Source of the DNA: Rhodobacterales bacterium HKCCSP123
GTDB taxonomy: Bacteria > Pseudomonadota > Alphaproteobacteria > Rhodobacterales > Rhodobacteraceae
Assembly (NCBI GenBank): GCA_015689745.1
Contig: WVSO01000021.1
Coordinates: 1-45,555, forward strand
Direction: 5' to 3'
Length of the DNA stretch: 45,555 bases
The stretch's first letter is position 1, and every line of letters begins with the position of its first letter. Below the pieces are notes generated by a model. The model saw only the letters and a program-made list of their open reading frames with translations. It did not search any database and was not told the origin of the DNA. The position numbers were made by a program, and so were the translations under genes. Shown piece by piece: positions 1 through 45,555 of this stretch.

Positions 1-1
1 G

Positions 2-253
2 GTCGATGACGGAAGCTGCGATCGCTACCGCGTCGTTGCCGAGGACGTGCGCGAGACTCCGTCGCCGACGCCGGAACCCGATGACCCTGCACCGCCGCCG
101 GACGCGCCTCGCGACGAAGTCGATCCGCCGAGTGTCACGGCGGACGATCGCGGGGCCTCCGCAACCGCGGTTGACCCGGATACCGGCAACTCCGCTTCGG
201 TTTCGACCCCCGGGGGAAGTGGCGGCGCAAGCGCAGGCGCATTCGTCCCGTAA
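2..253 (+). CDS. 3' end of an unknown gene, Asp/Pro-rich C-terminus (cut by window edge)
   Basis: Frame 2 is open from the left edge and stops with TAA at 251-253, giving the last 83 residues of a protein whose start lies outside the window. The visible part begins VDDGSCDRYRVV and then becomes low complexity: rich in Asp, Pro, Ala, Gly and Ser, with no membrane segment and a single Cys. This looks like a disordered acidic tail of a secreted or surface protein, but that is inference only. Two stem-loops directly follow the stop, which supports a true 3' end here. No family recognised; the overlapping frames look like G/C-bias shadows. Confidence 0.5.
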   Translation, partial: VDDGSCDRYRVVAEDVRETPSPTPEPDDPAPPPDAPRDEVDPPSVTADDRGASATAVDPDTGNSASVSTPGGSGGASAGAFVP

Positions 254-266
254 GCGAGGGAAAGAC

Positions 267-325
267 GGGGTGCCGACAAGCACCCCCTGCCACGCATCGA
301 TCCGTGACCGCGGTTCGATGCGTGG
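267..325 (+). terminator. Tandem stem-loops after the left-edge gene
   Basis: The first stem pairs GGGGTGC (267-273) with GCACCCC (280-286) around a 6-nt loop. The second pairs CCACGCATCGA (290-300) with TCGATGCGTGG (315-325), an 11-bp perfect stem with a 14-nt loop, followed by TTT. They start 14 nt after the TAA at 253, so they probably end that transcript. The rest of the gap up to 558 holds no convincing gene. Confidence 0.55.
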
Positions 326-558
326 TTTCCATGTGACCGCTTGTCTTCCGGTTCGATCGGACCTATGCCACCGGGCCGGTGACCCGGATGCGACGCTCGG
401 CCGGTCGCTTATGTCGCACCATGAATGATTGCATGCTTGACCGGGCCAAGGGACGGTAACACGACGATGGAATGCCTGGGCGGGTGGCTCCGGATGACTG
501 GCCCGAACCTCCAGGGCCCGGCCGGTTCTTTCGGCCCTGAACGGAGACTGATGGCCCG

Positions 559-939
559 ATGACCATTTCGACCGTCTTCCTCATCCTGCTGGCCTTGCAG
601 GTCAAACACTACCTGGCCGACTACGTGTTTCAGAGCGGCTGGATGGTGCAGACGAAGGGCACCTACGGTCATCTGGGGGGTGTTGCCCATGCGGGTCTTC
701 ATGCGGTGTTGACCGCGCTGGTGCTCGTCTTCGCACCTGTCCCGCTCATGATCGTGCTTCTGGTCGCGCTGGGCGAGTTCGTGATCCATTACCACATGGA
801 CTGGGCCAAGGACGCCATTCTCCGGCGCTCCACGGCGACGCCGAAGGACTGGTATTACTGGGTGATCACCGGGCTGGACCAGTTCGTGCACCAGCTCACG
901 CTGGTCTGCGTCACGATCGCCGTCACCTACCTGTCCTAG
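559..939 (+). CDS. DUF3307 family membrane protein
   Basis: A 126-residue protein matching the DUF3307 family in length and pattern: an N-terminal hydrophobic helix followed by a conserved H/D/Q arrangement (KHYLADYVFQSGWM, residues about 16-29), then HAGLHAVLTALVLVF, two further hydrophobic helices with HYHMDWAKD between them, and a final helix. It is predicted to sit in the inner membrane; its function is unknown in the family as far as I know. The ATG at 559 has no close Shine-Dalgarno: the GGAG at 543-546 lies 4 nt before a three-codon frame (551-562) whose TGA overlaps this ATG, so translation may depend on reinitiation. The neighbour on the other side is convergent. Confidence 0.85.
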   Translation: MTISTVFLILLALQVKHYLADYVFQSGWMVQTKGTYGHLGGVAHAGLHAVLTALVLVFAPVPLMIVLLVALGEFVIHYHMDWAKDAILRRSTATPKDWYYWVITGLDQFVHQLTLVCVTIAVTYLS

Positions 940-969
940 GTTCCCCCTCGATCCGCCAACGGGGCGCGC

Positions 970-991
970 CACCCGCCAAAGGCTGCGGGTG
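970..991. terminator. Weak stem-loop between convergent genes
   Basis: CACCCGC (970-976) pairs with GCGGGTG (985-991) around an 8-nt loop, in the 75-nt gap between the DUF3307 stop (939) and the stop of the minus-strand Hpt gene (1015). There is no U-tract on either side, so it is a possible shared terminator only. Confidence 0.3.
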
Positions 992-1014
992 CCAGAGCGG
1001 CGCATGGCCTTGCG

Positions 1015-1374
1015 TCAGGCCACGAGGTCTTCGTCGAGCACCCGCTCGATCTCGTCCAGGAAGCGGAGCGTCACCTCGAGAGCGGGGCCGGTGCCGTCAT
1101 CTCCCGGCGGCGTCCGCGTCCAGGCCGACTCGACCGCACTCGCCAGGCGGCCGAGCGTCTCGAACCCGAGGCTGGCCGCCAGCCCCGCCGTCCTGTGGGC
1201 GTGGTGAATGATGACCTCGCGCTCTTCCCGGCCGATGCCGCGTCCGCCGTCGCGTTCGAGAATGGCATCGATGGCAAGACACCGATCGCCCAGGTGGCCC
1301 AGGAAGCTGCGGCGGATCGGTGCGAGGGGGTCGTCCTGCGCCTGGTTTTCGGGCGTAAGGGGGGTCATGTGCAT
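1015..1374 (-). CDS. Hpt domain protein (histidine phosphotransfer)
   Basis: A 119-residue protein with the histidine-phosphotransfer signature HRTAGLAASLGFETLG: the likely phospho-accepting His is near residue 60, followed by the usual G at +4 and G at +10, and then an alanine/leucine-rich helix with a conserved Glu (ASAVE). Family role: it shuttles phosphoryl groups between receiver domains in multistep phosphorelays. The ATG at 1374 was chosen because AGGA lies just upstream; a second ATG at 1368 would have better SD spacing and is an alternative. It is the last gene of the minus-strand signalling cluster, 34 nt after the GGDEF-like response regulator, so it probably works with the kinase and receivers there. 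Confidence 0.8.
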   Translation of the reverse strand: MHMTPLTPENQAQDDPLAPIRRSFLGHLGDRCLAIDAILERDGGRGIGREEREVIIHHAHRTAGLAASLGFETLGRLASAVESAWTRTPPGDDGTGPALEVTLRFLDEIERVLDEDLVA

Positions 1375-1408
1375 GTCCTGCTCTTCTGCGCCGACGGGGC
1401 TGTCCCGC

Positions 1409-2347
1409 TCACGCCGTGACGGCCACCTGGCCGGTCGTCTCGCGCGCACGCGCGACGGCCTCCTCGACCAGCCGCCGCGGCGCCCTCAGCTGACTGACGC
1501 GGAAATGGATGGCCGGCCCCACGGTGACCTCGGGCAGCGTGATCCCGAGGTCGGAGTAGACGGCCTCGAATTCTGAGACGTAGCGATTGATGCGCGCGCC
1601 GAATTCGGCGGCGTTCGGGATCGCCGAGCGCGAGGCGAGAACCACGAAGGTCCCGCCGCCCGCGTAGGACAGCATGCGGCGCGTGCCACTGAGACTGTCG
1701 GACAGGCAATTGGCCACGTCGACCATGACCTCGCTGAAGACGCCCCCCCCTTCGATCTCGTGGATTCGCTGCGCGTTCGTGACCTGTACCCCGACGGCGG
1801 ACATGGAGACGGCACGAAAAATACCCATCGTCGTCAGGTAGTTGCTCATGGCGAACATGTCGATGGCGCCGTCCACCTTCTTCAGGGGGATGCTGTCCAT
1901 GAACCCGTGGGCGGGCGCGCTCCTGATGTCGCGGCCGGCGTTCGCCACGGCGAAATTGGCGCGCAGCTGCTCCCGCACCAGTTGGTGCACGACGCCAAGA
2001 CGCGCGCGCGTCTCGACCTTGTCCAGAGGCTTCGTGAGATAGTCCGTCGCGCCGGCCATGAATGCCCGGTCGATGTGGTCACGATCCGCCATGGTCGTCG
2101 CCATGACGATCGGCGTGTCCCGATACTTCCGCATGCTGCGGATACGTGCACAGAGTTCGATCCCGTCCATGTCGGGCATCTGAACGTCGAGGATGATGCA
2201 ATCGAAATCGACGACCGCGAAGTCGATCTTCCGGATGCCTTCGCTGGCCGAATTCGCCAGCGTGACGTTCTTGTAGCCCAGTTCGCCCAGAGTCACTGCA
2301 AGATACGCGAGGAAATCGCGATCGTCATCAACTGCCAGGATCTTCAT
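1409..2347 (-). CDS. Response regulator with C-terminal degenerate GGDEF-like domain
   Basis: 312 residues. The N-terminal receiver domain (about 1-120) has the acidic pocket VDDD, the phospho-acceptor Asp near residue 54 (CIILDVQMPDMDG), the switch Thr (MATTMA) and the conserved Lys (LTKPLD). The C-terminal half (about 165-310) has a cyclase-like layout, but the catalytic loop reads YAGGGTFVVLASR where an active diguanylate cyclase has R-GGDEF. The metal-binding and catalytic acids are missing, so c-di-GMP synthesis is unlikely; a regulatory or binding role is inferred. ATG 2347 was preferred to the TTG at 2356 because GAGG lies 5 nt upstream of it. The gene lies 92 nt after the single-domain regulator and 34 nt before the Hpt gene. 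Confidence 0.85.
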   Translation of the reverse strand: MKILAVDDDRDFLAYLAVTLGELGYKNVTLANSASEGIRKIDFAVVDFDCIILDVQMPDMDGIELCARIRSMRKYRDTPIVMATTMADRDHIDRAFMAGATDYLTKPLDKVETRARLGVVHQLVREQLRANFAVANAGRDIRSAPAHGFMDSIPLKKVDGAIDMFAMSNYLTTMGIFRAVSMSAVGVQVTNAQRIHEIEGGGVFSEVMVDVANCLSDSLSGTRRMLSYAGGGTFVVLASRSAIPNAAEFGARINRYVSEFEAVYSDLGITLPEVTVGPAIHFRVSQLRAPRRLVEEAVARARETTGQVAVTA

Positions 2348-2439
2348 TCGCCTCAATCCTTGTTTCGGTCGGACACGCTTCGACCTTTGTCGTGAGATTA
2401 TTGATGGACTTTGTCAGAAGTTGGACTGATCCATGACCC

Positions 2440-2868
2440 TCACGGAGCCCATGGACCCGCACCGGGTCCCGTTCCTTGCCTGCGCCCTCTCCAGGCATCG
2501 CGGATCTGCTCCCCGAGCGTCATGGGATCGAAGGGCTTGGTGATGACATGAAGCGCCCCCATCCCGACGAGGTCGGCGCGGATCGCGTCTTCGGCCTTGG
2601 CCGTCATGAAGATGGTCGGTACCTCGGCCATCCTCTCCATGCCGCGCAGGGCGTTCCAGAGATCGGGGCCCGACTTGCCCGGCATCATGACGTCGAGAAG
2701 CAGCAGGTCGGGGCTCAGGTCGGCCGCCGTCGACAGGACCGCGTCGGCAGTGTCGAACTGGTGAAGCGTGAAGCTGTCGACGACCTGAAGAGCGATCCGG
2801 GTGATCTCGAGGATATCCCGGTCATCGTCCACATGCAGGATGACGGAAGGTGCCGCTTGCTGGACCAT
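2440..2868 (-). CDS. Single-domain (CheY-like) response regulator
   Basis: 142 residues made of one receiver domain: acidic cluster HVDDDRDI near residue 14, phospho-acceptor Asp near residue 58 (LLLLDVMMPGKSG), switch Thr (FMTAKAED), and Lys in the TKPFDP motif. A short proline/glycine tail follows and there is no output domain, so it presumably acts by protein contact or as a relay step. The start is set by GGGAGA 6 nt before ATG 2868; longer in-frame starts would run into the upstream kinase gene. It lies 25 nt after the sensor kinase stop, so the two are very likely cotranscribed and a cognate pair. Confidence 0.88.
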   Translation of the reverse strand: MVQQAAPSVILHVDDDRDILEITRIALQVVDSFTLHQFDTADAVLSTAADLSPDLLLLDVMMPGKSGPDLWNALRGMERMAEVPTIFMTAKAEDAIRADLVGMGALHVITKPFDPMTLGEQIRDAWRGRRQGTGPGAGPWAP

Positions 2869-2893
2869 GGTCTTTCTCCCCTGCCGATCGTGC

Positions 2894-4546
2894 TCAGGCG
2901 ATATGCCTCGTTTCACCGGTCGCCTCGGCCTTGCCGAGCTCGATGTAAAAGGTCGTGCCGCGCTTCGGATCGGTCTCGAAACCGATGCTGCCGTGGTGCT
3001 GCTCGACGATCTTCTTGCAGATGGTCAACCCGAGGCCAGTGCCCGGATGCCCCTTGGGATTGACGTTCGCGGCCTGCGTGAAGCTGTCGAAAATCGTGGC
3101 CTGCGCCTCCTTCGGGATGCCGGGGCCCGCATCCTGCACCTCGATGCGCCAACTGGCGTCGCGGTCGCGCAACCGCAGGACCACGGTGCTTCCCTCGGCC
3201 GAGAACTTGGCCGCGTTCGACAGGAGGTTCGCCATCACCTGCATCATGCGGTCGGGATCGACCAGCGCCATGGCCGGCCACGGCGAGGGTTCGACGGCAA
3301 TCTCCACGTCGCATTGCGCCGCGTAGCCGGCATTGGCCTCGGCCGCCTCCTTCAGCAGCTCGCGCAGGTCGTCCGGCCGAAGATCGACCGTCAGCTCACC
3401 GCTCGAGAGCTTCTGCAGCACGAGGATGTCGTTCACGATCGCCACGAGACGTTCGCTGTTGCGGCTGGCCACGGCCACCGTGCGCGCCGCATCCGGCGAA
3501 AGCTCGCCCAGGACGCCGGACTCCAGCAGCCGGAGCGCGCCCCGGATCGAGGTCAGGGGCGTGCGCAGCTCGTGACTGACCGTCGAGACGGAACTCAGCT
3601 TCAGCTGTTCGGCCTGCTTGCGCGCCGAGATGTCCCGGACGACCGAAACCAGCGTCCGGCCCGAGCTGAAATCCTCGCTGATGTGGGTCAGGATTTCCAC
3701 GGGTCCGGTGACATGGTCGATCTCGATCCGCGCGACCTCGACCTCGCCGGACAGAACCGGCGCGACATGGCTGCGATACTGGAGAAGTTCGGGCTCGGAG
3801 AAGAGATCGAGCAGACAGATCTCCCTCACCGCGTCATGGCCGACGCGAAGCCGCGTGCGCGCCTTGCGGTTGAGATACTTCAGCCGGAAGGTGGCGGCGT
3901 CGTAGATGTAGACCTCGTCGGGCAGGGCCTCGACGACCGCGTTCCGGCCCTGCACCGCGCCCTCGGCAAGCGCCTTGGTCAGGTCCGTGCGGACGGAGAT
4001 CGTATCGACCATCCGGCCCCTGGCATCGTATCGCGGCAGGATCGTGGTCTGGACCTGGATCGCATCACCGGCCTTTGTCCGGAGGTTCTGACGACCCCGC
4101 CAGACGGCCCCGTTCCCTATCGCGGTCTTCACCGGTTCGAAGGTGTCGTCGTCATCCCGGTAGAGCAGGTCGACGGTGCGGCCCTCGATCTCCTCGGGCG
4201 CATGTCCGAAAGCATCGACGAAGTTCTGGTTCACCTTGAGGATGCGGCCCTCGAGATCCGTGATGCTGACGATCGTGTGCTCGTTCAGGGCGCCCTCGCG
4301 CAGGTCGACGGCATCATCGAGCCGCTTGATCGACGCCGCGGCATGCGGGTTGAGCGCGGCCCGGACCGCAAGCACCGACAGGAGGGCGGCAAAGGCGGCG
4401 ATCACGGCATAAAGCGAGATGAAGACGATCGAATTGGTGTCCTCGATCAGTGGCACCCAGCGCATGAGAAGCAGCGTCAGGGCGAAGGCAATCGTCGCAT
4501 TGCCGAAAACGAGGGCCGCCAGTCTCTTCTTCGAAAGATTCGTCAT
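2894..4546 (-). CDS. Membrane sensor histidine kinase with PAS domains
   Basis: 550 residues. Two N-terminal membrane helices (about 10-30 and 40-62) are separated by a very short loop, so sensing is probably not by a large periplasmic domain. A PAS domain follows (about 85-190, with VNQNFVDAFGHAPEEIEGR) and then a second PAS-like region (about 200-310). The HisKA H-box is SHELRTPLTSIRG with the phospho-His near 325. The ATPase domain has an N-box (MANLLSNAAKF), G1 (DAGPGIP) and G2 (GTGLGLTICKKI). All kinase motifs are intact. ATG 4546 was preferred over an upstream TTG (4591) that has no Shine-Dalgarno. It heads the signalling cluster; the signal is unknown. The upstream gap 4547-4819 shows no clear gene or promoter. 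Confidence 0.92.
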   Translation of the reverse strand: MTNLSKKRLAALVFGNATIAFALTLLLMRWVPLIEDTNSIVFISLYAVIAAFAALLSVLAVRAALNPHAAASIKRLDDAVDLREGALNEHTIVSITDLEGRILKVNQNFVDAFGHAPEEIEGRTVDLLYRDDDDTFEPVKTAIGNGAVWRGRQNLRTKAGDAIQVQTTILPRYDARGRMVDTISVRTDLTKALAEGAVQGRNAVVEALPDEVYIYDAATFRLKYLNRKARTRLRVGHDAVREICLLDLFSEPELLQYRSHVAPVLSGEVEVARIEIDHVTGPVEILTHISEDFSSGRTLVSVVRDISARKQAEQLKLSSVSTVSHELRTPLTSIRGALRLLESGVLGELSPDAARTVAVASRNSERLVAIVNDILVLQKLSSGELTVDLRPDDLRELLKEAAEANAGYAAQCDVEIAVEPSPWPAMALVDPDRMMQVMANLLSNAAKFSAEGSTVVLRLRDRDASWRIEVQDAGPGIPKEAQATIFDSFTQAANVNPKGHPGTGLGLTICKKIVEQHHGSIGFETDPKRGTTFYIELGKAEATGETRHIA

Positions 4547-4819
4547 CCAACCGCTCTCTGCCGCGCTCCATCGCCCGTGGAATGCGTGCAACTATCTGCT
4601 TTGCTAACGTTTCGTAGTGTCGAACGTCGGCGAAAAAGTGTCGGTGATGGAGAAAAACGAGGGCGTCTCGCGGCAATCCCGCCCCAATTCCCGCCGCGAC
4701 CCGCCGGCACGGCCGACGCGGGGCGCGCTGGACCGAGGGCCTGCCCCCCGCCGAAGGCTCCGCATGGAAGGAGGCCCGGTTCGCCCGGCCTGCATCGGCA
4801 AGGGACGGTCGACGCCGCC

Positions 4820-6322
4820 TTATGCCCGCTTGCCCCGCCGCAGAAGCTTCAACGCCGGCAGGAAGATCAGGATCAGCGCGACGACCGTGATCGGCCCCGC
4901 CACCGGCCGGGTGAAGAAGATCGACGGATCCCCCGACGAAAGCAGCAGCGACTGGCGCAGCGTCGGCTCCGCGATGGGCCCCAGCACGATGGCCAGGACC
5001 GCGGGCGCCAGCGGGTAGTCGAAGCGCCTGAGCACGAAGGCCCCGAGCCCGAAGATGACGATCAGCCAGATGTCGAACATGTCCCGCGTCGCCGCATAGC
5101 CGCCCGCGATGGACAGGACGAAGATCATCGGGGCGAGGATCGTGAAGGGCATGCGCAGCATCCAGATGAAGACCGGGATGAAGGCGAGGTTGATCAGCAC
5201 CGCCGCCACGTTCGAGATGTAGAACGACCCGATCAGGCCCCAGACGAACTCGGTCTCGTTGACGAAGAGCATCGGGCCCGGAACGAGCCCCCAGATCACC
5301 ATGCCCCCGAGCAGGATCGCCGTGGTGGGTGAACCCGGAATGCCCAGCGTGAGCATGGGCAGCATCGATCCGGTCGAGGCCGAGTTGTTCGCGGCCTCGG
5401 GCGCGGCGACGCCGTCGGGGGTGCCGCGCCCGTAGTCCTTGGGGTTGCGGCTGAGCATCTTGGCCACGCCATAGGACATGAGCGAGGCGGGCGTCGCCCC
5501 CGCCGCCGGCAGGATGCCCACGAAGAACCCCAGGACCGAGCCGATCGCGGTGCCCTTCCAGCCCCGGCGCATGGATTCCGAGGCATCGGCGGCCATGCCC
5601 TTCACCGTCATCCTCGGCGTCTCGCTTTCGACCTCGCCGCGGGATTGCTCGATGGTCCAGAGCATCTCGCCGATGCCATAGACCCCGATCGCCAGCACGA
5701 GAAAGCCGATCCCCTGCAGGAAGCCGTTGATGTCGAAGAGCACCAGGCGCGGCGCGCCCGAGATCTGGTCGAAGCCGATTGCGCCCAGCACGAGGCCGAA
5801 ACAGATCGAGAAGACGGTCTTCGGGATGTCGTCACCCCCCAGGCCCACGAAGGTGGCGAAGGCCAGAAGCATCAGCGCGAAGATCTCGGGCGGGCCGAAG
5901 GAGAGGGCCACGCTTGCCAGGAGCGGCGCGAAGGCGGTGAAGAAGACATTGGCCACCGTCCCCCCGATGAAGGACGCGACCGCCGCCGTCACCAGCGCAA
6001 GCGACGCCCTGCCCTGCCGCGCGAGCGGCCTGCCGTCGAAGGTCGTCGCGACCGCCGTCGAGGCGCCGGGAATGCCCAGCGTGATCGACGAGATCGCGCC
6101 GCCATACATCGCGCCGTAGTAGATCGCCGCAAGAAAGATGATCGCGCCCGAGGGCGGCACAAGGAAGGTGATCGGCAACAGGATCGCGACCCCGTTGACC
6201 GACCCGAGCCCCGGCATCGCCCCGATGAAGAGCCCGATGGTCACGCCGACGATGATCAGCATGAGGTTGAGAGGCTGAAGCGCCAGCAGCATGCCGTCGC
6301 CGAGAAGTGACAGGATTTCCAT
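4820..6322 (-). CDS. tctA: Tripartite tricarboxylate transporter large permease TctA
   Basis: 500 residues, the usual length for TctA. It is a highly hydrophobic protein with about 12 membrane helices and the conserved glycine-rich stretch LFIGAMPGLGSVNGVAILLPITF near the N-terminus. The repeat-related SITLGIPGASTAVATTFDGRPLARQGRA and the later LTLGIPGSPTTAILLGGM are also hallmark TctA motifs. It forms the secondary-transport channel of the TTT system, taking up carboxylates delivered by the periplasmic TctC protein with the help of TctB. It lies 17 nt after tctB, so it is clearly part of one operon. No TctD/TctE regulatory pair is adjacent; the downstream kinase cluster on the same strand is of a different type. 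Confidence 0.96.
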   Translation of the reverse strand: MEILSLLGDGMLLALQPLNLMLIIVGVTIGLFIGAMPGLGSVNGVAILLPITFLVPPSGAIIFLAAIYYGAMYGGAISSITLGIPGASTAVATTFDGRPLARQGRASLALVTAAVASFIGGTVANVFFTAFAPLLASVALSFGPPEIFALMLLAFATFVGLGGDDIPKTVFSICFGLVLGAIGFDQISGAPRLVLFDINGFLQGIGFLVLAIGVYGIGEMLWTIEQSRGEVESETPRMTVKGMAADASESMRRGWKGTAIGSVLGFFVGILPAAGATPASLMSYGVAKMLSRNPKDYGRGTPDGVAAPEAANNSASTGSMLPMLTLGIPGSPTTAILLGGMVIWGLVPGPMLFVNETEFVWGLIGSFYISNVAAVLINLAFIPVFIWMLRMPFTILAPMIFVLSIAGGYAATRDMFDIWLIVIFGLGAFVLRRFDYPLAPAVLAIVLGPIAEPTLRQSLLLSSGDPSIFFTRPVAGPITVVALILIFLPALKLLRRGKRA

Positions 6323-6339
6323 GTCTTGAGGCGCCCGAC

Positions 6340-6843
6340 CTAGTAGATGATTTCATAAAGGATGTCGAAGACCGGGTCCGTGAAGGGCAGGCCCGTCGGC
6401 ATCGTGATCTGCATCGCGCCTTCGAAGAAGAAGAAGAACAGGATCGGCGTGACCAGCGAGATCCCGAGGCTCAGGCCCCAGGAATGGCGTCCGAGAAAGC
6501 GCAGGTAATAGAACAGGAAGACCGCGATCGCGCCGTACATCGAGATCACCTCGACCAGCGCGACGAAGGCGATGACACCGCCCCCGACAAATCCCACCAT
6601 CCGCCAGCCGTAGCCATCGAGGAACGGCTCGTCCGATTGCGAGGGCGGAGAGGTCCGCCGCCACCAGTTCCACGCGATCATGCCGCAGCACAGCAGCATG
6701 ATGGCCGAAAGCCAGAAGGGCCAGGCACCTCCGCCCGGCCCCCGGCCCGCGACGTAGCCGACGGGCAGCTCGGTGCTCTTCCACATCAGGTAGATGGAGA
6801 AGAGCGCCAGGACCCCGGCTGTCACGATTTCACCCTTGCGCAT
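6340..6843 (-). CDS. tctB: Tripartite tricarboxylate transporter small permease TctB
   Basis: 167 residues with four predicted membrane helices (about 7-25, 43-60, 82-110 and 120-145) and the family features GRGPGGGAWPFWLSAIM near the N-terminus and FFFFFEGAMQITMPTGLPF at the C-terminus, which is typical of TctB proteins ending close after the last helix. TctB is the small, poorly conserved membrane subunit that assembles with TctA. The start ATG 6843 is preceded by AGGGGGG at good spacing. The gene is 41 nt from tctC and 17 nt from tctA. Confidence 0.93.
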   Translation of the reverse strand: MRKGEIVTAGVLALFSIYLMWKSTELPVGYVAGRGPGGGAWPFWLSAIMLLCCGMIAWNWWRRTSPPSQSDEPFLDGYGWRMVGFVGGGVIAFVALVEVISMYGAIAVFLFYYLRFLGRHSWGLSLGISLVTPILFFFFFEGAMQITMPTGLPFTDPVFDILYEIIY

Positions 6844-6884
6844 GCGGCCCCCCTGCCGTTCAGGTCGCGATCATGCTGCGCATC

Positions 6885-7856
6885 TCATTCGCCGAGCGCG
6901 GCGAGAAGCGCACGGTGGGTCTCGACCTGCGTGGCCCAGTAGGCGCGCTGCTGGTCGGCATCCATCCAGAGCGGCGACAGGCTCTCGCTTTCGAGGTAGG
7001 CCTGCCATTCCTCGCTGTCGTAGATCTGCGTGAAGAGGGCCTGGTAATAGGCCGCGGCCTCGTCCGACATGCCCGGCGCGCCCACGACGGCCCGCTGGTT
7101 GTAGTAGGAGAAATCATGCCCCAGCTCGCGCATCGTCGGCACGTCGGGATAGGCCGGCAGACGCTCGTCCGAAAAGGCCACCAGCGGCACGAACTGGCCC
7201 GCCTCGTAGAAGCCCTTGGCCTCGGCGGGGTTGTTCACCGTCGCCATGATCTGCTGGCCCGCGAGGTCGCGCGCCACGGCGCCGCCGCCGTCATAGGGGA
7301 TGTAGTTCACCTCGATGTCGAAGGCGTCGGACATGTAGGCGATCACGATCGAATCTTCCTGCCCCGTTCCCGTGCCGCCCATCACGTAGTCGCCGTTCAT
7401 GCCCTGCACCGTCTCGATCCACTGGTCGAGGGAGGTAATCCCGCTGTCGACATGGACCCAGAGCACGAAGGGATCGACGCCCATCATCGCCACCGGCGTG
7501 AAGGTCTGGATGTCGATGCCGAGGTTCTCCTGCCGCAGCGGCGTGGTGAAGAAGGAGTTGAGTGTGACGAGGATCGTGTGATCGGGATCGGAGACCGAGC
7601 TGACATGGATCAGCGACTCGGCGCCCGAACCGCCGCCGCGGTTGGTCGGCACCAGCGGGCGGTTCGTCATGTCGTAGCGCTCGGCAACCGACTGGATGAA
7701 ACGGGCGATCTGGTCGGCGCCGCCGCCCGGACCCGCCATGATGGTGAAATCGATCGGGCGCCGCGGCTCCCAATCCTGGGCGACCGCCGGAAGCGGCGCA
7801 AACACCACGAGCGCGGCACAGGCCGCCTTGAGAACTCCACGCTTGGTGAACGACAT
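6885..7856 (-). CDS. tctC: Tripartite tricarboxylate transporter periplasmic binding protein TctC
   Basis: 323 residues with a Sec signal peptide (SFTKRGVLKAACAALVVFAPLPAVAQ, cleavage after AVA) and the TctC/Bug fold: PRRPIDFTIMAGPGGGADQIARFI, a PLVPTNRGGGSGAE loop, GGTGTGQEDSI and IPYDGGGAVARDL, all at positions expected for ligand-binding loops. It captures a carboxylate in the periplasm and hands it to TctAB; the ligand cannot be told from sequence. ATG 7856 is chosen because the strong GGGAGG ends 7 nt upstream of it, whereas it would abut the alternative ATG at 7862. It is the first gene of the operon. The 131-nt upstream gap is unusually AT-rich and contains inverted repeats. Confidence 0.94.
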   Translation of the reverse strand: MSFTKRGVLKAACAALVVFAPLPAVAQDWEPRRPIDFTIMAGPGGGADQIARFIQSVAERYDMTNRPLVPTNRGGGSGAESLIHVSSVSDPDHTILVTLNSFFTTPLRQENLGIDIQTFTPVAMMGVDPFVLWVHVDSGITSLDQWIETVQGMNGDYVMGGTGTGQEDSIVIAYMSDAFDIEVNYIPYDGGGAVARDLAGQQIMATVNNPAEAKGFYEAGQFVPLVAFSDERLPAYPDVPTMRELGHDFSYYNQRAVVGAPGMSDEAAAYYQALFTQIYDSEEWQAYLESESLSPLWMDADQQRAYWATQVETHRALLAALGE

Positions 7857-7966
7857 ATCCATACCTCCCTTGTCGTGACTGCCTGCGCACGGGGGAGGGT
7901 TCCGCCCGTGTCGCTGCATTGCGGAGGTAACTAAATTTCAAACATCGCGCTTCAAGTATTATTTTC

Positions 7967-7987
7967 TTGCGCGCAAAAATATTGCGC
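7967..7987. promoter_or_regulatory. Overlapping palindromes between uspA-like gene and tctC
   Basis: TTGCGCGCAA (7967-7976) is a perfect 10-bp palindrome. Its right half also pairs with TTGCGC at 7982-7987, giving GCGCAA-AAATA-TTGCGC. It lies in an AT-rich island immediately after the stop of the universal stress gene (7988) and about 110 bp upstream of tctC. It may be an operator for tctCBA or a stem-loop ending the upstream transcript; the sequence alone does not decide. Confidence 0.35.
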
Positions 7988-8842
7988 TCAATGCGCGAGA
8001 AGGACAGGAAATTCCGCCGTGTCCACAACGGATTGCGTGTTGCCGCCGAAGATCGTCTCGCGCTCGTGGCTGTGGCCATAGGCTCCCATGACCAACAGGT
8101 CCGCCCCGATCTCCTGCGTCTTCTCCATCAGCGCGAGGCCCGGCTTGCGGGCCTCGAAATGCTCGACCGCCGCCGCGACGCCACGCAAGGCGTAGTAGTC
8201 GCGCAGTTCCTCGGCCGACGCGCCGTGCAACTCGCCCGCGCCCACGGCAAGAATCGTCACCCGCTCGGCCGCCGCGACCACGTCGAGGGTCTGCGCCACC
8301 GCGCGCGCCGCCTCGAGCGAGCCGTTCCAGGCCACCGTGACATGCTGTCCGAAGCCGGCCGACACGGGCCGTCCGGGCGGGCACATCAGAACCGGCCGCC
8401 CGGTCTGGAACAGCGCCGTCTTCAGGACATTGGTGCCAAGGTTGCGGTCGCGGTCGGGCTTGGCGACCACGATCAGGTCGGCCAGCCGCCCGTTGTGCCG
8501 GATGACATGGGCCATGCGCCCGAATTCCTCGACGAATTCCACCGTTGCGCGGGTTCCGTCGGGGCTGTCGGTCTCGGCCAGGTCGAGCGTTCCCGCCAGC
8601 TCATGCAGCGAGGCCCGCAGCGCCGTCTCCTCCTGGTCGGCAAGTTCCGCGGCCTGCGAGAGGATCGTCTCGTGCGCGAACTTGGGCAGAAGCGTGCTGT
8701 AGGGGATCATGTCCTCGGGCTGCGCCCGGCAATGGGCCACGACGACATGCGCCTTGTGCCGATGCGCGGCCGCCGCGGCGTGAGACAGAACCGTCTCGCT
8801 CATGCCGTCGCCCCTGACCGGCACCAGAATCCTTGCAAGCAT
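7988..8842 (-). CDS. Tandem-domain universal stress protein (UspA family)
   Basis: 284 residues with two Usp folds (about 1-145 and 155-284). It opens with MLARILVPVRGDG, the usual first strand of a Usp domain. The second domain ends in the nucleotide-binding pattern G-x2-G-x9-G-(N)T (GAYGHSHERETIFGGNTQ), indicating ATP binding there; the first domain is less conserved (VVAKPDRDRN). Tandem Usps like this are stress-survival proteins of unclear biochemistry. ATG 8842 is fixed by GGAGGA about 6 nt upstream; the open frame extends 72 codons further but has no conserved sequence. The upstream region has a plausible -10 and a dyad, listed separately. Monocistronic, between tctC and a divergent oxygenase gene. 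Confidence 0.93.
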   Translation of the reverse strand: MLARILVPVRGDGMSETVLSHAAAAAHRHKAHVVVAHCRAQPEDMIPYSTLLPKFAHETILSQAAELADQEETALRASLHELAGTLDLAETDSPDGTRATVEFVEEFGRMAHVIRHNGRLADLIVVAKPDRDRNLGTNVLKTALFQTGRPVLMCPPGRPVSAGFGQHVTVAWNGSLEAARAVAQTLDVVAAAERVTILAVGAGELHGASAEELRDYYALRGVAAAVEHFEARKPGLALMEKTQEIGADLLVMGAYGHSHERETIFGGNTQSVVDTAEFPVLLAH

Positions 8843-8906
8843 CCCCGTTCCTCCGCTGTGAATGCCACCCGCGCCGGATCGAGCCCGGCGCACCTCCTGA
8901 TCCGAG

Positions 8907-8947
8907 GTTATAGACTCGTTTTGCCGAAAATCCGACGAAATCGGCAA
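8907..8947 (-). promoter_or_regulatory. Candidate promoter with dyad upstream of the Usp gene
   Basis: Read on the minus strand, TATAAC (8912-8907) matches a -10 box at five of six positions. Upstream, TTGCCGA (8921-8927) and TCGGCAA (8941-8947) form a 7-bp inverted repeat with a 13-bp spacer, centred about 34 bp before the inferred start near 8900. This is where a repressor or a -35-overlapping activator would bind. No good -35 hexamer is visible. Confidence 0.4.
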
Positions 8948-9214
8948 GGCTCGCCCGCTCCGGCCTGGCAGCCATCGTCCGCACTCCGCATGGAAGCTGG
9001 GCCGAGCCCCGGCCGCGGGCGCCCAAAAGACAGGCAAACGCGAAACATGCAGGCTCAACCCGCGCGCCGCCCTTTCCCGGCTGCCCGCCCTGCCCCATCC
9101 TGAACCCAGTCAGACGGCGTCCCGCTTCTCCTCCCTTCCTTACGGGGCGTCCGGCTGGCAAGAATACCCTGCTGGCGGCCCGCCTCCTCGTCTCTCTTCC
9201 ACATTGGTCGGGTC

Positions 9215-9245
9215 GCCAGCTTTTTTCACCGGAGTAGAAGCTGGC
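9215..9245. other. Inverted repeat in the leader of the 2OG oxygenase gene
   Basis: GCCAGCTT (9215-9222) pairs perfectly with AAGCTGGC (9238-9245) around a 15-nt loop that begins with a T-run. It lies 63 nt before the oxygenase ATG in the 465-nt divergent gap 8843-9307, which otherwise contains no credible gene. It could be an operator, a leader hairpin or a decayed terminator. Confidence 0.35.
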
Positions 9246-9307
9246 AGGGGGTCCGCGCCCCGGGTCATTGCTCCCTTCCGCGGCGCATGCCCGCGAAGGA
9301 GCGACAA

Positions 9308-10306
9308 ATGACCGACAGCTATTCCTATGCAGAACTCGACCGCGAAGCCCGCATCGGCGCGATGGGCACCGAGGGCGCCCATGCCGTCGCCCTGATCGAC
9401 CTGTCCGACTACAACAGCCGAAAGCCCGAGATCGCCGAGAACCTCTGGCAGGCCGCGACGACGCTCGGCCTCTTCCAGTTGACCGGCCACGGCATCCCGC
9501 TCGACCAGATCGAAGAGGCCTTCGCGCTCTCTGAAGCCTTCTTCGGGCAACCCGCCGAGGCCAAGGAGAAGATGCCGCTGCGCCCCGGCACCAACGCGGG
9601 CTGGGAATTCAAGAGCCAGGTCCGCCCCTCGACCGGCACGCCGGACCAGAAGGAAAGCTACCAGATCACCCTGCCCCGGATGGACGGCCTCTGGCCCGAT
9701 CCGGACGCACTCCCCGGTTTCCGCGAGAAGATGCTGGCCTTCGAGGCCGCCAACTGGCGCGTGGCGATGAAGGTGCTCTCCTGCTTCGCCCTCAAGCTCG
9801 GCTTCGAAGAAGACCTCTTCACCCGCGCCCATGACCCCGCCTCGCCCGAGTACCAGTCGACGCTGCGGCTGATCCACTACCTGCCGATGGAAAACGCCAG
9901 GCCCGAGGATTTCACCGGCTGGCGCGCGGGCGCGCACACGGATTTCGACTGCCTGACGCTTCTGCACCAGAAGACCGGACAGGGCGGGTTGCAGGTCTGC
10001 CCCGGCCACGCCGCCGAGGACGGCGCCTGGACCAGCGTCGAGCCGGTGACCGGCGTCATCACCTGCAACATCGGCGACATGCTCATGCGCTGGTCCGACG
10101 ACCGTCTCCTGTCGAACCCGCACCGGGTCCGGATGCCAAGGCCCGACGAATACCTCGGTCCGCGCTACTCGATCCCCTTCTTCGCGCAGGCCAACAAGGA
10201 TGTCCTCCTGCAGGGTCCCGCGAAGAAATACCCGGCCATCACCGCGGGCGACTACATCCTCGAACGCATCCGCGCGAATTACGACGCCCTGCAGGCAAAG
10301 GGGTAA
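9308..10306 (+). CDS. 2-oxoglutarate/Fe(II)-dependent oxygenase, isopenicillin N synthase-like
   Basis: 332 residues. The N-terminal DIOX_N-type region (about 28-130: ALIDLSDYN, AATTLGLFQLTGHGIP) is followed by the double-stranded beta-helix with the iron ligands His about 210 and Asp about 212 (AHTDFDCLTLL) and His about 272 (NPHRV). The 2-oxoglutarate-binding R-x-S motif is RYSIPFF. All metal ligands are present, so an active oxygenase is expected; the substrate is unknown. ATG 9308 has AAGGAG 7 nt upstream; the alternative at 9287 does not. It is transcribed towards the TfoX-like region; an operon link is possible but there are repeats in the 94-nt gap. Confidence 0.9.
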   Translation: MTDSYSYAELDREARIGAMGTEGAHAVALIDLSDYNSRKPEIAENLWQAATTLGLFQLTGHGIPLDQIEEAFALSEAFFGQPAEAKEKMPLRPGTNAGWEFKSQVRPSTGTPDQKESYQITLPRMDGLWPDPDALPGFREKMLAFEAANWRVAMKVLSCFALKLGFEEDLFTRAHDPASPEYQSTLRLIHYLPMENARPEDFTGWRAGAHTDFDCLTLLHQKTGQGGLQVCPGHAAEDGAWTSVEPVTGVITCNIGDMLMRWSDDRLLSNPHRVRMPRPDEYLGPRYSIPFFAQANKDVLLQGPAKKYPAITAGDYILERIRANYDALQAKG

Positions 10307-10330
10307 CAGGCGCAGGCCGGGCGCCGGGCG

Positions 10331-10351
10331 TGCCACATTCCTGCCACATTC
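10331..10351 (+). promoter_or_regulatory. Tandem TGCCACATTC direct repeat, 11-bp period
   Basis: TGCCACATTC occurs at 10331-10340 and again at 10342-10351, a perfect 10-bp direct repeat with an 11-bp period (one helical turn), 50-70 bp upstream of the micro-ORF at 10401. Direct repeats of this phase are typical targets of OmpR/PhoB-type response regulators; which protein binds is unknown. A related block lies at 33410-33430. Confidence 0.45.
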
Positions 10352-10400
10352 GGCGCGCAGCCTTCGGGGCATCGAGCAAGATAATGAGGGAGACATCCCC

Positions 10401-10499
10401 ATGCCGAGCCCCACACCAAAGCCCGAACCGCCGAAAGGCGCCGCTCCGGAACGCGAGCGGCCCGCACCTGTGCGCTTCAAGGACTGGGCCAGCATCTGA
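10401..10499 (+). CDS. 32-residue proline-rich micro-protein ending in FKDWASI
   Basis: A short frame with ATG 10401 preceded by GAGGGAG at normal spacing. The product is Pro/Lys/Glu/Arg-rich and disordered in appearance, and ends RFKDWASI. The last 18 nt including the TGA (GACTGGGCCAGCATCTGA) are identical to the end of a second micro-ORF at 11070-11228 although the rest differs, which argues that both are translated and the C-terminus is under selection. Two nt after the stop begins a perfect inverted repeat that contains the Shine-Dalgarno of the next gene, so this ORF may also control translation of the TfoX-like gene. Function unknown. Confidence 0.6.
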   Translation: MPSPTPKPEPPKGAAPERERPAPVRFKDWASI

Positions 10500-10501
10500 T
10501 A

Positions 10502-10519
10502 CACCTCCCCCGGGAGGTG
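10502..10519 (+). promoter_or_regulatory. Hairpin that can hide the Shine-Dalgarno of the TfoX-like gene
   Basis: CACCTCCC (10502-10509) and GGGAGGTG (10512-10519) are perfect complements with 2 nt between. The right arm is the Shine-Dalgarno for ATG 10527. The left arm starts 2 nt after the TGA of the DWASI micro-ORF, so a ribosome finishing that ORF would open the hairpin. Confidence 0.5.
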
Positions 10520-10526
10520 CCCGAAC

Positions 10527-10874
10527 ATGACAGAACCGGACGGCGACGATCCCGTCACCGCGATCCGCTACATCGGCCCGGCGCAGGCCGCCGACATGGC
10601 CCGCGCGGGCATCGCGACGGCCTCCGCCCTGCGCGAGCTGGGTGCCGACGCGGCCTACCGCGCCATGATCGCCACGGGCACGCGGCCGCATTTCATCGGC
10701 TATTACGCGCTTCACATGGCCTTGCAGGGCCGCCCCTGGAACGACTGCAAGGGTGCCGAAAAGGACGCGCTCCGCGCTGCATTCGACGCACTCAAGGCGG
10801 ATCTCGCCGGATCCGGCTCCGCCTCCGAACTCGAGCGGTTCCTCAACGAGATCGGAACGGGCCTGCGCCGCTGA
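10527..10874 (+). CDS. TfoX C-terminal domain protein
   Basis: 115 residues. Residues about 12-100 match the C-terminal domain of TfoX/Sxy proteins: IRYIGPAQAADMARAGIATASALRELGADAAYRAMIATG, then the conserved YALHMALQGRPWNDCKGAEKDALRAAFDAL (family pattern LYAL-x-GA-x2-G-x-W). The N-terminal TfoX domain is absent; stand-alone C-terminal-domain proteins are common and their role is not established. The fold resembles helix-hairpin-helix-type modules, so nucleic-acid contact is possible (inference). GGGAGGTG lies 7 nt before the ATG but can be sequestered by a hairpin. It lies 27 nt after one DWASI micro-ORF and 195 nt before another; that 195-nt gap shows nothing else. Confidence 0.85.
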   Translation: MTEPDGDDPVTAIRYIGPAQAADMARAGIATASALRELGADAAYRAMIATGTRPHFIGYYALHMALQGRPWNDCKGAEKDALRAAFDALKADLAGSGSASELERFLNEIGTGLRR

Positions 10875-11069
10875 GGCGGTCCGCCCCGCCGCGCGGGGCG
10901 CTATCCCCCCGCGGGCGATCTCGGGCCATTTTCCGCCACTCCGATCCGCCCGGCCCCCCTCCGTGCATTTTGCCGCTTGACCAGGCGCTTGGGCGGGCGC
11001 AAAGCCCGCGCGCGCTCGGGGACCAGCCCCACGGGCGCACGGCAGAACCAGACCCCACCGAGGCAGGCA

Positions 11070-11228
11070 ATGACCCCGAAGACGACCGGCACCCAGATGG
11101 GCGCCTCCGCACAACAGACGCAATCGCCCCAGCAGGGCGGCGGCGCATCATCCCAGCAGCAATCGCAGCAATCCGGCCAGACCCGTCAGCCGGGCGGCGC
11201 CACCTTCACCGACTGGGCCAGCATCTGA
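11070..11228 (+). CDS. 52-residue Gln/Ser/Gly-rich micro-protein ending in FTDWASI
   Basis: ATG 11070 has GAGG 7-8 nt upstream. The product is low complexity (Gln, Ser, Gly, Thr) with no hydrophobic segment and ends GGATFTDWASI. The C-terminal DWASI and the 18 nt encoding it plus the stop are identical to those of the micro-ORF at 10401-10499, while the N-terminal parts are unrelated in composition. This is a pair of small disordered proteins with one shared terminal motif, perhaps recognised by a common partner or protease (inference). A strong terminator follows 22 nt after the stop. A longer in-frame start at 10977 exists but lacks an evident Shine-Dalgarno. Confidence 0.6.
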   Translation: MTPKTTGTQMGASAQQTQSPQQGGGASSQQQSQQSGQTRQPGGATFTDWASI

Positions 11229-11250
11229 CGCCCGGGCCGGACCGAACGGA

Positions 11251-11280
11251 AAAGGGCCGCCCTCACCGGGGCGGCCCTTT
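11251..11280. terminator. Bidirectional terminator between micro-ORF and ndk
   Basis: AAAGGGCCGCCC (11251-11262) pairs perfectly over 12 bp with GGGCGGCCCTTT (11269-11280), loop of 6 nt. On the minus strand the stem ends with TTTTCC, on the plus strand with TTTGAATTTT, so it can end both ndk and the plus-strand micro-ORF transcript. Confidence 0.85.
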
Positions 11281-11302
11281 GAATTTTCGCCTTCGCGCAG
11301 GC

Positions 11303-11725
11303 TCAGCCGACCAGCTCGAGACCCGAGAAGAAATAGGCGATCTCTTCCGCCGCGGTTTCCGGCGCGTCCGAGCCGTGGACCGAGTTCTCGCCCTTGGACA
11401 GCGCGAAATCCTTGCGGATGGTGCCCTCGGCGGCTTCCGCCGGGTCGGTCGCGCCCATCACTTCGCGGTACTTGGCGATGGCGTTCTCGCCTTCCAGCAC
11501 CTGCACGACCACCGGCTCCGAGGCCATGAACTCGCACAGCTCGCCGTAGAACGGGCGCTCCTTGTGGACGGCGTAGAAGACGCCGGCCTGTGCGGGCGTC
11601 AGGTGGATGCGCTTCTGCGCGATGATCCGCAGGCCCGCGGCCTCGATCTTGGCGTTGATCGCGCCGGTCAGGTTGCGCTTGGTGGCGTCGGGCTTGATGA
11701 TCGAAAAGGTGCGCTGAATGGCCAT
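11303..11725 (-). CDS. ndk: Nucleoside diphosphate kinase
   Basis: 140 residues, standard bacterial Ndk length. It starts [22 protein letters not shown] (the conserved Lys of the KPD motif) and carries the active-site motif [12 protein letters not shown] with the phospho-His near residue 117, then the usual EIAYFF C-terminal stretch. It transfers gamma-phosphate from ATP to other (d)NDPs through phospho-His. ATG 11725 is chosen over one 12 nt upstream because GGAG sits about 6 nt before it and the protein length then matches the family. Single gene with its own terminator downstream. Confidence 0.97.
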
Positions 11726-11788
11726 GATATGCTCCATCGGGTTGGATTTGGCGCGCGGGTAGCATGCGCCGCACCGGTTGGAAAGGCG

Positions 11789-12988
11789 TCATTCGGCCTG
11801 CGGATGCCGGGCGGCGCCGCGCACGGCAAGGACCGCGAGCAGCAGCGCCACGCCCGAGGCCGCGATCATCAGCGCCAGAAGGCGCAGGGGCGTCGCGCCT
11901 TCGGCCATGAAGGGCAGCGTCAGGCCGGTCAGCGCCGCGCCGCCGAAAAGCTGCAAGGCACCCGACAGGCCCGCGGCGCTCCCCGCGAGGTCGGGCCGGA
12001 CCGAGATCATGCCCGCGTTGGTGTTGGAGAGCGTCAGACCGTTGCCCAGCCCCACGCAGATCGTGGCGGCGAACAGCACAAGGGGGTGTGACAGGCCCGA
12101 CAGGAACACCCCCGCCCCCACGCAGAGCCCGCCAAGCGCCAGGCACCGCCCCGACAGGATCATCGGTGCCAGCCCCAGCCGGGGCGACAGCCGCGCGGTG
12201 ACGGCCGAGCCGATCATGTAGCCCCCGGTGATCGAGCCGAGGCCCGCGCCGATCCAGGTCGTCGACAAGCCGAATGTCGCCTGCGCCACGAAGGGTGCGC
12301 CGGTCAGGAAGATGTAGAAGGTCCCCACCGAGACCGCCGTGCACATCGAGTAGGCCCAGAAGAGACCCGACCCCAGCAGCGCCCGGTAGGCCGCGACCTG
12401 TTCCCGCGGGCTGCGCCGGACCTGCACCCGGGTTTCCCCCCAGTCGGCCCAGACCAGCACAAGCGCCGCGCCCCCCAGCAGGGCGTAAAGCGCGAAGATC
12501 GCGCGCCAGCCGATCAGCGTGTCGAGCACGCCGCCGATGGCCGGCCCGATCATCGGCGCGATCGCCATGGCCGCGGCGATCGTGCCCATCTTTCCCGCCG
12601 CCTCGCGCGTCGAGTACATGTCGCGCAAGCTGGCCAGCCCCACGATGCTGCCCGCCAGCACCAGCGCCTGCACGAGGCGGAAGGCCAGGAACACCGCGAA
12701 ATCCGTCGCCAGCACCGCGCCGAGCGACGCCAGCGCGTAGATCCCCATGGCCGCAAGGATCACCGGACGCCGCCCCAGCAGGTCCGAGACCGGCCCGAGG
12801 AGCAGTTGCAGCACCCCCGCCGCCACCATGTAGGCCGAGACCGCCAGCCCCATCGTCCCCTCGCTGACGCCGAAGGCCGCGGCCATGCGCGGCAGCGCGG
12901 GCAGGAACATGTTGAGCGTCAGCACGACCAGCCCGACGAGCAGGATCATCGTGCCGAGGCGGGGCGGGGTGCGGGCGGGGGCGAACAC
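11789..12988 (-). CDS. MFS multidrug efflux transporter, Bcr/CflA type
   Basis: 399 residues with 12 predicted membrane helices. The N-terminal half has LNMFLPALPRMAAAFGVSEGTMGLAVSAYMVAAGVLQLLLGPVSDLLGRRPV, where GPVSDLLGRRPV is the MFS motif A in the form typical of Bcr/CflA proton-driven drug exporters, and APMIGPAIGGVLDTLIGWRAIF, the antiporter motif C region. It is an inner-membrane exporter; the substrate is not predictable. The start is a GTG at 12988 with AGGA about 10 nt upstream; an internal ATG at codon 14 is possible. It is divergent from the ABC-F gene, with a 114-nt shared gap. Confidence 0.9.
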   Translation of the reverse strand: MFAPARTPPRLGTMILLVGLVVLTLNMFLPALPRMAAAFGVSEGTMGLAVSAYMVAAGVLQLLLGPVSDLLGRRPVILAAMGIYALASLGAVLATDFAVFLAFRLVQALVLAGSIVGLASLRDMYSTREAAGKMGTIAAAMAIAPMIGPAIGGVLDTLIGWRAIFALYALLGGAALVLVWADWGETRVQVRRSPREQVAAYRALLGSGLFWAYSMCTAVSVGTFYIFLTGAPFVAQATFGLSTTWIGAGLGSITGGYMIGSAVTARLSPRLGLAPMILSGRCLALGGLCVGAGVFLSGLSHPLVLFAATICVGLGNGLTLSNTNAGMISVRPDLAGSAAGLSGALQLFGGAALTGLTLPFMAEGATPLRLLALMIAASGVALLLAVLAVRGAARHPQAE

Positions 12989-13102
12989 GGGGGCTCATGT
13001 CCTGAACGGGCGGTGGTCCTGCGCTACCACCCCGCACGGTCCTCCGCCAGCGCCCGCACGCAGAGCATTGACCACAAGGGCCCGCCCTGCCACATCGCGC
13101 CC

Positions 13103-14953
13103 ATGCTGCGCATCTCCGACATCTCCTATTCCATCGCCGGTCGCCCCCTTCTTGACGGGGCCAGCGTGACCGTGCCCGCGGGCCACAAGGTCGGCATCGT
13201 GGGCCGCAATGGCGCGGGCAAGACCACGCTCTTCAAGCTGATCCGGGGCGAGCTGACGCTCGATGGCGGCGCGATCGAGCTGCCCGCCCGCGCCCGCATC
13301 GGCGGTGTCGCGCAGGAGGTGCCGGGCAGCGAGGTCTCGCTGATCGACACCGTGCTCGAGGCCGACACCGAGCGCGCCGCCCTCCTGGCCGAGGCCGAGG
13401 GCGCGACGGGTGAACGCATGGCCGAGATCCAGACCCGGCTGCAGGACATCGACGCCTGGTCGGCCGAGGCGCGCGCGGCCTTGATCCTCAAGGGCCTCGG
13501 CTTCACCGACGCCGAGCAACGCATGCCCTGCTCCGCCTTTTCCGGCGGCTGGCGGATGCGCGTGGCGCTGGCCGGTGCCCTCTTCGCCCAGCCCGACCTG
13601 CTTCTGCTGGACGAACCGACCAACTACCTCGACCTCGAGGGCGCGCTCTGGCTCGAGACCTATCTCGCGCGCTATCCGCACACGGTCCTCATCATCTCCC
13701 ACGATCGCGGCCTTCTGAACCGCGCCGTGGGCCATATCCTGCATCTCGAGGGGCGCAAGCTGACGCTCTACACCGGCGGCTACGACGCCTTCGCCCGTGC
13801 AAGGGCCGAGGCGCGCGCGGTCCAATCGGCCGCCGCCAAGAAGCAGGAGGCGCAGCGCGCCCATCTGCAGGCCTTCGTCGACCGCTTCAAGGCCAAGGCG
13901 TCGAAAGCGAAACAGGCGCAATCCCGCGTCAAGATGCTGGAGAAGATGGAGCCGATCCGCGCCCCCGAGGATGCCGCGCGCACCGTCTTCACCTTCCCGT
14001 CGCCCGACCAGCTCTCGCCGCCGATCCTTGCGCTGGAAGGGGCCGCCGTGGGCTATGACGGCAAGCCGGTCCTGTCGCGCCTGTCGCTCAGGATCGACCA
14101 GGATGACCGGATTGCCCTCCTGGGCCGCAACGGCGAGGGGAAATCGACCCTCTCCAAGCTCTTGGCGGACAAACTTCAAGCGATGGAGGGGCACAAGACC
14201 GCCTCCTCGAAGCTGCGCGTCGGCTATTTCGCCCAGCATCAGGTCGACGAGCTGCACATCGACGAGACGCCGCTTCAGCATCTCCAGCGCGAGCGCCCCG
14301 GCACGCCCCCCACGAAACTCCGCGCCATCCTCGCGGGCTTCGGCCTGATGGCGGAACAGGCCGAGACCGAGGTCGGGCGGCTTTCGGGCGGTCAGAAGGC
14401 GCGTCTTTCGCTGTGCCTCGCGACGCTCGACGCGCCGCATATGCTGATCCTGGACGAGCCGACCAACCACCTCGACATCGAAAGCCGCGAAGCGCTGGTC
14501 GAGGCGCTGACCGCCTATTCCGGTGCCGTGATCCTCGTCAGCCACGACATGCACCTTCTGTCGCTTGTCGCCGACCGGCTCTGGCTGGTGAAGGACGGGC
14601 GCGTCGCCCCCTACGAGGGCGACCTGGACAGCTACCGCGCGCTTCTCCTGAAGGGTGAAGAAAAGCCCGCAAAGCCCCGGAAAGAAGAGAAAAAGAGCCG
14701 GTCCTACAGCCATGACGAGGTGAAGGAGCTGCGCGCCGAGCTGCGCCGCTGCGAGGCCCGCGTCGCCAAGATCGAGGAGATGCGCGGCAAGCTCGCCACC
14801 AAGCTGGCCGACCCCGCCCTCTATGAGGACGGGCGCGCGGGCGAGCTGGCCACATGGCAGGCGAAATACGCCGAGGTGATGGACGGCCTCGACCGGGCCG
14901 AGGCGCTCTGGGTCGCGGCGGCCGAAAAGCTTGAAGGGGCTGAAACCGCATGA
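13103..14953 (+). CDS. ABC-F family ATPase (Uup/YheS-like)
   Basis: 616 residues with two fused nucleotide-binding domains and no membrane segment. Domain 1 has Walker [11 protein letters not shown] (residue about 35), signature FSGGWRMRVALAGALF and Walker B LLLLDEPTNYLDLEG. Domain 2 has GRNGEGKSTL, LSGGQKARLSLCLATL and LILDEPTNHLDIES. The basic interdomain linker (AKKQEAQRAHLQAFVDRFKAKASKAKQAQSR region) and a charged C-terminal coiled-coil extension (about 535-616) are ABC-F hallmarks. Members act on ribosomes, easing stalled translation, or in DNA metabolism. ATG 13103 begins the conserved MLRISDISYSIAGRPLL sequence. Its stop overlaps the MarC gene start (ATGA), so they are cotranscribed. 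Confidence 0.94.
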   Translation: MLRISDISYSIAGRPLLDGASVTVPAGHKVGIVGRNGAGKTTLFKLIRGELTLDGGAIELPARARIGGVAQEVPGSEVSLIDTVLEADTERAALLAEAEGATGERMAEIQTRLQDIDAWSAEARAALILKGLGFTDAEQRMPCSAFSGGWRMRVALAGALFAQPDLLLLDEPTNYLDLEGALWLETYLARYPHTVLIISHDRGLLNRAVGHILHLEGRKLTLYTGGYDAFARARAEARAVQSAAAKKQEAQRAHLQAFVDRFKAKASKAKQAQSRVKMLEKMEPIRAPEDAARTVFTFPSPDQLSPPILALEGAAVGYDGKPVLSRLSLRIDQDDRIALLGRNGEGKSTLSKLLADKLQAMEGHKTASSKLRVGYFAQHQVDELHIDETPLQHLQRERPGTPPTKLRAILAGFGLMAEQAETEVGRLSGGQKARLSLCLATLDAPHMLILDEPTNHLDIESREALVEALTAYSGAVILVSHDMHLLSLVADRLWLVKDGRVAPYEGDLDSYRALLLKGEEKPAKPRKEEKKSRSYSHDEVKELRAELRRCEARVAKIEEMRGKLATKLADPALYEDGRAGELATWQAKYAEVMDGLDRAEALWVAAAEKLEGAETA

Positions 14954-15567
14954 ACTTCGCCGATTACATCCCTGCTTTCGTTGCCCTTTTCGTCGTGATC
15001 GACCCGATCGGACTCGCCCCCCTCTTCGTGGCGCTCACGGCGGGTCAGACGGTGCGCCAGCGCCGCGTCATCGCGCTGCGCGCCTGCCTCGTGGCGCTCG
15101 GCATCCTCACGCTCTTCGGTCTCGTCGGCGAGGCGGTGCTGAGTTTCCTCGGCATCTCCATGCCCGCCTTCCGCATGGCCGGCGGCATCCTCCTGTTCCT
15201 GACCGCGCTCGACATGCTCTTCGAGCGGCGCAGCCAGCGCCGCCAGGGACAGGCCGACACCGCCCATCCCGACGACCCGTCGGTCTTCCCGCTGGCCATC
15301 CCGCTCATCGCGGGTCCCGGCGCCATCGCAACCATGATCCTGCTGACCGGTCAGGAGGGCGGCGATGCCACCCATGTCCTGCTCGTCCATCTCGTCATGG
15401 CCGCAGTCCTGGCCGTGGTCCTGTCGCTCTTCCTGCTGGCAGCCCCCCTTGAGCGGCTGCTTGGCCCCACCGGTATCAACGTGGTCACGCGCCTTCTGGG
15501 CATGCTGCTCGCCGCCCTCTCCGTGCAGTTCGTCATCGACGGAATGCGCGATCTGCAGGTGATCTGA
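14950..15567 (+). CDS. MarC family integral membrane protein
   Basis: 205 residues with six predicted membrane helices. The MarC hallmarks are present: FVALFVVIDPIGLAPLFVALTAG near the N-terminus, AFRMAGGILLFLTALDMLF in the middle, and PLAIPLIAGPGAIATMILL, followed by LLGMLLAALSVQFVIDGM at the end. The family was once linked to multiple antibiotic resistance, but its function is unproven. The start codon overlaps the ABC-F stop by 4 nt (ATGA), implying translational coupling. Confidence 0.93.
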   Translation: MNFADYIPAFVALFVVIDPIGLAPLFVALTAGQTVRQRRVIALRACLVALGILTLFGLVGEAVLSFLGISMPAFRMAGGILLFLTALDMLFERRSQRRQGQADTAHPDDPSVFPLAIPLIAGPGAIATMILLTGQEGGDATHVLLVHLVMAAVLAVVLSLFLLAAPLERLLGPTGINVVTRLLGMLLAALSVQFVIDGMRDLQVI

Positions 15568-15613
15568 GCGCCCGACACCCTATATGATCCCCTGGTATCC
15601 CAAGGTGGTCGCG

Positions 15614-16195
15614 ATGACGGGCGAACAAATCGGCTCTCTGGCCTATCTGCTGCTTCTCGGAGCGGTCATCGCGGGCTGGCATCTCGTGGCCAACCGCCGC
15701 CAGATGGGAAAGCTGGCGCAACAGGCCGCGATCTGGATCTTCATCTTTCTCGGCGCGATCGTGGCCGCCGGCCTCTGGTCCGACATCCGCGACACCGTCG
15801 CGCCCCGCCAGGCCATCATGCAGGACGGCGCGCAGGTCGTCGTGCCGATGCAGCATGACGGCCACTTCTACCTGACGCTCGAGGTCAACGGCACGCCCGT
15901 CCGCTTCGTCGTCGACACCGGCGCGACCGAGATGGTGCTCTCGGCCGAGGATGCCATGCGCGTCGGCCTGTCGCCCGAGGCGCTGGTCTTCTCCGGCCGT
16001 GCCTTCACCGCCAACGGCACGGTCGAGACCGCGCCGGTGATGCTGCAGACGGTGGCGCTCGGCGGGGTCGTCGACGAAGGCGTCCGCGCCGTGGTCAACA
16101 GCGGCGACCTGGGCGAAAGCCTGCTCGGCATGAGCTACCTGCGCCGCTTCGACCGGATCGAGATTTCCGGCGGCCAGCTGGTGCTGGAACGCTAG
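15614..16195 (+). CDS. Retropepsin-like aspartic protease (TIGR02281 type), membrane-anchored
   Basis: 193 residues. Two N-terminal hydrophobic helices (about 5-22 and 38-56) anchor the protein. The C-terminal domain (about 80-193) is a retroviral-type aspartyl protease: FVVDTGATEMVLS with the catalytic Asp near 101, and the later LLGMSYLRRFDRIEISGGQLVL typical of the clan AA single-domain proteases of alphaproteobacteria. It likely works as a dimer facing the periplasm (inference). ATG 15614 has AAGGTGG upstream; the longer start at 15584 has no Shine-Dalgarno. Third gene of the ABC-F/MarC run, 46 nt after marC-like. Confidence 0.85.
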   Translation: MTGEQIGSLAYLLLLGAVIAGWHLVANRRQMGKLAQQAAIWIFIFLGAIVAAGLWSDIRDTVAPRQAIMQDGAQVVVPMQHDGHFYLTLEVNGTPVRFVVDTGATEMVLSAEDAMRVGLSPEALVFSGRAFTANGTVETAPVMLQTVALGGVVDEGVRAVVNSGDLGESLLGMSYLRRFDRIEISGGQLVLER

Positions 16196-16204
16196 GCGGC
16201 AGGC

Positions 16205-16663
16205 TCAACTCTCCGCCTTCATCTCCCAGCGCCCCGACTCCTCCGACCAGTATTTCGCCTTGGCCCCCGCCCCGGTCAGCGCGCGCCACTGCTCGCGCGC
16301 GGCCTGCACCGCGCCCGGATCGTGGCCGTCGAAGAGGATCATCGCGCGGGCCAGCCGCGCCGCCTCCTCCGCGCCGATCTCGGCCCCTTCGACCGAGACC
16401 ACGCAATCGGGCCGGTTCGCGGCCTCGCGGCCCGTGGTCAGAAGCACCGGCTGCGCCGCGTCATGGGCCCCGCCCGCGCGGCCGTGGGGCAGAAATCCGT
16501 CCTCCGGCCCCAGCCAGAGCGCCGCGTCGAGCCGGTCGAGCGCCTCTTCCGTCCGCCCCCTGACCGCCACGCGCCACCCCGCGCCCAGCGACTTCTCCAG
16601 AAGCGTGCGCAGCGTCACTTCCAGCGGCGCGCGCGTCAGGTGGTAGAAGAAGACCTCGCCCAA
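16205..16663 (-). CDS. holC: DNA polymerase III subunit chi (HolC)
   Basis: 152 residues beginning GEVFFYHLTRAPLEVTLRTLLEKSLGAGWRVAVRG, the standard opening of chi, then WLGPEDGFLPHGRAG and PVLLTTG. The chi subunit links the clamp loader to SSB. The start is a TTG at 16663, chosen because GAGGGG stands 6 nt upstream and family members begin just before this FFYHLT motif; no ATG or GTG is available there. It starts 11 nt after the pepA stop (16674), in the pepA-holC order conserved across many proteobacteria. Confidence 0.92.
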   Translation of the reverse strand: MGEVFFYHLTRAPLEVTLRTLLEKSLGAGWRVAVRGRTEEALDRLDAALWLGPEDGFLPHGRAGGAHDAAQPVLLTTGREAANRPDCVVSVEGAEIGAEEAARLARAMILFDGHDPGAVQAAREQWRALTGAGAKAKYWSEESGRWEMKAES

Positions 16664-16673
16664 GCGCCGCCCC

Positions 16674-18143
16674 TCAGCCCTCGAAATTGTCCCGAACAAG
16701 CCGGTCCAGCGCCAGCACGCCCCAGCCCGTCGCCCCCTTCGGCGCAAGCGCCGTGTCGGATTTCACGCTCGCCACCCCCGCGATGTCGAGGTGAATCCAC
16801 GGGCACTCCGGCTTCACGAAACGCTGCAGGAACTGCGCCGCGGTGATCGAGCCCGCGTCGCGCCCGCCCACGTTCTTCATGTCGGCGATCCGGCTTTTCA
16901 GCTTGTCGTCATAGGCCTGGCCCAGGGGCATCCGCCACGCACCCTCGCCCTCGGCCTTCGCGGCCTTGAGGAAGGCATCGCACAAGGCGTCATTGTTGGA
17001 AAACACGCCCGCGTTCTCGTGGCCCAGCGCGATGATGATCGCGCCCGTCAGCGTGGCGAGGTCGATCATGCCCGCGGGCTTGAACCGCTCCTGCGCGTAC
17101 CACATCACGTCGGCCAGCACCAAGCGCCCCTCGGCGTCGGTGTTGATCACCTCGATCGTGTCGCCCTTCATGGATGTCACCACGTCGCCCGGCCGCTGCG
17201 CGTTGGGCCCCGGCATGTTCTCGACCAGCCCGACCAGCCCCACGACATTGGCCTTGGCCCCGCGCAGCGCCAGCGCGCGCATGACACCGGCGACGACACC
17301 GCCGCCGCCCATGTCCATCGTCATGTCCTCCATGCCGCCCGCGGGCTTCAGGCTGATGCCGCCGGTGTCGAAGACCACGCCCTTGCCGACCAGCGCCAGC
17401 GGCGGTTCGCCCGCCTTGCCGCCGTTCCACTGCATGACCACCACCTTCGAGGGGCTGTCCGAGCCCTGCCCCACGCCGAGGAGCGCGCCCATGCCGAGCT
17501 TGGCCAGCGCCTCCTCCTCGAGGATCTCGACCTCGAGGCCCAGCGCCTGCATCGCGGCCAGCCGCTCGGCGAACTCCGTCGTCGTCAGCACGTTGGACGG
17601 CTCGTTCACCAGGTCGCGGGTGAAGAAGACGCCCTCGGCCAGCGCCATCAGCGGCCTGGCCTCGGCGGCGGCGTCTTCGGGCTTGCCGACCATGATGGCC
17701 GCGGGCGCGGCCTCCTCCGCCTCGGCGGTCTTGTGCGTCGTGAAATCGTAGCTCCGCAGCACCAGGCCCAGCGCCAGCTCCGCCACCCGGCCCGTCGACC
17801 CGGCGGCCAGCGTCAGTGCCTCGGTCCCCTTGAACTTCGCCAGGCTCGCACCCGCCTTGCGCGCCTCCTCGACCGTGGGGCGGCGCGGCAGGCTCACGGC
17901 CATGACGGCGCTCGCCGCCATCCCCGCGGGATAGCCGAGGCTCACCCCCTCGCCCGCCTTCACCTTGCCCCAGCGGTCGCTCTCGACGAGCCGCGTCAGC
18001 GCGCCCCGCGTCAGCCGGTCGAGCCGCCGCCCGGCGGGGTCGAGCTTGCCATCCGGCGTGACCAGAACGGCCAGCTTGCCCGTGGCCTCCTTCAGCGCGT
18101 CGAGGTCGGTTTCGATGAAGGAAATGGCGATCGGTCCGGGCAT
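16674..18143 (-). CDS. pepA: Leucyl aminopeptidase (cytosolic, M17)
   Basis: 489 residues, normal for PepA. The C-terminal catalytic half carries the M17 active-site segments LVGKGVVFDTGGISLKPAGGMEDMTMDMGGGG (metal and lysine residues) and VINTDAEGRLVLADVMWYA, which includes the NTDAEGRL signature. It removes N-terminal Leu and other residues from peptides using two metal ions; some PepA homologues also bind DNA. ATG 18143 is fixed by GAGGAG about 8 nt upstream; the TTG just before it is out-competed. It is divergent from the lpt operon; the 173-nt shared gap (18144-18316) shows no clear operator. Confidence 0.97.
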   Translation of the reverse strand: MPGPIAISFIETDLDALKEATGKLAVLVTPDGKLDPAGRRLDRLTRGALTRLVESDRWGKVKAGEGVSLGYPAGMAASAVMAVSLPRRPTVEEARKAGASLAKFKGTEALTLAAGSTGRVAELALGLVLRSYDFTTHKTAEAEEAAPAAIMVGKPEDAAAEARPLMALAEGVFFTRDLVNEPSNVLTTTEFAERLAAMQALGLEVEILEEEALAKLGMGALLGVGQGSDSPSKVVVMQWNGGKAGEPPLALVGKGVVFDTGGISLKPAGGMEDMTMDMGGGGVVAGVMRALALRGAKANVVGLVGLVENMPGPNAQRPGDVVTSMKGDTIEVINTDAEGRLVLADVMWYAQERFKPAGMIDLATLTGAIIIALGHENAGVFSNNDALCDAFLKAAKAEGEGAWRMPLGQAYDDKLKSRIADMKNVGGRDAGSITAAQFLQRFVKPECPWIHLDIAGVASVKSDTALAPKGATGWGVLALDRLVRDNFEG

Positions 18144-18316
18144 CAAGGCACTCCTCTTGGCATGGTCGGGCCCGTCGGCGTGGCCCGTTTGCCGCGAAGA
18201 CTAGGGCGCAGTCGGGGGAATGGCCAGATCACCCTCGCGCCGCGGTCCGCTTTGGCCTAAAACAGACCCACAGGCCCGCGCTGCCACGCGGAAGAAGAAC
18301 AGGGGGATGCTGCGCC

Positions 18317-19459
18317 TTGGGGCGGTATGATCGCTATATCCTTTCCCAGCTGATTGTTCTCTTCGGCTTTTTCAGCCTCGTCCTGATCTCCGTCTACTGG
18401 ATCAACGAAGCGGTGGACCTGTTCGATTCGCTGATCGCGGACGGCCAGACCCTGTCGGTCTTCCTCGAGTTCACGGCGCTGACCCTGCCGCAGATCATGC
18501 TGATGGTGCTGCCGGTCGCGGCCTTCGTGGCGACGCTCTACATCTTCAATCGCATGATCGGCGAAAGCGAACTGGTGGTGCTGCAGACCGCGGGCCTTTC
18601 CGCGCTGCGCCTGCTGCGCCCCGTGCTCGTCTTCGGGCTGATCGTGGGCGCGCTCGTCGGCATCCTCGGCAATGTCCTGGCGCCCGTGGCGCGCAGCCAG
18701 TTCATCGACCGCAGCCAGGAGGTGCAGGAGGACCTGACCGGGCGATTCCTGCGCGAGGGGCAGTTCATCCACCCGACAGACGGGCTGACCGTCTACATCC
18801 GCGAGATCACCGACCTGGGCGAGTTCCGCGACCTCTTCCTGCAGGACCGGTCGGACCCGCGGATCGAGACGACCTACACGGCCACGCGCGCGCTGCTCGT
18901 CCGCTCCGAGACGGGGCCGCGGCTGGTGATGTTCGACGGGCTGGCGCAGACCCTCGACCCCGAGACGCAGCGCCTTGCGACCGTCCGGTTCGACGATTTC
19001 ACCTATGACATCGGCGCCCTGATCGAGGAGGGCGGCTTTCGCAGCTACGACCTGCGCGAACTGCCCACGCCGGTCCTTCTGACCGCGACCCCGCAGGTGG
19101 CCGAACAGCTCGACATGGACCTCGCCGAGATGCGCTTCGGCGGGCATGACCGGATCGCGCGGGCGCTCTTCGTGATCTTCCCGCCGATCATTGCCGCCGC
19201 CTGCCTCATGCTCGGCGGCTTCTCGCGCTTCGGCGTCTGGCCGCAGATCCTGCTTGCCGTGGGCCTCGTGATCCCGCTCCAGATGATCTGGAACGTGGCC
19301 GAGACGACGGCGGTGCGCAACGTGGAGCTGCAATACCTCGCCTATGCCCAACCCGGCACCGCCGCCCTCCTGGCGGTCGTGCTGACCCTCATGGCGATGC
19401 GACGCAAGCGCCCGCTGCGCTTCGCGCGCGCGGGCGGCGGCGCCCCGGTGCCGACATGA
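18317..19459 (+). CDS. lptF: LPS export system permease LptF
   Basis: 380 residues, YjgP/YjgQ family. Three N-terminal membrane helices (about 10-35, 50-75 and 95-120), a large periplasmic beta-jellyroll region (about 135-265) and three C-terminal helices (about 275-365). The typical opening RYILSQLIVLFGFFSLVLISVYWINEAVDL is present. With LptG it forms the inner-membrane channel of the LptB2FG transporter that extracts LPS. The start is a TTG (18317) giving MGRYDRYILSQ; AGGGGG lies about 11 nt upstream and no better start is in frame. The stop overlaps the lptG ATG. Confidence 0.95.
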   Translation: MGRYDRYILSQLIVLFGFFSLVLISVYWINEAVDLFDSLIADGQTLSVFLEFTALTLPQIMLMVLPVAAFVATLYIFNRMIGESELVVLQTAGLSALRLLRPVLVFGLIVGALVGILGNVLAPVARSQFIDRSQEVQEDLTGRFLREGQFIHPTDGLTVYIREITDLGEFRDLFLQDRSDPRIETTYTATRALLVRSETGPRLVMFDGLAQTLDPETQRLATVRFDDFTYDIGALIEEGGFRSYDLRELPTPVLLTATPQVAEQLDMDLAEMRFGGHDRIARALFVIFPPIIAAACLMLGGFSRFGVWPQILLAVGLVIPLQMIWNVAETTAVRNVELQYLAYAQPGTAALLAVVLTLMAMRRKRPLRFARAGGGAPVPT

Positions 19460-20550
19460 TCCTGCATCTCTACATCGCCCGGCGCTTCCTGCGCGCCTTC
19501 GGGATCGTGACGGCGGTCTTCATCGGCATCCTGCTGCCCATCGACATGGCCGAGCAGCTGCGCCGCATCGGGCCCGAGCAGGGGCTCGGCCCGGTGCTGG
19601 AGCTCGCGCTTCTGAACATGCCGGGCAAGCTCTACGACTTCATCCCGCTCTTCGTTCTGCTGGCGACGCTCCTGCTGTTCCTCGGCCTGTCGCGCACCTC
19701 GGAGCTCGTGGTGATCCGCGCCTCGGGCCGCTCCGCGCTGCGCTCGGCGCGGGCGCCGGTCGTCGTGGCCCTGCTCCTCGGGGTGGCGGCGGTCGCGGTC
19801 CTGAACCCGATCGTGGCGGCGACCGAGGCGCAGGTCGACCTGCGCACCGCGCGCTACCTCGGCGCCGAGGAGCGCACCGTCTCGATCAGCGGCGAAGGGC
19901 TCTGGCTCAGGCAGGGCAGCGCCACCGAGCAGACGGTGATCCGGGCGGGGGTCACCAATTCGGACGGCACGCATCTCTTCGATACGACCTTCTTCCAGTT
20001 CGACGCCGAGGGGACGCTGACCAACCGCTTCAGCGCCGGGCAGGCGCGTCTCGTCGATGGCGCCTGGGAACTGACGGACGTGCAGCACTGGCCGATGGCC
20101 GGCGTCGGCAACCCGCAGGCCGCGGTGGAAACCCATGACGTGCTGGCCCTGCCCTCGACGCTTACCCGCGAACAGATCCGCGACAGTTTCGGCAAGCCGG
20201 AAACCGTGCCGATCTACGAATTGCCCGGCTTCATCGCGCAGCTGAACCAGGCGGGCTTCGCCGCGCTCAACCACCGCGTCTGGCTGCAGATGGAACTCAG
20301 CTCGCCCCTGATGCTGGCGGCGATGGTGCTGATCGCCGCGGGCTTCACCATGCGCCACGTCCGCTTCGGCAAGACCGGGGTGATGGTGCTCTCGGCGATC
20401 CTGCTGGGCTTCGGCGTCTTCTTCATCCGCTCCTTCGCGCAGGTCCTGGGCGAGTCGGGGCAATTGCCCGTCGCCCTCGTCGCGTGGACACCGCCGACCG
20501 CCGCGATCCTCATGGCGCTCGGCCTTCTGCTGCACACGGAGGACGGGTGA
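19456..20550 (+). CDS. lptG: LPS export system permease LptG
   Basis: 364 residues of the YjgP/YjgQ family: RRFLRAFGIVTAVFIGILLPIDMAEQLRR at the N-terminus, a second hydrophobic block with YDFIPLFVLLATLLLFLGLSRTSELVVIRASGRS, a periplasmic domain (about 130-255), and three C-terminal helices containing RHVRFGKTGVMVLSAILLGFGVFFI. Partner of LptF. The ATG overlaps the lptF stop by 4 nt and its own stop shares one nucleotide with the lptD start (TGATG), so the three genes are tightly coupled. Confidence 0.95.
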   Translation: MILHLYIARRFLRAFGIVTAVFIGILLPIDMAEQLRRIGPEQGLGPVLELALLNMPGKLYDFIPLFVLLATLLLFLGLSRTSELVVIRASGRSALRSARAPVVVALLLGVAAVAVLNPIVAATEAQVDLRTARYLGAEERTVSISGEGLWLRQGSATEQTVIRAGVTNSDGTHLFDTTFFQFDAEGTLTNRFSAGQARLVDGAWELTDVQHWPMAGVGNPQAAVETHDVLALPSTLTREQIRDSFGKPETVPIYELPGFIAQLNQAGFAALNHRVWLQMELSSPLMLAAMVLIAAGFTMRHVRFGKTGVMVLSAILLGFGVFFIRSFAQVLGESGQLPVALVAWTPPTAAILMALGLLLHTEDG

Positions 20551-22697
20551 TGCGGGCGCGCCACCACATCGCCGCCGCCGCGCTTTCGGCGCTCGCGCTC
20601 GCGCTCGCCGCCCCGGCCGGCGGGCAAGAGCCCGGACCACCCGCGACGCTGATCGCCGACCAGATCCTCTTCGACCAGGGCAGCGAGGTGATCCGGGCCG
20701 AGGGCGGCGTCGAGATCTTCTACGAAGGCGCCCGCCTGCGCGCCGCCTCGGTCGTCTATGACGGGGCGACCGACACCGTGCAGGTCGCGGGCCCCATCAC
20801 CCTGACCGAACCCGAGGGCCGCGACGTCGTCTTCGCCGAGTTCGCCGAGCTTTCGGCCGATCTCCAGAACGGCGTGCTGCGCTCGGCGCGGCTGGTGCTC
20901 GACCGCCAGCTGCAGATCGCCGCGACCGAGATCGAGCGCACCGACGGGCGCTACACCCAGCTCTACCAGGGCGTCGCCTCCTCCTGCGAGGTCTGCGCCG
21001 ACAACCCCGTGCCGCTGTGGGAGATCCGCGCCCAGCGCGTGATCCACGACCAGGTCGAGCAGCAGCTCTATTTCGACAACGCGACCTTCCGCGTGATGGG
21101 CGTGCCGGTGGGCTGGCTGCCGCGGATGCGCCTGCCCGACCCCTCGCTCGAGCGGGCGACGGGCCTTCTCGCGCCGTCGATTCGGGTAAACAACGAGACC
21201 GGCACGCACCTGCGCCTGCCCTATTTCATCACGCTCGGCCGCCATGCCGACCTGACCGTCACGCCCTGGCTGGGCGTGGGCCCCTCGGACACCATCGAGC
21301 TGCGCTACCGGCGGGCTTACCGCCGCGGCGACCTGACGATCGACGGCGCGATCAGCTGGGACGACATGACCGAGGACGACCTCCGCGGCTATGTCTTCGC
21401 CGAAGGCCGGTTCGACCTCGGACGCGAGTTCACGCTGGATTTCCGCCTCCGGGGCGTCAGCGACCGCGGCTACCTGACGACCTACGGCTTCCCCGACCCC
21501 GACCTGATGGAAAGCTACGTCCGCGCCAGCCGGGCCAGCCGCGACGAGTACATCGAGGTCGGCGCGACCGCCTACGTGTCCCTGCGCGAGGGCGACCAGA
21601 ACCTCACCCTGCCGACCCGGGTCCTGAACGCCGAGATGACGCGCCGTTTCGTGCCGGGCCGGCTGGGCGGCATCGCCACCGCCGGGCTCGAGGCCTTCGC
21701 CTATCGCCGCGTCTCGGACATCGAGGGTCCCGACGGCCGCGACGTCGCGCGCCTGTCGGGGTCGCTGGACTGGCGGCGCGACTGGGTGATGCCGAACGGC
21801 ATGATCCTGGCCTTCGAGACGGCGCTTCATGCCGATGTCTACAACACGCGGCAGGGTGCCGAGCTCAACGGCACCCAGACGCGCCTCGCGCCCTTCGCGG
21901 GGATCGAGCTGCGCTACCCGCTGGCGCGGGAAACCGCGGGCGGCGTCCGGCATCTGCTCGAACCCGTCGTGCAGCTCGCATGGTCCGATGTCTCGGGCGG
22001 CGCGGTGCCCGTCGAGGACAGCCTGATCGTCGAATTCGACGAGGCGAACCTCTTCGCGCTCGACCGATTCCCGGGCGAGGACCTGCGCGAGACGGGGCTG
22101 CGCGCCAATGTCGGCGTCAGCTACACCCGCACCGACCCCCTGGGCTGGTCGCTCGGCGTGGCCGCGGGCCTTGTCCTGCGCGAGCGCGACGCGGGCCAGT
22201 TCACGCCCGGCTCCGGCCTCGACGGCATCCAGTCCGATTTCCTCGTCGCGACCCATTTCACCGATGGCGACCGCTGGCGCATCATCAATCGCGCGCTCTT
22301 CGACGAGGGCCTGTCCTTCACCTCCAACGAGCTGTCGCTCGCGTGGATGGGCGAGCGCCACGCGCTCGAGACAACCTATACCTTCCTCGAGGCCGACACC
22401 GAGGAAGGCCGCGACATCGACACCGCGGAATGGGCCTTCGACGCCGAGTACCAGTTGAACGAGGGCTGGATGGCGGCCGCCGACTGGCGCTACGATGTCG
22501 TCGAGGACAGCATGACCCGCGCCGGCCTCGCCGTCTCCTACACCAACGAATGCGTCGACATGGAGTTTTCCGTCTCGCGCCGCTTCACCACATCCACTAC
22601 GCTGGACCCGGCCACGGAGTTCGGGCTGACCGTTTCGCTGAACGGTTTCGGGGCACAGCGGTCGGGCCGCAGTCACGCCCGCAGTTGCCTTCGCTAG
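20550..22697 (+). CDS. lptD: LPS assembly outer-membrane protein LptD
   Basis: 715 residues. A signal peptide (about 1-25, ending APAGGQ) is followed by an OstA/LptA-like jellyroll domain (about 30-150: ATLIADQILFDQGSEVIRAEGGVEIFYEGARL) and a large beta-barrel domain (about 200-700) with the conserved VPVGWLPRMRLPDPSLERATGLLAPSIRV. Cysteines occur near residues 146 and 149 (SCEVC), near 668 (NECVDM) and third from the end of the chain, so disulfide-controlled maturation as in E. coli LptD is possible. It inserts LPS into the outer leaflet of the outer membrane. It starts on the lptG stop; the next gene is the chaperone surA, fitting their joint role. Confidence 0.94.
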   Translation: MRARHHIAAAALSALALALAAPAGGQEPGPPATLIADQILFDQGSEVIRAEGGVEIFYEGARLRAASVVYDGATDTVQVAGPITLTEPEGRDVVFAEFAELSADLQNGVLRSARLVLDRQLQIAATEIERTDGRYTQLYQGVASSCEVCADNPVPLWEIRAQRVIHDQVEQQLYFDNATFRVMGVPVGWLPRMRLPDPSLERATGLLAPSIRVNNETGTHLRLPYFITLGRHADLTVTPWLGVGPSDTIELRYRRAYRRGDLTIDGAISWDDMTEDDLRGYVFAEGRFDLGREFTLDFRLRGVSDRGYLTTYGFPDPDLMESYVRASRASRDEYIEVGATAYVSLREGDQNLTLPTRVLNAEMTRRFVPGRLGGIATAGLEAFAYRRVSDIEGPDGRDVARLSGSLDWRRDWVMPNGMILAFETALHADVYNTRQGAELNGTQTRLAPFAGIELRYPLARETAGGVRHLLEPVVQLAWSDVSGGAVPVEDSLIVEFDEANLFALDRFPGEDLRETGLRANVGVSYTRTDPLGWSLGVAAGLVLRERDAGQFTPGSGLDGIQSDFLVATHFTDGDRWRIINRALFDEGLSFTSNELSLAWMGERHALETTYTFLEADTEEGRDIDTAEWAFDAEYQLNEGWMAAADWRYDVVEDSMTRAGLAVSYTNECVDMEFSVSRRFTTSTTLDPATEFGLTVSLNGFGAQRSGRSHARSCLR

Positions 22698-22729
22698 GCG
22701 GGCGGTCCACAAAGAGGGGCGCGGACCAG

Positions 22730-22771
22730 ATGAGTTCAAGAGCAGAGCAGACCGGACGAAAGACGCGATGA
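22730..22771 (+). CDS. Possible 13-codon upstream ORF coupled to surA
   Basis: A tiny frame (MSSRAEQTGRKTR) with GAGGGG about 10 nt before its ATG. Its TGA (22769-22771) overlaps the surA ATG (22768) as ATGA. The surA start itself has no close Shine-Dalgarno, so ribosomes ending here could reinitiate on surA. The peptide probably has no function of its own; it may be chance. Confidence 0.3.
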   Translation: MSSRAEQTGRKTR

Positions 22772-24018
22772 TCCACCAGACCATGACCCCGATCCGCCGC
22801 TTCGCACAGGCGGCAGCCCTTGCGGCAACGGCGCTGACGCTGACCCTCGTCTCGGCGCCCGCGCCGGTGGCCGCGCAATCGCCCTTCTCCGCCGCGGCGC
22901 GCGTCAACGACAGCATCGTGACCTGGTACGAGGTGGACCAGCGCGCGCTCTTCATGGAGATCGTGCGCACCCCCGGCGACCTGCGAGAGCAGGCGCTCGA
23001 GGCGCTGGTCGATGAACGCCTCCAGGTGCAGGAGGCACGGCGCATGGGCGTTGTCGCCACCCCCGAAGAGATCGAGGCCGGTGTCGCCGAATTCGCCGCA
23101 CGCGCCGACCTGGGACCCGAACAGTTCCTTCGCAACATCGGCGAGGAGGGCGTCGAGCCCGAGACCTTCCGCGATTTCGTCGCCAACGGCATCTCCTGGC
23201 GGAACGTCGTTCAGGGACGCTTCGGGGCGCGCGTTCGTGCCGGCCTGTCCGAGGCCGATGTCGACGAGGCCCTGAATTTCTCCCCGCGCCTCGACGGGGC
23301 GCAGATCCTGCTGGCCGAGATCGTGGTGCCCGTGACGCCCGAGAACCAGGAGACGCTGCGCGCCGACCTCGCCCGCCTGATGGGCGACCTGAACTTCGAC
23401 CCCGACACCTTTTCCGAGGCCGCCCGCCGCTTCTCGGCGGCACCGACCCGCGACGAGGGCGGCCTGACCGGCTGGCGGCCGCTGAATGCGGTTCCGGCGC
23501 CGCTGCGCGAGGACATGGTCCTGCTGCGCACCGGCGAGACCTACGGCCCGGTCTCGCTCGGGCCCGCCGTCGCCATCTTCCAGATGCGCGGCCTGTCCGA
23601 AGGGGGCTTCCAGGGCCCGACCGTCACCTCCGTCGATTACGCCACCATCCCGCTTCCCGCCGTCTCGACCGAGGAGGGGGCGGCCGCCGCTGCCGCGCTG
23701 CGCGCCGACATCGACGTCTGCGACGACCTCTACGGCCGGCGCCCCGGCGCCTTCGAACGCCACGACCAGGCGCTCGGGGCGATCCCGCGCGACATCGCCA
23801 TGGCGCTCTCGACCCTGGATGCGGGCGAGATGAGCTTCGAGCTCAGCCGCAATTCGGGCGCGACCACGCTCGCCGTGATGCTCTGCGCGCGCAACGTCGA
23901 GGAGCCCGAGGCCGGCCGCGAGGCCGTGCGCCAGCAGCTGTTCTCGCAGCGGCTGCAAGGCTACGCCGAGGGCTTGCTGGAAGAGCTGCGCGCCGACGCG
24001 ATCATCTCCTACGAATGA
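22768..24018 (+). CDS. surA: Periplasmic chaperone/peptidyl-prolyl isomerase SurA
   Basis: 416 residues. Signal peptide (about 1-36, cleavage after VAA in APAPVAAQ), then a SurA N-terminal domain (about 40-165: AARVNDSIVTWYEVDQRALFMEI, ALEALVDERLQVQEARRMGV) and a parvulin-type region (about 170-280: FSEAARRFSAAPTRDEGGLTGWRPLNAVPAPLREDMVLLRTGETYGPVSLG). One recognisable parvulin domain is seen; the region after it is divergent. SurA escorts outer-membrane proteins, including LptD, through the periplasm. ATG 22768 is used; a Met five codons later is an alternative. It lies 70 nt after lptD and overlaps pdxA by 4 nt (ATGA). Confidence 0.92.
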   Translation: MIHQTMTPIRRFAQAAALAATALTLTLVSAPAPVAAQSPFSAAARVNDSIVTWYEVDQRALFMEIVRTPGDLREQALEALVDERLQVQEARRMGVVATPEEIEAGVAEFAARADLGPEQFLRNIGEEGVEPETFRDFVANGISWRNVVQGRFGARVRAGLSEADVDEALNFSPRLDGAQILLAEIVVPVTPENQETLRADLARLMGDLNFDPDTFSEAARRFSAAPTRDEGGLTGWRPLNAVPAPLREDMVLLRTGETYGPVSLGPAVAIFQMRGLSEGGFQGPTVTSVDYATIPLPAVSTEEGAAAAAALRADIDVCDDLYGRRPGAFERHDQALGAIPRDIAMALSTLDAGEMSFELSRNSGATTLAVMLCARNVEEPEAGREAVRQQLFSQRLQGYAEGLLEELRADAIISYE

Positions 24019-25001
24019 GCGCCACGGCCCCCGTCGCGGTCTCGATCGGTGAACCGGCGGGGGTCGGGCCCGAGCTTGCCGTCAAGGCCTGGCAGCGGCT
24101 CGGCAGCCGCCTGCCCTTCTTCGTCATCGCCGATCCCGATCACCTCTCCGGGCTGGGCGTCCGCCCCGTGCCGATCGACCGCCCCGCCGACACCGCCCAT
24201 GCCGCGCTCGGCGGCCTGCCCGTGCTGCCCCATGCCTTCGCCGCCCCGGCGACCCCCGGCCGGCCCGCCGCCGGGAATGCCGCGGGCGTCATCTCGGCCA
24301 TCGCCCGCGGCGTGGAGCTTGTGACCCGTGGCGAGGCTTCGGCGCTCACCACCCTGCCCATCCACAAGAAGGCGCTGATCGACGGCGCGGGCTTCGCCTA
24401 TCCCGGCCATACCGAGTATCTCGCCCATCTCGCGGGCGTGGACCGCGTGGTGATGATGCTCGCCTGCCCCGAGCTGCGCGTCGTCCCCGCCACGATCCAC
24501 ATTCCGCTGAAAGACGTGCCCGGGGCCCTGACCGCGCGGCTCCTGACCGACACGATCCGCATCACCGACGCGGCGCTCCGGCGCGATTTCGGCCTCGAAA
24601 GCCCCCGCATCGCCATCGCCGGCCTGAACCCCCACGCGGGCGAAGGCGGCGCGATGGGACGCGAGGAGATCGAGCTGATCGCCCCGGTGATCGAGGCGCT
24701 GAAGGCCGAGGGCTTCGCCCTCACCGGCCCGCACTCCGCCGACACGATGTTCCACGCGGCGGCACGCGCGCGCTACGACGCGGCCATCGCGATGTATCAC
24801 GACCAGGCGCTGATCCCGATCAAGACGGTGGATTTCGCGGGCGGCGTGAACGTGACGCTGGGGCTGCCCTTCATCCGCACCTCGCCCGATCATGGCACCG
24901 CCTTCGACATCGCGGGCACGGGACGCGCAGACCCCACGAGCTTCATCGCGGCGCTGGAAATGGCGCGCGACATGGCGCAGAACCGCGCCGCGGCGGGCTG
25001 A
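24015..25001 (+). CDS. pdxA: 4-hydroxythreonine-4-phosphate dehydrogenase PdxA
   Basis: 328 residues with PdxA landmarks: VAVSIGEPAGVGPELAVKAW at the N-terminus, TLPIHKKALIDGAGFAYPGHTEYLAHLAG (metal-binding His), the ARLLTDTIRITDAAL region, IAIAGLNPHAGEGGAMGREEIELI, and the metal-binding YDAAIAMYHDQALIPIKTVDFAGGVNVTLGLPFIRTSPDHGTAFDIAG. It catalyses the NAD-dependent oxidation step in pyridoxal 5'-phosphate synthesis. It follows surA with an ATGA overlap, the usual surA-pdxA order; rsmA, which often follows, is not here. A GC-rich stem-loop spans its stop codon. Confidence 0.97.
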   Translation: MSATAPVAVSIGEPAGVGPELAVKAWQRLGSRLPFFVIADPDHLSGLGVRPVPIDRPADTAHAALGGLPVLPHAFAAPATPGRPAAGNAAGVISAIARGVELVTRGEASALTTLPIHKKALIDGAGFAYPGHTEYLAHLAGVDRVVMMLACPELRVVPATIHIPLKDVPGALTARLLTDTIRITDAALRRDFGLESPRIAIAGLNPHAGEGGAMGREEIELIAPVIEALKAEGFALTGPHSADTMFHAAARARYDAAIAMYHDQALIPIKTVDFAGGVNVTLGLPFIRTSPDHGTAFDIAGTGRADPTSFIAALEMARDMAQNRAAAG

Positions 25002-25012
25002 GGCCGCGGCGC
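24985..25012. terminator. GC-rich stem-loop over the pdxA stop
   Basis: GCGCCGCGGC (24985-24994) pairs perfectly with GCCGCGGCGC (25003-25012), 10 bp with an 8-nt loop, between convergent pdxA and the 69-residue minus-strand gene (stop at 25024). No U-tract follows on either strand, so it may work as a shared attenuating structure. Confidence 0.5.
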
Positions 25013-25023
25013 CTGGGCGCTGC

Positions 25024-25233
25024 TCAGACCGGCATGTCGTTGAACAGGTCGTCCTCGTCGCCATCGGCCGGAACGCGCTCGGCGGGCGTCCTCGGCTTCA
25101 GCGAGGTCACCGCCTCCCCGCCCCCGGTCCCCGGTCGGACCTTGTCCGTGTCGGTGTCCCCGGAGACGTGCTGACGTCGCAGCTCGGTATGGGCGGCCGG
25201 CCTTCCGGCCTTGGCAGCGGTCCTGTCGGTCAT
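25024..25233 (-). CDS. Unknown 69-residue protein, third gene of the FNR-box operon
   Basis: A small hydrophilic protein: basic N-terminal half (TDRTAAKAGRPAAHTELRRQH), then a Gly/Thr linker and an acidic C-terminus (ADGDEDDLFNDMPV). No membrane segment, no cysteine, no family recognised; likely largely disordered. ATG 25233 has AAGGA about 10 nt upstream; the frame is open to 25323 but the longer version has no Shine-Dalgarno. It follows the 83-residue gene by 43 nt on the same strand, so it is probably the last gene of the operon starting with the DksA-like protein. Confidence 0.55.
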   Translation of the reverse strand: MTDRTAAKAGRPAAHTELRRQHVSGDTDTDKVRPGTGGGEAVTSLKPRTPAERVPADGDEDDLFNDMPV

Positions 25234-25276
25234 GGTCTCGATGTCCTTTTCTCGGTCAGTCTCGGGCCGGCCGCGC

Positions 25277-25528
25277 TCAGCGCGACCGCGCCCAGGGCGA
25301 TCCGCCATCGCTGGCCGCCGCACCCATCCCGCGGGCCTCGGCCTCGTCGAGCGCGCTGTCGCGCAGACGCTCGGCCCGACGGAGCCGCATCTCGGCGATC
25401 AGCACGCGCGCGGCGCGGTCGTCGCATTGCGCCTCCAGGGCCCGGGCCACCGCCTGCCCCGCGCGCGGCGAGACGAGCAGCGCTTCGATCAGGCGGGTCA
25501 TTTCTGTGTCACGATACGACTGGGACAC
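25277..25528 (-). CDS. Unknown 83-residue helical protein, second gene of the FNR-box operon
   Basis: The start is read as GTG 25528 because a near-perfect AAAGGAGGT (25544-25536) lies 7 nt upstream; it would overlap the earlier GTG at 25537. An ATG at 25501 is also possible but has no Shine-Dalgarno. The product is Ala/Arg/Glu/Leu-rich and probably all helical (TRLIEALLVSPRAGQAVARALEAQ, AARVLIAEMRLRRAERLRDSALDEAEARG), soluble, with a single Cys. No family recognised. Its Shine-Dalgarno can pair with an upstream CCTCC, suggesting coupling to translation of the DksA-like gene 37 nt before it. Confidence 0.6.
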   Translation of the reverse strand: MSQSYRDTEMTRLIEALLVSPRAGQAVARALEAQCDDRAARVLIAEMRLRRAERLRDSALDEAEARGMGAAASDGGSPWARSR

Positions 25529-25536
25529 GGGGCACA

Positions 25537-25552
25537 CCTCCTTTCATGGAGG
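25537..25552 (-). promoter_or_regulatory. Hairpin covering the Shine-Dalgarno of the 83-residue gene
   Basis: On the minus strand CCTCC (25552-25548) pairs with GGAGG (25541-25537) around ATGAAA. The GGAGG is the core of the ribosome-binding site for the GTG start at 25528. The hairpin begins 13 nt after the stop of the DksA-like gene, so a terminating ribosome could open it. Confidence 0.4.
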
Positions 25553-25565
25553 CTGGAGGGTCTGC

Positions 25566-25883
25566 CTACCGGGCGCATTTCCGGCAGAAGGGCGTGAAGG
25601 GCAGCAGGTCGAGACGCTCGTCCGAAATCGCGTCGCCGCAGGTCACGCAGACACCGTACTCCCCGGCATCCATCCGGTCCAGTGCCGCGCGGATCTGCGC
25701 CATCTCCGCCTGGCCGCTCTGGCCCAGGCGCTCCAGCGTCTCGTCGCCCTCGCGCTCGGTCGCCAGTTCCTCCCAATCCTTCGACTGGCGGCTGTCGAGC
25801 TCGGCGTCAAGCTCGCGAAGCCGCACCTCCAGGAACTGAAGGCGCTCCTCGAGTTGGGCACGGCGCATGGCTAGGTCGGGCAT
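25566..25883 (-). CDS. Short TraR/DksA-family zinc-finger protein
   Basis: 105 residues. The N-terminal part (about 1-65) is a charged coiled coil (RRAQLEERLQFLEVRLRELDAELDSRQSKDWEELATEREGDE). The C-terminal C4 zinc finger has Cys at 79, 82, 100 and 103 (CVTCGDAISDERLDLLPFTPFCRKC), so all four ligands are kept. It is shorter than E. coli DksA (151) and resembles the small TraR-type class that binds RNA polymerase through the secondary channel; whether it answers ppGpp or redox state is unknown. ATG 25883 has GGAGAGGAG 6 nt upstream. The promoter carries an FNR box placed exactly for class II activation, so induction at low oxygen is inferred. Confidence 0.9.
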   Translation of the reverse strand: MPDLAMRRAQLEERLQFLEVRLRELDAELDSRQSKDWEELATEREGDETLERLGQSGQAEMAQIRAALDRMDAGEYGVCVTCGDAISDERLDLLPFTPFCRKCAR

Positions 25884-25934
25884 CTCGGTCTCCTCTCCCC
25901 GGTCGGCACGGACAAACCGCGCCGACTGGCCTGA

Positions 25935-25976
25935 ATTCTAGCCGCTGCCGCGCCGGGCGACCTTGATGTGCATCAA
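25935..25976 (-). promoter_or_regulatory. Class II FNR/FnrL-type promoter of the DksA-like operon
   Basis: TTGATGTGCATCAA (25963-25976) matches the FNR consensus TTGAT-N4-ATCAA perfectly. On the minus strand TAGAAT (25940-25935) matches the -10 consensus at five of six positions. If transcription starts at 25928, the hexamer is at -12 to -7 and the box is centred at -41.5, the classic FNR-activation spacing. On the plus strand the same geometry would need a -10 at 25999-26004, where only GCTTGC is found, so the promoter points to the DksA-like gene (ATG 25883). Dnr/Nnr-type regulators could also use this box. Confidence 0.8.
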
Positions 25977-26044
25977 CGCCGCCTTCCCCTCGCCAGCCGC
26001 TTGCGGCATGGTGCGGCGCAACACCGCAAGAAGGAGCCCGAAGG

Positions 26045-26476
26045 ATGGACCTGCGCCAGATCACCGAGACCTACGCCGTCGCCCCGCAGATCGAGCCGGG
26101 CGACATGGCCGCCCTTGCCGAGAAGGGCGTCACAACCGTGATCTGCAACCGCCCCGACGGCGAGAACCCGCCCCCCCTGCAGGCCGCCGCGATGCAGGCC
26201 GCCGCCGAGGCCGCGGGCCTCGGTTTCGTCTACAACCCCGTCGTCGGCGGGCAGCTGACCCTCGACAACGTCGAGGAACAGGCCGATGCGATCGACGGCG
26301 CGGGCGGCCCGGTGCTCGCCTATTGCGCCTCGGGCAACCGCTCGACGATCGTCTGGGCGCTCGGCCAGGCGGGCGAACGGCCCACCGACGAGATCATCTC
26401 GCTCGGCGAGAAATGGGGCTACAAGCTCGAGTGGCTCCGCCCCCAGATCGAGGCGCTGGCCGCCCAGAAGGGCTGA
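26045..26476 (+). CDS. TIGR01244/DUF442-type phosphatase-like (Blh) protein
   Basis: 143 residues of the beta-lactamase-hydrolase-like protein family, whose fold is that of dual-specificity phosphatases. MDLRQITETYAVAPQIEPGDMAALAEKGVTTVICNRPDGE is the usual N-terminal half. The P-loop is CASGNRS (CX5R, Cys near 94, Arg near 100), so a phosphatase-type active site is intact. Other members are linked to sulfide oxidation or biofilm control, but the substrate here is unknown. AAGGAG lies 8 nt before the ATG. It is divergent from the FNR-driven DksA-like operon, and the EamA permease follows 14 nt downstream. The FNR box may also influence it. Confidence 0.88.
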   Translation: MDLRQITETYAVAPQIEPGDMAALAEKGVTTVICNRPDGENPPPLQAAAMQAAAEAAGLGFVYNPVVGGQLTLDNVEEQADAIDGAGGPVLAYCASGNRSTIVWALGQAGERPTDEIISLGEKWGYKLEWLRPQIEALAAQKG

Positions 26477-26490
26477 CCGGACGCACCCCG

Positions 26491-27366
26491 TTGAGCCGCC
26501 TCTCCCCCGCCGCGCAGGGCATCGTCCTGATGCTCTGCGCGATCTTCCTCTTCTCCATGATGGATGCCACGGCCAAGATGCTGATGGCGCGCTACGAACC
26601 GATGCAGGTCGTCTGGGCGCGCTACGCGGGCATGATGCTGGTGGTCTCCGTCATCCTCGCCCCGCGCCTCGGGCCGCTCCTGCGGACGCGGCGGCTGGGG
26701 CTGCAACTGCTGCGGTCGGCCTTTCTCTTCGCCGCGACCTTCTCCTTCTTCACGGCGATCTCCCGCATGGACATCGCCGCGGCGACCGCCGTGATGCAGG
26801 TCCACCCTGTCCTGCTGACCCTCGGCGCGGCGCTCCTCCTGCGCGAGCCCCTGGGGCCGCGGCGCATCGCGGGCATCGCCGCGGCGCTGACGGGCGCGCT
26901 CATCGTGATCCGGCCCGGCACCGACATCTTCACCTTTACCGCCCTCCTGCCGCTTCTGGGCGGCGTCTTCTACGCCTCCTACGCGCTGACCACGCGCTTC
27001 CTGGGCCGGGACGAGCCGATCCTGACCTCGTTCCTCTATACCGCGATCATCGGCACCATCGTGGCCAGCGCCCTCGCCGTGCCGGTCTGGACGACCCCCA
27101 CGCTGCCCGACGCCGCGCTCTTCCTCGGGCTTGGCGCCGTGGGGGCCGCGGGGCAGTTCCTCCTGATCCGGTCGCTGACCCTGGCCGAGGCCGGCGCGGT
27201 CGCCCCCTTCGGCTACGCGGGCGTCGTCTTCGCGACGCTCTGGGGGCTGTTCGCCTTCGGCGAAGTGCCCGATCTCTGGACACTTCTTGGCGCGCTTGTG
27301 ATCGTGGGGGCCGGGGTTTATGTCTGGCACCGCGAAACCCGCCTGAGGGCCGCGGCGGCACGCTGA
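26491..27366 (+). CDS. EamA/DMT-family permease
   Basis: 291 residues with ten predicted membrane helices in two EamA repeats (about 10-140 and 150-285). Examples are AQGIVLMLCAIFLFSMMDATAKMLM at the start, MDIAAATAVMQVHPVLLTLGAALLLREPLGPRRIAGI closing repeat 1, and SLTLAEAGAVAPFGYAGVVFATLWGLFAFGEVPD closing repeat 2. Likely a metabolite exporter or importer; the substrate is unknown. No ATG stands near the expected N-terminus: TTG 26491 (MSRLSPAAQG) was chosen, 14 nt after the preceding stop, with no strong Shine-Dalgarno, so CTG 26473 or ATG 26530 remain possible. Same strand and close to both neighbours, so probably cotranscribed. Confidence 0.85.
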   Translation: MSRLSPAAQGIVLMLCAIFLFSMMDATAKMLMARYEPMQVVWARYAGMMLVVSVILAPRLGPLLRTRRLGLQLLRSAFLFAATFSFFTAISRMDIAAATAVMQVHPVLLTLGAALLLREPLGPRRIAGIAAALTGALIVIRPGTDIFTFTALLPLLGGVFYASYALTTRFLGRDEPILTSFLYTAIIGTIVASALAVPVWTTPTLPDAALFLGLGAVGAAGQFLLIRSLTLAEAGAVAPFGYAGVVFATLWGLFAFGEVPDLWTLLGALVIVGAGVYVWHRETRLRAAAAR

Positions 27367-27404
27367 TCGTCGCGCAGAGTGTCGTACAAACCCCGGGGGA
27401 GGAG

Positions 27405-28298
27405 ATGGGCCGAGCCCGCATCGCATGGCTGGACTGGACGGTCGACCGGACCGTGCGGGCGCTTCTGTGGAGCGCGAAGCGCCTGCCCTACGAGCGGCGC
27501 GTGTCGCTCATGGGCGCGGTGATGCGGGGCGTGGGCGCCGTCAACGGCTACCGGGCGCGGGCTGAGGACAACCTCGCGCTGATCTTTCCCGACATGCCCG
27601 CCGCGCGCCGCCGCGAGATCTCGCGCGCGGTGCTCGACAATTTCGGGCGCACCGCGATCGAGAACTACTCCCCCGACGAGCAACTCGCCCGCGCCGCCGC
27701 CTGGCAGCCGCACGGCCCCGGTTTCGCCGCCTGCGAAGAGGCCCGCGCGGCGGGCCGCCCGATCCTCTTCGTCTCGGGCCATTTCGGCAATCACCAGGCC
27801 ATCCGCGCCGCGCTGAACCTGCGCGGCTACGACGTCGGCGGGCTCTGGCGGCCGTTCAACAACCCCTATTCCAACGCCCATTACGCCGCCTCGATCGAGG
27901 CCGTGGGCGGAACCGCCTTCTCCCGCGACCGGCGCGGTCTTGCCGCCTTCGTCAAGAACCTGCGCGACGGCGGCCAGGGGGCGCTGCTGATCGACCAGTT
28001 CTTCGTGGACGGTGCCGAGCTCGACTTCCTCGGGCAGCCCGCGCGTACCGCGCTCTCGGCCGCCGAAATGGCACTGAAATACGATGCCCTGCTCGTGCCG
28101 GTCTATGGCGAGCGCCTGGAGAACGGGCTGGATTTCGACGTGGAGCTCGAAGCGCCCCTGCCGCACACCGACCCCGAGACGATGACGCAGGCCCTCAACG
28201 ACAGCCTCGCCGCCCGGGTCCGGGCGCGGCCCGAGCAATGGCTCTGGGTACACCGCCGCTGGAAGACCGAAGGACGGGCGCTCGGCAAGCGGGACTGA
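27405..28298 (+). CDS. LpxL/HtrB-like lipid A acyltransferase family protein, altered HX4D/E motif
   Basis: 297 residues of the LpxL/LpxM lysophospholipid acyltransferase family: YERRVSLMGAVMRGVGAVNGYRARAEDNLALIFPDM, then the catalytic-region block GRPILFVSGHFGNHQAIRAALNLRGYDVGGLWRPFNNPYSNAHY, and LLIDQFFVDGAELDFLGQPARTALSAAEMALKYDALLVPVYGERL. The family normally has H-x4-D/E at the first block; here the sequence is HFGNHQ, with Gln in the acidic position. It may be an acyltransferase with a weakened or altered active site. ATG 27405 begins the conserved part; GGAGGAG abuts it closely. It lies 38 nt after the EamA gene. Confidence 0.87.
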   Translation: MGRARIAWLDWTVDRTVRALLWSAKRLPYERRVSLMGAVMRGVGAVNGYRARAEDNLALIFPDMPAARRREISRAVLDNFGRTAIENYSPDEQLARAAAWQPHGPGFAACEEARAAGRPILFVSGHFGNHQAIRAALNLRGYDVGGLWRPFNNPYSNAHYAASIEAVGGTAFSRDRRGLAAFVKNLRDGGQGALLIDQFFVDGAELDFLGQPARTALSAAEMALKYDALLVPVYGERLENGLDFDVELEAPLPHTDPETMTQALNDSLAARVRARPEQWLWVHRRWKTEGRALGKRD

Positions 28299-28323
28299 AC
28301 CGGGCGCGAAAGGACGGGCGCGC

Positions 28324-29049
28324 TCAGCGCTGGGCGATCCGCGCGGCCCCCAGGATCGCGCCGGGGCCGGCCTCCTGCACGATCACCACATGCGGTCTGT
28401 CCGAGCTCGGCACGAGGGCGAAGGTGAAGGGCGACGTCCCGTCCCATTCGCCCACCACCTGCCACGAGGTCACGACGTTGTAATGCGAGCCGACCGTGCC
28501 CGCGCGTTCGCCCCGCTCGATCTCGACCTCGGCATGGGGCATGAAGCTGACAAGCTGCACCACCATCGTCGGGCGCGGGGGCGGCATGTGCGCCACCGCC
28601 TCGACCCGGTACTCGCCGCCGCGCGGCTCGACGCTCAGCGTCACCGGATCGGCCTGGGCGCGATGCGCCTGGATCAGCTCCGCGACCGCCATCGGGCGCA
28701 CGCCCACGACACGCTCCTGCCCGCCCACGATCATCTGCGGCGTATAGACCACCGTCGATCCCGCGGCATGGCCATAGGCCTGCTGGCGCCGGGTGAATTC
28801 GGGACGCGCGAAGACGTCCTCCCAACCGATGTAATCCCAGTAGTCGACGTGCAGCGCCAGCGCGATCACGTCGTCGCGCATCGACAATTCGCCCAGCAGC
28901 GCATCGGCCGGCGGGCAGGCCGCGCAGCCCTGCGAGGTGAAGAGCTCGACCACCACCGGTCCATGCGTCTCGTCCGCCGCCGCCCCGCTCGCCATCAGCG
29001 CCCACAGGAGCGCGCCCCCAACTCGTGCCAGTCTGCTCGGCATCGTCAT
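28324..29049 (-). CDS. DUF1223 secreted thioredoxin-fold protein
   Basis: 241 residues. Signal peptide about 1-26 (LARVGGALLWALMASGAAAD). The mature part opens with PVVVELFTSQGCAACPPADALLGELS, which holds the CxxC-like pair in the DUF1223 pattern, then VIALALHVDYWDYIGWEDVFARPEFTRRQQAYG and VYTPQMIVGGQERVVG, all typical of the family. Its biochemical role is not established; a periplasmic thiol function is inferred. ATG 29049 has AGGAC 6 nt upstream; a second ATG at 29043 is equally close. It is convergent with the acyltransferase gene and 79 nt downstream of the methyltransferase on the same strand. Confidence 0.88.
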   Translation of the reverse strand: MTMPSRLARVGGALLWALMASGAAADETHGPVVVELFTSQGCAACPPADALLGELSMRDDVIALALHVDYWDYIGWEDVFARPEFTRRQQAYGHAAGSTVVYTPQMIVGGQERVVGVRPMAVAELIQAHRAQADPVTLSVEPRGGEYRVEAVAHMPPPRPTMVVQLVSFMPHAEVEIERGERAGTVGSHYNVVTSWQVVGEWDGTSPFTFALVPSSDRPHVVIVQEAGPGAILGAARIAQR

Positions 29050-29128
29050 GTCCGTCCTATCGTCCCCATGCCCGGCATACCTAGGCCGTCCCCGCCGCCG
29101 ACGCCAATCAAGCCTTTGCGAGAGCGCG

Positions 29129-29593
29129 TTACAGCCATCGCCGCGTCCGTTCCAGATAGCGCTCGGCCTCGGCACCGAAGGCCCGGCGCAGCGCCGCCTC
29201 CTCGGGCAGGATGAAACGCCGCTCGAGAATCGCCGCGAAGGCCACGGGCAGGGCGAGGCCGCTCAGCGCGCCATGCCACATCACCGCCCCCGCCAGGATC
29301 GCCAGCATGCCCAGGTAGATCGGGTTGCGGCTCAGCCGGTAGGGCCCCTCGACGATCAGGACGCCCGGCTCGTGATGCGGCTCGATCGTGGTCTTCTTGC
29401 GCCAGAACCACCAGGCCGCCCAGAAGATCACCCCGAGCCCCGCCAGCGACAGGACCACGCCCACCCCCTGCCAGAGCGGCCCGAAGAGCCGCACCAGCGG
29501 CAGCCACCCCGCCAGAAACCACGCCAGCACCAGCCCCAGCAGCAGCCAGACCGGCGGCAGGTCGGGAAACCCCTTCAACACGAGCGCCTCCAT
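29129..29593 (-). CDS. Isoprenylcysteine carboxyl methyltransferase-family (ICMT/PEMT-like) membrane protein
   Basis: 154 residues with four hydrophobic segments (about 12-32, 38-62, 92-112 and 112-125). The C-terminal hallmark is VEGPYRLSRNPIYLGMLAILAGAVM, followed by LEERRFILPEEAALRRAFGAEAERYLERTRRW-type sequence, as in small ICMT-like methyltransferases that bind SAM at the membrane. The substrate is unknown. ATG 29593 begins MEALVLKGFPDLPPVWLLLG; its Shine-Dalgarno is weak. Longer in-frame sequence upstream has no conserved features. Confidence 0.82.
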   Translation of the reverse strand: MEALVLKGFPDLPPVWLLLGLVLAWFLAGWLPLVRLFGPLWQGVGVVLSLAGLGVIFWAAWWFWRKKTTIEPHHEPGVLIVEGPYRLSRNPIYLGMLAILAGAVMWHGALSGLALPVAFAAILERRFILPEEAALRRAFGAEAERYLERTRRWL

Positions 29594-29722
29594 CGCGCAT
29601 CCCCGATGCCCCGCCACGCTAGTCCCGCGCTGCCGCCACGGCAACCGCGACCGGCTTGCCGCATGGCGCATGCGCGTGCTAGCCCCACGCCACGCGAAGG
29701 AACAGGATCGGACAGGCGGCCC

Positions 29723-30394
29723 ATGCCGATGGACCCACAGCACGAGGCGATGCCGCACGCCCTGCCCACGCGCCACAGCGGTCTGCGCGCGAACCCGCCC
29801 CGGGAGCTGTCCGACTACCCCCCCTTCCGGCGCTTCTGGCTCTACTGGATGCGCGACCATGCCAGCGTCCGTTTCGTCCTGCCGAACACCTACCGCGTGG
29901 ATGACGACCTCTGGCGCGGCGGCCATCCCGGCCGGCGCCAGCTGACGCGCCTCAAGGCGCAGGGCATCCGCACCGTCCTCAACCTGCGGGGCGGCAACAA
30001 CACCGTGGCCAACGCGACCGAGCGCGCGATCTGCGCCGAGCTTGGCCTGCCGATCCTCTACCTCGAGATGCGCGCCTCCGCCGTGCCCAAGCGCGAGGTC
30101 ATCGAAGACCTGCTGACCCTCCTGCGAGAGGCGCCGAAACCCCTGTTCCTGCACTGCAAATCGGGCGCGGACCGCACCGCGCTGGCGGTCACGCTCTACC
30201 TGCACGTCCTCAAGGGCGTGCCGCTGGCCGAGGCCCGCCGCGCCTTCAGCTGGCGCTACGGCCACATCCGCTGGGGCAAGGCGCGAGAGCTCCACCGCTT
30301 CCTCGACGCCTATGCAGCGGCCCATGACGCGACCGGCATCGGCTTCGAGGACTGGCTCGCCCGCGACTACGACCGCGCGGCGTTCAAGCGCTGA
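29723..30394 (+). CDS. Dual-specificity/tyrosine phosphatase family protein
   Basis: 223 residues. NTYRVDDDLWRGGHPGRRQLTRLKAQGIRTVLNLRGG is the typical lead-in of bacterial cysteine phosphatases. The P-loop is HCKSGADRT (CX5R, Cys near 145, Arg near 151), followed by ALAVTLYLHVLKGVPLAEARRAFSWRYGH. The active site is complete. Proteins of this type often sit near lipid A or phosphoinositide-like metabolism, but the target is unknown. ATG 29723 is used; a second ATG two codons later is equally possible. It is convergent with acnA, and the acnA terminator lies just after its stop. Confidence 0.85.
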   Translation: MPMDPQHEAMPHALPTRHSGLRANPPRELSDYPPFRRFWLYWMRDHASVRFVLPNTYRVDDDLWRGGHPGRRQLTRLKAQGIRTVLNLRGGNNTVANATERAICAELGLPILYLEMRASAVPKREVIEDLLTLLREAPKPLFLHCKSGADRTALAVTLYLHVLKGVPLAEARRAFSWRYGHIRWGKARELHRFLDAYAAAHDATGIGFEDWLARDYDRAAFKR

Positions 30395-30403
30395 TCCGCC
30401 ACG

Positions 30404-30432
30404 AAAAAGGGGCGCCCGAAGGCGCCCCCCTT
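30404..30432 (-). terminator. Intrinsic terminator of acnA
   Basis: On the minus strand, GGGGCGCC pairs with GGCGCCCC through a TTCG-type tetraloop and is followed by TTTTT (30408-30404). It starts about 20 nt after the acnA stop (30452), and is the clearest intrinsic terminator in the window. Confidence 0.9.
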
Positions 30433-30451
30433 GTCTCGCAACGTGCGGCGA

Positions 30452-33211
<2,760 letters not shown>

Positions 33212-33314
33212 GGAAGCCTCCCTTCATCCGGTCATCTAGGGGGTCGTCATCTCGCTGTGCCGGATGCCACCGGCGCGCCTTTCGATCAAGGGGCAAGCCG
33301 GGGGGTGCGACACT

Positions 33315-33333
33315 ATTGTATGCCGTTGCATAC
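33315..33333 (-). promoter_or_regulatory. acnA promoter with GTATGC-N4-GCATAC operator-like dyad
   Basis: GTATGC (33318-33323) and GCATAC (33328-33333) form a perfect 6-bp inverted repeat with a 4-bp spacer. On the minus strand TACAAT (33320-33315) matches a -10 at five of six positions and overlaps the dyad, giving a start near 33308 and a leader of about 97 nt. The size and spacing suit a GntR-type dimer; the regulator is unknown. Confidence 0.5.
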
Positions 33334-33409
33334 CGCGTGCGCGGGGCGCTGTCCACGGGCAATCCGCGCCGCGCCGGCGGCATCCCGCGCAAAGCCTCCC
33401 GGATGCGTC

Positions 33410-33441
33410 CGCCATATTGATGCCACATTCCTGCGGCGGAT
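33410..33441 (+). promoter_or_regulatory. 11-bp-phased GCCAxATT repeat block
   Basis: CGCCATATTG (33410), TGCCACATTC (33421) and the weaker TGCGGCGGAT (33432) start exactly 11 bp apart. The middle unit and the following CTGC are identical to the repeat at 10331-10344. The block lies 64-95 bp upstream of the micro-ORF at 33505. Confidence 0.4.
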
Positions 33442-33504
33442 AGGAAGGGCAGAGACCCGGAGAACCGGGCCGCACGAGGCAGACCAGAAACCGGAGCAGA
33501 CCGC

Positions 33505-33651
33505 ATGATGTGGATTGACCAGGCGACCCAGTTCGTCACCGACGCGATGATCCGCGCCGACCTCCCCGCCGCCGCCGCCCTCCTCCTCGGGGTGGTGATG
33601 GGCTTCGGCCTCTGGGCCACGACCCGCCGGCGGAAGACGGATCAGGGGTGA
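33505..33651 (+). CDS. 48-residue single-span membrane micro-protein
   Basis: ATG 33505 (or 33508) has GGAG about 8 nt upstream. The product starts with a short amphipathic stretch (MWIDQATQFVTDAMIRAD), then one hydrophobic segment of about 21 residues (LPAAAALLLGVVMGFGLWATT) and a basic tail (RRRKTDQG), so it is predicted to be N-out/C-in in the inner membrane. No family recognised. It is divergent from acnA, has the 11-bp-phased repeat block upstream and a stem-loop downstream (33691-33716), which together support a real transcription unit. Confidence 0.5.
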   Translation: MMWIDQATQFVTDAMIRADLPAAAALLLGVVMGFGLWATTRRRKTDQG

Positions 33652-33690
33652 GGGCTCAGCCCGTTCCCTGACTTTGCGTCCCAAGCGTCA

Positions 33691-33716
33691 CCCGACCGCC
33701 TGAAACATCGGTCGGG
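33691..33716 (+). terminator. Stem-loop after the 48-residue micro-ORF
   Basis: CCCGACCG (33691-33698) pairs with CGGTCGGG (33709-33716), 8 bp with a 10-nt loop, 40 nt after the micro-ORF stop. There is no clear U-tract. Between here and the next stem lies a phased CCCTACGG direct repeat (33800-33818) and no gene. Confidence 0.45.
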
Positions 33717-33799
33717 CTTCGGAGGGGGGCGTCCGCGCACCCCCGCACCGTTAACCACGTTCCCGAGCCGATCCCTGCGGAAATCTGTAACGACAGGAC

Positions 33800-33818
33800 C
33801 CCTACGGCATCCCTACGG
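33800..33818. repeat. CCCTACGG direct repeat with 11-bp period
   Basis: CCCTACGG occurs at 33800-33807 and 33811-33818, in the 262-nt gap between two convergent genes. The period is one helical turn, like the TGCCACATTC repeats, but here it is not upstream of any recognised gene; an unannotated small RNA or an off-target site are both possible. Confidence 0.4.
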
Positions 33819-33842
33819 AACTCCGACACGCCGAACCGCCGA

Positions 33843-33882
33843 AAACCAAAGGCCGGACCGCGTGTTAACCGCGGCCCGGCCC
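33843..33882 (-). terminator. Terminator of the YebC-family gene
   Basis: On the minus strand the arm at 33881-33869 (GGCCGGGCCGCGG) pairs with that at 33862-33851 (CGCGGTCCGGCC), a GC stem with one bulge or mismatch and a short TTAACA loop, followed by TTTGGTTTT. It lies about 32 nt after the stop at 33914. Confidence 0.7.
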
Positions 33883-33913
33883 CGTTCATCCCCTGGAAAG
33901 CCTGCCGCCCCCG

Positions 33914-34681
33914 TCACTCCGAGAGCTGCGCCATCACCTCGTCGGAGATCTCGACGTTCGAGGTGACCGACTGCACGTCGTCGTCATCCTCCAGCGCCTC
34001 GATCAGCTTCATCAGCTTCTGGGCATCCTCGAGCCCGAGCTCGGTCGTCGTGGTCGGACGCCAGACCAGCTTGGTCGACTCCGACTCGCCCAGTTGCTCC
34101 TCAAGCGCCGTCGAGACGTCGCTCAGGTCGGTGTCCGCGCACCAGATGACGTGGGACCCGGGATCCTCGTCGCCGTCGCCCGCGTTGGTTTCCACGTCCT
34201 CGGCGCCCGCCTCGATCGCGGCCATCATGATGGTGTCGGCATCCCCCACCGAGAGCGGGTAACTCACCTGCCCCTTGCGCTCGAACATGAACCCGACCGA
34301 GCCGGTTTCACCGAGGTTCCCGCCATGTTTTCCGAAGGTTGACCGCACGGTCGATGCCGTCCGGTTGCGGTTGTCGGTCATCGCCTCGACGATCACCGCC
34401 ACCCCGTTCGGGCCGTAGCCCTCGTAGCGGATCTCCTCGTAGTTCTCGCCCTCGCCGCCGATCGCCTTCTTGATCGCGCGCTCGATCACGTCCTTGGGGA
34501 CCGAGTTCGACTTGGCTTCCTTCACCGCAAGCCGCAGGCGCGGGTTCTTGTCGGGGTCGGGATCGCCCATCTTTGCGGCGACGGTGATCTCCTTCGCCAT
34601 CTTGGAAAACAGCTTGGCGCGGATCTTGTCCTGGCGCCCCTTGCGGTGCTGGATATTCGCCCATTTGGAATGGCCGGCCAT
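33914..34681 (-). CDS. YebC/PmpR family transcriptional/translational regulator
   Basis: 255 residues with the invariant N-terminus [31 protein letters not shown], then [31 protein letters not shown] and [50 protein letters not shown], the core of the three-domain YebC fold. Family members have been described as DNA-binding regulators and, more recently, as helpers of translation through proline-rich stretches. ATG 34681 is the conserved start with GGGGAGG upstream. Transcribed alone, with its own terminator. Confidence 0.96.
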
Positions 34682-34817
34682 GGATGCCTCCCCGGGGGTC
34701 TCTCGTTGCGTCAGGGCGCTCTATACGGTGCAGCGCACGGCGCATGCAATGCCCGGTGACGCGAAGGCCCGCAGGCCCTAACGTGATCTGCACCGCCACC
34801 AGGGGAGCAAGCCCACC

Positions 34818-35306
34818 ATGCTCAGCACCATCGCCGACATCGCCGACCTCATCGCCGCCGCCGGCGTGATCGCGTCGCTCCTGTTTCTCTCCTTCGAACT
34901 GCGCATCCAGAACCGCGAAACACAGCTCAACAACTGGCGCGAGCTGCTGATGTCGCTCACCGGCTTCAAGGCCGTCACCAACGATCCCTTCATGGCCGAT
35001 CTCGTGACGCGGGGCCATGCCGACTACCATGCCCTCACCGAGGTGGAGAAATTCGCCTTCGGCCTCTATCTCGAACAGGGCATCCACATCATCGGCAATT
35101 TCGAGAAACACACGGGCAAGATCCCACCCGAGTTCACCGGCCTTCATTACCCGATCCAGAACACGCTGCTCGACCACCTCGCCACGCCGGGCGCGCGGGC
35201 CTGGTGGTCCGAAAGCAGACCGAGGGGCCGCTTCCTGCCTGCGACCGTGGCCCGCATCGAGGAGTTGCAGGCCCCCGGTGCGCGGCCGGTCGGCCCGCAT
35301 CTGTAG
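34818..35306 (+). CDS. Hypothetical membrane-anchored protein (162 residues)
   Basis: One N-terminal membrane helix (about 3-25: STIADIADLIAAAGVIASLLFLSFEL) is followed directly by IRIQNRETQLNNWRELLMSLTGFKAVTNDPFMADLVTRG-type helical sequence and a C-terminal soluble domain with ALTEVEKFAFGLYLEQGIHIIGNFEKHTGKIPPEFTGL. This layout is common in a widespread but uncharacterised group of environmental proteins beginning with a short helix and RQNT/QNR-type motif. No enzymatic motif is visible. It starts 17 nt after a GGGAGC-type Shine-Dalgarno context and lies 35 nt before the SLC13 permease on the same strand. Confidence 0.75.
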   Translation: MLSTIADIADLIAAAGVIASLLFLSFELRIQNRETQLNNWRELLMSLTGFKAVTNDPFMADLVTRGHADYHALTEVEKFAFGLYLEQGIHIIGNFEKHTGKIPPEFTGLHYPIQNTLLDHLATPGARAWWSESRPRGRFLPATVARIEELQAPGARPVGPHL

Positions 35307-35341
35307 TTTTCCTCGCCAACCTTGGCGTCTAGGCTGGCCCC

Positions 35342-37117
35342 ATGACACCGGACCAGATAACCCTCTTCGCCCTTTTCGGCACCGTCTTCGCGCTCCTTCT
35401 CTGGGGCCGCTTCCGCTATGATCTCGTTGCCTTTTCCGCGCTTCTGGCGGGCGTTGTCCTCGGCGTCGTCCCGGCCTCGGACGCCTTCTCGGGCTTCGGC
35501 CACCCGGCCACGCTGGTCGTCGCCCTCGTCCTGATCGTCTCGGCGGGCCTCGTCCGCTCGGGCGCGGTCTTCCTCATCACCCGCACGCTGATCGACAGCA
35601 CCCGCCGCCTCGGCGCGCATATCGCCATCATGGGCGGCATCGGCGGCATCCTATCGGCCTTCATGAACAACGTGGCGGCGCTGGCCCTCCTCATGCCCGT
35701 CGACATCGCCACGGCGCGCAAGGCCGGGCGCAGCCCGGGCCTGTCGCTGATGCCGCTCAGTTTCGCCACCATCCTCGGCGGGATGATCACACTGATCGGC
35801 ACGCCGCCCAACATCATCATCGCCACGATCCGCGAGGACAGCCTCGGCCAGCCCTTCGCCATGTTCGACTTCGCCCCCGTGGGCCTTGTCGCGGCGGGTG
35901 TGGGCATCGCCTTCGTCGCGCTGATCGGCTGGCGGCTGATCCCCGAGCGCGACAGCGGCGTGGGGGGTGACGGGATGAAGTCCATCGCCCCCTACATCGC
36001 CGAGCTTGCCTTCCCCGAGGATCACAAGCTGGTCGGCACGCCGCTGCGCGACCTGCTGGAGCCGGCCGAGGAGGTGGGCGTCTCGATCATCGGCGTCACC
36101 CGCGACGGCGGCCGCCGCCTCGGCGCGCGCAAGACCCTGAAAATCCACGCGGGCGACGTGCTGGTGGTGGAAGCCGAGCCCGAGGCGCTGGACGAGTTCC
36201 GCTCGGGCCAGGGCCTGAAGATGACCGAGGCCGACACCCCCGCCGCCGAGGCGCTCGGCGACAATGCCACGCTGCTCGAGGTCGCCATCCCCGAAGGCGC
36301 GCGCATCGCGGGCCGTTCGGCGCAATCCATCGGGCTGGGCTGGCGCAAGTCCAGCGTCATCGTGGGCCTGTCGCGCCGGGGCAAGCGGATCACCCAGCGC
36401 CTCCGGCGCGAGGTGGTGCAGCCGGGCGATATCCTCCTGATCCTCGCCCCCACCGACAGCGCCGAGGAGGTCGCCGAGTGGATCGGCGGCCTGACGCTCG
36501 CCGACCGCGGCCTTGCCGTCACGCAGGACCACAAGACTTGGGCCGCCATCGCGCTTTTCGCGGGCGCCGTGGCGCTGGCCTCCGTCGGGCTGCTCTACCT
36601 GCCCATCGCGCTGGGGCTGGTGGTGGTGGGCTATGTCCTGTTGCGCATCCTGCCGCTCGCCGAGCTTTACGACCATGTCGCATGGCCGGTCATCGTGCTG
36701 CTCGGCTCGATGATCCCGCTTGGCGCGGCGCTCGAGGCCTCGGGCGGAACCGCGCTGATCGCGGGGGCGCTGGTCGGGCTGACCGAGGGGCTGCCCGTCT
36801 GGGCCACACTGACGATCCTCATGGTGGTGACCATGACGCTCTCGGATGTGATCAACAACAACGCCACGGCAATCGTGGCGGCCCCTGTGGGCATCACCAT
36901 CGCCCAAAGCCTCGGCGTCTCGCCAGACCCGTTCCTGATGGCCGTCGCCATCGCCGCCTCGGCGGCGTTCCTGACCCCCATCGGCCACCAGAACAACACG
37001 CTGATCCTGGGGCCCGGCGGCTACCGTTTCGGCGACTACTGGCGCGTGGGCCTGCCGCTCGAGGTGCTGATCATCGCGGTCTCGGTGCCGATGATCCTGC
37101 TGGTCTGGCCGCTCTGA
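35342..37117 (+). CDS. SLC13-family permease with two RCK C-terminal domains
   Basis: 591 residues. Membrane half 1 (about 1-205) has [48 protein letters not shown] and the selectivity-type loop [23 protein letters not shown] cytosolic insert (about 210-375) contains two TrkA-C/RCK_C modules ([59 protein letters not shown]). Membrane half 2 (about 395-591) has [23 protein letters not shown], the second re-entrant motif. Such proteins are sodium-coupled anion (dicarboxylate or sulfate) carriers; the substrate is not known. The ATG at 35342 opens the first helix. Confidence 0.92.
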
Positions 37118-37155
37118 CTTCCCCTTGGCCGATCAATCGGCTACCGCTCAGGGCC

Positions 37156-37788
37156 ATGAGCCTGAGTGTCACCGACCTCGCCTGCGCCCGCGGGCCCGCC
37201 CAGATCCTTGCCGGGGTCACCTTCTCGGTGGCGGCGGGACAGGCGCTCATCCTGCGGGGCCCGAACGGGGCGGGCAAGACGACGCTCCTGCGCACGCTTG
37301 CGGGCCTCACCCCGCCGCTTGCGGGCACCATCGAGGCCGACCCCGACGCCATCGCCTATGCCGCCCATGCCGACGGGCTGAAATCCGCCCTGACGGTCGA
37401 GGAGAACCTGGCGTTCTGGGCCTCGGTCTTCGGCACGCATGACCCGGCCCCGGCGATCGAGGCCTTCAACCTCGCGCCCCTCCTCCATCGCCGCGCGGGC
37501 GAGATGTCGGCGGGCCAGAAGCGCCGCCTGTCGCTGGCGCGCCTTCTCGTCACGGGGCGGCCCGTCTGGTGCCTCGATGAACCCACCGTCTCGCTCGACG
37601 TCGAGAATGTCGCCCGCTTCGCGGCGGCGGTGAAGGCGCATCTGGCGGGCGGCGGCAGCGCGGTCATCGCCACCCATATCGACCTCGGCCTGCCCGAGGC
37701 CGCAACGCTCGACATCTCGCGCTTCGTCGCCAAGCAGATCCGCGCGGACGACCCTTTCGCCGACAGTTTCGCGGAGGGGGCCGCATGA
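37156..37788 (+). CDS. ccmA: Heme exporter ATP-binding protein CcmA
   Basis: 210 residues, one ABC ATPase domain: Walker [19 protein letters not shown] (about 35-50), [26 protein letters not shown] (the CcmA-typical Q-loop region), signature [16 protein letters not shown], Walker [13 protein letters not shown] and the switch His in IATHIDLG. It powers release of heme-loaded CcmE from the CcmBC complex in System I cytochrome c maturation. It is the first gene of ccmABCDG and overlaps ccmB by 4 nt. ccmE, ccmF and ccmH are not in the window. Confidence 0.96.
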
Positions 37789-38441
37789 TCGGCCTTCTGA
37801 AACGCGACCTGACCCTTGCGATCCGCGCGGGCGGGGGCTTCGGCCTGTCGCTGGCCTTCTTCCTGATCTTCACCACGCTCGTGCCCTTCGGCGTCGGGCC
37901 GCAGACGCAGATCCTGGCCGAGATCGCGCCGGGCATCCTGTGGCTCGGCGCGCTCCTGGCGTGCCTGCTGTCGCTCGACCGCATCTTCCAGCTCGACTGG
38001 GAGGACGGGACCCTCGACCTCGTCGCCACCAGCCCCGTCCCGCTCGAGGGACTGGCCGCGATGAAGGCGCTAGCCCACTGGATCACCACGGGCCTCCCGC
38101 TGGTGGCGGCCGCGCCCGTCCTCGGCCTTCTCCTGAACCTGCCCGGCCCGGCCTATCCGTGGCTCATGGCCTCGCTGGCGCTCGGCACGCCCGCGCTCTC
38201 GGCCATCGGCACCTTCGGCGCGGCGCTGACCGTGGGGATCAAGCGCGGCGGGCTGCTCCTGTCGCTCCTCGTCCTGCCGCTCTACATCCCCACGCTGATC
38301 TTCGGCGCGCTTTGCGTGGCCCGCGCGGCCACGGGGCAGGACGCCACGACGCCGCTTGTCCTCGTGGCGGGGATCACCGCGGGCGCGCTCGCGCTCTTGC
38401 CCTTCGCCGCCGCCGCGGCCCTCCGCGTCAATCTGCGCTAG
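37785..38441 (+). CDS. ccmB: Heme exporter membrane protein CcmB
   Basis: 218 residues, six predicted membrane helices. The conserved N-terminus [38 protein letters not shown] is present, followed by [46 protein letters not shown], the classic CcmB stretch, and [15 protein letters not shown]. It is the permease-like partner of CcmA. The start overlaps the ccmA stop (ATGA). The Shine-Dalgarno lies inside ccmA. Confidence 0.96.
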
Positions 38442-38497
38442 CCCCGCGCCCGGTTGCCCCATTGTGAGCGCCAACAACCGCTTCTAAGTTCCGGCCC

Positions 38498-39229
38498 ATG
38501 TCTTCGCTCTGGGAATACGCCAACCCGCGGAAATTCATGGCGACCTCCGCCTTTCTCCTGCCCTGGACGGCGGGGATCGCGGCGGTCTGCCTTGTCACGG
38601 GCCTCGTCTGGGGCTTCTTCTTCACACCCGACGACTTCCGGCAAGGATCCACCGTCAAGATCATCTACGTTCATGTGCCCGCCGCCATCATGGCGATCAA
38701 CGCGTGGTTCATGATGCTGGTGACCTCGATCATCTGGGTGATCCGCCGCCACCATGTCTCGGTGCTGGCGGCCAAGGCGGCGGCGCCCGTGGGCATGGTC
38801 TTCACCCTGATCGCGCTGGCCACCGGCGCGCTCTGGGGGCAGCCGATGTGGGGGACCTGGTGGGAATGGGACCCGCGGCTGACCTCCTTCCTGATCCTGT
38901 TCCTCTTCTACCTCGGCTACATGGCTCTGTGGGAGGCGATCGAGAACCCGGATTCGGCGGCCGATCTCACCTCGGTCCTCTGCCTTGTCGGCTCGGTCTT
39001 CGCGGTCATCTCGCGCTACGCGCTCCTGTTCTGGAACCAGGGCCTGCACCAGGGCGCGACCCTGTCGCTCGACCGGGAGCAGAACATCTCGAACGTCTAC
39101 TGGTACCCGCTCGTCATCACGCTGGCGGGCTTCGGGTTCCTCTTCATCGCGCTGGTGCTCTACCGCACCCGGACTGAGATCCGCGCCCGCCGCCTCAAGG
39201 CGCTGATCGCGCAGGAAAGGATGGCCTGA
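38498..39229 (+). CDS. ccmC: Heme lyase CcmC
   Basis: 243 residues with six membrane helices. The WWD heme-handling motif is WGTWWEWDPRLTS near residue 125-137. The heme-ligating His residues are expected in IIYVHVPAAIM (near 55) and in the loop after helix 5, where RYALLFWNQGLHQGATLSL supplies a His. CcmC loads heme onto CcmE in the periplasm. The gap to ccmB is 56 nt and the Shine-Dalgarno is weak; the ATG at 38498 gives the family-typical N-terminus. Confidence 0.95.
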   Translation: MSSLWEYANPRKFMATSAFLLPWTAGIAAVCLVTGLVWGFFFTPDDFRQGSTVKIIYVHVPAAIMAINAWFMMLVTSIIWVIRRHHVSVLAAKAAAPVGMVFTLIALATGALWGQPMWGTWWEWDPRLTSFLILFLFYLGYMALWEAIENPDSAADLTSVLCLVGSVFAVISRYALLFWNQGLHQGATLSLDREQNISNVYWYPLVITLAGFGFLFIALVLYRTRTEIRARRLKALIAQERMA

Positions 39230-39231
39230 GC

Positions 39232-39390
39232 ATGATGCCCGATCTCGGAACCTACTCGGTGCCCGTCCTGTCTTCCTACGCGGTGTCGCTGGGGCTGCTC
39301 GTCGCGGTGGTGGTCGCCTCGATCTGGAAGGCGCGCCGCGTCCGCGCCCGGCTCGAGGAGGTGGAGAGCCGCCGGGGCCGCGCGACATGA
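39232..39390 (+). CDS. ccmD: Heme exporter small protein CcmD
   Basis: 52 residues, too short to attract most gene finders. MMPDLGTYSVPVLSSYAVSLGLLVAVVVASIWKARRVRARLEEVESRRGRAT-type layout: a short N-terminal stretch with the conserved Tyr residues, one membrane helix (about 13-33) and a basic, helical cytosolic tail. CcmD stabilises the CcmABC-CcmE complex. It lies 2 nt after the ccmC stop with AGGAAAGGA upstream, and its own stop overlaps the ccmG ATG (ATGA). Confidence 0.93.
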   Translation: MMPDLGTYSVPVLSSYAVSLGLLVAVVVASIWKARRVRARLEEVESRRGRAT

Positions 39391-39986
39391 GGATCAACTG
39401 GCTCATGGTGATTCCGCTGGCCCTTACGGTCGGCTTCTTCGGCATCGCGGGCTACCAGCTGTCGAACAACCAGAACGCCCTGCAACAGGGGGTGGACACC
39501 CAGGCGCTGCCCTCGGCCCAGCAGGGGCGCGCGGCGCCCGACCTGTCGCTGCAGCCCTTCGCCGACACGCCCCTCCTGGCCCGCGCGGATCTCGAGGGCA
39601 ACGGGCTTGTCGTGGTGAACTTCTTCGCCAGCTGGTGCCCGCCCTGCCGGGCCGAGCACCCGACGCTGACCGCGCTGGCCGAGGCGGGCGTGCCGCTCTA
39701 CGGCGTGAACTACCGCGACCGGGTCGACCAGGCGCTGAGCTTCCTGTCGGAGCTCGGCAATCCCTACGACCGGATCGGCCGCGACGAACAGGCCCGCAAC
39801 GGTGCGAACTGGGGCGTGGTGGCGATGCCCGAGACCTTCTTCATCGACGACACCGGAACGGTGGTCCTCCACTTCCGCGGCCCGGTGACCGAGCGGGCGC
39901 TGCGCAACCAGATCCGCCCGGCGCTGGCCGAGGCGGGGCACGAGCTGCCACTCTTGCCGGGGGAAGAGGCCGCCGGCACGAACTGA
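39387..39986 (+). CDS. ccmG: Thiol:disulfide oxidoreductase CcmG/DsbE
   Basis: 199 residues. One N-terminal membrane anchor (about 5-24) is followed by a periplasmic thioredoxin domain with the active site ASWCPPCRAEHP (Cys near 84 and 87), GVNYRDRVDQALSFLSELGNPYDRIGRDEQARNGANWGVVAMPETFFID (cis-Pro and the CcmG-type acidic surface) and a Gly-rich end. It reduces apocytochrome c or CcmH disulfides for heme ligation. It is the last gene of the ccm run; the palindrome array begins 52 nt after its stop. Confidence 0.96.
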   Translation: MRINWLMVIPLALTVGFFGIAGYQLSNNQNALQQGVDTQALPSAQQGRAAPDLSLQPFADTPLLARADLEGNGLVVVNFFASWCPPCRAEHPTLTALAEAGVPLYGVNYRDRVDQALSFLSELGNPYDRIGRDEQARNGANWGVVAMPETFFIDDTGTVVLHFRGPVTERALRNQIRPALAEAGHELPLLPGEEAAGTN

Positions 39987-40038
39987 CCCATCCGCACGGC
40001 GAAAAGGCCACCGGGACGGCCAGACCCATCCCCGCGCG

Positions 40039-40126
40039 GCAGGCCTTTGCAAAGGCCTGCACCAGAGCCTTGCAAGGCTCTGGCCACGTCCTTGCAAGGA
40101 CGTGGCCGGTCTCTTGCAAGAGACCG
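40039..40126. repeat. Array of four perfect palindromes centred on TTGCAA
   Basis: Four adjacent perfect palindromes lie between convergent ccmG and the MarR-type gene. Unit 1 (40039-40060) has arms GCAGGCCT/AGGCCTGC around TTGCAA; unit 2 (40062-40083) CCAGAGCC/GGCTCTGG; unit 3 (40084-40105) CCACGTCC/GGACGTGG; unit 4 (40107-40126) CGGTCTC/GAGACCG. The TTGCAA centres are at 40049.5, 40072.5, 40094.5 and 40116.5, so spacing is 23, 22 and 22 bp. Arms differ from unit to unit yet each is fully self-complementary, which means that the dyad itself, not the arm sequence, has been kept. It can be read as RNA hairpins with a self-complementary UUGCAA apex or as protein-binding dyads two helical turns apart. 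Confidence 0.9.
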
Positions 40127-40149
40127 CTTCGCCGCCAGGTCGCCCCATG

Positions 40150-40165
40150 CCCGCGCAGGCGCGGG
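40150..40165 (-). terminator. Small GC stem-loop after the MarR-type gene
   Basis: CCCGCG (40150-40155) pairs with CGCGGG (40160-40165), loop of 4 nt, starting 11 nt after the stop (40176) on the minus strand. There is no U-tract, so its efficiency as a terminator is doubtful. Confidence 0.35.
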
Positions 40166-40175
40166 ACGCCCCGCC

Positions 40176-40670
40176 TCAATAGATATACCTGATCTGGTCG
40201 GACCAGAACCGTTCGATCCGCCGGAGCGAGTGGTTGACCCTGTCCACGCTGTCGGTGTTGAGCACCCCCTGCATCTCCAGCCCCTCGGCATGGCGCGCGA
40301 AAAGGCCCGCGACCGTGTCGCGCACGTGCTGACCCTTGCCCGTCAGCCGCACCCGGACCGAGCGGCGGTCGATCTCGCAGCGCTGGTGGTGCATGTAGCC
40401 CATCTCGACCAGCTTCTTGAGATTGTAGGAGACGTTCGAGCCCTGGTAGTAGCCGCGCGACTTCAGCTCGCCCGCCGTCACCTCGTTCTCGCCGATGTTG
40501 AACAGCAAGAGCGCCTGCACCGCGTTGATGTCGAGAATGCCCAGCCGCTCGAACTCGTCCTTGATCACGTCGAGCAGAAGCCGATGCAGCCGCTCCACGA
40601 GCGACAGGCTGTCGAGATACCCGGCCAGGAAACCGGACCGGGTCGTCGCATGGGGCGCGTGCATACTCAT
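40176..40670 (-). CDS. MarR-family transcriptional regulator (LdtR/PetP-like)
   Basis: 164 residues: a winged helix-turn-helix with DINAVQALLLFNIGENEVTAGELKSRGYYQGSNVSYNLKKLVEMGYMHHQRCEIDRRSVRVRLTGKGQHV (about 50-120), including the recognition helix QGSNVSYNLKKLV and the beta-wing EIDRRSVRVRL, flanked by dimerisation helices. It resembles the LdtR/PetP group of alphaproteobacterial MarR proteins; the assignment is from memory of the motif, not a search. ATG 40670 has GGAG 8 nt upstream. It lies 83 nt after sdhE on the same strand. Confidence 0.88.
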   Translation of the reverse strand: MSMHAPHATTRSGFLAGYLDSLSLVERLHRLLLDVIKDEFERLGILDINAVQALLLFNIGENEVTAGELKSRGYYQGSNVSYNLKKLVEMGYMHHQRCEIDRRSVRVRLTGKGQHVRDTVAGLFARHAEGLEMQGVLNTDSVDRVNHSLRRIERFWSDQIRYIY

Positions 40671-40753
40671 GATGGGCTCCGAATCTTGGGCGGGTGACAC
40701 CCTCAATGGCCCAGGATTCGGAAAGATTGGGTTAAGCCCGACCGACCGGCGGC

Positions 40754-41023
40754 TCAGCGCCCCACTTCGTGCCCGCGCAGCTCCTCGGCCAGCACGGCCA
40801 TGAAGGGGCGCAGCCCCTCGGGCGGCTCGGCCTGCCCGGAGACCCACTGGTAGAGGTCGTGATCGGCCTCGGCCAGGACCGCCTCGAAGGCGTCGAGCGT
40901 GGCGTCGTCGGCCCCCTCGAGGTTGCGGTCGGCCCAGCCGCCCAGGATCAGGTCCATCTCCTTGATCCCGCGGTGCCAGGCCCGCATCCGCATCCGCTTC
41001 AGCCGTGTTTCCCGTGTTTCCAT
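40754..41023 (-). CDS. sdhE: Succinate dehydrogenase flavin assembly factor SdhE
   Basis: 89 residues, family-typical length. The RGxxExD motif is RGIKEMDLILGGWADRNLE near residue 18-25, followed by ALDAFEAVLAEADHDLYQWVSGQAEPPEGL, the standard SdhE sequence. It promotes covalent FAD attachment to SdhA. ATG 41023 is preferred, with GGGGG about 11 nt upstream; GTG 41032, overlapping the upstream stop (GTGA), is an alternative. It is tightly linked to the XRE-type regulator gene. Confidence 0.93.
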   Translation of the reverse strand: METRETRLKRMRMRAWHRGIKEMDLILGGWADRNLEGADDATLDAFEAVLAEADHDLYQWVSGQAEPPEGLRPFMAVLAEELRGHEVGR

Positions 41024-41028
41024 GGCGC

Positions 41029-41433
41029 TCACACCCCCTGGCTCAGGGCAAGCCGCAGGCGCTTTTCCAGCCGTCCCATCCGCTCGGACATGCGCGCCTG
41101 GTCGACCTTGATCTTCCTCAGCTCCCCGAGCATCTCGGCAAGGTCTTCGGGCAGCTCCGCCCGGTCCTCGGGTCCGTCCAGCCCTTCACCGGCCCCCGAC
41201 AGGAGCCACATGATCGACACGCCCAGAAGCCCGGCGAGCATCTGCAGCTTGTTCGCCCGCGGCTCGGACTGGTCGTTCTCCCAGGCGCGGATCGTCTTGA
41301 CCTTCACGCCCAGCCGCTTGGCCAGCTCCGCCTGGCTGAGCCCGCTGGCCTCGCGCGCACCCGTCATCCGGTCGCCGAAGGTCGTCGCCTCGGGGTCGTA
41401 CCAGCCCGGTCCGTCGGTCACGTCTGCGTTCAT
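41029..41433 (-). CDS. XRE-family helix-turn-helix regulator
   Basis: 134 residues. The HTH_3 domain (about 20-78) reads RMTGAREASGLSQAELAKRLGVKVKTIRAWENDQSEPRANKLQMLAGLLGVSIMWLLSG, a complete Cro/CI-type fold. The C-terminal half (about 90-134) is a charged helix likely to form a coiled coil (LPEDLAEMLGELRKIKVDQARMSERMGRLEKRLRLAL). The target is unknown; linkage to sdhE suggests a link with respiration, by inference. ATG 41433 is used with AGAGG about 10 nt upstream. It is divergent from aspC, with 112 nt between them. Confidence 0.9.
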   Translation of the reverse strand: MNADVTDGPGWYDPEATTFGDRMTGAREASGLSQAELAKRLGVKVKTIRAWENDQSEPRANKLQMLAGLLGVSIMWLLSGAGEGLDGPEDRAELPEDLAEMLGELRKIKVDQARMSERMGRLEKRLRLALSQGV

Positions 41434-41479
41434 ATCTCACATCCTCTCCCGGCTTGATCGCCGCGTGGCCGCACCCTAA

Positions 41480-42748
<1,269 letters not shown>

Positions 42749-42793
42749 AGGCCTCCGGGCCGCAGCGCGCCCGGCGGCAGTTCCCCGGACCAG

Positions 42794-42817
42794 GAGGGCC
42801 CGCCATGGCGGGCCCTC
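42794..42817 (+). terminator. Terminator-like palindrome after aspC
   Basis: GAGGGCCCGCC (42794-42804) and GGCGGGCCCTC (42807-42817) form an uninterrupted 24-bp palindrome 46 nt after the aspC stop, followed by TTGCC. The rest of the gap up to 43192 (about 375 nt) holds no gene or convincing promoter that I can support. Confidence 0.65.
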
Positions 42818-43192
42818 TTGCCTTCACCCCCGCGGGTGCGACCGGCCGGAAGCGCCAGGCCATGCCGCCCCGCCGCCCGGCCCGGCGCAGCTGGGGATTG
42901 CGGGCGACACTTCGTGACAAAAGGGCATGTCATCCCGGCAGGATACCACCCTTTCGCGGTTCCCGCTTGCCAAGAGGGGCGTTCGGCAGTTTGACTCCGG
43001 ATGATGTATACCGGCGGGCGACGGTCGCGCCCGCGAGATGCTGAAGTCGGGATGACCCGGGGCGCAACCCGCCCTTTCAGCGCTGACGAGAGACCGATCT
43101 GTATGGGGTCCGCCGGATCGCGGCGGGATTGGTGCAGGCCACGCATGGCTTCGCCCAACCCCGCGAGACGGCCGTAACGAGGGTGTGTGTTC

Positions 43193-45555
43193 ATGGTTCA
43201 GGCTGTGTCGCGGCTGTGTGCAGTTCTGGTGATCCTGGGAGCGGCGTTCTTGCCACAGGGCGCGACGGCGCAAACACCGGTGATATCTTCCCTTCCCGCC
43301 ACCATCGGCCTCGCCCCCGTCGCCGTCACCGTCGATTTCGGCGAACCGGTGACGGGCTTCGAGCAGGCGGACATCGTCCTGAACAACCTCGCGCTGTCGA
43401 ACTTCACCGACGCGGGGCTCGGACGGTTCACCTTCGACCTGACGGCGACCACGGATGGCATCGGACGGTTCACGATCGCCACCGGCGCGGCCCTGACCCT
43501 GGCCAATGTTCCGACGAACCCGGCAAGCTCGCCGCTGGTGGCCACCGTCGCCTCGCGCCCCGCGCTCACGCTGCGCGAGATCACCCCGCCCGCCGCGCCC
43601 GGCGACGCCCACCGCGCCGTGTTCGACATCTCCGATCCCGGCGGAAGAGAGGTGACCATAGCGTCCACCGTCCCGGTGCTGAGCTCGCTCACCAATACGC
43701 AAGGCAGCTCGATCGTCCTGAACGGCACGCGGCTCCTGACGGTGCAGTTCCGGCCGACCGGGGGGCTGGTGACGGTCACCTTTCCCGCCGGTCTTCTCAC
43801 GGACATCGCTTCGGGCAACCCGTCGGCCGCGCTCGGGCCGGTCACGCTCGGTGACTTCGACGTGACCCCGCCCGCGCCGGTGCTCTCGGGGCTTGCCTCC
43901 AGCGTGGGGCTTGCGGGCGACGAGGTCACCGTCGATTTCGGCGAGGCGGTGACGGGCTTCGACCTCGACGACCTCGAGCTGACAAACCTCTCTGCCTCGA
44001 ACCTCGCCGACCTCGGCGGAGGGCGGTTCACCTTCGACGTGACCGCCACCGGCGACGGCCCCGCCTCCCTCACCATTCCCGCGGGCGCGGCTCAGGACGC
44101 GGCCGGGAACGCCAGTACCGAGGCCAGCGAGACCACCGAGGCCGTCGCCGCGCGCCCCGAAGTCACCTTCGACCGGGTCGAGCCGACAACCCGCGCCAAC
44201 GAATACCGGGTCCATTTCAACGTCACCGCCCCGGGCGGCGGCGAGATCGGCACACAGGGCGCGTACACGGTCGCCAACTTCAGCGTCGCCTCCGGCCCGA
44301 CCTTCGGCGCCACCGGCGGCGCAAGCGTCGAGGCGGTCTTCCGTGGCGTCTCGACCGGCGGGCCGGTGAGCTTCACCTTCCCGGCCGGGTACTTCCGCGA
44401 CCTGGCCAGCGGCAACGAAAGCCTCGCGGCCGGTCCCTTCGAGATCGGCGATTTCGACGTGACGCCGCCCGCCCCCGTCCTCTCGGGCCTCGCCTCCACC
44501 GTGGGCCTTGCGGGCGACGCGGTCGCCGTCGACTTCAGCGAGGAGGTGACGGGCTTCGACCTCGACGATCTCGAGCTGACCAACCTCTCGGCCGCGAACC
44601 TCACCGACCAGGGCGGCGGCACCTTCACCTTCGACGTGACCGCCACCGGCGACGGCCCCGCCTCGATCACCATCCCCGCTGGCGCGGCGCAGGATGCGGC
44701 GGGCAACCCCAGCACCGCGACCGAGGCGACCACCGCCGCCGTCGCCTCGCGCCCCGAGGTCAGCTTCCTCCGGGTCGATCCCGGTGCCGGCGAAAACGCC
44801 TACATTATCCTCTTCGACGTCTCGGCCCCCGGCGGCAGCGGCGTCACCGGCCAAACCTCCCTGACCGTACCGAATTTCGCCCTGCAAAGCGCGAGCCCCG
44901 GCGCCGTGACCGCCGACACCCCGCGGATCGAGTTCGCCTATGGCGGCACCGCCACCGGCGGGCCGGTGAGCTTCACCTTCCCTGCAGGCTTCTTCACCGA
45001 TGGCGCAAGCGGCAACACGAGCCTCGAACAGGGTCCCTTCGAGGTCGGCGATTTCGACCTCACCCCGCCCACCGTCACCCTGTCGGGCACGCCCGGCTTC
45101 CCCGGCGATCCCTACCCTCTTACCATCACCTTCAGCGAACCCGTCTCGGGCCTCGCGGCAGAGGAGATCACCACCGACGGCGCGACCATCCTCGGCCTCG
45201 TGAACACATGCGGCGGCGGCCCCTGCGCCGGCTACACCGCGCAGGTGCAGGCCGATCCGGGCCGCGAGTTCGACCATTCCGTTTCCGTGCCCGCGACCGC
45301 GGCCGAGGATGCGGCGGGCAACGGCAACCTCGCCCCGGCCCCCTTCACCCCGCCGCCCGCCGACGGCAGCGCGCCCGTGGCGACCATCTCGGGCCTGCCG
45401 GACGGGTTCACCGGGCCGCTCACCGCGACGCTCACCTTCGACTGGGGCGAGGAGGTCTTCGGCTTCGACCGATCCGACATCACCGTGACGGGCGGCACGC
45501 TCGAGTTCGACCGCTGCATCGCCACGCCGGACATGATGCCGATCGTCGGTCGGCT
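43193..45555 (+). CDS. Secreted protein of alternating Ig-like repeat modules (cut by right edge)
   Basis: The frame is open from ATG 43193 to the window end, at least 787 codons. GAGGGTG stands about 8-9 nt upstream. A Sec signal peptide of 26 residues (SRLCAVLVILGAAFLPQGATA, cut before Q) is followed by two alternating module types. Module A (about 95 residues) is a bacterial Ig-like domain of the Big_12 kind: VTVDFGEAVTGFDLDDLELTNLSASNL, FTFDVTATGDGPASLTIPAGAAQDAAGN. Module B (about 105 residues) has RPEVTF, VTAPGGGEIGT, GGPVSFTFPAG and ends GPFEIGDFDVTPP. Order: A (43274), B, A (43874), B, A (44471), B, A (45068), A (45371). The A-B period is 199-200 codons. Likely a surface adhesin or exported matrix protein; its C-terminus and anchoring are outside the window. 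Confidence 0.88.
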   Translation, partial: MVQAVSRLCAVLVILGAAFLPQGATAQTPVISSLPATIGLAPVAVTVDFGEPVTGFEQADIVLNNLALSNFTDAGLGRFTFDLTATTDGIGRFTIATGAALTLANVPTNPASSPLVATVASRPALTLREITPPAAPGDAHRAVFDISDPGGREVTIASTVPVLSSLTNTQGSSIVLNGTRLLTVQFRPTGGLVTVTFPAGLLTDIASGNPSAALGPVTLGDFDVTPPAPVLSGLASSVGLAGDEVTVDFGEAVTGFDLDDLELTNLSASNLADLGGGRFTFDVTATGDGPASLTIPAGAAQDAAGNASTEASETTEAVAARPEVTFDRVEPTTRANEYRVHFNVTAPGGGEIGTQGAYTVANFSVASGPTFGATGGASVEAVFRGVSTGGPVSFTFPAGYFRDLASGNESLAAGPFEIGDFDVTPPAPVLSGLASTVGLAGDAVAVDFSEEVTGFDLDDLELTNLSAANLTDQGGGTFTFDVTATGDGPASITIPAGAAQDAAGNPSTATEATTAAVASRPEVSFLRVDPGAGENAYIILFDVSAPGGSGVTGQTSLTVPNFALQSASPGAVTADTPRIEFAYGGTATGGPVSFTFPAGFFTDGASGNTSLEQGPFEVGDFDLTPPTVTLSGTPGFPGDPYPLTITFSEPVSGLAAEEITTDGATILGLVNTCGGGPCAGYTAQVQADPGREFDHSVSVPATAAEDAAGNGNLAPAPFTPPPADGSAPVATISGLPDGFTGPLTATLTFDWGEEVFGFDRSDITVTGGTLEFDRCIATPDMMPIVGR
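43274..45067 (+). repeat. About 600-bp tandem repeat inside the Ig-like protein gene
   Basis: Three A-B units recur at 597-600 bp. The GTGACGGGCTTCGACCTCGA segment at 43949 reappears at 44546 (597 bp later), and GGCCGGTGAGCTTCACCTTC at 44361 reappears at 44961 (600 bp later). The second and third units are much more similar to each other than to the first, which fits recent duplication by unequal crossing over. Confidence 0.85.

What the first reader, a model, noticed from the sequence alone, without database searches (positions are those of the whole stretch)
40039..40126. Four tandem perfect palindromes that share a TTGCAA centre but not their arms
Seen directly: four palindromes of 20-22 bp sit side by side with centres 23, 22 and 22 bp apart. 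Every centre is TTGCAA, every arm set is different, and every arm set is fully self-complementary. Independent drift would break palindromes, so selection or a copying process keeps the dyad itself. They lie between two convergent stops (ccmG and a MarR-type gene). Two readings: (a) RNA hairpins whose UUGCAA apex is self-complementary, so loops could kiss one another or other RNAs; (b) DNA dyads placed two helical turns apart for cooperative protein binding. I know of no named element with this layout.
Basis: partly seen in the sequence, partly recalled or inferred. Interest (0 to 1): 0.75.

Follow-up and report, generated by a model that had tools for sequence, protein, structure and literature searches.

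The report
Four-hairpin punctuation at gene ends
The four side-by-side DNA palindromes are one copy of a family of mostly four-hairpin elements that sit just behind genes in some Roseicyclus-type bacteria, and they keep near-perfect mirror symmetry and the same centre while their arms change freely, the reverse of what is reported for ordinary hairpin terminators.

Summary
Most are four abutting palindromes of about 22 bp centred on TTGCAA. Of 62 arrays examined (32 distinct loci), none lies between divergent genes, about half lie between convergent ones, and 54 start within 15 bp of a stop codon.

Across 42 four-unit arrays, 344 base-pair cells are changed on both sides and 2 show a G-U. At orthologous sites both arms change together (53 double, 11 single changes). 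The centre is TTGCAA in 225 of 227 units. Arms within one array are more unlike each other than random draws.

Best explanation (about 0.5): bidirectional hairpin punctuation that forms or protects mRNA 3' ends. It is not a canonical terminator (no T-rich tail in 123), and no REP transposase was found in 13 genomes. Not settled: the near-absence of G-U pairs and the palindromic apex suggest that the dyad is also kept at the DNA level (cruciform, protein or strand-switch copying). My searches of an open-access library listed no description of it.

The parts
40039..40060 (.). palindromic unit 1, 22 bp, centre TTTGCAAA
40062..40083 (.). palindromic unit 2, 22 bp, arm type GGCTCTGG; its inner six bases GGCTCT are the commonest arm (or tied for it) in the three genomes counted
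40082..40107 (.). palindromic unit 3, 26 bp, arm type GGACGTGG
40107..40126 (.). palindromic unit 4, 20 bp, arm type GAGACCG
40039..40127 (.). whole four-unit array; matches the covariance model of the family at 98.2 bits on + and 92.2 on - (the window is one of the 42 rows the model was built from, so this match is by construction)
39387..39986 (+). CcmG/DsbE thiol:disulfide interchange protein, ends 52 bp before the array
40176..40790 (-). MarR-type regulator (LdtR-like; start codon uncertain), stop codon 49 bp beyond the array

Best explanation
The array is a gene-end punctuation element. It is transcribed at the 3' end of one mRNA, or of both where genes converge, and each unit folds into its own hairpin with the same apex (UUGCAA). 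Four stable hairpins directly behind the stop codon would make RNA polymerase stop or release without a U-tract and/or block 3'-5' exonucleases, so that the same DNA defines the 3' ends of both convergent transcripts. The palindromic apex gives both strands the same hairpin. The arms may drift in sequence as long as they stay complementary and stay unlike the arms of neighbouring units, which avoids mispairing and deletion between units. Shown: placement, number, covariation, near-invariant centre, mutual unlikeness of arms. Inferred: transcription, termination or 3'-end protection, and recognition of the apex by a factor.
For: Placement: of 62 arrays 32 are convergent, 27 tandem, 0 divergent, 3 undetermined. 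In 32 distinct loci: 16 convergent, 14 tandem, 1 mixed, 1 undetermined, 0 divergent; P = 3e-6 against gaps of 90 bp or more, 0.004 against all gaps; 54 of 62 arrays lie within 15 bp of a called stop codon. Outside the genus, 14 of 15 arrays, and 8 of 9 examined places in G364, have a gene ending towards them. Structure: 24 of 28 pairs covary and 344 of 1176 cells are changed on both sides, 0 of 500 shuffles reach this cell count. At orthologous sites arms co-change. Both strands fold into four hairpins. Arms within an array are less alike than random. A second family with another sequence (GGAAAAC-NNNN-GTTTTCC, up to four units about 22-24 bp apart) also sits at gene ends, 9 of 9 places looked at.
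Against: No T-rich tail in 123 array ends. Almost no G-U pairs, also in tandem arrays where only one strand is a gene's sense strand: 1 of the 6 broken pairs listed for tandem arrays is a sense G-U, so selection on one RNA strand is not enough. Arms vary and the apex is fixed, the reverse of what is reported within species for terminator repeats (PMC13155455, passages seen). Five genomes (G001, G004, G007, G008, G009) have no array at the ccmG-marR junction. Seven tandem arrays leave only 10-28 bp before the next start as called (starts are uncertain), too little for a promoter. The window's own array lies 49-52 bp from its stops, further than most. No transcript data were available.
Confidence: 0.5

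Rival explanations
1. DNA-level dyads: the arrays act as double-stranded or extruded palindromes (cruciforms, or operators for a dimeric protein that contacts TTGCAA and the CTGG arm ends), for example as a transcription roadblock or nucleoid site between genes.
For: Watson-Crick covariation with 2 G-U among 1176 cells. Apex fixed in 225 of 227 units (the arrays were found through two neighbouring CTTGCAAG, so part of this is by choice) and in 33 of 35 units found with the centre left open. Centre-to-centre spacing 22 or 23 bp in 155 of 165 intervals and unchanged in 71 of 81 orthologous intervals. In family 2 the centre varies but is palindromic in 57 of the 75 listed of 308 hits, against 1 in 16 by chance (hits may share ancestry).
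Against: A protein site does not need self-complementary variable arms. 22-23 bp is the unit length rather than two exact turns. None of the 31 placed loci lies between divergent genes. Units with a mutated centre keep paired arms (L028, L056; HP3 of G364), as a hairpin would.
Confidence: 0.22
2. Dispersed palindromic repeat kept perfect by its own mutation process: units are copied around the genome, and strand-switching of DNA polymerase at the palindromic core rewrites one arm from the other (quasi-palindrome correction). They survive mainly at gene 3' ends because they do harm elsewhere.
For: Double changes outnumber single ones, 53 to 11 over three overlapping genome comparisons, as if both arms changed in one step. 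Very similar copies of a 2+2-hairpin element with degenerate flanks occur in genome G364. A like unit order recurs at four G000 loci, L023, L032, L037 and L040 (by eye). Template switching that turns imperfect into perfect inverted repeats is documented in yeast (PMC3820800, passages seen).
Against: 16 of 21 array rows in G000 have a G010 orthologue at the same site, so present movement is slow. No Y1/REP transposase match in 13 genomes. In the closest comparison, G000-G010, double changes hardly exceed single ones (9 to 6). Copying alone does not fix TTGCAA, the number four, or arms unlike each other. A deletion hybrid with mismatched arms persists in G010 (L063).
Confidence: 0.2
3. Loop-loop kissing: the self-complementary UUGCAA apices pair with each other within one RNA or between the two convergent mRNAs, tying the 3' ends together.
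For: Apex self-complementary in family 1 and in most listed family-2 hits.
Against: No test of loop pairing was made here; UUGCAA has only two G-C pairs; any perfect palindrome has a self-complementary apex.
Confidence: 0.05

Closest known systems
Hairpin-cluster intrinsic terminators (Gupta and Pal 2021, PMC8355165; abstract, first part of Results, poly-U section and a word search seen)
   Same: Several hairpins less than 15 nt apart behind stop codons, poly-U said not to be necessary.
   Different: There two-hairpin clusters are the commonest and larger ones fall off exponentially; palindromy, covariation and bidirectional use are not words in that paper. Here usually four units, one near-invariant palindromic apex, arms covarying almost without G-U, and mutual unlikeness of arms.
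Bidirectional terminators and uptake-sequence hairpins between convergent genes (Kingsford 2007, PMC1852404; passages seen)
   Same: Inverted repeats enriched in tail-to-tail regions.
   Different: No T-rich tails; TTGCAA is not scattered singly as an uptake sequence would be (5 copies in 45.6 kb, 4 in the array).
REP / BIME / REPIN elements (PMC3733652, PMC8266576, PMC3116915: search listings and starts of abstracts seen)
   Same: Short extragenic palindromes in many copies.
   Different: No Y1-type transposase match in the genus; self-symmetric units, arms not conserved in sequence.
Catalogue of 92 stem-loop repeat families in 40 bacterial genomes (PMC2267715; abstract and outline seen)
   Same: Intergenic repeated families that fold as stem-loops.
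   Different: Not compared family by family; I did not check whether any member resembles this one.
Palindromic repeats of organelle genomes (Volvox, PMC2670323, passages seen; sponge mitochondrial RHE, PMC2800124, start of abstract seen)
   Same: Intergenic hairpin repeats, in Volvox with a recurrent loop sequence.
   Different: In Volvox they make up most intergenic DNA and are inserted into one another; here arrays of near-fixed number at gene ends, kept at orthologous sites.

Membership tests
Canonical intrinsic (Rho-independent) terminator | GC-rich hairpin | tested here: met
   four hairpins on both strands, z -6.8 and -7.2
Canonical intrinsic (Rho-independent) terminator | T-tract after the hairpin | tested here: not met
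   0 of 123 array ends have 5 T in 8 nt within 10 nt; control 3 of 1230
Hairpin-cluster terminator | two or more hairpins less than 15 nt apart, downstream of a stop codon | tested here: met
Hairpin-cluster terminator | RNA 3' ends located at the cluster | not testable with these tools
   no RNA-seq or Term-seq data at hand
REP/REPIN | associated Y1-type (RAYT) transposase | tested here: not met
   PF01797 in 0 of 13 genus genomes (some incomplete); control rings in 5 of 14 named genomes
REP/REPIN | asymmetric tag (GTAG or CGTC) at one end | tested here: inconclusive
   units read are self-symmetric and I saw no such tag, but I ran no formal scan
MITE | terminal inverted repeats around the element | tested here: not met
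   left and right 25-nt flanks of Roseicyclus arrays pair no better than swapped flanks, permutation p 0.58-0.66. In G364 the flanks look like inverted repeats by eye but were not scored
MITE | target-site duplication at filled versus empty sites | not tested
   five genomes lack the array at the ccmG-marR junction; no base-exact comparison was made
DNA uptake sequence | many single copies scattered over the genome | tested here: not met
   TTGCAA outside the defined arrays: 5 of 80 (G000), 11 of 85 (G010), 8 of 74 (G011) in the fetched stretches, most of which were chosen at arrays; 1 of 5 in the 45.6-kb window
Known RNA family (Rfam 15) | score above gathering threshold | tested here: not met
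   window 39700-40500: only three sub-threshold matches with E 0.09-0.37

The most novel reading that the evidence does not exclude
A self-correcting punctuation element: arrays of typically four DNA palindromes in which a fixed palindromic core (CTTGCAAG) both presents a recognised apex on either transcript and seeds strand-switch copying that rewrites one arm from the other, so that gene-end hairpins stay perfect while their sequences turn over and stay mutually distinct.
Probability: 0.2. Interest if true: 0.85.

Novelty: new variant of a known kind. Interest (0 to 1): 0.62.

Why it matters
For terminator repeats in bacteria it is reported that arms are conserved and spacers vary (PMC13155455, within species, passages seen). 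Here the centre is fixed and the arms vary in Watson-Crick concert, at many orthologous sites in sequenced bacteria, two of which are named isolates. That gives a natural data set for two open questions: how GC-rich alphaproteobacteria end transcripts without U-tracts, and whether perfect palindromes are kept by selection or by template-switch copying.

Tried and rejected
Uptake sequence, REP/RAYT, MITE with terminal inverted repeats, Rfam member: see Membership tests. Outer stem closing the whole array: no signal in Roseicyclus; not significant in other genera (16 rows, one locus present twice, p 0.11).

Strict orthogonality of arms within an array: not absolute. One G011 array (L082) carries the same arm twice. 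The test used arrays of three or more units only (18, 19 and 17). Counting identical pairs instead of mean identity gives weaker P values: 0.029, 0.005, 0.064.

Covariation table: one measure, the number of further pair types, is not above its shuffles (51 against 54.1, 461 of 500 as high).

Gene caller: the first version trained on the wrong strand and put an ORF antisense to ccmG. Discarded and replaced by one trained on high third-position GC, which recovers ccmG, the MarR gene and the aminotransferase. Its start codons are uncertain. For other genera and G364 it was used without retraining.

Tree of the genus from two genes: 12 of 13 genomes; the nodes that would place G011 have support of 41 and 46, so one gain or several losses cannot be told apart.

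The others are tandem repeats with a short palindromic core and mostly non-palindromic arms. Not the same thing.

Family-wide scan: the reversed control pattern also hits 24 of the 394 genomes once or twice, so a genome with one or two hits is not evidence by number alone; only their palindromic arms are (where 3 of 19 listed loci have none and one locus appears twice; 15 went into).

Rows dropped: L063 (G010) failed the array definition because its first unit is a hybrid. Orthologue pairs with unequal unit numbers skipped (0, 2 and 2). L042 left out of alignment A1, which holds 42 of the 43 four-unit arrays. Loci L005 and L006 (one hit each in two other families) not studied. Of the 20 G011 stretches, 7 are a contiguous block taken without regard to hits (though it holds three known arrays); the other 13 were placed at known arrays or at the MarR locus. 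The array finder tolerated at most 2 of 8 broken pairs in an added unit, so the pairing percentage is somewhat inflated; a single G-U was not excluded.

Literature searches: no paper describing this element in the listings.

Full report
THE OBSERVATION. The four palindromes are in the sequence as described: 40039-40060, 40062-40083, 40082-40107 and 40107-40126, centres 23, 22 and 22 bp apart, every centre TTGCAA, every arm set different. The third is 26 bp, not 20-22. Only 13 perfect palindromes of 14 bp or more occur in the window. RNA folding gives four hairpins on either strand, z -6.8 and -7.2. The array lies between a ccmG/dsbE gene and a MarR-type gene, tail to tail.

A FAMILY, NOT A SINGLETON. 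The pattern CTTGCAAG-N10-20-CTTGCAAG occurs 37 times in the window's own genome G000, with 0 in the reversed control. In the 12 other genomes of the genus it occurs 37 times in G003, 37 in G010, 70 in G011, 2 in G001 and 0 in eight. A covariance model of the four-unit array, built from 42 arrays of which the window is one, finds 53, 52, 54 and 62 matches in G000, G003, G010 and G011 (both strands counted, so about 26-31 places each), 11 in G001, 3 in G007 and 0 in seven others; at most 150 candidates per genome were scored. Contig lengths equate G010 with Amp-Y-6 and G011 with KMU-115. In the family at large 22 of 394 genomes, the own one included, have at least one pair; G364 has 59, G222 6, G098 4, the rest 1-3. 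The reversed control hits 24 of the 394 genomes once or twice, so low counts alone mean little. In one search, two of 24 genomes from other families had one hit each.

ANATOMY. I defined 62 arrays with 227 units in G000 (21), G010 (20), G011 (18) and G003 (3). 43 arrays have four units, 2 have five, 11 have three and 6 have two. Spacing is 22 or 23 bp in 155 of 165 intervals. The centre is TTGCAA in 225 of 227 units and TTTCAA in 2. The arrays were found through two neighbouring CTTGCAAG, so part of that constancy is by choice; with the centre left open and one common arm fixed, 33 of 35 hits in four genomes still have TTGCAA, the other two TTTCAA or its complement. Positions near the stem base are also biased (CAG...CTG), while the positions between vary most.

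COVARIATION. On 42 four-unit arrays aligned together, 28 pairs give 1176 cells: 99.6% paired, 24 pairs with changes on both sides, 344 cells changed on both sides, 2 with a G-U and 5 not paired. No shuffle of 500 reaches the count of double-changed cells, the pairing or the covariation score, 1 reaches the number of covarying pairs, 461 reach the number of pair types; slid partners give at most 73 double-changed cells. The finder tolerated up to 2 broken pairs of 8 in an added unit, so the pairing percentage is somewhat inflated, but a single G-U would have passed. At orthologous sites the six arm pairs next to the core show 9 double against 6 single changes (G000-G010), 21 against 4 (G000-G011) and 23 against 1 (G010-G011); these comparisons share sequences. 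At the window's own junction G003 and G010 have four units with different but palindromic arms, G011 has a 2+3 version with a spacer, and G001, G004, G007, G008 and G009 have none. In the remaining three of the 12 loci fetched (G002, G005, G012) no array and no recognisable ccmG end stood in the 260 bases printed.

PLACEMENT. With a gene caller trained on third-position GC, arrays are 32 convergent, 27 tandem, 0 divergent and 3 undetermined. The background in 400 kb of G011 plus the window, arrays included, is 72 convergent, 300 tandem and 72 divergent gaps; for gaps of 90 bp or more it is 25, 94 and 60. In 32 distinct loci: 16 convergent, 14 tandem, 0 divergent, 1 mixed, 1 undetermined. P for no divergent locus is 3e-6 (long gaps) or 0.004 (all gaps), and for the convergent excess 8e-7 or 6e-6. 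54 of 62 arrays begin within 15 bp of a called stop codon (two overlap it); the window's own array is among the eight that do not. No array end of 123 has a T-rich tail. Fifteen arrays from 12 other genera: 14 with a gene ending towards them, 1 divergent (L239). Nine places in G364: 8 and 1, but mostly tens to hundreds of bp from the gene. Nine family-2 places: 9 of 9; the TTCTAGAA pair in L076 likewise.

ARMS AVOID EACH OTHER. Mean identity of arms within an array is 0.467 against 0.522 shuffled in G000 (0 of 2000 shuffles as low), 0.456 against 0.521 in G010 (0 of 2000) and 0.504 against 0.543 in G011 (P 0.008). A likely reason is visible at L063 of G010: where G000 (L039), G003 (L013) and G011 (L089) have four units, two of them with the core CCCTTGCAAGGG, G010 has one unit that joins the left arm of one to the right arm of the other, as after a deletion between the two cores (the orthology of L063 and the deletion are my reading by eye). 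This is also a counter-example to strict maintenance.

A SECOND FAMILY AND A MOBILE-LOOKING COUSIN. Arrays of up to four palindromes with the form GGAAAAC-NNNN-GTTTTCC occur at gene ends too. The single hairpin pattern is in 13 of 13 genus genomes, 308 hits, 0 in the control. Of the 75 hits listed (four genomes, one of them in part) 57 have a self-complementary centre, against 1 in 16 expected (my count from the listing). Pairs of AAAC-NNNN-GTTT gave 14 hits in G000 and 3 in G271 among 295 genomes of the family, five others having one hit each. In G364 seven aligned copies, chosen by their HP1-HP2, show an element HP1-HP2-linker-HP3-HP4 of about 145 bp. HP3 and HP4, which were not used to choose them, are 0.94 and 0.91 identical against 0.69 for the linker and 0.55-0.62 for the flanks. 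In these copies HP3 has a centre other than TTGCAA in 7 of 7, with the seven inner arm pairs intact in 7 of 7.

HOW IT MOST LIKELY WORKS. Placement, mutual unlikeness of arms and covariation speak for hairpins acting at transcript ends; the absence of a U-tract speaks for hairpin-cluster termination (PMC8355165) or for a barrier to exonucleases after Rho termination (recalled, not tested). The near-absence of G-U pairs, in tandem arrays too, cannot well come from one RNA strand alone. It asks for function on both strands, function as DNA, or a copying process that changes both arms at once. I give bidirectional hairpin punctuation 0.5, DNA-level dyad 0.22, copying-maintained dispersed repeat 0.2 and loop kissing 0.05. 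These are not fully exclusive.

WHAT IS KNOWN. Perfect inverted repeats peak behind stop codons in bacteria, and within species those near terminators have conserved arms and variable spacers (PMC13155455, passages); in E. coli the longer such repeats near gene ends are mostly parts of intrinsic terminators (PMC6060812, passages). This family reverses the arm-spacer pattern. Literature searches listed nothing that describes it; most subscription papers are outside that library.

Noticed in passing
L077:9272, L093:2746, L229, L231 and others: Second hairpin family GGAAAAC-NNNN-GTTTTCC, present in all 13 genomes of the genus searched; sometimes four in tandem about 22-24 bp apart at gene ends; the centre is TGCA, TCGA, CCGG or GCGC in 57 of the 75 listed hits.
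   Followed up: partly
L249-L255 (genome G364): Dispersed, very similar element of about 145 bp in another Rhodobacteraceae genus with four TTGCAA-type hairpins in a 2+2 arrangement; flanks look like inverted repeats by eye.
   Followed up: partly
L113, L119, L124 and 24 further loci (MAG Bacteroidaceae Horse_feces99 and Horse_feces95): Arrays of TCCTTGCAAGGA spaced exactly 22 bp (70 of 74 intervals, the other four 33-45 bp) with mostly non-palindromic arms; an apparently unrelated 22-bp tandem design.
   Followed up: partly
L063:2000 (genome G010): Apparent deletion between two units at their shared core CCCTTGCAAGGG, leaving one hybrid unit with mismatched arms.
   Followed up: partly
L239, L247: Arrays in other genera that mix TTGCAA-centred with TTCGAA-centred palindromes.
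   Followed up: no
L076:19038 (genome G011): Pair of palindromes with TTCTAGAA centres between convergent genes, perhaps a third sequence family.
   Followed up: no
window 42794-42817: 24-bp perfect palindrome GAGGGCCCGCCATGGCGGGCCCTC 45 bp behind the aminotransferase gene (41546-42748).
   Followed up: no
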